A stretch of DNA of 49,407 bases. Origin: a virus. Where the stretch lies: positions 1 to 49,407 of IMG/VR virus record IMGVR_UViG_3300031578_000060. The stretch is one strand, 5' to 3'. A program made the translations under genes and the position numbers. Below, in pieces: positions 1 to 49,407 of this stretch. The notes below the pieces were generated by a model. That model saw nothing but the letters and a program-made list of their open reading frames with translations, was not told the origin of the DNA and searched no databases. Within the stretch, counting starts at the first letter, position 1, and the number at the start of each line of letters is the position of its first letter.

Positions 1-1496
1 GTATCGGACAGACTGTCCGACATCGCAGAAAGCAGCCCCCGTCGATAGCTATTGTACGCTCCGGAAATCTCATCCAGCAGCGGGTTGCGGACCTCTGCGC
101 GCGGAGCGTCCCCCATCGGGGGCTCGGCCGAGATCATGATGATGATCCTCTTTCGCAACACGGGCCCAAACATACACCGTGTGGAGACGAATGGGCGAAG
201 TAGCTGCTGGAACGCGTCAACAGGCACACCCAGAGAGGGGCAAGCACCCATCTCAGTGTTGGGAGCGAAGACCTCTCCCCGTGTGTCGTATCGATCTGCG
301 AGCCGCGGTTCCCCCGACCGCACCAAGATGATGCGCTGGAACTCATGGGGCTTGAGCACGATGCCCATGCGCGCCACGGTCCCCAGGATGTCTCCCAGGT
401 CCGCCGAGACCGTGCTGCGGGGCTGTGCCATCTGATTGAGGACACCCGCTGGGAGGTCCGGCTCTGCACGCTCCAGGAGAGGGACAGCCCTCCCAGCAGC
501 GAGGTCCGGGGGAAGCTCCTTGATGATGTCCGCGATCTTCTCGTCCGCGGTCTTCTGCGCTGCGGTCTTCGGGGGCTCCTGCAGCATGGAGAGCAGCTCT
601 TCCTCGGGGGAGAGTGCACTCGCCGTCTTCTGAAGCGAGGCCTCCGTGTAGCCCAGCTCCTCCGCTCGGTCTGCAGAGGGCTCTGCCAGAGAGTCCGGCC
701 GCACGAAGATGAACATCTTCTTGCCCGAGGAGAGCAGGGCCATGACCTTGGCAGTCTTGTCCGCGCCGATGAGCACGTACGAGATGTCGAAGAACCGGGG
801 GTGCGGGTTCCAGACGAAGATGATGCGCCCGTCGGGCAGGATCATGTTCGGCCGGAACCGCGGGTCCAGCCGGTTCATGTGCTCGCAGTAGTCCTTCCGC
901 GTCTTGGCGCGGTGCCCACAGATGGAGCACACGTCGTACTTGACGCGGCAGCCCATCGATACGGGCAGGAACTCACCGGCACGCAGCTTCTCGATGATCT
1001 CCCAGCCACCGCCCGCCTGGCACAGCCCGTGGTCCAGCTCCTGCACCAGCTCGACTCGCTTCATCCGGTCGTGCCAGACGGCGAGGACCACGTTCCCGTA
1101 CACCGGGTGGTTGTAGGGGGCGTAGGGCTTGTTCTTGTGGTGCCGGAAGGCGTTGGCACCGTAGAAGGTCGTGTACCCGTAGGGCGCTGTTGCAGCCAGG
1201 GCGCGACGAGCTTCCACATCCCAGGGCGGGATGTTCCTCCACCCCGGGGGCTCGTGCTTCAGTGCATCGATGCTGAACCCGTCAGCGTTGATGTTGGGGC
1301 CCCAGATCTCCGTAGCCCCCAGTGCGTTGACCAGTGCGTAGGTCTTGTCCTCGCGGGGCTTGAGGCGGGCGATGAACTGCTGCACCTCATCGTGCAGGGG
1401 CGAGGCCGTCTTGATGAGGTCGGGCTCCCCGGGCGTGATGAGCCTGGAGTGGACGCCGCTCTCGTCCTCCCCGTTGTAGTGAAGCAGCTTGATCAT
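1..1496 (-). CDS. Putative prohead (capsid maturation) protease with zinc-finger insert; 3' end beyond window
   Basis: The frame starts at ATG 1496 and stays open to base 1, so at least 498 residues are encoded and the C-terminus is missing. Residues 125-250 resemble the HK97/U35-type prohead protease core: a YNHP motif (His130), a YGNVVLAVW strand, ELD, then GEFLPVSMGCRV (Ser180) and FFDISYVLIGADKTAKV, which match the usual H...SxGF...EISLV pattern. His130 and Ser180 are the inferred catalytic pair. Between them and the last strand sits a CSIC...CEH cluster (Cys190, Cys193, Cys204, His206), a likely zinc insert. The region after residue 260 is Lys/Glu/Ala-rich with four KTA motifs and could be a scaffold-like or self-cleaved tail. 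It is the last visible gene of a minus-strand operon that starts at 3297. The protease call is from motif reading and not certain. Confidence 0.62.
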   Translation of the reverse strand, partial: MIKLLHYNGEDESGVHSRLITPGEPDLIKTASPLHDEVQQFIARLKPREDKTYALVNALGATEIWGPNINADGFSIDALKHEPPGWRNIPPWDVEARRALAATAPYGYTTFYGANAFRHHKNKPYAPYNHPVYGNVVLAVWHDRMKRVELVQELDHGLCQAGGGWEIIEKLRAGEFLPVSMGCRVKYDVCSICGHRAKTRKDYCEHMNRLDPRFRPNMILPDGRIIFVWNPHPRFFDISYVLIGADKTAKVMALLSSGKKMFIFVRPDSLAEPSADRAEELGYTEASLQKTASALSPEEELLSMLQEPPKTAAQKTADEKIADIIKELPPDLAAGRAVPLLERAEPDLPAGVLNQMAQPRSTVSADLGDILGTVARMGIVLKPHEFQRIILVRSGEPRLADRYDTRGEVFAPNTEMGACPSLGVPVDAFQQLLRPFVSTRCMFGPVLRKRIIIMISAEPPMGDAPRAEVRNPLLDEISGAYNSYRRGLLSAMSDSLSD

Positions 1497-1505
1497 GACG
1501 TTGCG

Positions 1506-2081
1506 CTAGCCTGCGAGCACGTCCCCCACGCCACGGGTGAACGACTGTCCTGCGGCCGAGCTGTGACCCGCACCCACCGGGCGATTCAGATCGGATCGTG
1601 CCTTGATCAGCTTGCCGACCTGATCCGACTGGACACGCGGCGTGGGTGATTCCGACGGTGCAGCATGGAGTGCCTGCCGGACGAAGGTGGAAGCAACCAG
1701 CGGATCAGCAGCCATCTCGGGCGCAAACCGGTGCAGGGTGTCGAAAGCCATGTGCAGATGTCCGGGGTCCTCTTCCGTGAGGTCGGGTGCCGCCTTCATC
1801 ATGCGGTTGAAGCGGGTGCCCTTCATGACAGACTGCACCAGGTGGTCCAGCGTCTCAGCACCATGCTGTGCCCCCATTGCGGCCACGGTGCCACCACCCG
1901 CCAGCGCAGCACCCAGCCCCGCCGCATGAAGGCCGCCCTTCAGCCCGGGTGGAATGGGATGGCCGAAGATCTGATTGATGGCCGACAGCTTCTCCAGCGC
2001 GCTGTCAGCAATGCGCTGGGCGGCCTCCTTCTCGAGCTTGCCCTCCGCGATCATCTGCTGGATGTAGGCGTCGGCACTCAT
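1506..2081 (-). CDS. Unknown virion-block protein, 191 aa
   Basis: ATG at 2081 overlaps the stop of the upstream gene as ATGA, so translation is probably coupled. The N-terminal 35 residues are charged and helical (Glu/Lys/Ala-rich). Residues 45-75 are Gly/Ala-rich and hydrophobic and could be a membrane-interacting or packing helix. The C-terminal third is Ser/Pro-rich. No known domain was recognised. Its position next to the protease gene, in the same operon, suggests a minor head or internal virion protein. This is inference from context only. Confidence 0.8.
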   Translation of the reverse strand: MSADAYIQQMIAEGKLEKEAAQRIADSALEKLSAINQIFGHPIPPGLKGGLHAAGLGAALAGGGTVAAMGAQHGAETLDHLVQSVMKGTRFNRMMKAAPDLTEEDPGHLHMAFDTLHRFAPEMAADPLVASTFVRQALHAAPSESPTPRVQSDQVGKLIKARSDLNRPVGAGHSSAAGQSFTRGVGDVLAG

Positions 2082-2398
2082 CGGTAGAGCCCTCCACGGA
2101 TGCTCTGCTGTGGCGGGAACAGCTGGTTGGCCTGCTGCAGCTCCTGTCCGAAGCGGCGCGCCCCCTTGTCAGCCACCGCCGTGGCACCGGCTCCTGCCGC
2201 CAGGGTGCTTCCCGCCAGCAGCGGATTCTCCGCAGTCAGCCGAAGCGCCCCCTTGGCTCCGGTCCAGCCGCCCTTGCCCAGGAGCTTGAAGGGTGCCGCG
2301 ATCACCTTGTCGCTCATCGACCAGAAGCCTGCGGTTTTCTGCTGCCCGGCCAGCGCACGGTTCAGCGAGGACAGTACGGTCAGGTCCCGGAGGTTCAT
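2078..2398 (-). CDS. Unknown small protein, 106 aa, with Gly/Ala hydrophobic segment
   Basis: ATG at 2398 overlaps the preceding stop by four bases (ATGA), and its own stop overlaps the next start in the same way. Residues 20-24 carry a QKTAG motif of the kind that recurs in this operon. Residues 60-80 form a hydrophobic, Gly/Ala-rich stretch that could span or touch a membrane. The tail is Gln-rich. No homologous family was recognised. It is tightly packed between two other unknown genes of the protease operon, so it is probably virion-associated. Confidence 0.78.
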   Translation of the reverse strand: MNLRDLTVLSSLNRALAGQQKTAGFWSMSDKVIAAPFKLLGKGGWTGAKGALRLTAENPLLAGSTLAAGAGATAVADKGARRFGQELQQANQLFPPQQSIRGGLYR

Positions 2399-3297
2399 CC
2401 CGCGGCTCCCGTCACGAGAGAGGTCAGCGCGGCCACATTCTCGGTGAGGACGTCCACCATGTTGCCGAGGAGCTCCCGGCGGTCCGAAACCTCCGCGAGG
2501 TAGTGCGCGGACTTGGCCAGCTCGCTGCCGACGTCCACGACGCGCGTCTGCACCGCAGACAGCTTCTCCAGATCGAGGTCCACCTCGCGTCCGGTCTCCT
2601 GCACGAAGCGCGCGACCGCCGCCCCCAAGGGCACGGCCACATGGGAGAGCTTCTCGATCCCGACGACGTCGTTGATGACGAAGCCGACCTCTTCGATGGA
2701 GCTCTCATCGAGCATGGCTTGCTTGACGGCATCCTCGAAGCGCTCGACCGCCTGGTCGTACATCACCTCGAGTCCACTGGCCTCCGCGGTGACGTGCTCG
2801 AGGGCGCCACGGGTTGTCTGCCACTCCCGTATGGACGCGGCCTTGTCCTGGCCCTCGGCAGCCTCACCCGGCTCCTTCGCACCGAACAGGTCCGCCAGCA
2901 TCGCGTCGCTCTCGGTCGCGCGCAGAGCGTCACGGTAGTCCGGTACTGGCGCCCCGTAGGCTGCGGAAGCCTTCACCAGCAGGTCTCCCCCCGCACGATG
3001 GACCACGGCGAGGATCACCTCGGGGTCCGCGTACTCGAACACGGGGTTCCGAACCACGCCCGCCTCCTTGTCGAAGAGGTGCGCGTAGGTGTGCTGGTTG
3101 GCGAACTCAGCCACCCGGCGGACGTGCTCGTCCGTCCACTCCGGGTGCTGCGCTGCCTGCTTGGTCACGGCATCGTTGAGGCTGGCCGTCTTGAGCAGGA
3201 ACTGCTGACTGGCCTCCCTGCCGCACAGCTCCAGGGACTCGGGTCGGACCTCGGCACCACGTGAAGTGGAGAGGAGGGCCTCGAAGGTGTCTGGCAT
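2395..3297 (-). CDS. Unknown virion-block protein, 300 aa; first gene of protease operon
   Basis: The frame extends up to a GTG at 3321, but ATG 3297 has a good Shine-Dalgarno (GAGGGA, six bases before it) and is preferred. The protein is mainly helical and acidic, with heptad-like stretches in residues 180-280 that suggest a coiled coil. Residues 40-45 contain LLKTAS, the K-T-A motif also present in neighbouring proteins. No catalytic motif was seen. It is the promoter-proximal gene of the block that includes the maturation protease, so a scaffold or head-associated role is plausible but unproven. Confidence 0.82.
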   Translation of the reverse strand: MPDTFEALLSTSRGAEVRPESLELCGREASQQFLLKTASLNDAVTKQAAQHPEWTDEHVRRVAEFANQHTYAHLFDKEAGVVRNPVFEYADPEVILAVVHRAGGDLLVKASAAYGAPVPDYRDALRATESDAMLADLFGAKEPGEAAEGQDKAASIREWQTTRGALEHVTAEASGLEVMYDQAVERFEDAVKQAMLDESSIEEVGFVINDVVGIEKLSHVAVPLGAAVARFVQETGREVDLDLEKLSAVQTRVVDVGSELAKSAHYLAEVSDRRELLGNMVDVLTENVAALTSLVTGAAG

Positions 3298-3326
3298 GTG
3301 CTTTCCCTCGTGGTTGCCCACTCCTC

Positions 3327-3356
3327 GTTATAGGAGCCCGCTCGGATTAGTGTCAA
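3327..3356 (-). promoter_or_regulatory. Sigma70-like promoter for the minus-strand protease operon
   Basis: On the minus strand the -35 box TTGACA (3356-3351) and the -10 box TATAAC (3332-3327) are separated by 18 bases. The -10 ends 29 bases before the start codon at 3297. This is the best host-type promoter match in the window. Confidence 0.75.
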
Positions 3357-3402
3357 CGGCAAAGCCCGCCGGAACACGGTACAAGAGGTCTGGAGGTGAG
3401 CC

Positions 3403-4098
3403 ATGAGTGAGGCTGTGAGTCGCAAGGGGGCCGCTGCAATGCTGGGGGTCTCCGTGCGTACCATCGACAACTATCTGAAGTGCGGAATGCTGACCAAGTA
3501 CAAGGAGGGCCGAGGGCGGGTGGTCATCCTGTCCAGTGCAGTGGAGGAGCTGAAGCGAGATCGAGATGAGACCGTAGGTCCCCTGCTCAACCGGCGCGTC
3601 ATTGCAGACCTGCGCCGGCGGGTAGCCAAGCTGGAAGCGGAGGTGCGGCTGCTCCTCGGGATGCACGAGGCATCCCCGGAACCGTACCGTCTGACGCCGG
3701 AGGACTACATCAGCCTCTACGCCATGGCGACCAGCGCCCTGGAGACCCCCTCCCTGGAGGCGGCCAAGTCCTGGATGGGGATCTTCCCGAGGATCGACGA
3801 GGAGGTCCTGCGCGGTATCCAGGAGGCCACTGGGCACACGCTGCACGGCGCCACCTTCCTCAAGCTGTGCCTGGCCCTGCAGGGGTGGCTCCGAGACCAG
3901 GAGGAGTACGCCTCCAACCTGGAGATGCAGCAGGTCCACATGCGTCTCGAGTTCGCCCGGCAGCATCTACGCTCTGCGCTGGTGGTCTTCATCGAGACCT
4001 ACGCTGGTGCCTCTGTTCGAGACCTGGTGCAGCGCCTCGGGGGCCCCGACGCAGACACCAAGAGCGACATCCTGTTCAGACTCCGCAAAAGCCCGTGA
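3403..4098 (+). CDS. Helix-turn-helix DNA-binding protein (excisionase/MerR-like) with coiled-coil
   Basis: ATG 3403 is preceded by GGAGGTG. Residues 5-26 form a short helix-turn-helix (RKGAAAMLGVSVRTIDNYLK) followed by a basic wing around residues 33-42, the arrangement of the HTH_17/excisionase and MerR-type winged fold. Residues 60-90 look like a coiled coil that could mediate dimerisation. The remaining 140 residues are helical with no recognised ligand-binding domain. It is divergent from the protease operon and lies next to that operon's promoter, so it could regulate it. The gene may use a variant promoter, GCAA (3359-3362) and TACAAG (3380-3385) 17 bases apart. The specific target is inference. 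Confidence 0.8.
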   Translation: MSEAVSRKGAAAMLGVSVRTIDNYLKCGMLTKYKEGRGRVVILSSAVEELKRDRDETVGPLLNRRVIADLRRRVAKLEAEVRLLLGMHEASPEPYRLTPEDYISLYAMATSALETPSLEAAKSWMGIFPRIDEEVLRGIQEATGHTLHGATFLKLCLALQGWLRDQEEYASNLEMQQVHMRLEFARQHLRSALVVFIETYAGASVRDLVQRLGGPDADTKSDILFRLRKSP

Positions 4099-4113
4099 TG
4101 CCCCTGTCATAAG
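4085..4113 (+). promoter_or_regulatory. Phage promoter candidate, GCAA-N19-CATAAG (copy 1)
   Basis: GCAA at 4085-4088 and CATAAG at 4108-4113 are separated by 19 bases; the second box reads CTGTCATAAGG. It overlaps the end of the helix-turn-helix gene and lies 110 bases before the next start at 4223. It is one of five copies with identical spacing. Confidence 0.6.
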
Positions 4114-4135
4114 GTGGCTGAGTGAGAGATGAAAA

Positions 4136-4151
4136 TGCCTCTTTCGAGGCA
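4136..4151 (+). other. Leader hairpin with 6-bp stem
   Basis: TGCCTC (4136-4141) pairs perfectly with GAGGCA (4146-4151) around a TTTC loop. It lies between promoter copies 1 and 2 in the 124-base leader of the gene at 4223. Its role (transcript stability or attenuation) is unknown. Confidence 0.4.
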
Positions 4152-4158
4152 AATTCCT

Positions 4159-4187
4159 GCAAGAATCACGGGTACTTGCGGGATAAG
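4159..4187 (+). promoter_or_regulatory. Phage promoter candidate, GCAA-N19-GATAAG (copy 2)
   Basis: GCAA (4159-4162) is 19 bases from GATAAG (4182-4187). It lies 36 bases before ATG 4223 and in tandem with copy 1. The bases around GCAAG and CTTGCGG can also form a hairpin, but the exact match to the other copies favours a promoter. Confidence 0.6.
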
Positions 4188-4222
4188 AATGATGAACGGA
4201 CACACCAACAGGAGGCATCATC

Positions 4223-4654
4223 ATGGCCAAGAACGACACCGCCACGGCGGCAACCCCGACCCAGACCCAGAACCTCGACCCCGACATCATCATCGGGCGC
4301 ATCGACGGGCTCGAGAAGGCGGTGACCAGCGCCGCCGACGCGATGACCAAGGAGGCCCGCAAGCTCCACAACTTCGACGCGCGCCTGCAGACCGTCGAGG
4401 AGCACGCCCGCATCACGCCGGAGGCGCCCGAGGGCTTCCTGGCCAAGACGGCGTACTACGCCGGCAGCACCGTCACCACGCAGATCCGCCTGCACGACGT
4501 GCTGGCCGCCGGTGGCGCCATCGCGGCGTGGCGTGGGGCCGCGCACCTGCTCGAGACGCGCGTCGCGCTGCCGGTGGGCCTGTGGGCCGACCTCATCGCC
4601 GGCGTCGTCGGGGTGAGCATCGTGCGGGGGGTGGTCTACTTCGTGCGGAAGTAG
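4223..4654 (+). CDS. Small membrane protein, 143 aa, unknown function
   Basis: ATG 4223 follows a strong AGGAGG. The first 25 residues are Thr/Ala/Gln-rich and probably disordered. Residues 30-75 are a charged amphipathic helix. Two hydrophobic segments follow, roughly residues 92-110 and 118-140, ending in a basic YFVRK. The topology (soluble N-terminus, two C-terminal membrane spans, basic tail) would suit a small inner-membrane protein such as a holin-like or host-takeover protein, but nothing specific is recognised. Two tandem promoter candidates precede it, which suggests strong expression. It is a single-gene island between minus-strand blocks. Confidence 0.82.
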   Translation: MAKNDTATAATPTQTQNLDPDIIIGRIDGLEKAVTSAADAMTKEARKLHNFDARLQTVEEHARITPEAPEGFLAKTAYYAGSTVTTQIRLHDVLAAGGAIAAWRGAAHLLETRVALPVGLWADLIAGVVGVSIVRGVVYFVRK

Positions 4655-4661
4655 GCCAGGG

Positions 4662-4700
4662 CGAACAGGGCTGGTAGCGCAAGCTGCCGGCCCTTGTTCG
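4662..4700. terminator. Bidirectional stem-loop between convergent genes
   Basis: CGAACAGGGCTGGTAGC pairs with GCTGCCGGCCCTTGTTCG with one bulged base and wobble pairs, around a short GCAA loop. It lies between the plus-strand stop at 4654 and the terminase stop at 4705, so it could terminate from both sides. Confidence 0.6.
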
Positions 4701-4704
4701 TTAG

Positions 4705-6489
4705 CTACGGATTCTGCGCGTCCTGCTGGGGCACGAAGATGTCCGGCCGGGGGATGTGTCGCGTCGAGGCCAAGAAGCACAGCAGGGCCGAGTGGTACGA
4801 GTCGTCCGTGGTCTCCGCCGCGATCTTGTAGTCGTCCTGCCGGGTGCTCTCGTTGTACTCCGCGAAGATGTTGGTGAAGTCCGTGGCGTAGGGCTCCTTG
4901 AACTCACGCCACGATGGGAACCGGATCATTTGGCGCCGCTGCTCCTTCATCGCGTTGAAGAAGGCTGACATCACCGCGGTGCGATTCACCAGGTAGCGGT
5001 GCATCCCCGGCTCCCAGCGCCAGAGCTCACGCGGCTGGCTATACTGCCACTTCGTGATCCGCACCGGTCCGAAGGTCTTGATCAGCTCCGCATTGGGGTG
5101 CAGGCCACCACCGAAGTCGGTGGCCACATGTTCCACGTTCCAGGTCCGGATCAGTCTCTTGATCAGGTCGAGCTGGATGTCCGGCTCCGACTCCCGACCC
5201 TCGAAGCGGTGGATGTAGAAGATGCTGAACCGGGCATCTCCAGGGAAGTAGGCTCCGAGGGACACCACGGTGAAGCTGGAGCTGCTACCGCCCTGCCAGT
5301 CGATCCCCATGTAGATGCGGCCCGAGCCACCGAAGGACTTCCTCATGGCGGACAGACTGTCCGGGTGCATGGACAGCCGGTCATCGCACAGCTCGCGCAG
5401 CTGCGTTCGAGTGATGGGTCGCGTCCCAGAGTCGTAGCTCATCCCCAGCACTTCATTGAAGAAGCGCACGCGGGGGTAGAACTTCTGCTTCTGGAGGATG
5501 TCGTTCCAGCCGATCCAGGGCACCATCAGCTGTGGGATGCGGAAGCCCTCGAAGGGCTCGGGGAGGTCCGGCGCAGGATTCAGTGCGGCCCACTGCGCCA
5601 TCGGGTGCTGAGGATCGATCCGCTTGCCACACTTGTCACAGATGAGCCCGTGAGCCCCGATGTTGCCCTCCCCGAGGATGTTCCAGTGCCACGTGCCTGG
5701 GCTCTTCGGAAGGCCGTGGTGCTCGCAGGGGACGACCCACTCGTTCTGCGTGGAGTAGTAGACCCAGTAGTGCTCGATGGGGTTGTCCATCGACTTGGGT
5801 GTGCCCGAGTACACGAAGAAGCGCCACGGGGAGTGGGAGGCTGTCTCCTCGATGACAGGGATGTTGTTCAGCAGGATGTCCTGCAGCTCATCGATGCACA
5901 CCAGGTCGGAGCTGACCCCGCGGGTACGGTCTGCGTTGTGGTAGGCGTAGCGCAGTCGGATCTGACTGTGGTTGATGAACTGCTTGAGGTGGACGTTGTC
6001 CGACATCTTCGTCGTGGTCCACGAGGACAGGATCGGGGACAGGCTGATGGGGTCGGCCAGCCTGTCCCTGCTGAACTGGTTGGTCTGGGTGTGCGTGGGG
6101 GAGACATAGAGGCTCTTGAATCCGGTGCTCAGGCAGGAGAGCGACAGTGTCCTGTTGCCAAGCAGCGTCGACTTCTCGACCTGACGTCCGCACTTGAGGA
6201 GAACTCTGTTGTATCCCGTGTCATAAGGCCTACGGAGATACCTGCGATCAGGATCGAAGACGAACGGGATGATCTGGTTGCGCTTCTGGTCCACGACCTT
6301 GATGGCGTACTCTGTGAAGTGCGACGGGCGCGCCCGAACCAGGTTCTCCTCGAGGGTACGCTGGACCGAATTGACGTCATCTTCATCCACGTCATCTTCG
6401 ACATCCTCGATGTCCCACTCCGGGTCCAGGTCTGGGTTGTAGTCACTTCTCCAGGACTCGAGAGGGGTCGTCTGAACGCTACTGAGCAC
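4705..6489 (-). CDS. terL: Terminase large subunit (packaging ATPase and nuclease)
   Basis: This is the motor that pumps DNA into the prohead and cuts the concatemer. The GTG start at 6489 has GGAGGT five bases upstream. ATPase motifs in order: Walker A GRQVEKST (101-108), Walker B LVCIDE (196-201) and the coupling motif SGT (228-230). A Cys/His cluster at 255-287 (CEHHG and CDKC) looks like a zinc ribbon inserted between ATPase and nuclease. The RNase H-like nuclease has Asp397 (YMGIDW), Asp458 (VATDFGGG) and Asp562/563 (TDDSYH), the expected acidic triad. The length of 594 residues is normal. It stands alone on the minus strand, bounded by convergent and divergent plus-strand genes. No separate small terminase lies next to it. 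Confidence 0.95.
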   Translation of the reverse strand: MLSSVQTTPLESWRSDYNPDLDPEWDIEDVEDDVDEDDVNSVQRTLEENLVRARPSHFTEYAIKVVDQKRNQIIPFVFDPDRRYLRRPYDTGYNRVLLKCGRQVEKSTLLGNRTLSLSCLSTGFKSLYVSPTHTQTNQFSRDRLADPISLSPILSSWTTTKMSDNVHLKQFINHSQIRLRYAYHNADRTRGVSSDLVCIDELQDILLNNIPVIEETASHSPWRFFVYSGTPKSMDNPIEHYWVYYSTQNEWVVPCEHHGLPKSPGTWHWNILGEGNIGAHGLICDKCGKRIDPQHPMAQWAALNPAPDLPEPFEGFRIPQLMVPWIGWNDILQKQKFYPRVRFFNEVLGMSYDSGTRPITRTQLRELCDDRLSMHPDSLSAMRKSFGGSGRIYMGIDWQGGSSSSFTVVSLGAYFPGDARFSIFYIHRFEGRESEPDIQLDLIKRLIRTWNVEHVATDFGGGLHPNAELIKTFGPVRITKWQYSQPRELWRWEPGMHRYLVNRTAVMSAFFNAMKEQRRQMIRFPSWREFKEPYATDFTNIFAEYNESTRQDDYKIAAETTDDSYHSALLCFLASTRHIPRPDIFVPQQDAQNP

Positions 6490-6517
6490 AAGGACCTCCG
6501 CCGGATAGCCTGGCCGC

Positions 6518-6537
6518 GGTCAACTAATCTGTTTACG
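6518..6537. promoter_or_regulatory. Degenerate operator-like repeat in the terL/parB-like divergent region
   Basis: The 20 bases match 16 of 20 positions of the perfect palindrome at 27831-27850 (shared core GGTCAAC and ATCTGTT). It overlaps the proposed -35 of the plus-strand promoter, so a protein bound here could control that promoter. Confidence 0.4.
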
Positions 6538-6561
6538 AGCACCGCCCGTAGTCCCTAACAT
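6532..6561 (+). promoter_or_regulatory. Possible sigma70-like promoter for the ParB-like gene
   Basis: TTTACG (6532-6537) and TAACAT (6556-6561) lie 18 bases apart, 19 bases before ATG 6580. The fit to consensus is moderate. Confidence 0.45.
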
Positions 6562-6579
6562 ACGGTGCGAGGAGGGCCC

Positions 6580-7446
6580 ATGGGAACAAGGAAGCTAGAG
6601 GACATCATCATCGATCCCGACGTCGTTCCGAACCCCCGGACGGATTTCGGAGACATCGAGGCACTGTGGATGCGCATCGAGGCCGTGGGCCGCTTGGTGC
6701 AGCCGCTGGGCTTGTGGATCAACCCCGAGGACGGGGAGGCCTACCTCTGGGAGGGCATCCGGCGCTTCAGCGCACTCGAGCATGGACAGCTCACCCGGAC
6801 GACGCAGTTCAACGAGATGTTCGGAGACGGCATTCCGGTCGAGTACTTCGAGGGGGACCACGACAGCGTTGTCGATGCTGCCATCGTGGCCAACGTAGAC
6901 CGCAAGGAGTACACCCAGGTGGAGCTGGCGCACGCCTGTGCCATCCTGCGGAGCAAGAACATGAGCACCACGGCCATCGCCAGCAAGATCGGCAAGTCCA
7001 CCCGGCATGTCCGCCGGTGGTTGCAGTTCAGCGACCAGGCCTCAGATCAGGTGGTGGAGGCCGTGGCCGACGGGGCTGTCACCATCGACGCTGCCTACGA
7101 CGTGCTCACGCTGCCGAAGGAGCAGCAGATGCCTGCGCTGAAGCCGGTCGCCACCGAGTCCGCCAAGCCCACGCGTGAGCGCAATGTCACCAGTGCTCGC
7201 CGGCGCAACTCGGAACGGTCCGTGCGCCGCACGGTTCGGGAGATCAAGCAGGAGATCGAGCTGGTCACGTCCAAGATGGACAACTTCCTGCTGGAGACCA
7301 GGACCAAGCCCAAGGAGGTGACCGACATCCTTCGTGATGGGGGCAACGCCCAGATCGTCGTGACCATCCAGAGCGAGCTCGCGGGATACCGCGGGGCGCT
7401 CGCCGCGCTGAACTGGGCTCTCGGTGAAGCTGAAGACTCCTACTGA
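6580..7446 (+). CDS. ParB-like DNA-binding protein
   Basis: ATG 6580 is chosen over GTG 6565 because GAGGAGGG lies just before it. Residues 5-95 fit the ParB/Srx N-terminal fold: the conserved EGIRRFSAL (58-66, equivalent to ParB GxRRxxA), then VANVDRKEYTQVELA (103-117), the ENLQR-type helix. Residues 127-147 form a helix-turn-helix (TAIASKIGKSTRHVRRWL). The basic region 175-210 and the coiled C-terminus could bind DNA and dimerise. In phages such proteins serve as regulators or in plasmid-like partition; no ParA is seen here, which favours a regulatory or DNA-organising role. It heads a plus-strand cluster with RNase HII. Confidence 0.82.
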   Translation: MGTRKLEDIIIDPDVVPNPRTDFGDIEALWMRIEAVGRLVQPLGLWINPEDGEAYLWEGIRRFSALEHGQLTRTTQFNEMFGDGIPVEYFEGDHDSVVDAAIVANVDRKEYTQVELAHACAILRSKNMSTTAIASKIGKSTRHVRRWLQFSDQASDQVVEAVADGAVTIDAAYDVLTLPKEQQMPALKPVATESAKPTRERNVTSARRRNSERSVRRTVREIKQEIELVTSKMDNFLLETRTKPKEVTDILRDGGNAQIVVTIQSELAGYRGALAALNWALGEAEDSY

Positions 7447-7843
7447 CGGGTGGGTGGAGGCGCTCCCTCCTACCCCACTCCTGTCCCAGCGGCTGCGCTG
7501 GGTGGACTCCATGTGCCGGTCCATCCAGCGCAGCTGTGGGAAGGTGTCGGGCTACCACATCTACTTCGATGCCAACGATGCCCTTCTGATGCGCATTGGG
7601 ATCACCTTCAACGTGTCCCTCGAGAAGGGGTCGGCACGGCACCTGCAGCACATCATCCAGGGGTGGTCTTCCATCAACGATGCACACGCACGGCGCGTGA
7701 CACTGGGATCTCACGGCTGTGTGGCGGAGATCTTCATCAAGTACAAAGGAGGTGGAGAGTGCGACGTCACACCCTGGGACCGACGGCCGGTTCCGAGGAC
7801 ACGCCACGGGCTGGGCATCAAGCGGAAGCGGCGGAGCCGGTGA
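7424..7843 (+). CDS. Unknown basic protein, 139 aa
   Basis: The frame opens at GTG 7424, overlapping the ParB-like gene by 23 bases. A later ATG at 7511 would give 110 residues, and the choice is uncertain. The stop overlaps the RNase HII start as GTGA, so the two are translationally coupled. Residues 45-70 alternate hydrophobic and polar residues like beta strands, and the last 20 residues are very basic (RHGLGIKRKRRSR), which suggests nucleic-acid binding. No family was recognised. Confidence 0.72.
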   Translation: MKLKTPTDGWVEALPPTPLLSQRLRWVDSMCRSIQRSCGKVSGYHIYFDANDALLMRIGITFNVSLEKGSARHLQHIIQGWSSINDAHARRVTLGSHGCVAEIFIKYKGGGECDVTPWDRRPVPRTRHGLGIKRKRRSR

Positions 7844-8454
7844 GGATCGCCGGTGTCGACGAGGTGGGACTTGGGCCCCTTGCGGGCCCCATCGTCGCCG
7901 TCGCCGCGCTCTACGACGACCTGGAGTGCCCCTTCCCCGAGCTCATCAACCCCAAGGGCCCAAGGACACGCCCGTACCTGGACAGCAAGAAGCTCACGGA
8001 GAAGAAGCGAGAGGAGATCTACGACCGCCTCATCGACGGGGCTGTCAGCGTGGGGCTGGGGCACGCCTGGCCCGAGGAGGTCGATGAGCACGGTGCTGGC
8101 CTGGCGCACCGGTGGGCCCTCCGTCGTGCCATCGAGGACCTGCAGGTGACCCCCGAGCTGGTACGCATCGACGGCAAGGCGTTCAAGCTGCGCAACCTGC
8201 CCTACCCACAGACTGCGCGCAACCACGGAGACTTGATGTGGTGGCAGGTCTCGGCCGCCTCCATCATTGCCAAGGTCTGGCGGGACCGCATCATGCAGGA
8301 CTACGCGGTGCAGTACCCGGACTACAGCTTCCAGACCAACAAGGGCTACGGCTCCCCGTACCACCTGGACCAGCTCCGGAAGCTGGGGCCCTGCCCGATC
8401 CACCGTCGCTCCTACCTCACACGTATCCCCATGCCACAGGGGGTGGGTCGCTGA
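7840..8454 (+). CDS. rnhB: Ribonuclease HII
   Basis: This endonuclease cuts RNA in RNA-DNA hybrids, removing primers or misincorporated ribonucleotides. The GTG at 7840 overlaps the previous stop (GTGA), and translation from it gives the family's usual N-terminus, AGVDEVGLGPLAGP. Catalytic acids are Asp7 and Glu8, Asp111 (VRIDGKAF) and Asp149 (AKVWRDR). DSKKL at 48-52 is a further family signature, as is the GYGSPYH stretch near the C-terminus. The length of 204 residues is typical. With the family A polymerase at 40771 it could process Okazaki primers. Confidence 0.93.
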   Translation: MRIAGVDEVGLGPLAGPIVAVAALYDDLECPFPELINPKGPRTRPYLDSKKLTEKKREEIYDRLIDGAVSVGLGHAWPEEVDEHGAGLAHRWALRRAIEDLQVTPELVRIDGKAFKLRNLPYPQTARNHGDLMWWQVSAASIIAKVWRDRIMQDYAVQYPDYSFQTNKGYGSPYHLDQLRKLGPCPIHRRSYLTRIPMPQGVGR

Positions 8455-8672
8455 TGGTCATGGACCTCCGTGACCTGTTCGACAGCCTCGCGCCGTCTCT
8501 CCAAGAGACCTTGAGGCTGGAGCGCCTGGTCCGGCGAGGCACAGCAACCCTCGAGCAGAAGCGCCACTTCCTCGAGGGGGTGCTGGCGCACTGGCCCTCG
8601 GTCAGCCCCGCGCGTCAGTACCCCGAGCTGTGGAAGGAGATCATGCAAGACGAGCGGACCATTCCGGGATAA
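8454..8672 (+). CDS. Small acidic protein, 72 aa; paralogue of the next gene
   Basis: ATG 8454 overlaps the RNase HII stop (TGATG); a second ATG at 8460 is also possible. GGGGGTGG precedes it. The protein is fully helical in appearance. Its core (RRGTATLEQKRHFLEG, then HWPSV and YPELWKEI) aligns end to end with the product of 8695-8895, so the two arose by tandem duplication. No function is recognised. The gene's stop lies inside the GATAAG box of the promoter candidate that drives its copy. Confidence 0.78.
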   Translation: MVMDLRDLFDSLAPSLQETLRLERLVRRGTATLEQKRHFLEGVLAHWPSVSPARQYPELWKEIMQDERTIPG

Positions 8673-8673
8673 G
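8645..8673 (+). promoter_or_regulatory. Phage promoter candidate, GCAA-N19-GATAAG (copy 3)
   Basis: GCAA (8645-8648) and GATAAG (8668-8673) are 19 bases apart, 22 bases before ATG 8695. It lets the second paralogue be transcribed independently of the ParB-like/RNase HII run. Confidence 0.6.
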
Positions 8674-8694
8674 GGTTGTAGAGGAGGACACACG

Positions 8695-8895
8695 ATGAGC
8701 TGGGACGAGATCCGCGCCGCGCTGACGCCCGGCATAAGCCAGGAGGAGATGTTTCTCCTCGAGGAGCGCATCAACAGAGGTGAGGCGACCCTGGAGGAGA
8801 AGCGCACATTCTTGAACAACGTCTCCGCTGTCTGGCCATCGTTGCGGCCACAGGAGACCTACGCGGACCTCTGGGAGGAGGTCTACGGGGGCTAG
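8695..8895 (+). CDS. Small acidic protein, 66 aa; paralogue of the preceding gene
   Basis: ATG 8695 follows GAGGAGG. The sequence matches the upstream 72-residue protein through its length: NRGEATLEEKRTFLNN, VWPSL and YADLWEEV correspond to RRGTATLEQKRHFLEG, HWPSV and YPELWKEI. It is probably a compact two- to three-helix protein, function unknown. It has its own promoter candidate, and a stem-loop terminator overlaps its stop, so it can be a single-gene transcript. Confidence 0.8.
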   Translation: MSWDEIRAALTPGISQEEMFLLEERINRGEATLEEKRTFLNNVSAVWPSLRPQETYADLWEEVYGG

Positions 8896-8907
8896 CCGCC
8901 CCCCTTT
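8887..8907 (+). terminator. Stem-loop terminator at the end of the plus-strand cluster
   Basis: GGGGGC (8887-8892) pairs with GCCCCC (8898-8903) around TAGCC and is followed by CTTT. It separates this cluster from the convergent kinase-fold gene. Confidence 0.6.
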
Positions 8908-8909
8908 AC

Positions 8910-9845
8910 CTACAACCCCCGGAGCGCCCTCTGCACGTCGGCACGGCGCGGGTATGCCGCCACCTGTCCTGCCGGGTTGGTGAAGGACTCCATCTGGCCG
9001 GCACCCGCCTGTCCACCCCACATCTCCCGGAACTGGTTGGCCCCGGCACGTCGCTTCAGGTACTCCCGCATCTTCGGGCCCCCCTTCGCACCCCGCTCCT
9101 CCAGCTGGTCGATGACGCGCCGGAGCCGCTCGAATTCTGGATTTCGCGCGCCGTAGCTCGATAGCGGCACGGGGGCGTAGTCGATGGCAACGGCCTGACC
9201 CCCCGGTGTGAGCCGCATGTTGTCCGCATGCAGGTCCTCGAGCTTGCGGCCGGGGATGGACTCTGCCACCTCCTTCCGAGATGTGGCGAGACGCTCTGCG
9301 GTACCCGGACGTGACATCAGCGCCTGACGCTGCGCCGCCCCCGCCTCGGGGACGTACTCGTACTGCAGGTAGCGCGTACCCCCCCTGCCCTTGCCGAGGC
9401 CGCGGCTGTACAGCGTGGATAGGCGTGGCTTGGAGGCCAGTTCGCTTGCTGCTTGTGGGTTGCCTTCATCGATGAGGCGCTGGACCTCACCAGCGCGCCG
9501 AACGTCGCTGGCTCGGCTACGCCGGCCCACGTTCACCTTCTCCTCGAGCGCGCTCTTGCCGACCAGCGGGCTCTTGGGGTCGAACGCCTTGCGCACGGAG
9601 AGGCCGGGGGCGTCCCTGGCGCCAGCCACCAGGTGCGCCGGGCCCTCGCCACCGCTGCCGAGGAACTTCATCTGGCTCCCAGGACCTGTCTCCTTGAGGG
9701 CACCCGTACCCTTGAACTTCCCAGCCAGCTGATTGGCACCCGGGAGGTTGCCCTTGCTGATCAGCGCCTTGACCATCTTTGCGCCGCGGCGAAGGGCAAA
9801 CTTCTCCATCGTTGAAGCAAGCGCCGCCTGTGCTGTCTTGATCAT
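8910..9845 (-). CDS. Protein-kinase-fold protein, about 311 aa, probable virion or injected effector
   Basis: The frame begins at TTG 9905, with ATG codons at 9884 and 9845. I prefer 9845 because a G-rich stretch precedes it and the upstream region holds plus-strand promoter signals. Counted from 9905, the kinase landmarks appear in order: Gly-rich loop LGSGGEGPAHLV (82-93), a VRK lysine (Lys106), a helix with Glu140, a hinge YLQYEYVPEAG (179-189), the catalytic loop EDLHADNM (Asp224, Asn229) and the metal-binding AIDYAP (Asp242). These are the essential residues of the kinase/aminoglycoside-phosphotransferase superfamily, so it is probably active. The target is unknown. It sits among late-type minus-strand genes and carries an N-terminal IKTAQ motif shared with virion-block proteins. 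Confidence 0.68.
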   Translation of the reverse strand: MIKTAQAALASTMEKFALRRGAKMVKALISKGNLPGANQLAGKFKGTGALKETGPGSQMKFLGSGGEGPAHLVAGARDAPGLSVRKAFDPKSPLVGKSALEEKVNVGRRSRASDVRRAGEVQRLIDEGNPQAASELASKPRLSTLYSRGLGKGRGGTRYLQYEYVPEAGAAQRQALMSRPGTAERLATSRKEVAESIPGRKLEDLHADNMRLTPGGQAVAIDYAPVPLSSYGARNPEFERLRRVIDQLEERGAKGGPKMREYLKRRAGANQFREMWGGQAGAGQMESFTNPAGQVAAYPRRADVQRALRGL

Positions 9846-9901
9846 CTTGCTACCCCACGGCTTGACCTTGACACCCTGTGGCATGATACCCGTTCTACGG
9901 C

Positions 9902-9930
9902 GCAAGAAGGAGGGTCACATGGGTGATAAG
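9902..9930 (+). promoter_or_regulatory. Phage promoter candidate, GCAA-N19-GATAAG (copy 4)
   Basis: GCAA (9902-9905) and GATAAG (9925-9930) have the same 19-base spacing as the other copies. A transcript starting here would begin after ATG 9919, so it argues for ATG 9952 as the start of the small gene downstream. Confidence 0.58.
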
Positions 9931-9951
9931 AGGGGTAGAGAGGAGGACACT

Positions 9952-10098
9952 ATGATCGGCAAGGACACCTACTGGTCCCCGACGCCCGAGGAGAAGGAGG
10001 CCATCCTCAAGGCCTTGGGGCCTCCCGTCCCGGAGCCCGCTCCCAAGCGTGGGCTCCTCTACCGGATCTGGTCGTGGCTGAAGGGAGCCACGGAGTAG
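9952..10098 (+). CDS. Very small protein, 48 aa (59 aa if started at 9919)
   Basis: Two in-frame ATGs have good ribosome-binding sites: 9919 (GGAGGG) and 9952 (AGGAGG). The promoter candidate at 9902-9930 makes 9952 more likely. The peptide is a short acidic helix, a Pro-rich linker (PPVPEPAP), then a basic aromatic end (LLYRIWSWLK) that could be an amphipathic membrane-binding helix. It is a single-gene island inside minus-strand late genes. The leader resembles that of the gene at 8695 (GATAAG, then GTAGA, then GAGGAGGACAC). Function unknown. Confidence 0.72.
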   Translation: MIGKDTYWSPTPEEKEAILKALGPPVPEPAPKRGLLYRIWSWLKGATE

Positions 10099-10129
10099 GG
10101 CGAAAGCCCTCTCTTAGCCCCGAAGGGGC
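10097..10129. terminator. Paired stem-loops between convergent transcripts
   Basis: AGGGC-GAAA-GCCCT (10097-10110) followed by CTCTT suits the plus strand. AGCCCC-GAA-GGGGCT (10115-10129), inside the last codons of the minus-strand gene, suits the minus strand. Together they can end both the small plus-strand gene and the long minus-strand operon. Confidence 0.6.
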
Positions 10130-12693
10130 TGCAGCCCCGGCATCGTCGGAGCCTCGGACGTGGGGGTGGGCTTGAACCGCCTGTTGAGCTGGCTCTGTGT
10201 CCCTCCCGGACCCGACTGGAGCTTCCCGGACATCGCCTGCGTCTTCATGGAGAGCGACCCACCAGCTGGAGGGTTCCCAGGAACCGTTGCGGTGGCACCC
10301 GACGGTGCCTTGCCCCCAGGCTGTGTAGCCTTGAAGAACTGACCCGTAGAGGGTGCCGGAGAGGCCGTGGCAGTCACCGCCTGCGCACCCCGTGGCTTGG
10401 CGTACCCGTGCTGTCGGTGGAAGCGCAACGCCTCCTTTGCCTCATAGCCCTGAGCGACCGGAACCCCCTGCTGTCGGTAGACGTTGTCGAGGTCCTTCAG
10501 CTTCCGGGTGGCCGCCCGCGTCTTCTGCCACTGACCATACTGCGCCTGAAGGCGCTTGAGCAGATTGCCCTGTCGCGTGGCCATCGTGGGCATCTTGGTT
10601 GCTGCCAGCTCCTCCAGTGCAAGTCCGCGTGTAGCAGCACGCACGCTCTGAGTGGGAAGCGTGTCCACGACTCCGGGCACGAACTCTGGCACGCTGGACC
10701 GCCGCACTCCCGTACGCTCAAACTCCGACAGCTGCGGGCTGCCCTCGCGTAGGGTGTTGCGCTGCAGGGTCTTCGTCTGCAGCCTGTTCGTGAAGCGCGA
10801 GGCACCCGCGTGCGCGGCGGGGTTGGTAGGAACCGCAGCCCCCTCGGCCGAGCGCAGGATCTGACCCTGAGCATCCCGGGCATAGCCAAGGTCTGCATCG
10901 GAGTACCCACGCTTCTTGGCCCAGGCCTTCATGATGCGGCCCTGACGGTCCACCTCCTTGGTGGCCGCCTCCCCACTGCCCAGGGGGGTACCCCGTGCCT
11001 TGCTCGTGGATTGCAGCTCGTGCTCGAACTGGGCACCGGGCCCCGTCCGGGTCATCCGACCCAGGGGCTGGACACCCTCCTCGATGCCCTTCGGCAGAAC
11101 CTTCTGACCCTGCTCACTGAGGACGTCCGGTTGGACGCGGCCACGGGGCTTCACGGCCCCCCTGGCCACGAGCTGCTCGTGCAGCCGGGTCGCGTTGGAG
11201 GCCATGTCATCGGCCTCTCGCATGAGCATCTGGCCCACCTGAGCATCGGCTCCCGGGAGGCTCATCAGCGTCTTGGCCATGGCCTTCTGCTTGGCCGCCT
11301 GCCGCAGTGCCTTGAGCACCTGCTTCAGCCCTGCACGGAGCGCCGTCTTCTCCAGGCCACCGGTTGACACCACCGCGCGTGCCCAGGAGGCCACCGCTTC
11401 CTTCTCCATGTCACTGAGGCCCGAGGTCTTGTCCATCACAGTCTTGTACCCCCTGGGCTTCTGACCGGCGTCCAGCGCCTGCTTGAACTTGCGCACGTGC
11501 TTGCAGTCCCCACCACCGTGCGATTTCTTGTAGTACCAGTCGGGGCAGGTGCACCCCACCCTACCGGACTTCATCAGCTTCAGCTGGTATCGCTTACCGG
11601 GCTGGGTCATCGACGGCGTCTGACGGACGTGCTCCCCCGTCTGTAGGGAGCCGATGGCCCGGACGTGCCGCTTGAGCTTGTCGTCCGCCTCGGGGTGCAG
11701 CAGCACAGCCTGCCGGAAGCCCTCAGACCGCTTCAGGCGCTTGCGGTACCAGTTCCAGTCATCCTGGGTCGGGGGTGTTCCAAGCAGCTCATCGGCCTGT
11801 TGTAGATGGACTGGCTTGGGGATGGCCACAGCTGACATCGGCGTGTTGGGCGCTTGATAGGCCACCTTGGCCATGGCCGCTGTCGCCTTCTTGAGCGGCA
11901 ACTCGTAGCCGATGAAGAGGAAGCCTCCGTCCCACTGCTTGAGGAACTCCTTGGGGTACGCCGCCGGCGGAGCCCCCTTCGGCACGTCAGGCCCCTTGTG
12001 CTTCTTGCGCCAGTGCTGGTAGTCCCCATGAACCAGTCGGCGCTCCTCGGGCTGGAACTGGATGCCCGGGATGCGTGACCATGCGGCCTTGCCCTGCTCA
12101 TCGGCCTGCAGCGTGATCTTCTCTACACCGAGGTCCCGTGCTGCCTCCTGAAGTGCCCCAAGCGCTGCAGAGCCGATGCCCTTCTTTCGATACTCGGGCT
12201 TGAGGTAGAGCGCGTTCCCCTCCATGTCCCAGCGCTTGCGGAACAGCTTCTTGCGCAACGAGGCATCGATGGTCCCGTGGCTGAACCCCTCGTCGCTCAC
12301 CGGGTTCTTCCCTTCGGGGTCACGGATGGAGACGTGGGCATGTGGATGGAACACGCCCAGTGGGCGCTTCACCTTGACGTCCGTGACGGTGGTTCCGGGG
12401 ATGGCGTCCGTGAAGGCCGTGCGGAGCGCCTCCTCCATCACCTGGGGGCGCTCACCCCACTTGGTCTCTTTCAGTTCGGAGGTCTTGCCCAACTCCCCCA
12501 GTTGGTTCCCAGATCCGACCCCAAGCAATGGGGCTTCTCCTGCAGTCTTCTCAGAATCGATTCTCCGGAGGACCTCCACCACCTCCGGCGCGTACTGGCG
12601 AGCGCGCGCTGCCTGCATGCGGCGTGCAACGTGGTACAGGATGCGAACCACATCATCCGCGTTGGCCACGAGGGCTGGGTCGATGTCTGTCAC
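10114..12693 (-). CDS. Multidomain protein: GNAT-like acetyltransferase region plus SWIM zinc finger
   Basis: GTG 12693 overlaps the previous stop (TAGTG) and has GAGGAG just before it; the frame also allows GTG 12720, which adds nine residues. Counted from 12720, residues 165-225 resemble a GNAT acetyltransferase core: ALYLKPEYRKKGIGSAAL holds the acetyl-CoA loop RKKGIG (178-183), then the following strand EKITLQAD. Residues 378-410 form a SWIM zinc finger, CxC (Cys390, Cys392) and CxH (Cys406, His408). The last 400 residues are basic, low in hydrophobic core and rich in Gln, Pro and Thr, as in flexible virion or injected proteins. This domain mix is typical of phage polyvalent proteins, thought to be delivered with the DNA. 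It is the last gene of the RNA polymerase/spike operon. Confidence 0.72.
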   Translation of the reverse strand: MTDIDPALVANADDVVRILYHVARRMQAARARQYAPEVVEVLRRIDSEKTAGEAPLLGVGSGNQLGELGKTSELKETKWGERPQVMEEALRTAFTDAIPGTTVTDVKVKRPLGVFHPHAHVSIRDPEGKNPVSDEGFSHGTIDASLRKKLFRKRWDMEGNALYLKPEYRKKGIGSAALGALQEAARDLGVEKITLQADEQGKAAWSRIPGIQFQPEERRLVHGDYQHWRKKHKGPDVPKGAPPAAYPKEFLKQWDGGFLFIGYELPLKKATAAMAKVAYQAPNTPMSAVAIPKPVHLQQADELLGTPPTQDDWNWYRKRLKRSEGFRQAVLLHPEADDKLKRHVRAIGSLQTGEHVRQTPSMTQPGKRYQLKLMKSGRVGCTCPDWYYKKSHGGGDCKHVRKFKQALDAGQKPRGYKTVMDKTSGLSDMEKEAVASWARAVVSTGGLEKTALRAGLKQVLKALRQAAKQKAMAKTLMSLPGADAQVGQMLMREADDMASNATRLHEQLVARGAVKPRGRVQPDVLSEQGQKVLPKGIEEGVQPLGRMTRTGPGAQFEHELQSTSKARGTPLGSGEAATKEVDRQGRIMKAWAKKRGYSDADLGYARDAQGQILRSAEGAAVPTNPAAHAGASRFTNRLQTKTLQRNTLREGSPQLSEFERTGVRRSSVPEFVPGVVDTLPTQSVRAATRGLALEELAATKMPTMATRQGNLLKRLQAQYGQWQKTRAATRKLKDLDNVYRQQGVPVAQGYEAKEALRFHRQHGYAKPRGAQAVTATASPAPSTGQFFKATQPGGKAPSGATATVPGNPPAGGSLSMKTQAMSGKLQSGPGGTQSQLNRRFKPTPTSEAPTMPGLQPLRG

Positions 12694-14723
12694 TACTCCT
12701 CGCGGCTCCTCAGCGACCACACCCTCATGGTGCTGGCCATCGCCTGCTTGGCGAGCATGGGGTCCGCGGCCTGCGCACCCTCACTGTCCATCTTGGCCTT
12801 GGCCATCTCAGCGTAGGGAGCCACGCGGTCCTTGGGCAGAAGCCCGCGACCGGCATAGCCGAGCAGCGCTGCCCCGCCAGCGGTGCCCGCGACGCCACCA
12901 GCGAAGCGCGCTGGGTGCTGCCTGACATACTGCGGCAGTGCGCGTAGCTGCCGCAACAGCTGCCCCTTGTTCCCCGCACCACCTCGGATGTACTCGGGGG
13001 GGATGGCCTCCGTAGACCGGGCGGCCACGTTCTTCTTGCCGCCCATGTGTGGGTCGGCCTCGAACTTCTCCCACAGCTCGTACGGCATGTCCGCAGTGAC
13101 GACCCCACCGCGGCCATGCTTGGGGTTGAAGACCTGCAGGGCCTTCTTCGGGTCCAGGCCCTCAATGTGACCCGCTGCGATGTCCTCCATCATATCGGGA
13201 TACTTCTTGCTGTACCCCATGAGCTGGGCGTAGAGGCGGGCGGTAACATTCCCAGGGGCAACGTGCACCTTGCCCTTGGAGGCCGCCATGAACGCAGGGT
13301 CACCGACGGCAGCGCCAGCTCCAGTGCCTCCGTGTTGCGGCTGCAGCCCCTCCTGCTTGATCTTCTGTACGAGAGCTGGGTCTGTGCCATGGTAGACGCG
13401 CTTGTGACCGAGCAGAGCACCGCGGGCGGTGTTAGAGGACAGCAGCACTGCACCGGCGGCACCCGCCAGCCCCTCATCAGCCATCGAGGTGGGGTCGAAG
13501 CCACCCTCGGACGGGGCGCTGGTCTTGATGAGGCCCTCGGTGATCTTCTTGCCCCGCACATCCCGCCGGCGGAGCAGCTTGCGGAAGTCCTCGAAGGACA
13601 TCGTGGTCATGGAGCCGAAGAAGCCGGGGTTGTTGAAGTGCACGAGGTAGGCTGCCTTGGCCTCCTTGGCTGTGTGGAAGCCCAGCATGCACTTGTCTTC
13701 GTCGTACCTCTTGAAGTCCGGCGCCTTCATCTGGTGGACAACGTACACAACGTCGGAGTCCAGGTCCGGCCCGACGTAGACGTCAACCGGATCCCCATCC
13801 GGGCCCAGCGTCCTGCGGATCTCCCCGTAGTGGTGCACCATCTTGGTGCTGCCCTTCTCTCCGGTGGCACCGTCCACCCACTCTCGAGAGCTCCCACGCT
13901 TGTTCTCCACCAGGATGTGGAGCCCGCGGTAGTCAATGGTGCCCTCGTAGGGGAACTCCTTGCGGTTGCGAGCCGGCGGGGCGCCCAGGGTCACCGCCCG
14001 TGACAGCTTCTCCGTGAGGTACTTCTTCCACTTCGCACGCACAGGAGCACCAGTGGTGTCGTCCACGTCGATGACGGGCGGCGGAGCACCGGCCCATCGG
14101 TTCAGCCCGGGGAGCCCCTCCGTGAGCAGGTGCATCGGCTTCTTGTGCAGCTTCGAGGGGTCGTGTCGGTCCTGGTGGGCGAACCAGTTGCCCTCATAGC
14201 GGTGCACATGGAGGCCCTTTGGGCCGCGGTAGCTGCGCCCACTGAGCCAGCGCTCCCCGGGGAGCCGGATGTAGGACCGAGAGGGCTTGAAGCCCGGGAT
14301 GATCCGTGTCGGGTCCTCTTGCTTCGGGAGGGCCACCCACCCACCAGGAGTGGACCGGATGCCACGGATCAACTTCCTCTGTGCCGCCAGCGGGTCCTCG
14401 TCAGGCAGATCCTGCATGGCACGGAAGGGCTTGCCGAGCATGACGGCATCCCCACCGAGGCGCACCTTCCGGTACTGGGCTGTGCCACCAGTGCTGCGCC
14501 TCCAGGGAGCGCTGCCCTCTACGGGGGCATCCAGGTCCGCTGCACCCGCCTTGTAGATGGTGTCCCCGGGGTCGCCCTGCGCCGTGGACTGCTCTCCCAG
14601 GTTGGCGCCAGCGTTCATCTGGTCTTCACTGGCCTGCTCCCGCCGATCCTGTGCGAGCCTCTCCCTCAGCTTCTTCTGGAGCTGGGGGTTGTTGAGCGCC
14701 CCGTCTCGGAGGTAGTCGTACAT
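12693..14723 (-). CDS. Polyvalent-type protein: pyrophosphatase-like domain plus ADP-ribosyltransferase-like domain
   Basis: ATG 14723 overlaps the previous stop (TGATG) with GAGGGA upstream. Counted from GTG 14726, residues 262-385 match the inorganic-pyrophosphatase-like domain common in phage polyvalent proteins: the acidic stretch GPDGDPVDVYVGPD, then VYVVHQ and YDEDKCMLGF. Residues 441-580 look like an ADP-ribosyltransferase: RVYHGTDP (444-450), a following IKQEGL, the strand VHVAPGNVTARLYA, and STEAIPPEYI near the end. A hydrophobic Gly/Ala segment at about 598-618 may insert in a membrane. The N-terminal 250 residues are Pro/Arg-rich with no known fold. An NAD-using effector injected with the genome is the favoured reading; the virion role is inferred. 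Confidence 0.72.
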   Translation of the reverse strand: MYDYLRDGALNNPQLQKKLRERLAQDRREQASEDQMNAGANLGEQSTAQGDPGDTIYKAGAADLDAPVEGSAPWRRSTGGTAQYRKVRLGGDAVMLGKPFRAMQDLPDEDPLAAQRKLIRGIRSTPGGWVALPKQEDPTRIIPGFKPSRSYIRLPGERWLSGRSYRGPKGLHVHRYEGNWFAHQDRHDPSKLHKKPMHLLTEGLPGLNRWAGAPPPVIDVDDTTGAPVRAKWKKYLTEKLSRAVTLGAPPARNRKEFPYEGTIDYRGLHILVENKRGSSREWVDGATGEKGSTKMVHHYGEIRRTLGPDGDPVDVYVGPDLDSDVVYVVHQMKAPDFKRYDEDKCMLGFHTAKEAKAAYLVHFNNPGFFGSMTTMSFEDFRKLLRRRDVRGKKITEGLIKTSAPSEGGFDPTSMADEGLAGAAGAVLLSSNTARGALLGHKRVYHGTDPALVQKIKQEGLQPQHGGTGAGAAVGDPAFMAASKGKVHVAPGNVTARLYAQLMGYSKKYPDMMEDIAAGHIEGLDPKKALQVFNPKHGRGGVVTADMPYELWEKFEADPHMGGKKNVAARSTEAIPPEYIRGGAGNKGQLLRQLRALPQYVRQHPARFAGGVAGTAGGAALLGYAGRGLLPKDRVAPYAEMAKAKMDSEGAQAADPMLAKQAMASTMRVWSLRSREE

Positions 14724-15655
14724 CACGCAGTCCCTCGAGTGAGGCCACCCGGCAGCAGACTCGCACGCTGCATCGCCCGAGAGGTGTCACCGATGTCCAT
14801 GATGCCCCACCTCGGGGAGCCGGCGACCCACTTGCCCACGCTGTAGCCCAGGGGAAGGCCCAGCAGGGCGCCCCCGTACAGGCCGGCCCTCGGCGCAACC
14901 CTACCGATGTCCCTCCCAAGATGCTTCAGCTGTGCAGCCCGCTGCAGCAGCCGCTTGTCTGCGATGCCGCCGCGTGCTGCCTGCCGCAGGATGTCCTCTG
15001 CCTGTTGCAGCACAGACGACTGAAGGCGTTCTCCGACAGCACCACCCAGCGCAGACCCACCCGCAGTGGCTCCCAACCATGCAGCGCCTCCACCCACGGC
15101 TCCCGCCAGGGGTCCGACGGGCTGCCGGTACTGCACATCTGCAGGAGCCAGCGGGGAGAGGATCTGGGAGTTGGAGTAGGCCGAGGTCTTCCGCAGCCCC
15201 CCGAACACGCGACCGGACAGCCGGTCACGGATGGCATCCTCGGCCCCACCACGGATGTCCTCCTGGAGGGTCCGGACCGTCTCATCCAGGCCCCCCAGAG
15301 CCTCCGTGGCCTCTCGACCGAAGCCCTCCCGGTCGAAGGGCACCCCCTGCTGTCGCGCCTGCGCCGCCAAGTCACGCGCCTTCTGCACTGTGGCGTCCGA
15401 GTGGCGTCGATGCGCCTTGTAGGCCATGAGCTGGGCGAGGGACTCTGCCTCCTCACGAATGGGTGCAGCGCGACGAGCTGCTGCGGCCGCGCTGACCGCC
15501 GGCGCACCCACAGCCCCGAGGGCACCACCCACCAGGGCACCTGGCACGGTGTTGGGATAGTCGCCTCCCGTCATCCGGCCCACGCCCGCACCGAGAGCTG
15601 CACCCAGCCCACCACCAAGAGCTGCCTCGATCAGCCGTGCTGTCACAGGGTTCAT
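14723..15655 (-). CDS. Gly/Ala-rich membrane-interacting protein, 310 aa
   Basis: ATG 15655 is preferred over GTG 15679: it has GGAGGC six bases upstream and an ATGA overlap with the previous stop. Several Gly/Ala-rich hydrophobic segments with GxxxG patterns occur (about residues 10-30, 40-65, 185-215 and 265-285), separated by amphipathic coiled helices. This composition is seen in phage internal or tape-associated proteins that form a channel during injection, but no family was recognised. The placement between the spike and the polyvalent-type proteins supports a role in ejection. Confidence 0.75.
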   Translation of the reverse strand: MNPVTARLIEAALGGGLGAALGAGVGRMTGGDYPNTVPGALVGGALGAVGAPAVSAAAAARRAAPIREEAESLAQLMAYKAHRRHSDATVQKARDLAAQARQQGVPFDREGFGREATEALGGLDETVRTLQEDIRGGAEDAIRDRLSGRVFGGLRKTSAYSNSQILSPLAPADVQYRQPVGPLAGAVGGGAAWLGATAGGSALGGAVGERLQSSVLQQAEDILRQAARGGIADKRLLQRAAQLKHLGRDIGRVAPRAGLYGGALLGLPLGYSVGKWVAGSPRWGIMDIGDTSRAMQRASLLPGGLTRGTA

Positions 15656-16032
15656 GTGGTTGCCTCCAGCATCCGGCACAGCGCCTTGGCGAAGCCATCG
15701 GTGACGAGGACCAGCGCACTGCCCGTCCTCCTGCCGTAGCCTGCCAGCTTCACAGCCCAGCTGTCCATCTCCTCGGTGTAGTCCCCCGAGGCATCGCTGG
15801 AGCTGCCGAGCACCTCCGTGAAGGCATCGCCGATGGCAGAGCGCATGGTCTCCTCGGGGGGCCAGGCCGGCAGGTCACGCCGCCACAGGTGGTAGACCAG
15901 GTCGTCCCCACGGAAGACGAAGGTGATCGCAAGTGGGCCGTACCCCACGGTGACCCGTCGGTGCACAGTGGCCTCGAAGGGGTCTCCCATGGGCTGCATG
16001 GAGACCCACTCACTCGTCTCGGTGGTACTCAC
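15652..16032 (-). CDS. Unknown protein, 126 aa
   Basis: GTG 16032 is chosen because GGAGGGA lies just upstream, inside the end of the preceding gene (23-base overlap). ATGs further in would shorten it. The middle has alternating strands (VTVGYGPLAITFVFRGDDLVYHL), and the C-terminal half is helical. No known domain. It is embedded in the spike/ejection operon with overlapping junctions on both sides. Confidence 0.7.
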   Translation of the reverse strand: MSTTETSEWVSMQPMGDPFEATVHRRVTVGYGPLAITFVFRGDDLVYHLWRRDLPAWPPEETMRSAIGDAFTEVLGSSSDASGDYTEEMDSWAVKLAGYGRRTGSALVLVTDGFAKALCRMLEATT

Positions 16033-16927
16033 CGTCTCCCTCCAGCACGTCGGAGGTGTCGCTGTACGTCCCACCCGAGCTGGTGTCCACCACCGATGCC
16101 ATGGGGGTGACCTTGTCCTGGTCCGTGTCCAGACGCAGCCGCTCGAACTCCTTGAGCAGATTGCGCAGCTCCTGCTCGCTCGTGGCGACCTGCTTGTGGA
16201 TGGATAGGGCTGCGTTGGACAGCCCGATCATCATGGCGGCCTTGTCCCGGCTGATGGGGATGCGCTCGTCCACCTCCACGAAGTTGAGGTAGAGCCGACG
16301 CTGCATGTCCTTGAGCATCGAGGTGGACTCGATGGACGTCTTCAGCCCCATCCGATGGAGGGCAACCCGGCCACCGCAGGTGAGCGCAGCGAGCTGCTGG
16401 TCCTTGACCAGATAGGGCATCGAGGTGCCGGAGATGGTGTCCGCCCACTCCTCGAGGCTCATCGTCCGAACGTCCCAGAAGTAGTGCTCGTAGGCTCGGA
16501 CACCGTCCGCGGTGAGCTGCACCTGGTGCTTGCTCCGGATCTGGACCGCGATCTTCTTGTGCGGCACCCGGCCCAGCAGCCCCATCTCCACCGGCCGGCG
16601 GATGACGAAGTCCGTGAGGATGGCGTTGGCCTCTGCCACCTCACGGTTGGGATGGTGCAGCGCGTAGATCAGGTGCCGCTTCAGGAAGGCCGAGGTCTTG
16701 GCAGCACGTGGGTCCTTGGGCAGGAAGGGCTTGGGCAGGTCACGGAGCAGCTCTTCGCGGAGGTCGTCGAGGTAGCCCTCGCTGGCCAGGGGTAGTCCAT
16801 GCCGCGTCAGGGCCGCCAGCACATACTCATTGCTGCACTTCCCAGGGTGGCCCTGGGTGAGCAGGTACAGGATGAACCGCTCACTCGGGTGCCGGCGGGT
16901 CGCTACCTCGGTCACTGCGTTCGTCAT
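16010..16927 (-). CDS. Unknown protein, 305 aa, with possible DNA-binding N-terminal half
   Basis: ATG 16927 overlaps the upstream stop as ATGA; the frame runs further upstream only as the shadow of that gene. Residues 10-45 and 110-160 contain helix-turn-helix-like helices, and the segment VRAYEHYFWDV resembles a motif I associate with small-terminase-like and other phage DNA-binding proteins. The C-terminal 120 residues are helical with a coiled coil (EQELRNLLKEFERLRL) and an acidic, Ser/Thr-rich tail. It could be a small terminase displaced from terL or a head-tail protein. I cannot decide between these from sequence alone. Confidence 0.72.
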   Translation of the reverse strand: MTNAVTEVATRRHPSERFILYLLTQGHPGKCSNEYVLAALTRHGLPLASEGYLDDLREELLRDLPKPFLPKDPRAAKTSAFLKRHLIYALHHPNREVAEANAILTDFVIRRPVEMGLLGRVPHKKIAVQIRSKHQVQLTADGVRAYEHYFWDVRTMSLEEWADTISGTSMPYLVKDQQLAALTCGGRVALHRMGLKTSIESTSMLKDMQRRLYLNFVEVDERIPISRDKAAMMIGLSNAALSIHKQVATSEQELRNLLKEFERLRLDTDQDKVTPMASVVDTSSGGTYSDTSDVLEGDGEYHRDE

Positions 16928-19041
16928 GTCGCCTGGGACAGCAGCTTCAGTCCGTTCACCACCTCCTCCAGGGAGAAGAGGGCCGTCCGGACGGAGTTCT
17001 CGTTGAGCACCTTGCCCCCGAGGCGCACCTGCAGCAGCAGGTCTGCCAACCTGTTGACGGTATCCTCGAGGTACGGCAGGTACGACACGAAGACCGCCGT
17101 GGTCTCCGGGGTCAGGAAGCCAAGGGAGAGCACCGCATCCACCGTGGTGGCATCCCCCGAGGAGATCTCCGCGGCCTCCTTGATCAGCAGGCGCGCCTCC
17201 AGCCCCGCCTCCTGCAGGGAGTCGTGGATCTCCTCGGCGGTCTTGACCGAATCCGCATACCACTCCGCGAGGGGCACGATGTCCCGCAGTCCGGACAGGC
17301 TGGCCGCACCACTCTTGTTGGTGGCCGCCTCGGCCAGCTTCTCGCGGGCCACGTCCGGGAGCAGGCCCGCGGACACCAGCATGAACTCAGCGTGGTTGCG
17401 GTCGACGAACTCGTAGAGCGGCTTGGCCAGCTTCTCGAAGGCACCCCCGCGCAGGCTGTACACCATACCGTCGGAGACGACCTGCCCACTGCGTCGGACC
17501 TCCAGGGCCTCCGCCACCTTCCCGAAGCTCTCCTCATCCCCCGCCAGCTTGATGAGCGCCCCGTTGATCTGGAGGAAGCCGAAGTAGTCCGGCACGACGT
17601 ACTCGCCCTCCCCGATGGCCTCAACCGTGCGCAGCCCGGGGGCGAAGTAGAAGGTGACCTGCTCCCCGAGGTCCGTCTCCGCATGGTACGCCGGCGTCCC
17701 ATCCGGAGCCTCCGAGGAGCCCGTGATCGTGATCGGGATCATGGCACGGGCCACGCCCTCCGAGACGTAGTACAGACACCCGTAGCCCTCGGGCAGGCAG
17801 TGCGGGAGGTTGGCACCCATCCCCACTCGGCTTCCGACGATGGCCTCCTGGAGCCCGAACTCGGACCCGTTGGTGAACAGCGCCAGCGGCACGGGGCTCG
17901 AGTCGAAGTTCATCAGGGACGGGAAAACCCAGCCCAGGACCGTGCGTCCGTCCAGCGTGTTGACCTTCCACTCCCCGAACTCGGTGATGGGCTGAACCTC
18001 CTGCTCCGTCATCGACTGCCCACCACCCTCCGCATCCGTGGACATGGTGGCGGCGTCCCCGGGCTCCATCTCCTCGAGCTCCTCCTCGGAGCCCATGATC
18101 TCGCCCGCCTGATCCGGTGGGAGGCCCTCCTCCATCTGGGGCTGGAACATGTCCGCGTTGGCCCACTTGATGTTGTAGCCGCCGTCCGAGCGCTTCTCGA
18201 GCTGCACCGTGTTGGGGCGGATGCGCGCAGCGAGGCTCTCCCAGATGTCCCCCGCCGAGGCCTTCTTGATCATCGACGACCCCGCGATGTGCCCCAGGGC
18301 CTCCGCCGCCAGCGGAGAGGCGCGGAAGCGCGCCTGCAGCGTCGGGTCCTCCGCAACGATGGAGGCCACCTTCTCCACGGTCTCTGTCTCCATGAAGGGG
18401 GCGAGCAGCTTGAGCAGTGGCTCCACTCCCGACTCCTTCTCGAGGTGGGGCTTGATCTTCTTCTTGTACCCCTCCGAGTCGAGCCAGTCGTTCGGAGAGA
18501 CCTCCGGGTGCTCCCGGTGGAGCTTGGCGATGTCCGTCGCGGCCGAGTCCTTCTCCATGACAGCCGCGTTGCCGAAGTACCCACCCTGCTGCCCCGTGAA
18601 GGGAGGCATCAGGTCACTGCCCAGGATCTTCTGGGGCGGGGCCACGCGCACGGCGTCGAACTGCTCCGCTCGGAACATGGCCTGGCGGAAGCGCCCCTCC
18701 GTCAGTGGGTAGCTGCGGCCACCCTTGAGGAAGAGATCCAGCGGGGCCAGCTGGAAGCTGCGGATGATGACGGGAACCCGCGCGTGGTTCACCGCCTCCC
18801 CCACCAGCTCCTGGCCCGGCGTCCGATGCGTGGGGTTCTTCACCGCGACGTAGCCGATGGCGAACCCCTGCTCCGGGATCTGTCTCGTGATGAACACCTT
18901 GACGTCGAACTCGGACAGGAAGGGCAGCTGTCGGTAGGCCTCCTGGAGGACCTGTAGGTCCCAGCCGTCCGCGTTGCTGTCCATCCGAGCGATGGATGCC
19001 ATCGCCGTCTTCTCCGGCTGATGGTCGAGGAAGAGGTCCAT
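16924..19041 (-). CDS. Unknown large virion-block protein, 705 aa
   Basis: ATG 19041 is 10 bases after the stop of the spike gene, with GGAGGC before it. Residues 1-140 look like a mixed alpha/beta domain. Residues 200-280 are helical with an EKVAS motif, residues 310-350 are strongly acidic (a Glu-rich linker), residues 350-480 are beta-rich (strands such as GRTVLGWVFPSLM and AMIPITITGSS), and the C-terminus is helical with SVKTAEE. The architecture suggests a baseplate or tail-associated structural protein beside the spike. No family was recognised, so the role rests on context. Confidence 0.78.
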   Translation of the reverse strand: MDLFLDHQPEKTAMASIARMDSNADGWDLQVLQEAYRQLPFLSEFDVKVFITRQIPEQGFAIGYVAVKNPTHRTPGQELVGEAVNHARVPVIIRSFQLAPLDLFLKGGRSYPLTEGRFRQAMFRAEQFDAVRVAPPQKILGSDLMPPFTGQQGGYFGNAAVMEKDSAATDIAKLHREHPEVSPNDWLDSEGYKKKIKPHLEKESGVEPLLKLLAPFMETETVEKVASIVAEDPTLQARFRASPLAAEALGHIAGSSMIKKASAGDIWESLAARIRPNTVQLEKRSDGGYNIKWANADMFQPQMEEGLPPDQAGEIMGSEEELEEMEPGDAATMSTDAEGGGQSMTEQEVQPITEFGEWKVNTLDGRTVLGWVFPSLMNFDSSPVPLALFTNGSEFGLQEAIVGSRVGMGANLPHCLPEGYGCLYYVSEGVARAMIPITITGSSEAPDGTPAYHAETDLGEQVTFYFAPGLRTVEAIGEGEYVVPDYFGFLQINGALIKLAGDEESFGKVAEALEVRRSGQVVSDGMVYSLRGGAFEKLAKPLYEFVDRNHAEFMLVSAGLLPDVAREKLAEAATNKSGAASLSGLRDIVPLAEWYADSVKTAEEIHDSLQEAGLEARLLIKEAAEISSGDATTVDAVLSLGFLTPETTAVFVSYLPYLEDTVNRLADLLLQVRLGGKVLNENSVRTALFSLEEVVNGLKLLSQAT

Positions 19042-19051
19042 GCAGTGCCTC

Positions 19052-20173
19052 CTAGCTCACGAAGCCCTTGCTCGACAGCATGTCAGGGGGAGGCGGCGTT
19101 GCCGGGGCACTGGCAAGTGTGCCCGTCACCGGGTGCGTGTGCGACGCAAGCCAGTTGTAGGCCGTGGTCCCCTTGACCATCGGCTCACCGGCCTTGCCGT
19201 TCACGTACACCGTGCCGCTCGGGTCGACTGTCACGCCGACGCTCCCGTCTCTACTGCCGATGTTGATGTCGCCCTTGGCGATCACAGACACCGGACCGCT
19301 GCCGCTCTCTATGATCACCCCAGTATCACCCGATAGGGTAGCCTCTTGCGCCGAGTGCAGGAGCATGTCCTTCCCAGCGCGAAGTTCAATCTCCTCGTCC
19401 GCGTCCACCGACCACTTCTTCTTGGCCGTCCACGCCACGTTCCCGTCCTTGTCCACCTTCAGGCTGACCCGGAGCTCCTGGGAGTCCGTGCCGTCACTGT
19501 AGATGTCCAAGGCGAGGGCCGTCGCATCATCGTGATGCCCCGCCGTGAGCTTCAGCACGACTCCCGAATCAGTGGCCTTCTCCTTGGCCTGGATGAGCAA
19601 CGTGGTGGTCTTGTCCCCCTGCTCGTTCTTCTCCGGCCGCTCCACCAGCCAGGTCAGATCACCACCGAACGTGTGGAGCTCGTAGTTCTGGCAGAAGTCT
19701 CGGATGAGGTTGTTGATCGGGATGTAGAACCGCTTGGCCAGTGGAGTGGCCTGGACCTCGACGACACCACCCCGTCGGATGGTGATGCCATTCCCGTCAC
19801 GCGTCCCCAGGTAGATGTCGCCACCGCCCAGGCCCTTCCGGTTGCCCCGCCAGGAGCCTCCGTCTCGGTCGAGCGCAGCGCCATACCCCAGGATGAACGG
19901 GTGCTGCCCGTCGCTGGGCCAGCAGACCCAGCACTTGGCCCCGACCTCGGGCATGATGTACACACCCTCGCCGTACTGGTGGTGGACGTAGGGGGACGAG
20001 AAGGGGACGCCGCCGTAGTAGCGGTAGTTGAAGTCCGTGACGAAGTCCACCGAGTACTCCGCCGCGTTCACGCTCATGACGGTCGCACCCTCAATGGCCG
20101 CAGGGGTGTACGCACCCGTAGCAATGGGCGCACGGGGGGCACGAGACGTGAGGAGCGGGGAGGGTCTGGCCAC
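19052..20173 (-). CDS. Baseplate spike / gpV-like tail-puncturing protein
   Basis: The frame starts at GTG 20173, three bases after the previous stop, with no clear Shine-Dalgarno and probably coupled. Residues 28-100 fit the OB-fold of gp5/gpV-type spikes, including GEGVYIMPEVGAKCWVCWP and then HPFILGYG. Residues 120-300 carry repeating beta-strand signals (IELRAGKDMLLHS, VIIESGSGPVSVIAKGDINI) as in the intertwined beta-helix of spike proteins. The end has a SHTHPVTG motif that could bind metal at the tip. The spike sits at the end of a contractile-tail baseplate and pierces the host envelope, which suggests a myovirus. Its genetic linkage to the RNA polymerase is notable. Confidence 0.8.
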   Translation of the reverse strand: MARPSPLLTSRAPRAPIATGAYTPAAIEGATVMSVNAAEYSVDFVTDFNYRYYGGVPFSSPYVHHQYGEGVYIMPEVGAKCWVCWPSDGQHPFILGYGAALDRDGGSWRGNRKGLGGGDIYLGTRDGNGITIRRGGVVEVQATPLAKRFYIPINNLIRDFCQNYELHTFGGDLTWLVERPEKNEQGDKTTTLLIQAKEKATDSGVVLKLTAGHHDDATALALDIYSDGTDSQELRVSLKVDKDGNVAWTAKKKWSVDADEEIELRAGKDMLLHSAQEATLSGDTGVIIESGSGPVSVIAKGDINIGSRDGSVGVTVDPSGTVYVNGKAGEPMVKGTTAYNWLASHTHPVTGTLASAPATPPPPDMLSSKGFVS

Positions 20174-20176
20174 GCG

Positions 20177-20506
20177 CTACTTGTTGTGGAGCGCCAGGCC
20201 TGCAGCCCCCACGGCACCCGCCGCGGGCACGCCGATCCCCAACGCGCCCGCAATCTGCGGGTTGTCATGGATCAGATCCGCGATGGACGTGAGCCCATGT
20301 CCAGCGCTGCGGCGCATCCCCTTGGGGACGCCGCCCTTCAGCAGCTCGTGGCCTCCCAAGCGCGCCCAGTTGCCCAGGGCAGTGCCCACGCGACCGAGGA
20401 CGGCCACCTTCTCCAGGTCCGTCAGACCTTGGGTGTCTGCCACCTTCTCCAGCTCATCGAGGAACCCTCGCTGGAATGCCTGGAACTGCTCAGTCTTCTC
20501 GATCAT
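20177..20506 (-). CDS. Unknown small protein, 109 aa, with hydrophobic C-terminus
   Basis: ATG 20506 lies 10 bases after the RNA polymerase stop and follows GAGGACGAG. Residues 1-45 form an amphipathic helix with two EKVA motifs. Residues 88-105 are hydrophobic and Gly/Ala-rich, possibly a membrane helix. Its place between the RNA polymerase and the spike, in the same operon, makes it a candidate linker, chaperone or ejection partner, but no function can be read directly. Confidence 0.75.
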   Translation of the reverse strand: MIEKTEQFQAFQRGFLDELEKVADTQGLTDLEKVAVLGRVGTALGNWARLGGHELLKGGVPKGMRRSAGHGLTSIADLIHDNPQIAGALGIGVPAAGAVGAAGLALHNK

Positions 20507-20515
20507 CTCGTCCTC

Positions 20516-23500
20516 CTAGTACCCAACCTTGAACTCGGTGTCTCCGGGATGCTTCCCGAACTCCACACCGTAGGCCACTCCGGGGATGGGGTGCATCCCG
20601 TGGATGTCACTCTTCCACCCCTTCAGAGCCGCGTCCACGACGGTATCCTTGAGGTGGTTGTACTGCATGCGCGCCATCCAGTCCGTCTGCATGTCCAGCG
20701 GAGTCTGGTTCACCCCCCGCAGAATCGGCGTCCAGATGGCGGGCTTGCTGCGCCCCTTGTTCTTGGCCACCATGGCCGAGACAGAGACGATGTCGTTGGG
20801 CAGCAGGTCCTTGTCACCTCCGGCGTCCGTCACCCTCCCCAGGTTCGTGATGGATCGGATGACGGTCTCGACGTTGCGCCGCTGGACAGGACCTGCATCC
20901 TCGTAGGCACGGTAGACCTCGTCCGTGAGGTAGTTGCGCACCGTGTTGATGTTGGTCAGCGGCAGCAGCTGGTGCGGGTTGATCGGACCACCCGAGAGGC
21001 GCTCGCCTCGCTTCACCTTCGTGCCACGACGCAGCTTCAGGTCCGGATTGACCAGCTGCTCTGGCACGTAGTGCTTCCTGTCGCCCACCCACACGTCGAG
21101 TCCACCCGCGTCTCGATTCTTCTCCACCCGGCTGATGGTACCTGTCTGCTCCGCCAGCGTAGCCGCGTTGGCGAGGTTGGCCCGCATCTTCAGCAGCTGC
21201 TCCACACGGGTGAAGCGGTCCGTGATCTTGCCACTCTTGGAGGCGGCCACACCGCCCTCGTGGAAGGCCTTCATGGACAGCTGAGTGGCGGGCTCACCCA
21301 GAGCCTGGCCGGCCTGGATTCCGATGTTGGTCCCGGGCTCCAGGAGCTTGCCGTCGGGCATCAGCCCGTAGTCCCGAGCGTAGAGTCCGTGGGGGGCCAC
21401 GCTCTTGAGGGGGCTGCGGACCTGAACCTTGTTGACGCCAGAGTTGCGCAGCCGCGTGATCATCCGGGGGTCCAGCGCCGTGTTGCGGGGAAGGACGTCG
21501 CCCCCCTTGAGGGTGACGGGGCGCGCCAGGAAGCGGTTCATTGCCTCCCGGTCATCCACGGCCATGGAGATCCCATCGTCCGCATCATCCGGAGCATCCC
21601 CCTCCACGATGAGCTGATTCATCACCGAGTTCACGATGTCCTTCGTCAGCGCGCCCGGCTTCTGGACCTCCTTCGTCTTCTGGATCATGCCCTTGCGTGC
21701 GCCGTGCATGGCCGTGAAGTAGCTCGCAGAGTCCAGGCCCTCAGCGTAGCTCCGCGTCACGGGGACAGGAACGATGCGCTCGGCCGCGTCCCGCATCAGC
21801 ATGGGTGCGATGAGGATCTGCCGCAGCTGATCCCAGTTGCCTCGCGCCCCCGAGTCCACCAGCTCGAGCGCCCGGTTGGACTGCCGCGCCAGGTGGGGCC
21901 GGATGATCGTGTTGAGCCTGTCCGTGGCCTTGCTGTAGAGGCCCACGATCTGCGCGTCCTTCTGCTCCTGGTTGAGGTCAGGGCGCTTCCGGATGCGGTC
22001 GGCCTCCCGCTCTGTACCACCCAGCACGCGTTGCCGCAGCTCCTTCTGCGCCTGGAAGTCGTCGAGGGACACCGAGAAGCCGGATTCGTAGGTGTAGTTG
22101 TTGCCCAGGTCCTTCAGCGCGTTGACCGTCGTACCGAACGCGTTGGGGTGCTCCTGCGCAAGGCGGGAGAGGATGCCCTTGGTGGCCTTGCTGTCCATCT
22201 GGAAGCCGCGACCATGCAGGAGCTGCGCATCCCCACGCAGGGGCTCGGGCAGCGCCTTGTCGATCAGGAGCCGCCCCAGCGTGGTCTCCTTCCCGCCCAC
22301 GGTGATGACGTCGTCCATGTCCACGTGCAGGCGGGCTGCCTTGCGCGCAGCCTCTCCGGCGGAGTCGAACCGATGGGAGGTCTTGCGGCCCCACTTGGTC
22401 AGCCGGTACAGGCCCAGCTGGGCCTCGTGCCCCGGGGCGTACATGACGTTGCCGGTGGTCGGGGAGAAGAGGTTGTTCGACGGATACATCTTGCGCGCCT
22501 CTTCCACTGCGTCCTTGGTCAGTGGAACAAAGGCGGACATGGCGTCCCCATCGAAGTCTGCGTTGTACCCCGAGGTCACCAGCGGGTGGATGCGGATGGC
22601 CTTGCCGTCCACCAGCCGCGGGTTGAAGGCCATGATGCCGAACTTGTGCAGCACCGGATCACGCTTGAGCAAGATGGGGCGCTCCTTCATCACCTGCTCG
22701 AGCGCCGTGCGCGCCACGTCCGCGTTCTTCCTCAAGAGGTGCTGCGCCTCACGAGGATCATAGCCTTGCTCGACCCGCATCTTCCTCACGACGAAGGGCT
22801 TGTAGACCTCCTTGGCCAGCTTGTAGGGGATGCCCACCTCATCGATGGACATGGCGGGCTCGGGGATGATGGTGGACCGCATCGACAGATCCTGCCGACG
22901 ACTGGTCAGGTGATCCTGGAAGAACGAGTTCTTCGGCTGTGGCACACCCACCATGGTCTCCATCACCCCTCGATGATGTCGGCCGTTGAGGGTGCCCCCC
23001 GTCATGGTCAGGGCTCGCAGTGCATCGTAGGTGGAGGCCTCATGAGCGACGCGCCGGGCCTTGCCCAACCCAGGGTCGAACTCCTTGAGCTGGTTGTTCA
23101 GCACACCGAGGTTCATGTAGAGGCCGTTGACGTCGTCCTCGTTGAGCTTGCCGTTGTCCAGCACAGAGACCGGCCGCATCGCAGGGGGCAGAACGGGCAC
23201 GGCCTTCATCATGTAGGCCGACTCGGGCGTCATGTTGTTCGCTGAGAGTGCCTCGAGGTAGCGGATCTTCTTGCGTGCGTCCGAGAGCTTGGCAGCACGG
23301 AGTGTGGGGACCTGCTGGCGCAGGCTCTCGAGCTCCCCCGCCACATCCACACGACTGAGCGCATCCTGGATGGCCTGCACCCCAGTCTTCCCGTTGAGCT
23401 CCATCGCACCCGTCAGCACCTCCTGGTACTGCTTGTTGGTCAAGCCGGCGAAGGTCTGAATGGCCTTCTCGAAGACCGGGTTGGGCATCGCAGTGGCCAG

Positions 23501-26500
23501 CTCAATGTGGGACCAGTGCGTCCCATCGATGCCGCCCGTGATGTGCGGGTCGAACAGCCCACCCTTCTCGGGCTTGAGATCCTTGCCCTGGAGCCGCAGG
23601 CCAGGGTCCTTCAGCTCCCCGTTGGACATCTTCCGGACGTCCGCGTCCAGCAGGGGGATCAGATTGATGGAGTTGCCCTGCTTCTGCGGGTTCACCCCCA
23701 TCACGCGCATGTAGCCCAGGAACTTGTTGTAGGCGAACGAGGGGGTGGGTGGCGGTAGCTCCTCCCCCGCCTGTAGCGCGGTCCACAGCTGGTCGTTCCG
23801 CTGGCTCTTGTAGGAGGCCATCTCCCGGATGTTGGCCGTGGCCCCATGGGCCAGGAGCGCGTACAGACCGAGAGCATCCAGGGCCTGGGCACCATGTGGG
23901 CCACCACCCTTGGGTGTCTGATTGACGCTGTAGGGCATGCCGGCGCCACCGGAGCGCGCGTGCATCTTCTTCTGCACCTGGTGCTTGAGCTTGAACATGT
24001 ACTGGTTGCCCGTCAGGATCTCTCCCAGTGGCTTCCCAGTCGTCGGGTCCGTGAGCACCTCGGTGTCCGACACCCCGTTCTTCTTCAGCTCCTGCTGCAG
24101 CTCCTGGGTGTAGTCCCGGTCCAGGCCACCGAAGTTGTCGACGACGTACCGCTTCCCCCGCTTCTCGGCCAGCTTGCCCGCCGCGGTCTCCAACACCTGA
24201 CCCAGGTTGATGCGGCCCGGGACACCCGCGGGATTGAGCAGAACCTCGACCGGCTTGTCCTCGGCCTGGGGCATCTCGTGGTCCGGCAGCACCGCCGTGA
24301 TGACCCCCTTGTTGCCGTGGCGTCCGACCAGCTTGTCCCCGATGGTGGCGGGCTCCTCGGTGGCAACGTGCACGCTGATGCTCTTGCCGTGCTTGACGAC
24401 GCGCACCACGCGACCGCGGGTGTCCTTGTCCCAGACGACAGGCTTGTCCGTGTAGTCCTGCACCATGCTCTTATGGAGACGCTCCCGCATCCGATTCTCT
24501 GGAGTGGGCTTCGACTTGCGGAGCATGCCGATGAGGACATCCCCCTCATCGACGGTCTCTCCCTCCCGGATCACGCCGCTCTCATCCAGCTTGTTGAGGG
24601 TGTCCCGCGAGTACTTGTCAGGTGTGGCGTAGGCGATGAACCTCTTCTTGTCGAGGAGGGACCCCTTCTCCAGGACGTCGCTCTTGCGGTGCATGTGCTG
24701 CGAGGTCAGCTTCTCCGCAGCCGTCTCGGAGATGACGATGCCGTCCTCGAAGTTGTAGCCCTTGAACGGGAGGTAGGCGACCCGGAAGTTCCGCCCGAGC
24801 GCCAGCTCACCATTCCTCGTGAAGTTGGTGTCGGCGATCACCTGTCCACGCGACACGTCGTCACCTGGCTTCACCAGAGGGGTGGAGTGCAGGACCGAGG
24901 AGGCTTCGTTCAGTGGGAAGTGATCATAGAGCTGAACCTCATGACTCCGGCCCTTGCCGTCCTTGATGACCACCCCCTGTGGACGCACGGCAGTGACCTT
25001 GCCCGCAACCGGAGCGCTGTGGGAGTTGAACTTCCCCAGGATGTCCTCGAAGGTGGCAGCCGTCTCCGTCTTGGACTGGACGAGGGGGGCTTCGCGGCCC
25101 ACCAAGGCCACCGCCTGCTCCTGCTGTCGAGAGGCGGTCATCGCCCGGTTGCCCTGGTTGTTCTGCAGGAACGGTATGAGGTTGGCCGACATGCCGAACA
25201 GGCCCTTGGCCGAACGCATGACGTAGTCCACCTCGCTGAAGGGCACCTTGTTGACGTCCCCACCGACGCTGCTGACGGTCACCTCATCCGCGATGGGCTT
25301 GGGCTTCCCGCCGACCCACTTGACCTGGTCCGGGAAGGCCACCGTCGAGTTGAACGCCTTGTGTGCGTCGATGGACTCCAGCTTTCCCGTCCGGACGTTG
25401 TAGGCCTTGATGGTGATGTTGGTCCCCTTCTTCTCAACACCCAGGGGGAGCTGCAGGGTGATGCCGGTCTTGGCTCCTTCCGGTGTATGAACGGGGTCCA
25501 GGAATCCAACGTGGGTGGGGTCGATGAGGCGCACCTCATCCATGACGCGGTGCGCGCTGCCGATCCCGCCCTCCCCCATGACCGTGGTCTTGGTGTGCCC
25601 TGCGATGAACTCGAGCGGATTGATCTGCTCGGGCCGCTCGGACAGGGTCTCCGCTCCCGTGAAGAAGGTCCGGAGGGGCTTGTCGAACAGATCGGGTGTG
25701 ATGATCTCGCGGAGGGTTTCCTTGTTGTCCACGTTGTTGTTGAGCTTGTACTGCAGCTCTCGGGACCGGCGCTTCATCCGGTCCGCGACGAAGTCCTCTG
25801 CGGAGAGCACGTCCTTGAAGAAGAGCTGCTCTCGGTTGTCCCCCTCGTCCTCCCCCCGGGACATCTTCATCAGGCGCTCGGCGGAGGCCAGCAGTGCCTC
25901 TCCGGAGACGACGTCGTACTTCTTCCCCAGCGTCATCTTGGTGCTGTCGGGACGCAGCTGCGTGCTCCCCAGCGCGTCTCGAACGTACTTCTCTGCCGTG
26001 TCCACGTCCGGAGCAACCTTGCCCGTCCCCGACTTGTAGAAAGCTCGCAGGGCTGCGTCCGAGTTCTCCTTCTTGCCTTCGGTCAGCGCAGCCCGACCGA
26101 GCCGCTTCTCGATGGTGTCGTCGTCGACACCCAGAGCCTTGAGCAGGGGGTACAGAGGTGGGTTGGAGGTTCCATACCGGACCTTGAACTTGAGGTTCTT
26201 GGGGTCGAACCGGAGCCGGAAGCCGAGGCCCTTCTCAGCGTTCCACTGAGACTCGATCTCCCCCTTGTCACTGATGCGGTGGTAGACCCCCGACTTCAGT
26301 CGGAACTGGTTCCCGATCTGATACTCGGAGCCGTTGACGATGTACGAGTAGCGTCGGGTGACCTTGGGTAGGTTGGCCACCCGCATGACCTTGTGGTCCT
26401 TGACCTTCCCCGTGGCCTTGTCCACGAGGACGGCGTCCATCATGACGGGGACAGTCCAGGAACGCCCCTTGAGCCGGGCATCCTGCTGGGACTGGATGTC

Positions 26501-26644
26501 ATCGATGTCCTTCGTGTCGTCGACCCACACGCGGCGAACCTCGATGCGGTTCTTGCTGCCCTCGTATGGAAAGACGGCGCCGATGGCCTCGCTGACACTG
26601 TCTTTGAGGGCGCCAAACGAGCCCTCTGGGTTCAGCTGTGCCAT
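20516..26644 (-). CDS. Single-chain RNA polymerase: fused beta and beta-prime subunits, 2042 aa
   Basis: ATG 26644 follows AGGTGA. Residues 1 to about 965 match beta: DPVHTPEG (about 382-390), LIPFLQNNQGNRA (about 489-501), GYNFEDG (629-635), GDKLVGRHGNKGV (769-781) and KLKHQVQKKMHARS (about 885-898). Residues from about 1000 match beta-prime: GGLFDP, HWSHIEL (1043-1049), the metal-binding NADFDGD (1361-1367, Asp1363/1365/1367), the bridge helix from GARGNWDQLRQ (about 1599), the trigger loop from HGARKG (1647) and GEPATQLSMKAFHEGG (from 1783). Bacterial beta plus beta-prime total about 2750 residues, so this version is compact: the beta-prime zinc-binding part between GLFDP and HIEL is absent. 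No alpha, omega or sigma gene is seen in the window. It is the first gene of a minus-strand operon that includes the spike, so it may be packaged in the virion. Confidence 0.96.
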   Translation of the reverse strand: MAQLNPEGSFGALKDSVSEAIGAVFPYEGSKNRIEVRRVWVDDTKDIDDIQSQQDARLKGRSWTVPVMMDAVLVDKATGKVKDHKVMRVANLPKVTRRYSYIVNGSEYQIGNQFRLKSGVYHRISDKGEIESQWNAEKGLGFRLRFDPKNLKFKVRYGTSNPPLYPLLKALGVDDDTIEKRLGRAALTEGKKENSDAALRAFYKSGTGKVAPDVDTAEKYVRDALGSTQLRPDSTKMTLGKKYDVVSGEALLASAERLMKMSRGEDEGDNREQLFFKDVLSAEDFVADRMKRRSRELQYKLNNNVDNKETLREIITPDLFDKPLRTFFTGAETLSERPEQINPLEFIAGHTKTTVMGEGGIGSAHRVMDEVRLIDPTHVGFLDPVHTPEGAKTGITLQLPLGVEKKGTNITIKAYNVRTGKLESIDAHKAFNSTVAFPDQVKWVGGKPKPIADEVTVSSVGGDVNKVPFSEVDYVMRSAKGLFGMSANLIPFLQNNQGNRAMTASRQQEQAVALVGREAPLVQSKTETAATFEDILGKFNSHSAPVAGKVTAVRPQGVVIKDGKGRSHEVQLYDHFPLNEASSVLHSTPLVKPGDDVSRGQVIADTNFTRNGELALGRNFRVAYLPFKGYNFEDGIVISETAAEKLTSQHMHRKSDVLEKGSLLDKKRFIAYATPDKYSRDTLNKLDESGVIREGETVDEGDVLIGMLRKSKPTPENRMRERLHKSMVQDYTDKPVVWDKDTRGRVVRVVKHGKSISVHVATEEPATIGDKLVGRHGNKGVITAVLPDHEMPQAEDKPVEVLLNPAGVPGRINLGQVLETAAGKLAEKRGKRYVVDNFGGLDRDYTQELQQELKKNGVSDTEVLTDPTTGKPLGEILTGNQYMFKLKHQVQKKMHARSGGAGMPYSVNQTPKGGGPHGAQALDALGLYALLAHGATANIREMASYKSQRNDQLWTALQAGEELPPPTPSFAYNKFLGYMRVMGVNPQKQGNSINLIPLLDADVRKMSNGELKDPGLRLQGKDLKPEKGGLFDPHITGGIDGTHWSHIELATAMPNPVFEKAIQTFAGLTNKQYQEVLTGAMELNGKTGVQAIQDALSRVDVAGELESLRQQVPTLRAAKLSDARKKIRYLEALSANNMTPESAYMMKAVPVLPPAMRPVSVLDNGKLNEDDVNGLYMNLGVLNNQLKEFDPGLGKARRVAHEASTYDALRALTMTGGTLNGRHHRGVMETMVGVPQPKNSFFQDHLTSRRQDLSMRSTIIPEPAMSIDEVGIPYKLAKEVYKPFVVRKMRVEQGYDPREAQHLLRKNADVARTALEQVMKERPILLKRDPVLHKFGIMAFNPRLVDGKAIRIHPLVTSGYNADFDGDAMSAFVPLTKDAVEEARKMYPSNNLFSPTTGNVMYAPGHEAQLGLYRLTKWGRKTSHRFDSAGEAARKAARLHVDMDDVITVGGKETTLGRLLIDKALPEPLRGDAQLLHGRGFQMDSKATKGILSRLAQEHPNAFGTTVNALKDLGNNYTYESGFSVSLDDFQAQKELRQRVLGGTEREADRIRKRPDLNQEQKDAQIVGLYSKATDRLNTIIRPHLARQSNRALELVDSGARGNWDQLRQILIAPMLMRDAAERIVPVPVTRSYAEGLDSASYFTAMHGARKGMIQKTKEVQKPGALTKDIVNSVMNQLIVEGDAPDDADDGISMAVDDREAMNRFLARPVTLKGGDVLPRNTALDPRMITRLRNSGVNKVQVRSPLKSVAPHGLYARDYGLMPDGKLLEPGTNIGIQAGQALGEPATQLSMKAFHEGGVAASKSGKITDRFTRVEQLLKMRANLANAATLAEQTGTISRVEKNRDAGGLDVWVGDRKHYVPEQLVNPDLKLRRGTKVKRGERLSGGPINPHQLLPLTNINTVRNYLTDEVYRAYEDAGPVQRRNVETVIRSITNLGRVTDAGGDKDLLPNDIVSVSAMVAKNKGRSKPAIWTPILRGVNQTPLDMQTDWMARMQYNHLKDTVVDAALKGWKSDIHGMHPIPGVAYGVEFGKHPGDTEFKVGY

Positions 26645-26668
26645 GGAATCACCTAGTTTTCAGGCTCC

Positions 26669-26697
26669 AGGCTACCCCGCAAGGGTTGGACTGGCAA
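26669..26697 (-). promoter_or_regulatory. Weak sigma70-like promoter candidate before the RNA polymerase operon
   Basis: On the minus strand TTGCCA (26697-26692) and TAGCCT (26674-26669) are 17 bases apart, 25 bases before ATG 26644. The match is modest. It overlaps plus-strand promoter copy 5, so the two may interfere. Confidence 0.35.
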
Positions 26698-26707
26698 CTG
26701 TCATAAG
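26679..26707 (+). promoter_or_regulatory. Phage promoter candidate, GCAA-N19-CATAAG (copy 5)
   Basis: GCAA (26679-26682) and CATAAG (26702-26707) are 19 bases apart. The second box CTGTCATAAGG is identical to copy 1, and CCGCAA also matches copy 1. It lies 20 bases before ATG 26728. Confidence 0.62.
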
Positions 26708-26727
26708 GGTAGTGAAGGAGGCAACCA

Positions 26728-26856
26728 ATGGGACCCAATGACAAGGAGGAGACGATGGACGAGATCGAGAACGAGACGGAGGATGACGTGGAGGACCGCT
26801 CCTCCCCGGAGATCTTCGAGGAGGAGATTGACCAGGCCATCTACGGAGACGACTGA
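26728..26856 (+). CDS. Highly acidic 42-residue peptide
   Basis: ATG 26728 follows a near-perfect GAAGGAGG. More than one third of the residues are Asp or Glu, with only one Lys and one Arg, so the peptide is strongly negative and could mimic DNA or bind a basic partner. It is divergent from the RNA polymerase gene and lies directly under a phage promoter candidate, so a role in modulating a polymerase or nuclease is conceivable, but there is no motif to prove it. The stop overlaps the next start (TGATG). Confidence 0.72.
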   Translation: MGPNDKEETMDEIENETEDDVEDRSSPEIFEEEIDQAIYGDD

Positions 26857-26948
26857 TGTGGGGATTGTGCTTCCTGGTAGGGGCGCTCATCGGAGTGTGC
26901 CTCTATCTACAGCACACAAGTAGGGAATTCCAACCGTGGATTCCCTAG
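26856..26948 (+). CDS. Tiny single-span membrane peptide, 30 aa
   Basis: ATG 26856 overlaps the previous stop (TGATG). Residues 2-18 are a continuous hydrophobic segment (WGLCFLVGALIGVCLYL) followed by a polar, slightly basic tail, which suits a single-pass membrane peptide. It is too short to assign. The coupled overlaps on both sides support translation. Confidence 0.55.
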   Translation: MWGLCFLVGALIGVCLYLQHTSREFQPWIP

Positions 26949-27283
26949 AGTTCCCGGACGCAACAGTGGCGCTGGCCTACTGCACCGTGCTGGCCTACGA
27001 CAGCATGGTGCAGTACGGCCATGTCACCAACAAGCTGCAGAAGACCTGTGACCGAGTGGACTGCCGCCGGTGCAACCTGCTCGGTCGGCTGCTCCTGCAG
27101 CACAAACCCCAAGGCCTCAGCTGGGTGTGCTCCGAGTGTGCGCACCTCTACCCACACCACGTCGGCTTCTGGGCGGACGGTGCGTGTGACAGCTGCAGTA
27201 AAGAATCCATCGTACTGCAGCTGGTGGAGACCGCTGGGACGCTGGTGCATCGGCTTCATCGGATGGAGGAGGATGTGCGATGA
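26936..27283 (+). CDS. Cys-rich probable zinc-binding protein, 115 aa
   Basis: GTG 26936 overlaps the membrane peptide by 13 bases, with TAGGGA nine bases upstream. Cysteine pairs CDRVDCRRC (38-46), CSEC (65-68) and CDSC (83-86) suggest two zinc sites. The N-terminus and C-terminus are helical. No known enzyme motif. It begins a series of three consecutive small Cys-rich proteins. Confidence 0.75.
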   Translation: MDSLEFPDATVALAYCTVLAYDSMVQYGHVTNKLQKTCDRVDCRRCNLLGRLLLQHKPQGLSWVCSECAHLYPHHVGFWADGACDSCSKESIVLQLVETAGTLVHRLHRMEEDVR

Positions 27284-27570
27284 AGCGAGTGCTCCGGTAC
27301 AGCGAACTGCCCATCAACGACGAGAACGTGGACGGCAACGGAGCGTACCGTCCGCTGTGCGCGGTCTGTGGCGAGCCCATCATCCCCGGGCAGATTGGCA
27401 TCTGTATCACGCAGTTCGACACCCTCTACTCGAAGCGGACGCGAGAGGACGTCTACCAGGATGCGTTCATGGAGGACGGGGACGCCGAGAAGATCTACCA
27501 CTACGGCTGCATCGCCAGCGTAGTCCCGAACTGGGTCGTCGGAGCGGAGCCTGATGGTTCACTCCTGTGA
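27280..27570 (+). CDS. Small zinc-ribbon-like protein, 96 aa
   Basis: ATG 27280 overlaps the previous stop (ATGA). A CAVCGEPI knuckle (27-34) and a distant YHYGC (73-77) form a probable CxxC...HxxC zinc site. The next protein has the same pattern (CDFCEIEL...YYHVEC), so the two are probably diverged duplicates. The function is not recognised; similar short proteins in phage early regions often bind host factors. Confidence 0.75.
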   Translation: MKRVLRYSELPINDENVDGNGAYRPLCAVCGEPIIPGQIGICITQFDTLYSKRTREDVYQDAFMEDGDAEKIYHYGCIASVVPNWVVGAEPDGSLL

Positions 27571-27802
27571 CTTCTGTGAGATCGAACTCGACCTCAACGA
27601 CGAGGTGGTGATGGTCCTGCGTGGGAGGTTCGGCATCTCCCCCCGCAGTGGCAACCCAACCTTTCTCGAGGACGCTGACCGTCCGGAGTACTACCACGTG
27701 GAGTGCCTTGCCGAGAAGGTGCTCTGTGAGGCGGATGGCGACGCGCTGGAGCGCATCCGAGAGCAGATCCGAGACGAGCTGCTGGAGGAGATGCTGGGGT
27801 AA
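27554..27802 (+). CDS. Small zinc-ribbon-like protein, 82 aa; likely paralogue of the preceding one
   Basis: ATG 27554 lies inside the end of the preceding gene (17-base overlap), after GGAGC. CDFC (5-8) and YYHVEC (46-51) give the same CxxC...HxxC arrangement as the upstream gene. The C-terminus is an acidic helix. It ends at 27802, before two inverted repeats that separate it from the convergent portal gene. Confidence 0.75.
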   Translation: MVHSCDFCEIELDLNDEVVMVLRGRFGISPRSGNPTFLEDADRPEYYHVECLAEKVLCEADGDALERIREQIRDELLEEMLG

Positions 27803-27811
27803 CAGGTCTGG

Positions 27812-27828
27812 CCGGACAGGCTGTCCGG
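27812..27828. repeat. 17-bp inverted repeat at a convergent gene junction
   Basis: CCGGACAG and CTGTCCGG are perfect inverted copies around a single G. In RNA this gives a seven-pair hairpin with a GGC loop, suitable as part of a terminator for the plus-strand cluster. Confidence 0.55.
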
Positions 27829-27830
27829 TC

Positions 27831-27850
27831 GGTCAACAGATCTGTTGACC
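27831..27850. repeat. Perfect 20-bp palindrome
   Basis: The two 10-base halves (GGTCAACAGA and its complement) abut with no spacer. It could act as a bidirectional terminator hairpin or as an operator. A degenerate copy lies at 6518-6537 over a promoter. Confidence 0.6.
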
Positions 27851-27858
27851 CCCTTAGC

Positions 27859-29949
27859 CTATACCAGGGCTTCCCCGATGCCGCGCCGTGGCGGCTTCTG
27901 CTCGGGGAGAGGCTGCTGCATCGGATTGAGCGTGCTGCGACGTCCCCCATCGCCTTCCGCGAGCAACTGCACCACCAGGCGGTAGAGCTCTGGGCTGCTC
28001 ATCTTCAGCCGCTGCATGGACTGCTGCATCTCGTGTGGGCTCTCTTGCTCGAGCTGGCGCATGGCAGCGGCCACACGCTGGGCCACGGCACGGATGTCCA
28101 TCCCACCGAGGCGCCCCGCCGCCATGGGCGACTGCACCTGAGACTCGAAGCTCTGCTGCGCGTTCTCCGGGTAGACCGTGGCGTTGTCGGGGACACCGGG
28201 GGCGATCTCCTCCCCCTGCATCGGGCCGCCGGCGGGGCCCTGTTCCATCCCGGGCTGGCCGCCCTCCGCTCCGGGCTGTCCGCCACCCGCCATGCCGGGC
28301 TGCGCGCCCTCCATGCCTGGCTGCCCCTCGCCGCCAGGTGCAGGTAGCTGCCCCGCAGGTGCAGGCGGCATGCCCATCGCGCTCTGGAGCTTCTGGGACT
28401 GGATCTCGTAGCGGATCATGACCAGGTTGGATTCGCCCTGAGCAGCAGCCTGCGCCACCATGAGGTCCCGGTTGGACTGGATCTGCTTGGCCAGCTCGTC
28501 CTTCTTGCGCTTCTCCTCCACCGCCAGCTCCTCACCCAGCTCTCGGAGGAAGGTGGTGTCCGAGATCTTCATGGCCTGGTTGGCCTGGAAGTAGATCATC
28601 AGCCGCTGCAGGTCGTCGGCCATGCGGAAGCGCCGGAACCGGATGCCCACCGTGGGCCACCCCAGGAACTCACAGACGCGCCCCATGATGAAGTCCCGGA
28701 CCATCCGGAGCTGGTCGATGCGGTAGCCGATGAACTGGTTCTCCAGCATCCGCATGGACACGTTGGAGCCGGTGTACTGCAGCCCCCCGAAGATGAACTC
28801 GAGGGGGACGTTCATGCCCGCGACCACCTGCTCGGACCAGACGCGCAGCTCCTGGTGCAGGATCATCGCACGGCCGTTGCCCCCAATCATCTCGTGGCCC
28901 AGTGGGACGGGCATGATGGGCACGTAGTTGGGGTCCTGACGCCAGCGCGCCAGCTCCTCCTGCACATCATCGCGCCACTGCTGCAGGTTGATCATCGTCG
29001 CGGGGTCCGAGGTGGAGCTTCCCGCAGCCGGGAACAGTACGCGCAGCGGGACGATGTGCTCCTGCGCGATCATCTCCTGCCCCTTGCGGAGGATCTGCAG
29101 GTAGAACAGATCCTTCAGCACGGGCAGGACCAGGGGCATCCCCCAGCCCTGATCCTTCTGCGCGATGATGGGGCGCTTGAGGTGGAAGATGTTCCCATCG
29201 GAGAAGGTGACGGCCTTCCTCTTCCGCACCCCCTCGATGAACAGGTCGGGGACCTTCTCGATGACCGACCTCTTGCCGATGGTGATGCTGTTCCGCAGCT
29301 TCTGTGGGAGGTCGTAGTAGTAGACGGGATCCGTAACGCCGTCGTTGTCATCGATCTCGATGCGCTCTGGATCCCAGCGGATGAGCCGGATGCCGCCCGG
29401 GCTCTTGATCGTGCGGTCGTGCACGCGAGCGGGGTGGCGGTCTCCACACTTCGGGCAGGTCAGGTAGTACTTGAGGTCCACGAAGCGGTAGTGGTCCCGC
29501 AGCTCCTTGATGGGCTTCTCGAAGCCACACTTGTGGCACTGGAGGTGCTTGACGAAGGGGAAGCTGACCGTGATGAAGGCGTTGCCGTAGTTGTAGTAGT
29601 CGAGGCCCACCTCGATCTGGAACTTGCGGATCTGGAGCTGGTCCTCAAAGAGGCTCTTGTATCGGGTGCGCACGGACTCCTCGTCCGTGTCGTAGATGAT
29701 CTCGGTGACGGGATACTCCGCCAGCTTGTAGACCACGGCGTTGATCAGGGGGTTGGTGAAGAAGAAGTAGCGGCACCACCGGAGCATCTGCTTGAGGCGC
29801 GCCGGGAAGTACGTCTGTGCCGCGTCGAAGAACGGGTTGGGGTAGCGAACCCCCTGTCGAAGAGGGCCCTGACCCAGGTCGACGGGCCTGTGCGAGAACC
29901 GAACAGGGCTGCCACCGGAGGTGATCCCGCTGAAGCCAAGGCCTGACAT
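27859..29949 (-). CDS. Portal protein
   Basis: The portal is the dodecameric ring at the head vertex through which DNA is packed and ejected. ATG 29949 immediately follows the upstream stop, with GGGAG before it. The long N-terminal part has the mixed fold of large phage portals: FFFTNPLINAVVYKLAEYPVTEI, GLDYYNYGNAFI, the strand-rich RLIRWDPERIEI, and the stem/crown helices after GMNVPLEFIFGGLQYTGSN. A zinc ribbon is inserted at CHKC (138-141) and CPKC (165-168). Residues 540-610 are a Gly/Pro/Gln-rich low-complexity repeat of GQPGME units, and the C-terminus is helical. It is the last gene of the operon starting at 32766. At 696 residues it is long for a portal but acceptable. Confidence 0.88.
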   Translation of the reverse strand: MSGLGFSGITSGGSPVRFSHRPVDLGQGPLRQGVRYPNPFFDAAQTYFPARLKQMLRWCRYFFFTNPLINAVVYKLAEYPVTEIIYDTDEESVRTRYKSLFEDQLQIRKFQIEVGLDYYNYGNAFITVSFPFVKHLQCHKCGFEKPIKELRDHYRFVDLKYYLTCPKCGDRHPARVHDRTIKSPGGIRLIRWDPERIEIDDNDGVTDPVYYYDLPQKLRNSITIGKRSVIEKVPDLFIEGVRKRKAVTFSDGNIFHLKRPIIAQKDQGWGMPLVLPVLKDLFYLQILRKGQEMIAQEHIVPLRVLFPAAGSSTSDPATMINLQQWRDDVQEELARWRQDPNYVPIMPVPLGHEMIGGNGRAMILHQELRVWSEQVVAGMNVPLEFIFGGLQYTGSNVSMRMLENQFIGYRIDQLRMVRDFIMGRVCEFLGWPTVGIRFRRFRMADDLQRLMIYFQANQAMKISDTTFLRELGEELAVEEKRKKDELAKQIQSNRDLMVAQAAAQGESNLVMIRYEIQSQKLQSAMGMPPAPAGQLPAPGGEGQPGMEGAQPGMAGGGQPGAEGGQPGMEQGPAGGPMQGEEIAPGVPDNATVYPENAQQSFESQVQSPMAAGRLGGMDIRAVAQRVAAAMRQLEQESPHEMQQSMQRLKMSSPELYRLVVQLLAEGDGGRRSTLNPMQQPLPEQKPPRRGIGEALV

Positions 29950-30819
29950 CTATGCTCCCTGCCCCGGCGGCGCCGGCTGCCGGCTCACGAGGCGGTCAAG
30001 CCCCTTCCCCACACCACCCATTCCGCGTCGCCCGAGTTCCGAGGCGGCCACGCTGCCCAGGAGAGAGGCAGGAAGGCCCGCCACGAAGCCGACCTGCGTT
30101 CCCAGGTGCTCTCCCGTGCGCTCGAAGCGGCCGCGCCCCTGACCGTAGGGGTCTTCCTTCCCCACCGCGCCCGGCAGCAGCCCCACGCCGAAGCCCGCGG
30201 TCCAGGACTTGCCGCCCACCGGCAAGTACTTGGTCGTGGCACCCTGCCCCGTCCAACCGCGTCGAGACAGCTCCTCTGCCAGCGCTTTGGGGTCACGCCA
30301 CACCTGCGCCAGCGGCTGACTCTCCTGGGTGAGGTGCCCTGTGCTTGCAGCAGACCGCACGCGCTTCAGCTCTGCGTTCCCGCCCGTACCCCCCAGCATG
30401 CGAGGCCGACCCCTCAGCCGACCACCCGATTCCGCCGCGGCTGCCTCCATCCCTGGGAGCTTCTGCTGCGCCGCTCGGGACTCCTCGAGGATCTGAAGGC
30501 GCATGGCCTCGCGGGGGTCCTTCGGGAGCTGGTTCTTTGCAGCGAACTCCTCCCAGGAGGTTCCGGACTGCCGCAGCTTCTGCAGCATCTGGTGGGTGCG
30601 CTGCTCCAGGGGCTCGAACTGAGCCCACCCACGGGACAGGACCTTCCCGGTTCGGCCTGGCACCAGCAGCTCGCCGGCGGACATGACCCCACGACCCACG
30701 CCCCCCACCTGGTTGGTCATGAAGCGACCGAGCTTCCCCACCAGCTCTACGCCTGCGGTCTTCGACAGCTCGTCGGTGAACGCGTCGAGGCGCTCCGGGC
30801 TCAGTGCGCGAGAAGCCAT
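29950..30819 (-). CDS. Unknown virion-block protein, 289 aa
   Basis: ATG 30819 has a near-ideal GGAGGTGA and overlaps the upstream gene by 19 bases. Residues 18-25 contain LSKTAGVE, the recurring K-T-A motif close to the N-terminus. The middle is basic and Arg/Gly-rich, and residues 205-270 are Gly-rich with hydrophobic patches. It looks like an internal or minor head protein encoded beside the portal. No family was recognised. Confidence 0.77.
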   Translation of the reverse strand: MASRALSPERLDAFTDELSKTAGVELVGKLGRFMTNQVGGVGRGVMSAGELLVPGRTGKVLSRGWAQFEPLEQRTHQMLQKLRQSGTSWEEFAAKNQLPKDPREAMRLQILEESRAAQQKLPGMEAAAAESGGRLRGRPRMLGGTGGNAELKRVRSAASTGHLTQESQPLAQVWRDPKALAEELSRRGWTGQGATTKYLPVGGKSWTAGFGVGLLPGAVGKEDPYGQGRGRFERTGEHLGTQVGFVAGLPASLLGSVAASELGRRGMGGVGKGLDRLVSRQPAPPGQGA

Positions 30820-31679
30820 GGCCGCATCACCTCCATCTGCTCGATCATCTGCTGCCGCCGGAGGTTCATGTAGTCCCGAGCGATCAGCAGGCGCGCCACG
30901 CAGATGTCCACCTGTGTCTCCTTCAGGTCTACTTCCTCCAGGGGCATGCCCGCAACCTGATCGTAGCGGATGCGCACCGGTTCGGGGTCGTTGAGGAGGA
31001 ACCTCTCAATATTCTTGCCCTGGCCCAGACGTGCCGCCGGTGAGTCCGGCTCCGTCTTGAGGTTGAGCTTCCCCTCGAACCTCCGGCTGCACTGGTCACA
31101 GGTTCCGTCCGAGAGGTCATCCTCATCCTCGTTGCCACAGTCCGGGCATCGGTACATGGGCCTGGAGGCCCTCTCCTGCGCGAACTCCAGGGGGGCAGGG
31201 AGGTACCACACCCCATCGCTGAGGCAGCAGGCGGCCACGTAGCTCGCAACCTCCGCAGAGAAGGGCTTGTCCACCGCCTGGTTGGCGATATCCACACCCG
31301 CCAGCAGCTGCGCCGTGGTGGGCTCCTGCAGCACTGCGAAGTCCGGGATGTTGTTCACCAAGGGCTGCAGTACCACGGTGAAGACGTTCCACGACTTCCA
31401 GAACCCGTCGCTACCGTGGAGTGTCCGGATGGCCTGCAGCTTGTTGCGCGTCAGCTCGCTGATGCCAACGGTCCCACCCTTCGTGAGCTGGGGTCCGAAG
31501 TGGTAGCTGATGGACTCGTACAGCGCCTCATGGTCCCACGACCACCAGTCCTTGCCGAAGGCGGTCACCATCAGGGTGTCCAACACGATGGGGTGTGCAT
31601 CGTGGTGCTCGAAGAACTCAGGAGGACGGATTGCGGATGCAACCTTCTCCTGACCACCCGCAGCGGGGCTGCTACCCAT
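30801..31679 (-). CDS. Unknown protein with zinc ribbon, 292 aa, portal operon
   Basis: ATG 31679 overlaps the upstream gene by eight bases. An N-terminal QEKVAS motif is followed by an aromatic-rich helical domain (residues 25-170). A zinc ribbon lies at about 178-200 (CPDCG and CDQC), and the C-terminus is a long charged helix. The position between two unknowns and the portal suggests a head-tail connector or head completion protein, but no diagnostic motif is present. Confidence 0.78.
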   Translation of the reverse strand: MGSSPAAGGQEKVASAIRPPEFFEHHDAHPIVLDTLMVTAFGKDWWSWDHEALYESISYHFGPQLTKGGTVGISELTRNKLQAIRTLHGSDGFWKSWNVFTVVLQPLVNNIPDFAVLQEPTTAQLLAGVDIANQAVDKPFSAEVASYVAACCLSDGVWYLPAPLEFAQERASRPMYRCPDCGNEDEDDLSDGTCDQCSRRFEGKLNLKTEPDSPAARLGQGKNIERFLLNDPEPVRIRYDQVAGMPLEEVDLKETQVDICVARLLIARDYMNLRRQQMIEQMEVMRPWLLAH

Positions 31680-32766
31680 GCTTCGGCGCGAACCCCGGGA
31701 GGTCGTTGGCCATGCGGGCCAGGACCAGCTTGACCGGGTCTGGCATCGACTTGAACACCGCGACGGGGTCCTTGATGAAGTCCATCAGGAAGGAGTCGCC
31801 GAACTTGTCGCGCAGCGTGCCCTTGTCGTTCAGCGCCAGCCCCTCGAGCTCGCTCTGCGTCACGCGGTCGTTCCCCTCCGCCCAGACCACCCCGTCCTCT
31901 GCGGTCTTGATGTGACCCAGCGTGGCGTAGAAGGGGTCGACGATGTGGTGGTCCCACAGGTGGTCCAGCTGCGTGTGCTCGTCGAACATGCACAGCGCCT
32001 CTGCCACCTTCTCTGCGGGCTCCTCCCCGAGAGCAGCCGCGAACTTGTCGAGGTACTGATGCTGGTCCTCGGGGAGGTACTGCCGGCGCTGGGCGATGAA
32101 GTCCTCCGCATCGGGGGCACACTCGAAGGATGCGTACTTCTCCACGACGGGGCTGATGACCACCCCCAGCTCCTCCGCGCGGTGGGCCAGCTTGATGGCG
32201 AACTCCCGTCGCTGGCGGGGGTGCAGACGCAGCACGTTGTCCCCGAAGAAGTCCGAGGCCATCTTGACCTCGTCGTAGGTGCGCACCGGGTACTCACCCA
32301 GGATCAGGTGCTCCGCGGCCACCTTCTCCTGCGTCACGCGGACCGGCACTGGCTCCCCCGTGATGTTGACCAGCGGCTGCGCAATCTTCTCCGCGTCCTC
32401 ATCCCGCATCTGCATCGCCACCTTCACCAGCTCCTCAGGCATGCGCATCCCGTAGTGGTCGTGCCCATAGAGCAGCCTCGTGGCCACCTGCGCCTGGGCC
32501 AGCTTGGGCATGCTGTCCCGCTGGGTGAGGAAGTACTTGGTGTGCAACCAGATGTGGGCCGGATCGACCATGGCGTACTTGCGCAGTACGTGGTCCCCAT
32601 CAACTGCCGCCAGGGCGAACGCCTCGTTGGCCAGGCGCTCCAGCTGTTCCGGCTGGAGGGTGGAGGACTCCTTGACGAAGTCGGGGATGTCCTCGAAGGG
32701 GACGAGCTCCTTGAGCAGTGCTCCCGAGTCGTCGTACATGTCCAGGATGGCGCCGGCTGTCCGCAT
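31672..32766 (-). CDS. Unknown virion-block protein, 364 aa; first gene of portal operon
   Basis: ATG 32766 follows TGGAG at a good distance. The protein is largely helical, rich in Glu, Asp and Ala, with several EKVA motifs and one IKTAED. No transmembrane segment or catalytic motif was seen. As the promoter-proximal gene of the portal operon it is probably structural and abundant. It could be a head or tail component; I cannot choose. Confidence 0.8.
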   Translation of the reverse strand: MRTAGAILDMYDDSGALLKELVPFEDIPDFVKESSTLQPEQLERLANEAFALAAVDGDHVLRKYAMVDPAHIWLHTKYFLTQRDSMPKLAQAQVATRLLYGHDHYGMRMPEELVKVAMQMRDEDAEKIAQPLVNITGEPVPVRVTQEKVAAEHLILGEYPVRTYDEVKMASDFFGDNVLRLHPRQRREFAIKLAHRAEELGVVISPVVEKYASFECAPDAEDFIAQRRQYLPEDQHQYLDKFAAALGEEPAEKVAEALCMFDEHTQLDHLWDHHIVDPFYATLGHIKTAEDGVVWAEGNDRVTQSELEGLALNDKGTLRDKFGDSFLMDFIKDPVAVFKSMPDPVKLVLARMANDLPGFAPKHG

Positions 32767-32805
32767 TCGGAATCTCCAGGAGGGTGCAGGGCACAGACAG
32801 TCGGA

Positions 32806-32835
32806 ATCGTAGCGGCCTCAACGCAGATGGGTCAA
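32806..32835 (-). promoter_or_regulatory. Sigma70-like promoter for the portal operon
   Basis: On the minus strand TTGACC (32835-32830) and TACGAT (32811-32806) are 18 bases apart, 39 bases before ATG 32766. The 18-base spacing is the same as at the promoter at 3327-3356. Confidence 0.62.
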
Positions 32836-32856
32836 GCGAAACGACCAGCGGAAAGC

Positions 32857-32865
32857 TGGCATAAG
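32857..32865 (+). promoter_or_regulatory. Possible degenerate phage promoter (TGGCATAAG)
   Basis: CATAAG at 32860-32865 has CGAA, not GCAA, at the expected 19-base spacing (32837-32840), so it matches only in part. It lies 42 bases before ATG 32908, the first gene of the long replication operon, and overlaps the divergent portal-operon promoter region. Confidence 0.4.
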
Positions 32866-32907
32866 AACAGCAAGATAGTAGCAGCTATTACCTGCTGGAG
32901 GGCAGAC

Positions 32908-33315
32908 ATGAACCACCGGACCATCCGTTTCGCGGACATCGATAAGCAGCAGCCGTCCACACCCGGGGTCACTCGGCCGTCCTGCTTCGGCAGGCACTAT
33001 GACGTGCACGCTGTCGAGTGCAAGCACGAGTGCGCCCATCGCGCCTCCTGTGCCTACGCATTCAGCAACGGCTCAGGCACCATCGCCGCCAAGTCCACTG
33101 CCGCACCCTCCAGGGTGGGTGGTGGCAGCACGGACGTCATGGCAGAGGAGCCACTCCCGGACATCGTCGAGGTCCCAGCTCCCGACGAAACGTTCTGGTC
33201 CAAGCTGGGGTACAACATGGCGCTGCAGGCCCTCACTGCCTTCATCCGCGAGGGGCTATTCGCAGCGCAGAGCGTGCCGCGGAAGCAGTACTTTGACCAC
33301 GGGGAGAAGAAGTGA
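32908..33315 (+). CDS. Cys-rich unknown protein, 135 aa; first gene of replication operon
   Basis: ATG 32908 is preceded by GGAGGG; the frame is open far upstream, but that part is antisense to the structural gene. Cysteines cluster at about residues 28-50 (a CFGRH, then a VECKHECAHRASC pattern), a probable metal or Fe-S site. The middle is Ser/Thr/Gly-rich linker, and the C-terminus is helical. Function unknown. As the first gene of the operon it could be an early regulator. Confidence 0.72.
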   Translation: MNHRTIRFADIDKQQPSTPGVTRPSCFGRHYDVHAVECKHECAHRASCAYAFSNGSGTIAAKSTAAPSRVGGGSTDVMAEEPLPDIVEVPAPDETFWSKLGYNMALQALTAFIREGLFAAQSVPRKQYFDHGEKK

Positions 33316-33316
33316 C

Positions 33317-33709
33317 ATGGGCATCGCCACGATCTTCCAGGACCACCGCCTCTCCGCGGGGTTCCACAGCCAACAGGCGCTCGCGCTGAAGCTGCACTGC
33401 TCTGCGGAGTACATCCGTCAGATCGAACGGGGGCTCAAGATCCCCAGTGACGACTTCACGGAGCGCTTCCTGTCCCTCGTCAGCGTCAGTGGGCCCGCAG
33501 CAGAGCTGTTCCAGCGGCTCGTGATCGACACGCGCATCCGACGCAAGCACGGGACCAACATCAAGGACTTCGTCGGGGCCGAAGATGTGGCGGCGGCCGT
33601 CTGCAGAGACGCACGCACGGTCCTGCTGGAAGAGATCGGGGTGTCGGAGGAGGATGTGGAGTACTTCATCACCGGCCTGCAGCAGTCCATCATCTCGGAG
33701 CTGCGATGA
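33317..33709 (+). CDS. XRE/Cro-type helix-turn-helix regulator, 130 aa
   Basis: ATG 33317 is two bases after the previous stop region, with GGGGAGAAG upstream. Residues 18-42 form a Cro/CI-type helix-turn-helix (SQQALALKLHCSAEYIRQIE). The rest is helical, probably for dimerisation. It is likely to repress or switch early transcription; its operator is not identified, but the divergent region 32767-32907 is the natural place. Its stop overlaps the helicase start (ATGA). Confidence 0.8.
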   Translation: MGIATIFQDHRLSAGFHSQQALALKLHCSAEYIRQIERGLKIPSDDFTERFLSLVSVSGPAAELFQRLVIDTRIRRKHGTNIKDFVGAEDVAAAVCRDARTVLLEEIGVSEEDVEYFITGLQQSIISELR

Positions 33710-35067
33710 GGTTCCGGTGCCTCGACCCCGACAAGGCCTACCGGGGGTCCATGCTCTGGATCCCGAAGAAGCTGATCCCGGATGGCACGCTGGATGCCGC
33801 GCTCACCTACTGGTTTGCCGAGACCCCCGAAGGTGCTTCCGAGCCTGTTGCCCGGAAGGTCAGCGCCTGGCGGGAGGAGACGCATCATGTCGTGGTGCCC
33901 CGAGAGTTCCCGAGGGAGCAGATCCCCTGCGAGGTCGTCGACCTGTCCGGGGACACGGCCCCCATCGATTTCCACTCCGACATCCGGCCTCGTGATGACA
34001 TTCAGAGCGCCGCCATGCAAGCCCTGCGTGCCTCACGCAGCGGCATCCTCTGCCTGGGGTGCGGCCGCGGCAAGACGGTCATCGGTCTGGACCGTATCGC
34101 CCTGGGCCAGGGACCTGGCTTGGTGGTGGTGAACAACGGGGGGCTGCTCAAGCAGTGGAAGAACGAGGCACAGGATCATCTGAGGCTGTCCGAGGACGAC
34201 ATCGGAGAGGTCCAAGGGGACACCGTGCAGTGGGAGCAGCCCCTCGTCATCGCCATGGTGCAGACGCTGTGGCGGATGGTGGAGAGCGACCGAATCCCTG
34301 AGCACGTCCGGAGACGCTTTGCCACGGTCATCTTCGACGAGGCACACCACATGAGCGCCATGAAGTTCAACCAGGTGGCCTCCGTATTTACGGGGGATCG
34401 TTTTGGCCTCACAGCCACCCCCGAGCGCGCCGATGGGAACGAGCGTTTCTACCTCTACCACCTGGGTCCAATCCTCTATCGGAACCTCGAAGTGGACGTG
34501 CCCCCGATGGTATACTTTGCCCACACGGACATCGTACCAACGCGCAAGGAGCGGGACTCCTTCTACGCTGGGGGCCAGATCAACATCGGGAAGATCCGGC
34601 AGTGGCAGGCCTCACTGGCCCGCCGCAACGCGGCGATTGCAACCCTCGTGAAAAGCTCTGCGAAGGATGGGCATAAGGTGCTCGTGTTGTCGCACCTGAA
34701 GGACAGCCATATCCCGAAGCTCCAGCGTGGGCTCAAGGGCTGTGGGGTGATCACGAGCGGCGTCAAGGGGAGCACCCGACTCACGGAGCTCCAGAAGGAC
34801 GTCGTCGTCGCGACCATGGGCGCTGCCGAGGAGGGGCTGGACCGTCCGGAGCTGAGCGTGTGCGTTGTCACCACGACCTTCTCCAGTGACAAGGAGTTCC
34901 AGCAGTCCTCCGGCCGCCTCACGCGGCCCACCCCCGGCAAGACCGGCGCGGAGTACATCGTGGTGGTGGACAACGTGCCCAAGTGCATCAAGCACGCCAA
35001 GAAGATCGAGCGGTCCGCGAAGAGTCGCGGGTACGCCGTCGAGCACTACAGATTGGAGATCCCGTGA
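33706..35067 (+). CDS. SF2 DNA helicase (DEAH, UvsW/RAD25-like)
   Basis: ATG 33706 overlaps the regulator stop. The motifs are complete: Walker A GCGRGKT (118-124), DEAH (211-214), GLTATPERADGN (234-245) and motif VI QSSGRLTR (400-407). In phages such helicases unwind or branch-migrate recombination intermediates, as T4 UvsW does. The N-terminal 95 residues are a separate domain without recognised motifs. At 453 residues it is compact. It lies upstream of uracil-DNA glycosylase and replication genes, consistent with repair or recombination-dependent replication. Confidence 0.9.
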   Translation: MRFRCLDPDKAYRGSMLWIPKKLIPDGTLDAALTYWFAETPEGASEPVARKVSAWREETHHVVVPREFPREQIPCEVVDLSGDTAPIDFHSDIRPRDDIQSAAMQALRASRSGILCLGCGRGKTVIGLDRIALGQGPGLVVVNNGGLLKQWKNEAQDHLRLSEDDIGEVQGDTVQWEQPLVIAMVQTLWRMVESDRIPEHVRRRFATVIFDEAHHMSAMKFNQVASVFTGDRFGLTATPERADGNERFYLYHLGPILYRNLEVDVPPMVYFAHTDIVPTRKERDSFYAGGQINIGKIRQWQASLARRNAAIATLVKSSAKDGHKVLVLSHLKDSHIPKLQRGLKGCGVITSGVKGSTRLTELQKDVVVATMGAAEEGLDRPELSVCVVTTTFSSDKEFQQSSGRLTRPTPGKTGAEYIVVVDNVPKCIKHAKKIERSAKSRGYAVEHYRLEIP

Positions 35068-35462
35068 GCAGCATCATCGTGTCCGCCACCTCCAGTAAGC
35101 TGCGCGAGCTGGAGGCGATGCTCGAGAGGGCAATGGAACATGCGCAGGACGTTGCCGTCGTCCCCATCTCCCCCACCATGGGCTTCCTGGGTGTCCTGTA
35201 CAGCGCGCAGACCGAGGAGGCGTGCCTCCGGAACGCCGTGATGATCGCCCACGTGCAGGTCCCCCCATCCGTCCACGGTGGCCCCGCCGGGATGGCGCTG
35301 GTCATCGACTCCATCGTTGGGTCCCGCAAGGGACTCGTCGAGGTCCTCTCGCTTCCTCGGGACCACACCTTCTACCGACTGGACGCCCTCTCGGACGCGG
35401 ACCGACTCACGGTCTTGGAGCTCTACTATGCCGCGATCAAGCAGGCTGCTGACCGGAGCTGA
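35064..35462 (+). CDS. Unknown protein, 132 aa
   Basis: GTG 35064 overlaps the helicase stop (GTGA), with GGAG five bases before it. The N-terminal 35 residues are a Glu/Ala-rich helix. The middle has hydrophobic strands (VAVVPISPTMGFLGVLY, MALVIDSIVG) suggesting a small alpha/beta domain. Its end overlaps the next gene by 35 bases. No family was recognised. Confidence 0.75.
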   Translation: MSSIIVSATSSKLRELEAMLERAMEHAQDVAVVPISPTMGFLGVLYSAQTEEACLRNAVMIAHVQVPPSVHGGPAGMALVIDSIVGSRKGLVEVLSLPRDHTFYRLDALSDADRLTVLELYYAAIKQAADRS

Positions 35463-36270
35463 ACTCGCGAAGCGTGATGCCTGGGCTCGTACGCGCCTCG
35501 ATGATCTGGAGCGATCCTACAGCCGCTGCACCCAGTGCCGTGCCCTGGTGGACACGGGGTGGTGGCAGCGACAGAACATCGTGTTCGGGGAGGGCTACGC
35601 CAACGCGGACATCCTCATCGTGGGCATCGCACCCGGAGAGGACGAGGACGTCCTGGGCATCCCCTTCGTAGGTAGAACCGGGAAGCTGCTCGACGAGTTC
35701 TTGCTCAACCTCTGCCCCGACACCGCGGAGCTGGACACCTACCGCAAGGGCGCACTCACGAACGAGGACTTCCGGGAGATCCGGCGCATCCTTGTGGAGA
35801 CAGAGCGCATCTTCTACACCAACGCGGTTCTGTGTCGCCCGGTCAAGCAGGAGTGGAACGAGCGCGAGGAGCGGAACGACCTCCGCAACCGGGACCCGGC
35901 CGATGGGGAGTGCAACAACTGCTCGCTCCGGCTGCTCCAGACAATCTACATCACAGACCCCACCATCATCATCTCGCTGGGGGCCCCCGCGTTGCAGGCG
36001 CTCCTGTCCCTGGACACCGCACGGGGTCGGCGCCGGGCAGGGGTGCTGGACAAGTCCGGGGAGATCCTGGACCTGGAGATCCCCGGGCAGGTGATGGACA
36101 TCCGGTACCCCATGATGGTGCTGCCGCACCCAGCATTCCTGCTGCGGTACTGGGACGAGAAGTCCCCCAAGGGCTACGTGGCCAGCACGGTACGACATCT
36201 ACGACATGCGCTGCACGTGGTGGACATGGTCCGCTACGAGATGCGCGGAACACTCATCCCAAGGAGGTAG
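35428..36270 (+). CDS. Uracil-DNA glycosylase, Fe-S type (family 4/5-like)
   Basis: The enzyme removes uracil from DNA at the start of base-excision repair. ATG 35428 with GGAG upstream gives a normal family N-terminus; the longer open frame is antisense or overlap. The Fe-S cysteines CTQC (34-37), Cys136 in NAVLCRP and Cys162/165 (ECNNC) are present. The active-site motif GIAPGEDED (66-74) and PFVGRTGKLLDEF match family 4, as do SLGAPALQALL and LPHPAFLLRYW (His234). The length of 280 residues is slightly above average because of an insertion around residues 98-125. It lies in the replication operon. Confidence 0.92.
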   Translation: MPRSSRLLTGAELAKRDAWARTRLDDLERSYSRCTQCRALVDTGWWQRQNIVFGEGYANADILIVGIAPGEDEDVLGIPFVGRTGKLLDEFLLNLCPDTAELDTYRKGALTNEDFREIRRILVETERIFYTNAVLCRPVKQEWNEREERNDLRNRDPADGECNNCSLRLLQTIYITDPTIIISLGAPALQALLSLDTARGRRRAGVLDKSGEILDLEIPGQVMDIRYPMMVLPHPAFLLRYWDEKSPKGYVASTVRHLRHALHVVDMVRYEMRGTLIPRR

Positions 36271-36274
36271 TGAA

Positions 36275-36730
36275 TTGGACTCCGAACTACATGCACAGTT
36301 GACTGCAGAGGCGCAACACGCCGTGGAGACCTTCCTCAAGGCCGAGGAGGAGTACAAGACGGTGCTCGCCGAGCTGGAGGAGGAACTGCCCGAGGGGTTC
36401 GACCTGCTCTGGTCGGCGCTCGATGCGCGCAACGCCGCAGTGGTGGACGCCCGCAAGAAGGTGCGGGCTGCGCGGGCCAAGTTCAAGCCGTTCAGCACCA
36501 GTGTCCGAAAGTCCCTGGTCTTCGACACGGACACCTTCGTTGGGCTCGCCCGCGAGCTGGGGTGCTACCAGGACCTGCGGCAGGCCGGCGTCATCAAGTA
36601 CACCGTCTCCGCCTCGGACCTCGAGGAGCGCGTGGAGCCACAGGTCCTGGAGCGCCTCAAGGAGACGGGGCGCGTCGTTGAGACGTCCGTTGCGGTCTAC
36701 GGACCGAACGAGCTGACGAGGCTGAAGTGA
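36275..36730 (+). CDS. Coiled-coil protein, 151 aa, unknown
   Basis: The TTG at 36275 is the likely start because AAGGAGG lies seven bases before it; no better start exists in frame. Residues 1-70 are a continuous coiled coil (Glu/Ala/Lys heptads, EAEEEYKTVLAELEEEL-like). The C-terminal part has a short alpha/beta domain ending in VAVYGPNELTRLK. The arrangement resembles phage Gam-type nuclease inhibitors or chaperone-like helical proteins, but I do not claim identity. Confidence 0.72.
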   Translation: MDSELHAQLTAEAQHAVETFLKAEEEYKTVLAELEEELPEGFDLLWSALDARNAAVVDARKKVRAARAKFKPFSTSVRKSLVFDTDTFVGLARELGCYQDLRQAGVIKYTVSASDLEERVEPQVLERLKETGRVVETSVAVYGPNELTRLK

Positions 36731-36793
36731 TCGCGATCCGGAGACGAGGGCCCACGCTCCTGATGGAGCGCTGGGCGTGCCCCAACAAACAAC

Positions 36794-36823
36794 GGCCCCC
36801 AGTCACAGAGTCCTGGGACGGCC
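36794..36823 (+). other. Intergenic hairpin upstream of a small gene
   Basis: GGCC-CCCAG pairs with CTGGG-GGCC, with a two-base bulge and a 10-base loop. It ends 10 bases before the AGGAGG of the gene at 36847, in the 116-base gap after the coiled-coil gene. It may protect or punctuate the transcript. Confidence 0.35.
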
Positions 36824-36846
36824 ATCCCCCACAGGAGGTAATCGCA

Positions 36847-37101
36847 ATGCTCGACCAGTTCTGTCCACCCGACACACAGTCCCCGGCCCGGCTGAGCCTG
36901 GGCAACGACCTGGGCTTCAAGGACTTCGGCACCGGCTGGGGTGCCAACGTGATGATCAGCTTCGACGTGGCCCCCGATGTGGACATGATCGAGGCGGCGC
37001 GCGCCGACGTGGGCGCGTGGGTCCGGGACATGCTCGGCAAGCAGTTCGCCGAGGCCGAGGATCTCTACAACGAGTTGGTGGCCCCCCGCGTCAAGAAGTG
37101 A
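36847..37101 (+). CDS. Small unknown protein, 84 aa
   Basis: ATG 36847 has a strong AGGAGG. A GTG at 36727 would add 40 residues but lacks a ribosome site. The protein has a beta-strand core (WGANVMISFDVAPDVDMIE) and an amphipathic C-terminal helix. It is acidic. No family was recognised. It is encoded just before the replicative helicase and could be a loader or accessory, but this rests only on position. Confidence 0.72.
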   Translation: MLDQFCPPDTQSPARLSLGNDLGFKDFGTGWGANVMISFDVAPDVDMIEAARADVGAWVRDMLGKQFAEAEDLYNELVAPRVKK

Positions 37102-37135
37102 TGTGCCACGATAGCGGGCCGCATGAGGAGGTAGC

Positions 37136-38500
37136 GTGGCGCATCCAGAGATCATCCTGCTGACCAAGGTCATCGAGGAGTGCGACTTCCGTGCCCTCAA
37201 GAACAATGGCATTGACCGCGGCTTTTTCGCCACCATCGAAGGGAAGGGGGTCTACGACTTCATCAGCCGACAGTTTCACAACCGGAACAGCTGGGGCAGC
37301 ACCCCCTCGATGAGCATGGTGCAGCATGTCGTGAAGACATTCACCCCAGTCCACACGACCGACGACATCGATGGGTTGATCCAGTTCTTGCTGCGGGAGA
37401 AGACGCGCCGGGACTTGCTGAAGCTCAGCGACGACATCCACGACATGGTGCACGGCACCGAGGTCGAGACCACCATTCAGCACATCGCTGGGAAGCTCGG
37501 GGAGCTCTCCAAGATCCAGAGCCAGTCCCGGGATCTGGATCTCGCGGCCAACGTCAGCGTCATCAAGGAGCGCTACCTGACGGTGGCCGCCGGCGATGGG
37601 GTCCTCGGGATTCCCTTCCCGTGGGCTCCCATGACAGAGGCGACCCTGGGGCTGCAGCCCGGCCAGTTCATCCTCATCTACGGCAGGCCCGGACAGATGA
37701 AGAGCTGGATGGCGGTCGCCATCGCCGTGCACGCATACCTCTGCGGGTGTCGCGTTCTCTTCTACACGAGGGAGATGACCGAGGAGGAGATCCTCATGCG
37801 GGTGGCTGCCACCATCGCGGGGGTCAACTACGACGACTTCCGCAAGGGGCAGCTCCCCGAGGCCGTGGAGATCGAGACGTTCGAGATCCTGGATGGGCTG
37901 GCACGCGACGAAGAGGTACTGGCCGGCGTAGATGGGCGGCAGCGACAGTGCTTCAAGGTGAGCACCGCGGGTGAGCTTGCCTTGGGCAACACCGTCGAGG
38001 GTATCCGCGCCAAGGTCGAGGAGTACAAGATCGACATCGTCATCGCCGATGGTGTCTACCGGATGGGAGACAACCGCACGCGCAGTCACAAGATCGACTG
38101 GCAGAACGTGACGCACGTGGCCCAGGACCTCAAGGAGCTGGCCAAGAAGCACCGCATCCCTCTGGTGGGGGTCACCCAGGCCAACCGCAAGCACGAGATG
38201 GCCTTCGCCGACGCGCTCCTACAGGAGTGCGACTTCGCCTTTCGGCTGGTCCTCCACGAGAAGGAGAACACCCTCAACATCATCACGGGCAAGCTGCGTG
38301 ATGGCCGACTACGCGCCTTCGCCATCAACGCCTACCCCGCAGCCAACTTCACCCTCAAGGAGGAGTTGAGCGAGGAGGAGGCCAACGAGCTGACCGCTCG
38401 AGAAGATGCACAAGGTCGGAACAGCGACAGCAAGCGTAGGGGTGGTGGGAACGACGGCGGAGGTACCAGCCGTGTTGCGCCGAGGGTCTTCCGACAATGA
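37136..38500 (+). CDS. DnaB-like replicative DNA helicase
   Basis: GTG 37136 follows AGGAGG. The N-terminal 140 residues are helical like the DnaB primase-binding domain. The RecA-like motor has Walker A GRPGQMKS (183-190) in IYGRPGQMKSWMA, a FYTREMTEEEI stretch (motif 1a-like, as in DnaB SLEMS), Walker B DIVIADGVYRM and the GVTQANRK (motif 3, DnaB LSQL-like) region. The C-terminal 60 residues are charged and Gly-rich. The length of 454 is typical. The primase start overlaps its stop (ATGA), and together they form the fork helicase-primase pair. Confidence 0.9.
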   Translation: MAHPEIILLTKVIEECDFRALKNNGIDRGFFATIEGKGVYDFISRQFHNRNSWGSTPSMSMVQHVVKTFTPVHTTDDIDGLIQFLLREKTRRDLLKLSDDIHDMVHGTEVETTIQHIAGKLGELSKIQSQSRDLDLAANVSVIKERYLTVAAGDGVLGIPFPWAPMTEATLGLQPGQFILIYGRPGQMKSWMAVAIAVHAYLCGCRVLFYTREMTEEEILMRVAATIAGVNYDDFRKGQLPEAVEIETFEILDGLARDEEVLAGVDGRQRQCFKVSTAGELALGNTVEGIRAKVEEYKIDIVIADGVYRMGDNRTRSHKIDWQNVTHVAQDLKELAKKHRIPLVGVTQANRKHEMAFADALLQECDFAFRLVLHEKENTLNIITGKLRDGRLRAFAINAYPAANFTLKEELSEEEANELTAREDAQGRNSDSKRRGGGNDGGGTSRVAPRVFRQ

Positions 38501-39567
38501 GTCGCGCTGTACAGGACACGGTGGTGCAGGTCGTCGAGCGGTACATCGGCAAGTGGCGACGTGCTGGCAACCAGAACATCGTCGTGGGCTGCCCCTTCCA
38601 CGAACAGGCACCCGGGCACCACACCTTCACGCTGTCCATCAGCACCACGCACGGCTCCTGGCTGTGCTTCTCCTGTGGTGCCGGTGGTGGCTTCCCGCTC
38701 CTGCTCAAGGAGCTGGGCGTCGAGAAGCATCTCCGAGACCTGATCCTCGAACCCGTCTGGGATGAGATGCGCCGGGGCTTCCGGCCCCGAGAGGTCCACC
38801 TCAACACGGACATCTTCCGTGCGGAGCATCTGCTCCCAGAGGCCGTGCTCGGTGTCTACGAGTACTGCCCCACATCTCTCGTAGCTTCAGGCTTTGACGA
38901 GGGCCTGCTGCAGTCATACGACGTGGGCTTCGACTACAGCCATCAGCGTATGACCTGGCCAGTTCGGGATGTCTACGGCGGACTCGCAGGCATCTTCGGC
39001 AGGAACCTGACGGGCGGCTTCCCCAAGTACAAGGCGTACACCATCAAGGACTTCGACTTCGAGGTCCAGGCGCGGTACCCCCACTACGAGTTCAAGAAGT
39101 CCAACCACCTCTGGAACCTCGACCGGGTGCACTCTCGGCTGTACCACAGCAGGGAGCCGGCCATAGTCGTCCTGTGTGAGGGGTTCAAGGCTGCACTCTG
39201 GTGCATCCAGCATGGATGGCCCTTCACGGTGGCCCAGATGGGCACCTGGACGAGCTACATCCAGGCCGAGTTCCTGCGGCGCATCGGTGGAACCGTCATC
39301 CTCTTCCTGGACAACAACCCGGCAGGCTTCAAGGGTGCGCTGTCGGCCTACGAGATGCTTCGACGCTCCAACACCGTCTACTTCGCGCAGTACCCATGCG
39401 ACGAGGACCTGCAGCCGGACAGCCTGGCCGCAGATGAACTTGAACAAGCCATTGAGGCACCACTGACCAGAAACCACTGGATTCACGAGTCGCCGCTACG
39501 ACTAGCGGCATGGAGGGAACATGAGCTTCAGAAGGCACGCCGGACGAGAGAAGAGGCCCGACCGTAA
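38497..39567 (+). CDS. DnaG-type primase
   Basis: ATG 38497 overlaps the helicase stop. An N-terminal CHC2-type zinc site is formed by Cys32 and His35 (CPFHEQ) with Cys57 and Cys60 (CFSCG). The catalytic core has FPKYKAYT-like strands, and the TOPRIM motifs are Glu228 (VLCEGFKAAL) and Asp272 (ILFLDNNPAGFKGA). The usual second Asp of the TOPRIM DxD is Asn here, so metal binding may differ. There is no helicase domain, since the helicase is the separate upstream gene. It makes primers for lagging-strand synthesis. Confidence 0.88.
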   Translation: MSRAVQDTVVQVVERYIGKWRRAGNQNIVVGCPFHEQAPGHHTFTLSISTTHGSWLCFSCGAGGGFPLLLKELGVEKHLRDLILEPVWDEMRRGFRPREVHLNTDIFRAEHLLPEAVLGVYEYCPTSLVASGFDEGLLQSYDVGFDYSHQRMTWPVRDVYGGLAGIFGRNLTGGFPKYKAYTIKDFDFEVQARYPHYEFKKSNHLWNLDRVHSRLYHSREPAIVVLCEGFKAALWCIQHGWPFTVAQMGTWTSYIQAEFLRRIGGTVILFLDNNPAGFKGALSAYEMLRRSNTVYFAQYPCDEDLQPDSLAADELEQAIEAPLTRNHWIHESPLRLAAWREHELQKARRTREEARP

Positions 39568-40711
39568 GGGGGGCCGTGGGTCGTTCCGCAACCAGTACCG
39601 CGTCCCCAAGGGTGACGTGGGCTCCCCGATCTTCTTCATCGCGGGGGAGTACCCCGACCCCCGGCCGGAGGAGCGCGACGCGCTCGGCCGGCCCACCAAG
39701 AAGCCGTACTACATCTCCAGGGAGCACCGCAAGATGGTGAAGGGCCAGAAGTGGCCCGTGACCGAGCTGTGCGCCGCGGGATGGGACCCGGCCAACCTCA
39801 AGCCCTGCGTGCCCTGCCACGAGCGCAGGCAGGGGGACACCTCCATCGATGGCAAGGGAGGCAACCCTCGCAGCCTGTTCACCCTGAACATGGTGCACCT
39901 CGTTCCATACCACCTCGTGCCCCAGGTGGACGGCACGACCCGCCAGCCGCGCATCAACCCCGCGACGAACCAGCCCTACCTGGCCAAGACCGCGTGTGAG
40001 GGCCGCGGCTGCCAGCACTGCCGTGACGGCGCGGACCTGCTCTTCGGCGCCAAGAAGTACCTGCAGGTGGGCACCAACCACCTGGCGAACCTCAAGCAGA
40101 TCGACTCGGACATCTCCGGGGCCTGCCTGAACTGCCGCGAGGGGGAGGTCAAGACGGCCTCCTTCGAGTGCCCCGACTGCGGTCACCTCATCATCAACTG
40201 CCAGGACAACGACTTCAGCGAGGACGAGATCGATCAGTTCGCCATGGAGCAGCTGACCTGCCCGAAGTGCCGCAACACGAACATCCTGGTCGAGACGCTG
40301 GAGTGCACGCACTGCCAGGACCCGCGGCGTACGACGCTGTTCGACGTGGTGCTGTGGCTCCGCCGCACTGGGGAGTCCACGGACAGCATGTTGAGCATCA
40401 AGCACCCCTCGCCGAAGCACTTCGGCTGGTGCTGGCTCGACGACTTCCTCGTCAACGACGACCCGGCACGCCCGCTGGTCCAGCCGTGGCCGTGGAAGGA
40501 GACGGAGGACGGCATCCTCGTCCCCGAGTTCGAGGCGGAGGTCGCCAAGATGGCCAAGCCGTACGACTTCGACGACATGCCCTCGGTGGGCAAGCCACGG
40601 GACCCCCAGGGTCAGGCCGAGCGCCTGCAGATCCCGAATCCCTTCGGTGCCGGACAGGCGCCGGCGCGGGACTACGGTGGCGGCCCGCCCCGGTCGACGT
40701 CTCGGATCTGA
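39521..40711 (+). CDS. Multi-zinc protein between primase and polymerase; candidate ssDNA-binding protein
   Basis: ATG 39521 follows GGAGGG and overlaps the primase end by 47 bases. Cys pairs occur at 96/99, 159/164/167, 202/205, 217/220, 247/250 and 262/265, enough for at least three zinc ribbons. The N-terminal 30 residues are very basic (SFRRHAGREKRPDRKGG). Residues 330-396 are acidic, then Gly/Pro/Arg-rich, resembling the flexible acidic tail of single-strand binding proteins. The placement between primase and DNA polymerase, with no other SSB visible, makes it a candidate SSB or replisome linker, but no OB-fold was clearly recognised. Confidence 0.72.
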   Translation: MSFRRHAGREKRPDRKGGRGSFRNQYRVPKGDVGSPIFFIAGEYPDPRPEERDALGRPTKKPYYISREHRKMVKGQKWPVTELCAAGWDPANLKPCVPCHERRQGDTSIDGKGGNPRSLFTLNMVHLVPYHLVPQVDGTTRQPRINPATNQPYLAKTACEGRGCQHCRDGADLLFGAKKYLQVGTNHLANLKQIDSDISGACLNCREGEVKTASFECPDCGHLIINCQDNDFSEDEIDQFAMEQLTCPKCRNTNILVETLECTHCQDPRRTTLFDVVLWLRRTGESTDSMLSIKHPSPKHFGWCWLDDFLVNDDPARPLVQPWPWKETEDGILVPEFEAEVAKMAKPYDFDDMPSVGKPRDPQGQAERLQIPNPFGAGQAPARDYGGGPPRSTSRI

Positions 40712-40724
40712 TCCCCCAACCGGT

Positions 40725-40752
40725 GGGCGTCCCTCCTTCGGGAGGGGCGCCC
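40725..40752 (+). terminator. Strong UUCG-capped hairpin just before the DNA polymerase gene
   Basis: A 12-base stem (GGGCGTCCCTCC with GGAGGGGCGCCC, one wobble pair) closes a cTTCGg tetraloop. No T run follows, so it is more likely an attenuator, processing site or pause element than a full terminator. It would lower the polymerase level relative to the upstream gene. Confidence 0.55.
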
Positions 40753-40770
40753 GCCACCCGGAGAGCGTTG

Positions 40771-42771
40771 ATGCCAGTGTTGAACACCGGGCTTCCGCCC
40801 GCGCAGTACATCGAGACGGAGGAGCAGGCGAGAGACCTGCTGCGCCACGTCATGAAGCTCGACTACACCGGGCTCGACACCGAGACCACAGGCCTCGACA
40901 ATATCCGTGACGTGGTCGTGCTGTGGTCGCTCAGTGACGGCAAGGGCCGCTGGGCCATCGACGCCCAGTTTCTCGACGTCTTCAACCCCTACTTCGAGTG
41001 CGAGACCAACACCAAGATCCTCACGAACGCCAAGTTCGACAAGCACATGCTGGCGAACAGCGGCATCGATCTGCGGGGCACCCTGTGGGACACCGTCGTG
41101 ATGAGCTGGCTGCTCGACGTCAACGGGCGGCACGACCTCAAGAGTGACACGACCAAGAAGTACCGGCTGCTGCCCCCCGAGGCAATGCCCTCCTTCGCCG
41201 CCACCTTCCTGACCACGATAGATTCCAAGACGGGCAAGCCCAAGAAGCGCAACATGAAGGCGGGCGAGACCGTTGGAGACATCGTCGTCTCCTTCCTGCA
41301 CGGCACGCCCGAGCAGCAAGAGATCGCAGTTGACTACGCCTCCAAGGATGCCTGGGCCTCCTACGAGCTGGCCTGGAAGCTCAAGGCGGACCTCGAGACG
41401 CTGTACTTCGGCGAGGACTGGACGGCGTGGGACCACTACGTCGACATCGAAGTCCCCTTCACCCACGTTCTGTGGCGCTGCGAGCGCCGCGGCATCACGG
41501 TGGACGCAGGCCAGCTGCTGGACATGAGCCCCAGCTTCGTCAGCCGAATCAATGGCATGGAGCGGGAGTTCGCCAAGCTGGCCGGGCACGTGGTCAACCT
41601 CAAGAGCCCCGACCAGCTGCGCGAGATCTTCTACTTCTACGACGAAGAGAAGGACGAGTGGCTCGACCCGTGGTGGAAGCCCTGTCGCTTCTGGACGCCG
41701 GGCGGGAAGTCCGGGGTGCGCAAACCCTCCACAGACAAACGCACCCTGGAGAAGTGGGCAGACCAGGGGCTGGAGGAGGCACAGCTCCTCATCAACCACC
41801 GCAGCTTGAGCAAGCTGTACGACACGTACATCAAGAAGCTGCCCCTGATCCTCGACAACGAGATGAGGTGTCACACCAACCTCAACCAGGCTGGAACCGG
41901 CACGGGCCGCCTCTCGAGTAACGACCCCAACCTGCAGAACATCCCGGTGCGCTCCGAAGAGGGCGCCAAGATCCGTGAGGCCTTCGTCGCGGCCCCTGGA
42001 AAGCGCCTCCTGGTCTACGACTACAGCCAGCTGGAGATGCGCATCCTGGCCCACATGGCGGAGGACCAGGGGATGATCGAGTCCATCAAGAACGGGCTGG
42101 ACATCCACTGCGACACCGCGGCTCGGATCAACCGCCGCCCCTACAGTGAGTACGCGGAGGCCAAGAAGGCGGAGCACCCCACGCCGGAGCAGGTCAAGCG
42201 CCTGCGCGAGCGCTCCATCTGCAAGAACGCGGGCTTCCTCATCGTCTACGGAGGCGGCCCTGGCAAGCTGTCCGTCACCGCGGGCATTCCCGTCCAGCAG
42301 GCCAAGACGGCCATCGAGGAGTTCCGTGCGGCGCGCCCTGGGATCGACCGGTACACCAAGGAGATGGTTTCGTTCGCACGCAGGCACCGCTTCGTCGAGA
42401 CACTGGCAGGGCGCCACAGGAACCTGCCCTTCATCGACAGCGACCAGGATCAGGGCCACTCCAAGCGCGCCGCGGTGAACACCCCCATCCAGGGGAGTGC
42501 GGCCGACATCATCAAGGCGGCCATGCTGAAGCTGGCGGCCAAGGAGGACCCCCGGTTCCGGGAGACTGCAGAGGAGCTGGAGTCCTACGGCTGTGAGATG
42601 CTCATGCAGGTCCACGACGAACTCATCTTCGAGATCCCGGACGACGACGAGGTGGAGGCCGCGGTCACCCCGATCATCATCGACGCCATGGAGCACCCGT
42701 TCAACGAGCCCCTCTCCGTCGCGCTCACCGTCGGCGGCGGCAGTGGCTACACCTGGAAGGACGCGAAGTGA
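40771..42771 (+). CDS. Family A DNA polymerase with 3'-5' exonuclease
   Basis: ATG 40771 follows CGGAGAG; the frame extends upstream only as overlap. The proofreading exonuclease motifs are LDTETTGLD (Asp36, Glu38), NAKFDKHML (Asp90) and DYASKDA (Tyr189, Asp193). Polymerase motif A is YDYSQLEMR (Asp417, Glu422), motif B CKNAGFLIVYGG (Lys485, Phe489, Tyr493) and motif C VHDE (615-617). Phe at the O-helix position predicts ordinary discrimination against dideoxynucleotides. There is no 5'-3' exonuclease domain. At 666 residues it is typical of phage replicative PolA. It is the genome's own replicase, with helicase and primase just upstream. Confidence 0.95.
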   Translation: MPVLNTGLPPAQYIETEEQARDLLRHVMKLDYTGLDTETTGLDNIRDVVVLWSLSDGKGRWAIDAQFLDVFNPYFECETNTKILTNAKFDKHMLANSGIDLRGTLWDTVVMSWLLDVNGRHDLKSDTTKKYRLLPPEAMPSFAATFLTTIDSKTGKPKKRNMKAGETVGDIVVSFLHGTPEQQEIAVDYASKDAWASYELAWKLKADLETLYFGEDWTAWDHYVDIEVPFTHVLWRCERRGITVDAGQLLDMSPSFVSRINGMEREFAKLAGHVVNLKSPDQLREIFYFYDEEKDEWLDPWWKPCRFWTPGGKSGVRKPSTDKRTLEKWADQGLEEAQLLINHRSLSKLYDTYIKKLPLILDNEMRCHTNLNQAGTGTGRLSSNDPNLQNIPVRSEEGAKIREAFVAAPGKRLLVYDYSQLEMRILAHMAEDQGMIESIKNGLDIHCDTAARINRRPYSEYAEAKKAEHPTPEQVKRLRERSICKNAGFLIVYGGGPGKLSVTAGIPVQQAKTAIEEFRAARPGIDRYTKEMVSFARRHRFVETLAGRHRNLPFIDSDQDQGHSKRAAVNTPIQGSAADIIKAAMLKLAAKEDPRFRETAEELESYGCEMLMQVHDELIFEIPDDDEVEAAVTPIIIDAMEHPFNEPLSVALTVGGGSGYTWKDAK

Positions 42772-42995
42772 CCACAGGCACGCTCAAGATCGAACGCATC
42801 GAGCTGCACGTCGGGGAGGGGTTCTCTCCAGAGATGTGCCCCTTCGAGCACGACAACATCCAGTTCCTCTACCACGTCACACCGACTCCGGTGGAGGACC
42901 TACCCAAGGTGTGCACGTGTGGGGCACCCCTGACGTACCACCCAGACGGCGTGTACTTCATCAACGTCGACACCAGCGAGGAGGACGCGGGATGA
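42768..42995 (+). CDS. Small Cys-containing protein, 75 aa
   Basis: GTG 42768 overlaps the polymerase stop (GTGA). A CTCG knuckle near residue 50, a single MCPF and several strand-like segments suggest a small zinc-bound beta fold. It is acidic at both ends. Its stop overlaps the next start (ATGA). No function was recognised. Confidence 0.72.
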   Translation: MTTGTLKIERIELHVGEGFSPEMCPFEHDNIQFLYHVTPTPVEDLPKVCTCGAPLTYHPDGVYFINVDTSEEDAG

Positions 42996-43591
42996 AGTAC
43001 GACAAGCTGCCAGAGCCACACGAGGTGCTGCAGATGGACGAGGACACCATCCTGGAGTGGCTGGACGTCTTCTACGGGCTGGACCCCCACTACCACGCCC
43101 TGAGTGGCGTCAACGCCACCAGGGAGCAGACGATCCTGTACTACATGCTGCTCCACCAGGACCTGCAGGACCGGCTGATCCGACTGCACATGTCGACGCC
43201 GCCGCTCGTGGTGGTGGCCGACTGGGAGACCCTGGACCCGAAGCCCATCACGAAGGAGGACTTCCAGAAGGCGCGAGAGCAGCTCCTCAATCAGATGAGA
43301 GGGATGAAGCTCGAGTTCGGCAACGGCAGCAAGGTCACCGTTGACCCGGACCCGGAGCAGTCGGTTCGGGGGTGCGATGCTGCGGAGGCATGTGCCGAAC
43401 TCATCCCTGGACTGCGGGAGGCAGGTCAGGCCATCGTCGATGCTCCCCCAATCAAGGAGTGGAAGTTCGCGCACTGCGACCAGTGCGGTGGGTTCAAGAT
43501 CTACGACGGAGAGAAGCTGGCCTGCCCGGACTGCGAGATCCCCATCGAGAAGCTGGCACCCCGGCGGGAGGTGGTCGATGACGAAGATTGA
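42992..43591 (+). CDS. Unknown protein with C-terminal zinc ribbon, 199 aa
   Basis: ATG 42992 overlaps the previous stop. The N-terminal 90 residues are acidic helices (MDEDTILEWLDVFYGLDPHYH), and residues 90-130 carry a basic helix. The C-terminus has a clear ribbon, CDQCGGFKIYDGEKLACPDC (about 162-181). It may bind nucleic acid or a protein partner. No family was recognised. It overlaps the HU-like gene by 14 bases. Confidence 0.75.
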   Translation: MKYDKLPEPHEVLQMDEDTILEWLDVFYGLDPHYHALSGVNATREQTILYYMLLHQDLQDRLIRLHMSTPPLVVVADWETLDPKPITKEDFQKAREQLLNQMRGMKLEFGNGSKVTVDPDPEQSVRGCDAAEACAELIPGLREAGQAIVDAPPIKEWKFAHCDQCGGFKIYDGEKLACPDCEIPIEKLAPRREVVDDED

Positions 43592-43868
43592 ACTCATCCA
43601 CGAAGTCGTGCGGCGCTGCCGCGCCAAGAAGATCCGTCTGCCGCACGGAGTCGCTCGCCCTATCATCGAGATGGCCCTCGAGGTCATCGTCGATATCGTC
43701 AGCACGGGGGAGCCGGTCGAGCTCATGAACTTCGGCAAGTTCTCCATGGAGGTCCGAGCCCCCAAGAAGGGGTACGACTTCAAGGCGGGGGTCACCGTCG
43801 ACTTGCCCGAGGCGCAGGTCGTGGTGTTCACCCCGTACCGGAGGTTCCGCAATGCCGTCCGAGACTAA
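43578..43868 (+). CDS. HU/IHF-like histone-like DNA-binding protein, 96 aa
   Basis: ATG 43578 with GGGAGGTG fits the usual length of this family. The helical N-terminus (ELIHEVVRRC) is followed by the beta-arm signature NFGKFSMEVRAPKKGYDFKA and the FTPYRRFRNAV end, matching the GFGxF...FxPGK...AV pattern of HU and IHF. The intercalating Pro of the arm is not obvious. It should bend DNA and assist replication, recombination or packaging. Confidence 0.82.
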   Translation: MTKIELIHEVVRRCRAKKIRLPHGVARPIIEMALEVIVDIVSTGEPVELMNFGKFSMEVRAPKKGYDFKAGVTVDLPEAQVVVFTPYRRFRNAVRD

Positions 43869-44280
43869 CGTGCTGCGCAGGGCCGTTCTGAGAGCCCTGC
43901 ACATCTACGAGAAGGCGTACGTCAGCCGGCGGCTCATCGCGGCAGACCTCCGCGGGGAGAACATGCCTCGTGCACTCAAGGAGGTCTGCGGCATCGGCGG
44001 CTCTGCGAGAGAGGGCTTGTCGGTCCACTACGAGTCACGTGGCATCCGCATCCAGCACCCCATCGAGCAGATACTGTCCTGGCCAGCGGCGTGGGACATC
44101 ATCAACCATGAGGCGCTGCACCTGCAGTGCCTCTTCCAGGAGCACCCCCACCTCGAGTGGAGGTTCCGAACGGAGAAGAGCGATGCCAGAAGAGGAAGGG
44201 ATGGACAAGTACTCGGTGGTGACGGACGAGGAGCACACCAAGACGGGCGCGCCGGGGGAGTGTCCCCAGTGCGGGTCTGA
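43852..44280 (+). CDS. Unknown protein, 142 aa, overlapping the next gene by 98 bases
   Basis: ATG 43852 follows GGAGG and overlaps the HU-like stop region. Residues 1-100 look like a real helical domain with a NHEALHLQ stretch. From about residue 110 the sequence becomes Gly/Arg-rich and is the out-of-frame reading of the zinc-ribbon gene that follows. Either a true overlap exists or the product is functionally the first 110 residues. No family was recognised. Confidence 0.62.
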   Translation: MPSETNVLRRAVLRALHIYEKAYVSRRLIAADLRGENMPRALKEVCGIGGSAREGLSVHYESRGIRIQHPIEQILSWPAAWDIINHEALHLQCLFQEHPHLEWRFRTEKSDARRGRDGQVLGGDGRGAHQDGRAGGVSPVRV

Positions 44281-44368
44281 GCTGGACAAGAACTCGAACG
44301 TGCCCCGGTGCCCGAAGTGCGGGACAGCCCCCTTCGAGAGGGTGCCGGAGCGCTCGAGTGATCGCTGA
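44183..44368 (+). CDS. Small zinc-ribbon protein, 61 aa
   Basis: ATG 44183 has CGGAGAAG upstream; a second in-frame ATG at 44201 also has a ribosome site. The ribbon CPQCG and CPKCG (about residues 27-50) is the only recognisable element. The protein is short and acidic at the front. It lies inside and after the preceding gene, which makes the start uncertain. Confidence 0.62.
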   Translation: MPEEEGMDKYSVVTDEEHTKTGAPGECPQCGSELDKNSNVPRCPKCGTAPFERVPERSSDR

Positions 44369-45278
44369 GCACGTTCTGCTGAAAGTGGGGGACTCCGTTG
44401 CCGCCACCGACATGGACGCCAAGCTCAACGTCCAGCACACCAGGAACGTCGTCGGCTCCTTCTACGAGGCGCTGGCCGCCTTCCTGTTCGACGCCGTTCG
44501 GTGGAGGGGCGGAGAGGTGTACGCGTACGAGAAGGACCGGGGCTACGAGGGGCCGATGGGGGACGCCGACGACCCCCCGTGCATGTCCCCGGACCTGGTC
44601 CAGCGCACACGTGCGTCGTTCATCGAGGTCAAGGGGGGCAACGCCTGGAGCCAGTTCAAGATCTACCGGTGGCAGGCGCTGCTGTACGACAACATCCGGT
44701 GCCACGGGACCTACCCCATCTATAGGCCACGGGTCGAGTACGCCATCTTCGTCCACAAGCTGCAGCGCATGACGAAGCGGCTGAAGACTCCCCGCAACCT
44801 CATCGCCGGTCTGGCACAGAACACGGAGTGCTGCCTGCTGGTCGACCTGGACATCCTGCTGCGGTTCCACAAGCTGGTGGTGCCTGTCTCCTACGGCGAT
44901 GAGCACAGCCGGAAGTACTACCCGACGTTCTACCCAGTGACGGCCAAGCACATCCGCCGCATCATGTCGGAGCCGTCCGCAGTGCTGACCGAACTCGAGC
45001 TGAAGCGCAACCAGTTCAGCATCACCAACTACCTGGGCGGGGAGTCCGAGGCCCCGCTGTTCGAGCGTGTGGCCGTCGGAGACACCGCGCTCACACCGTT
45101 CCCGGTGGTCACCATCCGCCGGAAGCGACACCCGCGCGCCCCCTACACGGGGGCGGTAGACCCCAGCTGGCTGACGCACGTTCGGCAGGAGACCCTGTTC
45201 CCACCTGAGCGGGACCCCCTGGACAGGCTGGCCGGTGACATCAACTACGAGCAGAACGAGGACGACTTCCCGTTCTAG
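44358..45278 (+). CDS. Putative PD-(D/E)XK nuclease, 306 aa
   Basis: GTG 44358 follows GGAG seven bases upstream. The candidate nuclease core is Glu37 (helix FYEALAAF), Asp79 (SPDLVQ), then FIEVKGG (Glu90, Lys92) and Gln99, the order expected for the restriction-endonuclease-like fold. The remaining 180 residues have no recognised fold, and a stretch near the end is Arg/Pro-rich. It sits just before recA, which supports a recombination or end-processing function. Confidence 0.6.
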   Translation: MIAEHVLLKVGDSVAATDMDAKLNVQHTRNVVGSFYEALAAFLFDAVRWRGGEVYAYEKDRGYEGPMGDADDPPCMSPDLVQRTRASFIEVKGGNAWSQFKIYRWQALLYDNIRCHGTYPIYRPRVEYAIFVHKLQRMTKRLKTPRNLIAGLAQNTECCLLVDLDILLRFHKLVVPVSYGDEHSRKYYPTFYPVTAKHIRRIMSEPSAVLTELELKRNQFSITNYLGGESEAPLFERVAVGDTALTPFPVVTIRRKRHPRAPYTGAVDPSWLTHVRQETLFPPERDPLDRLAGDINYEQNEDDFPF

Positions 45279-45286
45279 GAGGCAAC

Positions 45287-46507
45287 GTGGCAGCGAAGAA
45301 GGGGACGAAGAAGACCGCCAAGAAGCCGGAGAAGCCGGAGAAGAAGGAGCCGACGCGCGATCAGCAGCTCGATGCGCTGCAGGCCAAGATCAACGCGGCC
45401 TACAGGGGCAAGGGAGTGATCCGCAAGGCCAGTGAGGTGGTGCTGCCGTACTACTACCTGCGTCGCCCGTGCGGGATCATCGACCTGGACATCGCCACCG
45501 GTGGTGGGCTGCCCGCCGGCGGCCTGGTGGAGTTCATCGGACCCGAGGGCTCGTGCAAGAGCTACCTCATCAACCTCTACATGCGGCGGCAGCAGGAGAT
45601 CTTCGGCAAGGACTTCGCCGGCGCCATGGCCATGACGGAGATGCTGTACGACAAGCTCTTCGCCAAGATGCACGGCCTGCGTGTGGCGTACCACGTCGAC
45701 GAGATCGCACGCATGGAGGCCCTGGAGGGCAAGCCCTTCACCAAGGAGGAGTCGGACTTCCTGAACGACCAGATGGGCCGCTTCGACATCACCATGGCTG
45801 AGAGCGCCGAGGTGCTGTACGACATCCTCCTCGACCTCCTGTACCCCGACCTCTACAACATCATCGGCATCGACTCCTGGGGGTCCATGCTGACGATGCT
45901 GGAAGAGGGGAAGGGAATGAAGGACAAGACCCGCGGCGGGTCCGCGAAGGTCAACGCCGAGTTCATGCGGCGCTACACGTCCATCATGATGGGGGCTGGC
46001 GGCAACAGCCCGGTGCACACCACGGTCATTGGCATCAACCAGATGCGCGACTCGATGGACCCCAACAAGAGCTGGGAGATCCAGGGTGGCTGGGCGCTCA
46101 AGCACGGCAAGTTCATCTCGATCATGCTGAACCCGGGCAAGCCCCTGTACCAGAACGCCAATGGGGAGATCACCGAGGGTGCAGGGGACGAGGGCCTCGC
46201 CAAGCTCACGAAGGTGGGCAAGGTCATCAAGTGGCGCATCCTCAAGGGCAAGGCCGGCTGCCACGACGGGCCAACCGGGCAGTTCCGGTACTTCTTCGCC
46301 ACGGGTGCCGACCTCGAGCACGCCCTCATCCTCGAGGCCATCAAGTGCGCCGTCATGTCGATGGCGGGCTCCTGGTACACCTTCGACGACATCAGGATTC
46401 AGGGCCGGGACGCGTGGGTGATGGCACTTCGTAATGACCATGATCTCCGCCAGAAGATGGAGGACGCAGTGATGGAGGCCCACGGTGTCCAACCCAACTA
46501 CTGCTGA
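45287..46507 (+). CDS. recA: RecA/UvsX-like recombinase
   Basis: GTG 45287 follows AGGAGG. The first 22 residues are a Lys/Ala/Pro-rich basic tail. Walker A is GPEGSCKS (85-92) and Walker B is NIIGIDSWG (Asp196). The GINQMRDSMD stretch corresponds to RecA loop L2 and DNA-contact region, and LKHGKFISIML to the core strand after it. The length of 406 is close to that of RecA. It drives strand exchange for recombination-dependent replication with the adjacent nucleases and SF2 helicase. Confidence 0.88.
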   Translation: MAAKKGTKKTAKKPEKPEKKEPTRDQQLDALQAKINAAYRGKGVIRKASEVVLPYYYLRRPCGIIDLDIATGGGLPAGGLVEFIGPEGSCKSYLINLYMRRQQEIFGKDFAGAMAMTEMLYDKLFAKMHGLRVAYHVDEIARMEALEGKPFTKEESDFLNDQMGRFDITMAESAEVLYDILLDLLYPDLYNIIGIDSWGSMLTMLEEGKGMKDKTRGGSAKVNAEFMRRYTSIMMGAGGNSPVHTTVIGINQMRDSMDPNKSWEIQGGWALKHGKFISIMLNPGKPLYQNANGEITEGAGDEGLAKLTKVGKVIKWRILKGKAGCHDGPTGQFRYFFATGADLEHALILEAIKCAVMSMAGSWYTFDDIRIQGRDAWVMALRNDHDLRQKMEDAVMEAHGVQPNYC

Positions 46508-46997
46508 CGCAACCCAGGGGAACCCCTGTCCCAGCTGCGGGGGCACCCAGTGGGCCTTCTACGTCGGCCGAGCCCGGTGCGTCATCTGTGGCCACATAGC
46601 CTGGCGCAAAGAGGTGGAGGCCATCAGCAAGACGCGGGAGTCACGGAGGGAGGTCTACGTCCGACGGCAGCTCCGCAAGGACAGCGACCGGTCGGAGCGT
46701 GCCCATGCGGCACGCTTCGGCGGGCGCACCACTCGAGGCTCTGGCTGTGGCCACGACAAGTCCGACGTGGAGATCCCATCGGAGCTCCACGAGTTGAAGG
46801 AGACCAGTGCCAGCAGCTACCGGCTGCAGCTTGGCGACTGGCTCACGGCACAAACCTACGCTATGGCACGGGGACTTCGCCCCGCCATGGTGATCACGTT
46901 CATCCAACCCGCGAAGCGGACACAACTTGTAGTCCTGGACATCAACGACTACGAGGCACTCAAGGAGGCAGCCCATGCAGCTGCAGACGATCAGTGA
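46485..46997 (+). CDS. Zinc-ribbon nuclease with PD-(D/E)XK-like core, putative Holliday-junction resolvase
   Basis: GTG 46485 follows GGAGG inside the end of recA (23-base overlap). A zinc ribbon CPSC...CVIC (15-35) is followed by an Arg-rich helix, then the nuclease-like core GGRTTRGSG, DKSDV (Asp94) and LHELKET (Glu103, Lys105), SYRLQLGDWL and hydrophobic strand MVITFI. The order D...ExK fits an archaeal Hjc-type or related endonuclease. The adjacent recA supports a recombination role. Confidence 0.62.
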   Translation: MSNPTTADATQGNPCPSCGGTQWAFYVGRARCVICGHIAWRKEVEAISKTRESRREVYVRRQLRKDSDRSERAHAARFGGRTTRGSGCGHDKSDVEIPSELHELKETSASSYRLQLGDWLTAQTYAMARGLRPAMVITFIQPAKRTQLVVLDINDYEALKEAAHAAADDQ

Positions 46998-47760
46998 CCT
47001 GAGCAACTACCACCGCACGGAGGTGGAGGCCTTCGTGCACGGCATCTCCCCCCTGCGGGAGCTCGAGGACTGGCTGGAGACGCGGAACGACCCCGAGATG
47101 GAGCTGAAGTACCAGATCGTCCAGCGAGAGCGTGCGGCGCGTGCGGCTCTTTACGAGCCGACGCTGCGCTCCACGTTCCGCATCGAGCCCAGCTCCATCC
47201 ACCAGTGCGTGCGCAAGCTCTGGTACCAGCTGATGGGTACGGAGAAGCACGAGCACATCGACCCCGGCCTCCGGCGCATCTTCGACACCGGCCACGCGAT
47301 GCACGAGCAGCTCCAGACCTACTTCGAGTGCATGTGGGGTCGAGACGAGTTCGTGGACGAGGTCAACATCATGATCGAGGACCTCTTCCTGTCGGGGCAC
47401 ACGGACGGGAAGCGCACGACGTCGCAGTTCCGATTCCTGCTGGAGTTCAAGACCATCAACCACGACGGGTTCACCAAGCTCGGGGGCAAGCCCAAGAAGG
47501 AGCACCCGCAGCAGTTCCACTGCTACATGAAGGCCGAGGATGTGCCCCTCGGCTTCATCATCTACATGGACAAGAACAACTCCATGATGTCGGAGTTCCC
47601 AATCATCTTCTCGCAGCCCCTCTGGAATAGCCTGGAGGCGCGGTGTCTCAACGCCATCGAGACCGATGAGGACGGACCCACGTCGGATCCAGCCAGCCGA
47701 TTCGTCTGCGCAACCTGCGCCTACACCTGGACCTGTCCCCAGAAGCTCGGGAGGTACTGA
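46975..47760 (+). CDS. Cas4/RecB-like Fe-S exonuclease, 261 aa
   Basis: ATG 46975 overlaps the previous gene by 23 bases and follows GGAGG. One cysteine, Cys78 (QCVRKLWY), and three near the C-terminus, Cys245, Cys248 and Cys254 (CATC, CPQ), are placed as in Cas4 and AddB-type Fe-S nucleases. The nuclease residues are His107/110 (GHAMH), Asp144 (GHTDGK), Glu157 and Lys159 (LLEFKT) and Gln180. Such enzymes resect DNA ends. With recA it forms a recombination set. No CRISPR array or cas genes are nearby, so this is a phage nuclease. Confidence 0.82.
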   Translation: MQLQTISDLSNYHRTEVEAFVHGISPLRELEDWLETRNDPEMELKYQIVQRERAARAALYEPTLRSTFRIEPSSIHQCVRKLWYQLMGTEKHEHIDPGLRRIFDTGHAMHEQLQTYFECMWGRDEFVDEVNIMIEDLFLSGHTDGKRTTSQFRFLLEFKTINHDGFTKLGGKPKKEHPQQFHCYMKAEDVPLGFIIYMDKNNSMMSEFPIIFSQPLWNSLEARCLNAIETDEDGPTSDPASRFVCATCAYTWTCPQKLGRY

Positions 47761-48338
47761 TGCCCAAGAAGCTCCTTGTCCAGCGGCCCATCGACGAGGC
47801 AACGGAGTACTACGACGTCATGGATGACGTGCTCGGCACCATCACCGGAGACCTCAAGGTGACACTCCCCGACGCCCCGACGTGGAAGGGCGATCTGTAC
47901 CTCGGCCAGCTCCCTCCGAACATGTCCCACCTGTCCGACATGGAGCTCGGAGAGTTGCTGACCATCGTGACCCAGTGGAAGAACTACCTCCGCGTCAAGC
48001 TGTCCTACTACAAGGGCTACCGCGACGACTGTGAGAAGCAGCTCCGGGTCCAGAAGGCCTACCTGCGCAAGCAGTTCCGTGCGGCACCTGCAACCACGGA
48101 GGATGAGGCGAAGTTCCACGCAGTCAACGACCGCATCGAGCTCGACAAGCGGTTCCAGGACGTGCAGCGGGACCACCTGTACTACGGCAACCTCGTTGAG
48201 ATTCTGGATGCGGCCTACTCGGCTGCGGAGTCGGACTTCAATGCTGTGAGCCGCGTGATCACCTTGCACGGGCAAGCCCGTGGTGGTGAGCAGCGCGCCC
48301 ATGGCGCCCTGGGTCGTCGTGTCGGCGCCCTGGATTGA
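47760..48338 (+). CDS. Unknown helical protein, 192 aa
   Basis: ATG 47760 overlaps the previous stop (TGATG). The protein is mostly helical, with a long charged coiled region about residues 95-150 (YYKGYRDDCEKQLRVQK). The last 20 residues overlap the RusA-like gene by 59 bases. No domain was recognised. It may be a nuclease partner or inhibitor by location. Confidence 0.74.
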   Translation: MPKKLLVQRPIDEATEYYDVMDDVLGTITGDLKVTLPDAPTWKGDLYLGQLPPNMSHLSDMELGELLTIVTQWKNYLRVKLSYYKGYRDDCEKQLRVQKAYLRKQFRAAPATTEDEAKFHAVNDRIELDKRFQDVQRDHLYYGNLVEILDAAYSAAESDFNAVSRVITLHGQARGGEQRAHGALGRRVGALD

Positions 48339-48885
48339 GCCGGCGCGCCTGCTGGCGATCCAGTACCCCACCCTGCCGCCTTCGGCCAACCACATCTACT
48401 ACAACCGGCCCGGGGGCGGACGCGGCAAGACCGCCGAAGCCCAGGCCTGGGAGAACCGGTTCATCGCCGCGGTGAGCCAGCATCATCTCTTCACCATCCG
48501 GTCGATCCAGGACCACGCAGACCTCGGAGCCGTGTTCGGCTTCGACATCACGCTGCTGATGACACCCAAGGAGCTCCTCAACCAGGGGTGGCTCTCTCGG
48601 TACAAGAAGGACACCTGGATTGGGAAGATCGGAACCCCCGCTCGGCGCCTGAAGCTGGCGGGGCAAAGGAAGGCAGAAACTCGATACAAGAAGATCGATG
48701 TTACCAACCGATTCAAACTCGTAGAGGACGCCATGGCAGCAGCACTCGGCATCGATGACTCCAACACCTTCGTCGTCGGTGGGAAGAAGATGGTCTTCTC
48801 CGACCAGCCGGGTGTGTTCGTCACTGTCTCGATAGACGACCCGCGCGCCTTCGGCGTCCCCGAGGGATTCCTGGGGCCACCATGA
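48280..48885 (+). CDS. RusA-like Holliday-junction resolvase
   Basis: The frame starts at GTG 48280; an ATG at 48301 would remove seven residues, and the true start is uncertain. The N-terminal PPSANHIYY motif is that of RusA (PPSxNxxY). The catalytic core is KKIDVTNRFKLVEDAMAA (Asp140, Asn143, Lys146, Asp150) followed by GIDDSNTFV, as in the RusA Asp-Asn-Lys-Asp pattern. It cleaves four-way junctions from recombination or replication forks before packaging. The length, 201 residues, is longer than RusA (about 120) because of an extended N-terminus and middle insertion. Confidence 0.85.
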   Translation: MVVSSAPMAPWVVVSAPWIEPARLLAIQYPTLPPSANHIYYNRPGGGRGKTAEAQAWENRFIAAVSQHHLFTIRSIQDHADLGAVFGFDITLLMTPKELLNQGWLSRYKKDTWIGKIGTPARRLKLAGQRKAETRYKKIDVTNRFKLVEDAMAAALGIDDSNTFVVGGKKMVFSDQPGVFVTVSIDDPRAFGVPEGFLGPP

Positions 48886-49241
48886 CCATGGTCAAGTGTC
48901 CAGAGCGGCCGCACGAGTGTCGCATCAGCCGACTGTTCTGCCTGCTGATGCCATACGACTGGTGCATGCGCTGTGACAACCGCAACTTCCAGGTGGTCTT
49001 CCCACAGCTGCAGAACTCCATTCGATGTCCCGTCACGGAGCTGGCGCTGCAAGCATCGACCAGTCCTGTGATATACGAGTTGCGAAGCACACACCCTACA
49101 CTGGCCAAGGACGTCTCCGTGGCGCTCACCGGTGACCTTGCTGGGATGAAGGTGGAGCGGCAGATCTGTCGAGTGACGCGGCCGTTCTACACGTGCATCT
49201 CCTGCAGAGGAAGGGAGGGCTATGACCCACTCAAGCGATGA
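48882..49241 (+). CDS. Cys-rich unknown protein, 119 aa
   Basis: ATG 48882 overlaps the RusA stop (ATGA). Cysteines at about residues 6, 13, 20, 28, 31, 49, 95, 104 and 107 include a CMRC and a CISC knuckle, so it probably binds zinc. The rest is mixed alpha/beta with no recognised fold. It is encoded at the far end of the replication operon. Confidence 0.73.
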   Translation: MTMVKCPERPHECRISRLFCLLMPYDWCMRCDNRNFQVVFPQLQNSIRCPVTELALQASTSPVIYELRSTHPTLAKDVSVALTGDLAGMKVERQICRVTRPFYTCISCRGREGYDPLKR

Positions 49242-49407
49242 CATCCTCGAGGATTGCAACATCACGGAGCTCCTGTACCTGGCGGAGGCACAGGGCCTCG
49301 GGCTCCTGAGTTCAGCGCGGTCGCGCCGGCGCCTACAGAGCATCGTCCGCGGAGAGGTGGAGCCGAAGCCTGACGACATGTGCCCCTCCATCCCGAGGCG
49401 ACAGCAG
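49223..49407 (+). CDS. Partial gene running off the right edge
   Basis: ATG 49223 follows GAAGGGAGGG, and the frame stays open for 61 codons to the window end. It overlaps the previous gene by 19 bases. The visible part has an acidic, helical start (SSDDILEDCNITELLYLAEAQ), then a basic segment. Too little is visible to assign a function. Confidence 0.68.

Follow-up and report, generated by a model that had tools for sequence, protein, structure and literature searches.

Bacterial-type beta and beta-prime subunits of RNA polymerase encoded by phages, as well as polymerases carried in virions, are already known. The multi-subunit RNAP-encoding Caudovirales (mReC; Weinheimer and Aylward 2020, PMC7481178) possess bacteria-related beta and beta-prime subunits with the NADxDGD motif which branch apart from those of cells. 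In the text of that paper fusion is mentioned for crAssphage only (PMC7481178). Some contigs with the fused gene described here may nevertheless be part of the mReC set. The jumbo-phage polymerases of phiKZ and AR9, for which virion and non-virion forms are known, are likewise phage-encoded with a bacterial-type active site, but their subunits are distributed over several genes and are very divergent (PMC7598289, PMC7824862). The single-chain polymerases crAss gp66 and YonO carry both barrels in one polypeptide, the crAss enzyme having been reported as a beta/beta-prime fusion, and are hardly recognisable by sequence (PMC7481178). The Arashvirus-like phages Arash, D69, D148 and D181 share with the locus described here a homologous polymerase (30-33% identity), portal and protease (in Arash also the terminase), a beta subunit fused to beta-prime and some sites of a promoter-like motif, and with the lineage of that locus a gp10-type sigma factor; however, their chain stops after the NADFDGD region and the C-terminal part of beta-prime is separate. 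Fusions of rpoB and rpoC are known from the bacteria Helicobacter and Wolbachia, where they are cellular.

The locus lies in a 49,407-nucleotide stretch of DNA (IMG/VR virus record IMGVR_UViG_3300031578_000060), which was analysed as a whole and is called the window below. A preliminary description, made from the letters alone, had noticed a 2042-codon frame at 20516-26644 with landmarks of both large polymerase subunits. This frame is real. It constitutes gene 23, is located on the minus strand (the strand had been left unstated) and encodes 2042 aa from an ATG start to a stop with no internal stop codon, so that, as claimed, neither a frameshift nor an internal start is needed. The phage origin that had been assumed agrees with the large terminase, portal-like and phage replication genes of the record. 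The features of the gene are the following:

20516..26644, minus strand: single-chain beta-beta-prime RNA polymerase gene (gene 23), 2042 aa (frame, Pfam, phmmer, relatives)
23690..26644, minus strand: beta part, about residues 1-985 (alignment with E. coli rpoB; the model of residues 1-1000 matches bacterial beta)
20519..23647, minus strand: beta-prime part, about residues 1000-2042, without an extended linker (phmmer; alignment)
24740..24760, minus strand: GYNFEDG, residues 629-635, beta barrel (motif position; alignment)
24305..24325, minus strand: GRHGNKG, residues 774-780, region of the catalytic lysine of the beta barrel (motif position; alignment)
22544..22564, minus strand: NADFDGD, residues 1361-1367, metal-binding aspartates of beta-prime and site of intein insertion in relatives (motif; alignment; intein matches)
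21605..21853, minus strand: bridge helix plus the beginning of the trigger loop, residues 1598-1680 (alignment)
21278..21298, minus strand: GEPATQL, residues 1783-1789, trigger-loop region of beta-prime (motif; alignment)

Every motif named in the preliminary description was found, and in natural order. PVHTPEG starts at residue 384, GYNFEDG at 629, GRHGNKG at 774, KPEKGGLF at 1024, NADFDGD at 1361, SGARGN of the bridge helix at 1598, HGARKG at 1647 and GEPATQL at 1783. The Pfam domains also followed the natural order (Rpb2_3, Rpb2_6 (9e-65), Rpb1_1, Rpb1_2 (1e-29), Rpb1_3, Rpb1_4 and Rpb1_5). Comparison of the catalytic residues revealed identity with E. coli at 11 of 11 positions (E813, D814, K1065, K1073 and R1106 in beta; R425, D460, D462, D464, R780 and H936 in beta-prime), and the same 11 residues were present in all 14 other phage rows of the alignment, namely 12 single-chain relatives, Arash and D69. 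The top phmmer match of the protein in the PDB was bacterial beta-prime (E 1.6e-112). A match to bacterial subunits at 1e-112 sets the enzyme apart from crAss gp66 and YonO and bears out the earlier claim that it is closer to cellular RNA polymerase than other single-chain phage enzymes. Its one-frame organisation, unlike the split enzymes of phiKZ and AR9, was confirmed as well, and its sequence resembles cellular RNA polymerase far more than theirs does; the tblastn match to AR9 reached 23% identity over 14% of the query.

A search for related loci yielded 49 in IMG/VR, some of which may be near-copies of each other; in 49 of 49 the match fell within one frame, and about 39 span approximately the whole protein. 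Between the polymerase codons of the window and those of the relative L041, differences by codon position were 0.27, 0.21 and 0.41, the third position being highest. Because the uninterrupted frame recurs in the 49 loci and third codon positions differ most, a chance frame is excluded. An artefact, that is contamination with cellular rpoBC or an assembly joining separate genes, could be suspected since some matches in the phage collection are unannotated contigs resembling bacterial sequence; but the single-frame arrangement is identical in the 49 loci, the surrounding phage gene order is conserved and the polymerase sequence is separated from bacteria with full tree support. The 49 single-frame relatives together with the phage synteny rule contamination or a chimera out, and the chance of such an artefact is negligible. 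The fusion is a trait of the lineage and not a lone oddity. Judged by its sequence, the product of gene 23 is almost certainly a complete bacterial-type core RNA polymerase in one polypeptide, the activity of which is predicted.

The comparison with RpoB and RpoC and the structure prediction that had been proposed as a check were in agreement with this assignment. AlphaFold2 was run on two overlapping pieces with alignments from 28 single-chain proteins. The piece comprising residues 1-1000 (pLDDT 82, pTM 0.78) matched bacterial beta chains in a Foldseek search of the PDB (E 3e-72, TM by query 0.76, 1,095 columns), and residues 456-1655, which include both barrels (pLDDT 81, pTM 0.69), matched bacterial beta-prime chains over about 800 columns (E 1e-41). 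As far as separate predicted pieces can show, both folds are present, and the structural finding that the preliminary description had named as a refutation did not arise. The end of beta (FLGYMRVMGVNPQ) and the start of beta-prime (VRKMSNGELKDPG) lie within about 20 residues of each other. Since beta runs into beta-prime without an extended linker, both active-site barrels are on one chain. According to the alignment, nothing at the join corresponds to some 18 residues from the N-terminus of E. coli beta-prime. Throughout the lineage beta-prime is devoid of its N-terminal zinc-binding domain; most relatives retain a second zinc site, which the window and L041 have lost. The bacterial rpoB-rpoC fusions have the same order, beta and then beta-prime, whereas the window gene belongs to a virus, is without the N-terminal zinc domain and is not accompanied by an alpha gene. 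The alignment further showed a short beta flap without the stretch of the E. coli flap tip, and rifampicin-pocket residues that differ (H526G, S531T, R529K, D516E, Q513E and I572T, E. coli numbering), so that the enzyme is predicted to be naturally insensitive to rifampicin.

Contigs of the lineage reach 187 kb. Larger frames of approximately 2,500-2,960 aa contain insertions close to query positions 782, 811, 1367 and 1380, position 1367 being directly at the catalytic loop, and in the three examples tested the inserts were LAGLIDADG or intein domains. One Rpb2_6 match per record was obtained in 20 of 20 records, that is one polymerase each. Alpha was found in none of the 20 records searched (control positive in 13 of 14 cellular genomes), in line with the preliminary description, which had seen neither alpha nor sigma. 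Tblastn against 50,697 phage records retrieved no cultured phage possessing the whole protein as one chain; the nearest cultured relatives were the Vibrio phages D69, D148 and D181 and the Salmonella phage Arash (30-33% identity). In Arash and D69 the first gene encodes beta and the N-terminal part of beta-prime (about 1,525 aa), and the C-terminal part of beta-prime is a later separate gene. The terminase, portal, protease and polymerase of the window all have homologues in Arash, and these sequence similarities place the window phage among a lineage of large tailed phages related to Arash. When a collection of genome contigs was searched for a host, cellular relatives only were retrieved, with no prophage and no host.

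In the tree, whose cellular rows were all bacterial, the phage rows were separated from 8 bacterial rows by a branch with support 100. With support 100, too, the Arash pair was placed next to the main single-chain clade; the split-polymerase T4-capsid phages Carin-5 and YerA41 were on a long separate branch. A single-chain clade excluding Arash was rejected (AU p ~1e-62), the distant single-chain L044 falling outside; the joint clade including L044 had support of only about 71. The position of L044 outside the main clade means either that the split in Arash is derived or that L044 underwent a separate fusion. Because beta-prime is whole in cells and L044 lies outside the main clade plus Arash, we take the joining of beta to beta-prime to be old and the break in the Arash beta-prime to be a derived state, with an independent fusion in L044 as the alternative.

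The hallmarks of mReC, beta and beta-prime matches with NADxDGD, were found in the window as well, Pfam models being used here instead of COG models. However, the T4-like capsid reported for mReC is not found in the Arash-related single-chain lineage: the PF07068 major capsid was detected in 0 of 24 lineage records including the window (a fragment that may be without its capsid gene), and in 6 of 6 split-polymerase phages. This capsid test makes a simple filing as mReC less appropriate. No phage beta-beta-prime fusion of the window type was found in the open papers, to which the literature search was confined, nor was a prior description found there of a recognisably bacterial chain that unites the two complete subunits and is conserved throughout a lineage with its own sigma factor and promoter motif.

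The polymerase gene and the portal gene are neighbours on the structural (minus) strand, with four small plus-strand genes between them. The following structural genes were recognised:

27859..29949, minus strand: portal-like protein gene (gene 28); the portal adjoins the polymerase gene in Arash and D69 too (homology)
4705..6489, minus strand: large terminase gene (gene 7) (homology)
3..1496, minus strand: gene for a head maturation protease-like protein (gene 1), homologous to the gp222 region of Arash (homology)

The terminase corresponds to phrog_675; for mReC the terminase family is VOG01069. In published proteomics of Arash, gp206 (beta and N-terminal beta-prime) was the most-detected particle protein, with 3516 spectra and 128 unique peptides, and the virions also contained gp216 (C-terminal beta-prime; 1210 spectra) and the sigma factor gp10 (467 spectra, 24 peptides, 100% coverage), carry-over of abundant proteins being allowed by the authors as an alternative (PMC10585845). 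Spectra per residue amounted to 2.3, 2.0 and 2.0 for gp206, gp216 and gp10, respectively, versus 1.5 for the portal, which is a crude hint that the three are present in similar amounts in Arash virions. By analogy with Arash, whose enzyme is split and 33% identical and which is the source of the virion data, the single-chain polymerase is likely to be delivered in the virion. The polymerase could instead be made during infection for middle or late genes, early genes being read by host RNA polymerase. The proteomic data do come from a split-enzyme phage for which carry-over was allowed, and the T4-capsid split-polymerase phages keep their polymerase genes in replication modules, suggesting non-virion use there. 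However, the polymerase gene adjoins the portal gene on the structural strand in the window, Arash and D69, each genome has a single polymerase, and gp206 is the top virion protein of Arash and exceeds the portal in spectra per residue, so that a non-virion role appears unlikely.

A sigma factor was sought in the whole lineage. The Pfam sigma models gave barely any signal, but their weak matches to region 4 exposed a family of Arash gp10 homologues, the members of which match gp10 in phmmer at 1e-16 to 1e-27. A profile built from six members, all six of which have a Sigma70 region 3 match, detected the gp10-type sigma in 18 of 38 records, including 8 of the 9 fused or Arash-like records longer than 170 kb. 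It gave no match in the four T4-capsid phages, in the 49-kb window fragment, in the 74-kb contig of the closest relative and in the ninth of these long records. Hence, of the earlier statement that no alpha or sigma is visible, the alpha part stood, and the sigma part holds for the 49-kb fragment but not beyond it, because near-complete relatives encode a sigma factor. A second sigma-like gene of Arash, gp196, is unnamed in the main text of the Arash paper (PMC10585845). Genes 19, 20, 21, 30 and 31 of the window were considered as disguised sigma factors and rejected, their profiles giving no significant match to gp10 or gp196. On these homologies, the lineage has a divergent sigma factor of its own. 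Residues R271, R275, E295 and R297 of the beta-prime clamp helix, which contact sigma in E. coli, have changed equivalents in the aligned window polymerase, as has R278 (E. coli numbering), and these alterations would fit a sigma of the phage's own.

A promoter-like two-box motif, GCAAA-N15-GGNATAAGAA-N3-TRGA, recurs across the lineage. Among word pairs enriched in intergenic stretches of the near-complete relative G006, ATAA-N6-TGGA occurred at 18 sites versus approximately 2 expected. GGNATAA-N6-TGGA was found in 15 of 32 records including Arash and D69, with 1 match for the reversed pattern, and the aligned sites revealed a second box, CAA(A), which ends about 16 bases ahead of the GG. A matrix was trained on G006, G017 and Arash together with short segments from other relatives, the window being left out. 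In the window it found 7 sites; all 7 are on the plus strand, and the minus strand, which carries the structural genes and the polymerase, has none. The reversed control gave 0, and 60 Markov resamples gave a mean of 0.35 and a maximum of 2. Six of the seven sites are just upstream of plus-strand genes (5, 6, 12, 14, 24 and 32), and the seventh is weak and lies within gene 52. The six, all identified with the motif matrix, are:

3358..3395, plus strand: two-box site upstream of gene 5
4160..4197, plus strand: two-box site upstream of gene 6, top score
8646..8683, plus strand: two-box site upstream of gene 12
9903..9940, plus strand: two-box site ahead of what is probably the true start of gene 14
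26680..26717, plus strand: two-box site upstream of gene 24 and pointing away from the polymerase gene
32838..32875, plus strand: weaker two-box site upstream of gene 32, the first gene of the replication module

In the closest relative, G018, three sites only were found, all weak, which implies that the signal drifts or that part of the G018 genome is missing. The box layout is that of ordinary sigma-70-family promoters, and the -10 element of FliA-type sigma factors also holds GATAA. The motif might be recognised by host RNA polymerase carrying one of the host's own sigma factors, for instance of FliA type, the phage sigma serving another purpose and the polymerase being real. The ordinary layout and the weaker motif in some relatives would agree with this, but this motif recurs in phages infecting Salmonella and Vibrio and in others with high-GC hosts, beside the shared lineage sigma, and we regard reading by the host as rather improbable. 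That the polymerase, the lineage sigma and the two-box motif work as one set has, in our estimate, slightly better than an even chance.

The best explanation overall, and one that we consider reasonably probable, is a virion-delivered single-chain core used with the lineage sigma on early two-box promoters. The polymerase would be made late, probably together with the portal and other minus-strand structural proteins as for its Arash counterpart, and would probably enter the virion and be delivered along with the DNA. The delivered core would then join the divergent sigma of the gp10 family, and core and sigma would start transcription at the two-box motif ahead of the plus-strand early and replication genes, so that early phage transcription may have little or no need of host RNA polymerase. 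To our knowledge, the known virion polymerases (phiKZ, N4, crAss, P23-45) function without a sigma factor. Whether transcription is entirely self-contained, with a single-chain core packed together with its divergent sigma, a dedicated two-box promoter and neither alpha nor host core, appears evenly balanced.

Within one phage lineage the architecture of the polymerase is fluid: the subunits may be joined, beta-prime may be broken internally, or inteins may sit at the catalytic loop. A direct test could draw on components from the lineage itself, namely a core, a putative sigma, mapped candidate promoters and, in Arash, a relative in culture. If the proposed reading is true, the enzyme would be a simplified one-gene bacterial-type polymerase without alpha, handy for expression, structure determination and engineering, and would bear on the minimum parts needed by a sigma-dependent polymerase. 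These phages would then possess an unusual transcription system, in which the polymerase is carried inside the particle with its own sigma factor and promoter signals.

A divergent sigma-factor family was found to be common to the single-chain phages and the cultured Salmonella phage Arash, in which it is represented by gp10. Further members were L061, L069, L091, L094, L095 and positions 11892-12593 of L074, and the Pfam models for region 2 and region 4 detect this gp10-type family poorly. A two-box promoter-like motif was likewise present lineage-wide; its sites in the window were confined to the plus strand, and six of the seven were located immediately upstream of genes.

Two-box promoter-like sites in the window
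3358-3395, plus strand
4160-4197, plus strand
8646-8683, plus strand
9903-9940, plus strand
26680-26717, plus strand
32838-32875, plus strand
48663-48700, plus strand

The window also carries a phage ribonuclease HII gene (7840-8454; Pfam 2e-29), which is kept in relatives.

Alignment of the polymerases revealed that the second beta-prime zinc site is missing from the window protein and from that of its relative L041; its cysteines are retained in most relatives.

Lost second beta-prime zinc site
window 21278-21620, residues 1684, 1748, 1755 and 1758

The polymerase frames of eight related loci (L016, L025, L035, L037, L040, L048, L049 and L053) contained large inserts, positioned near residues 782, 811, 1367 and 1380 of the window polymerase, the one near 1367 falling at the catalytic motif NADFDGD. 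LAGLIDADG or intein domains were detected in all three inserts tested. In the Vibrio phages a homing endonuclease is annotated close to the polymerase genes (L004:5257-5856), and such an enzyme beside these genes is a possible route to the break within beta-prime.

Several unannotated "phage" records of the public collection (L100, L101 and similar) look like bacterial contamination, because their rpoB and rpoC are separate genes and cluster with bacteria. A distant single-chain polymerase (L044, L045 and L047; 28% identity, 2242-aa frame) fell outside the main clade of the tree, on a branch of its own that is long, and possibly represents a separate fusion event.
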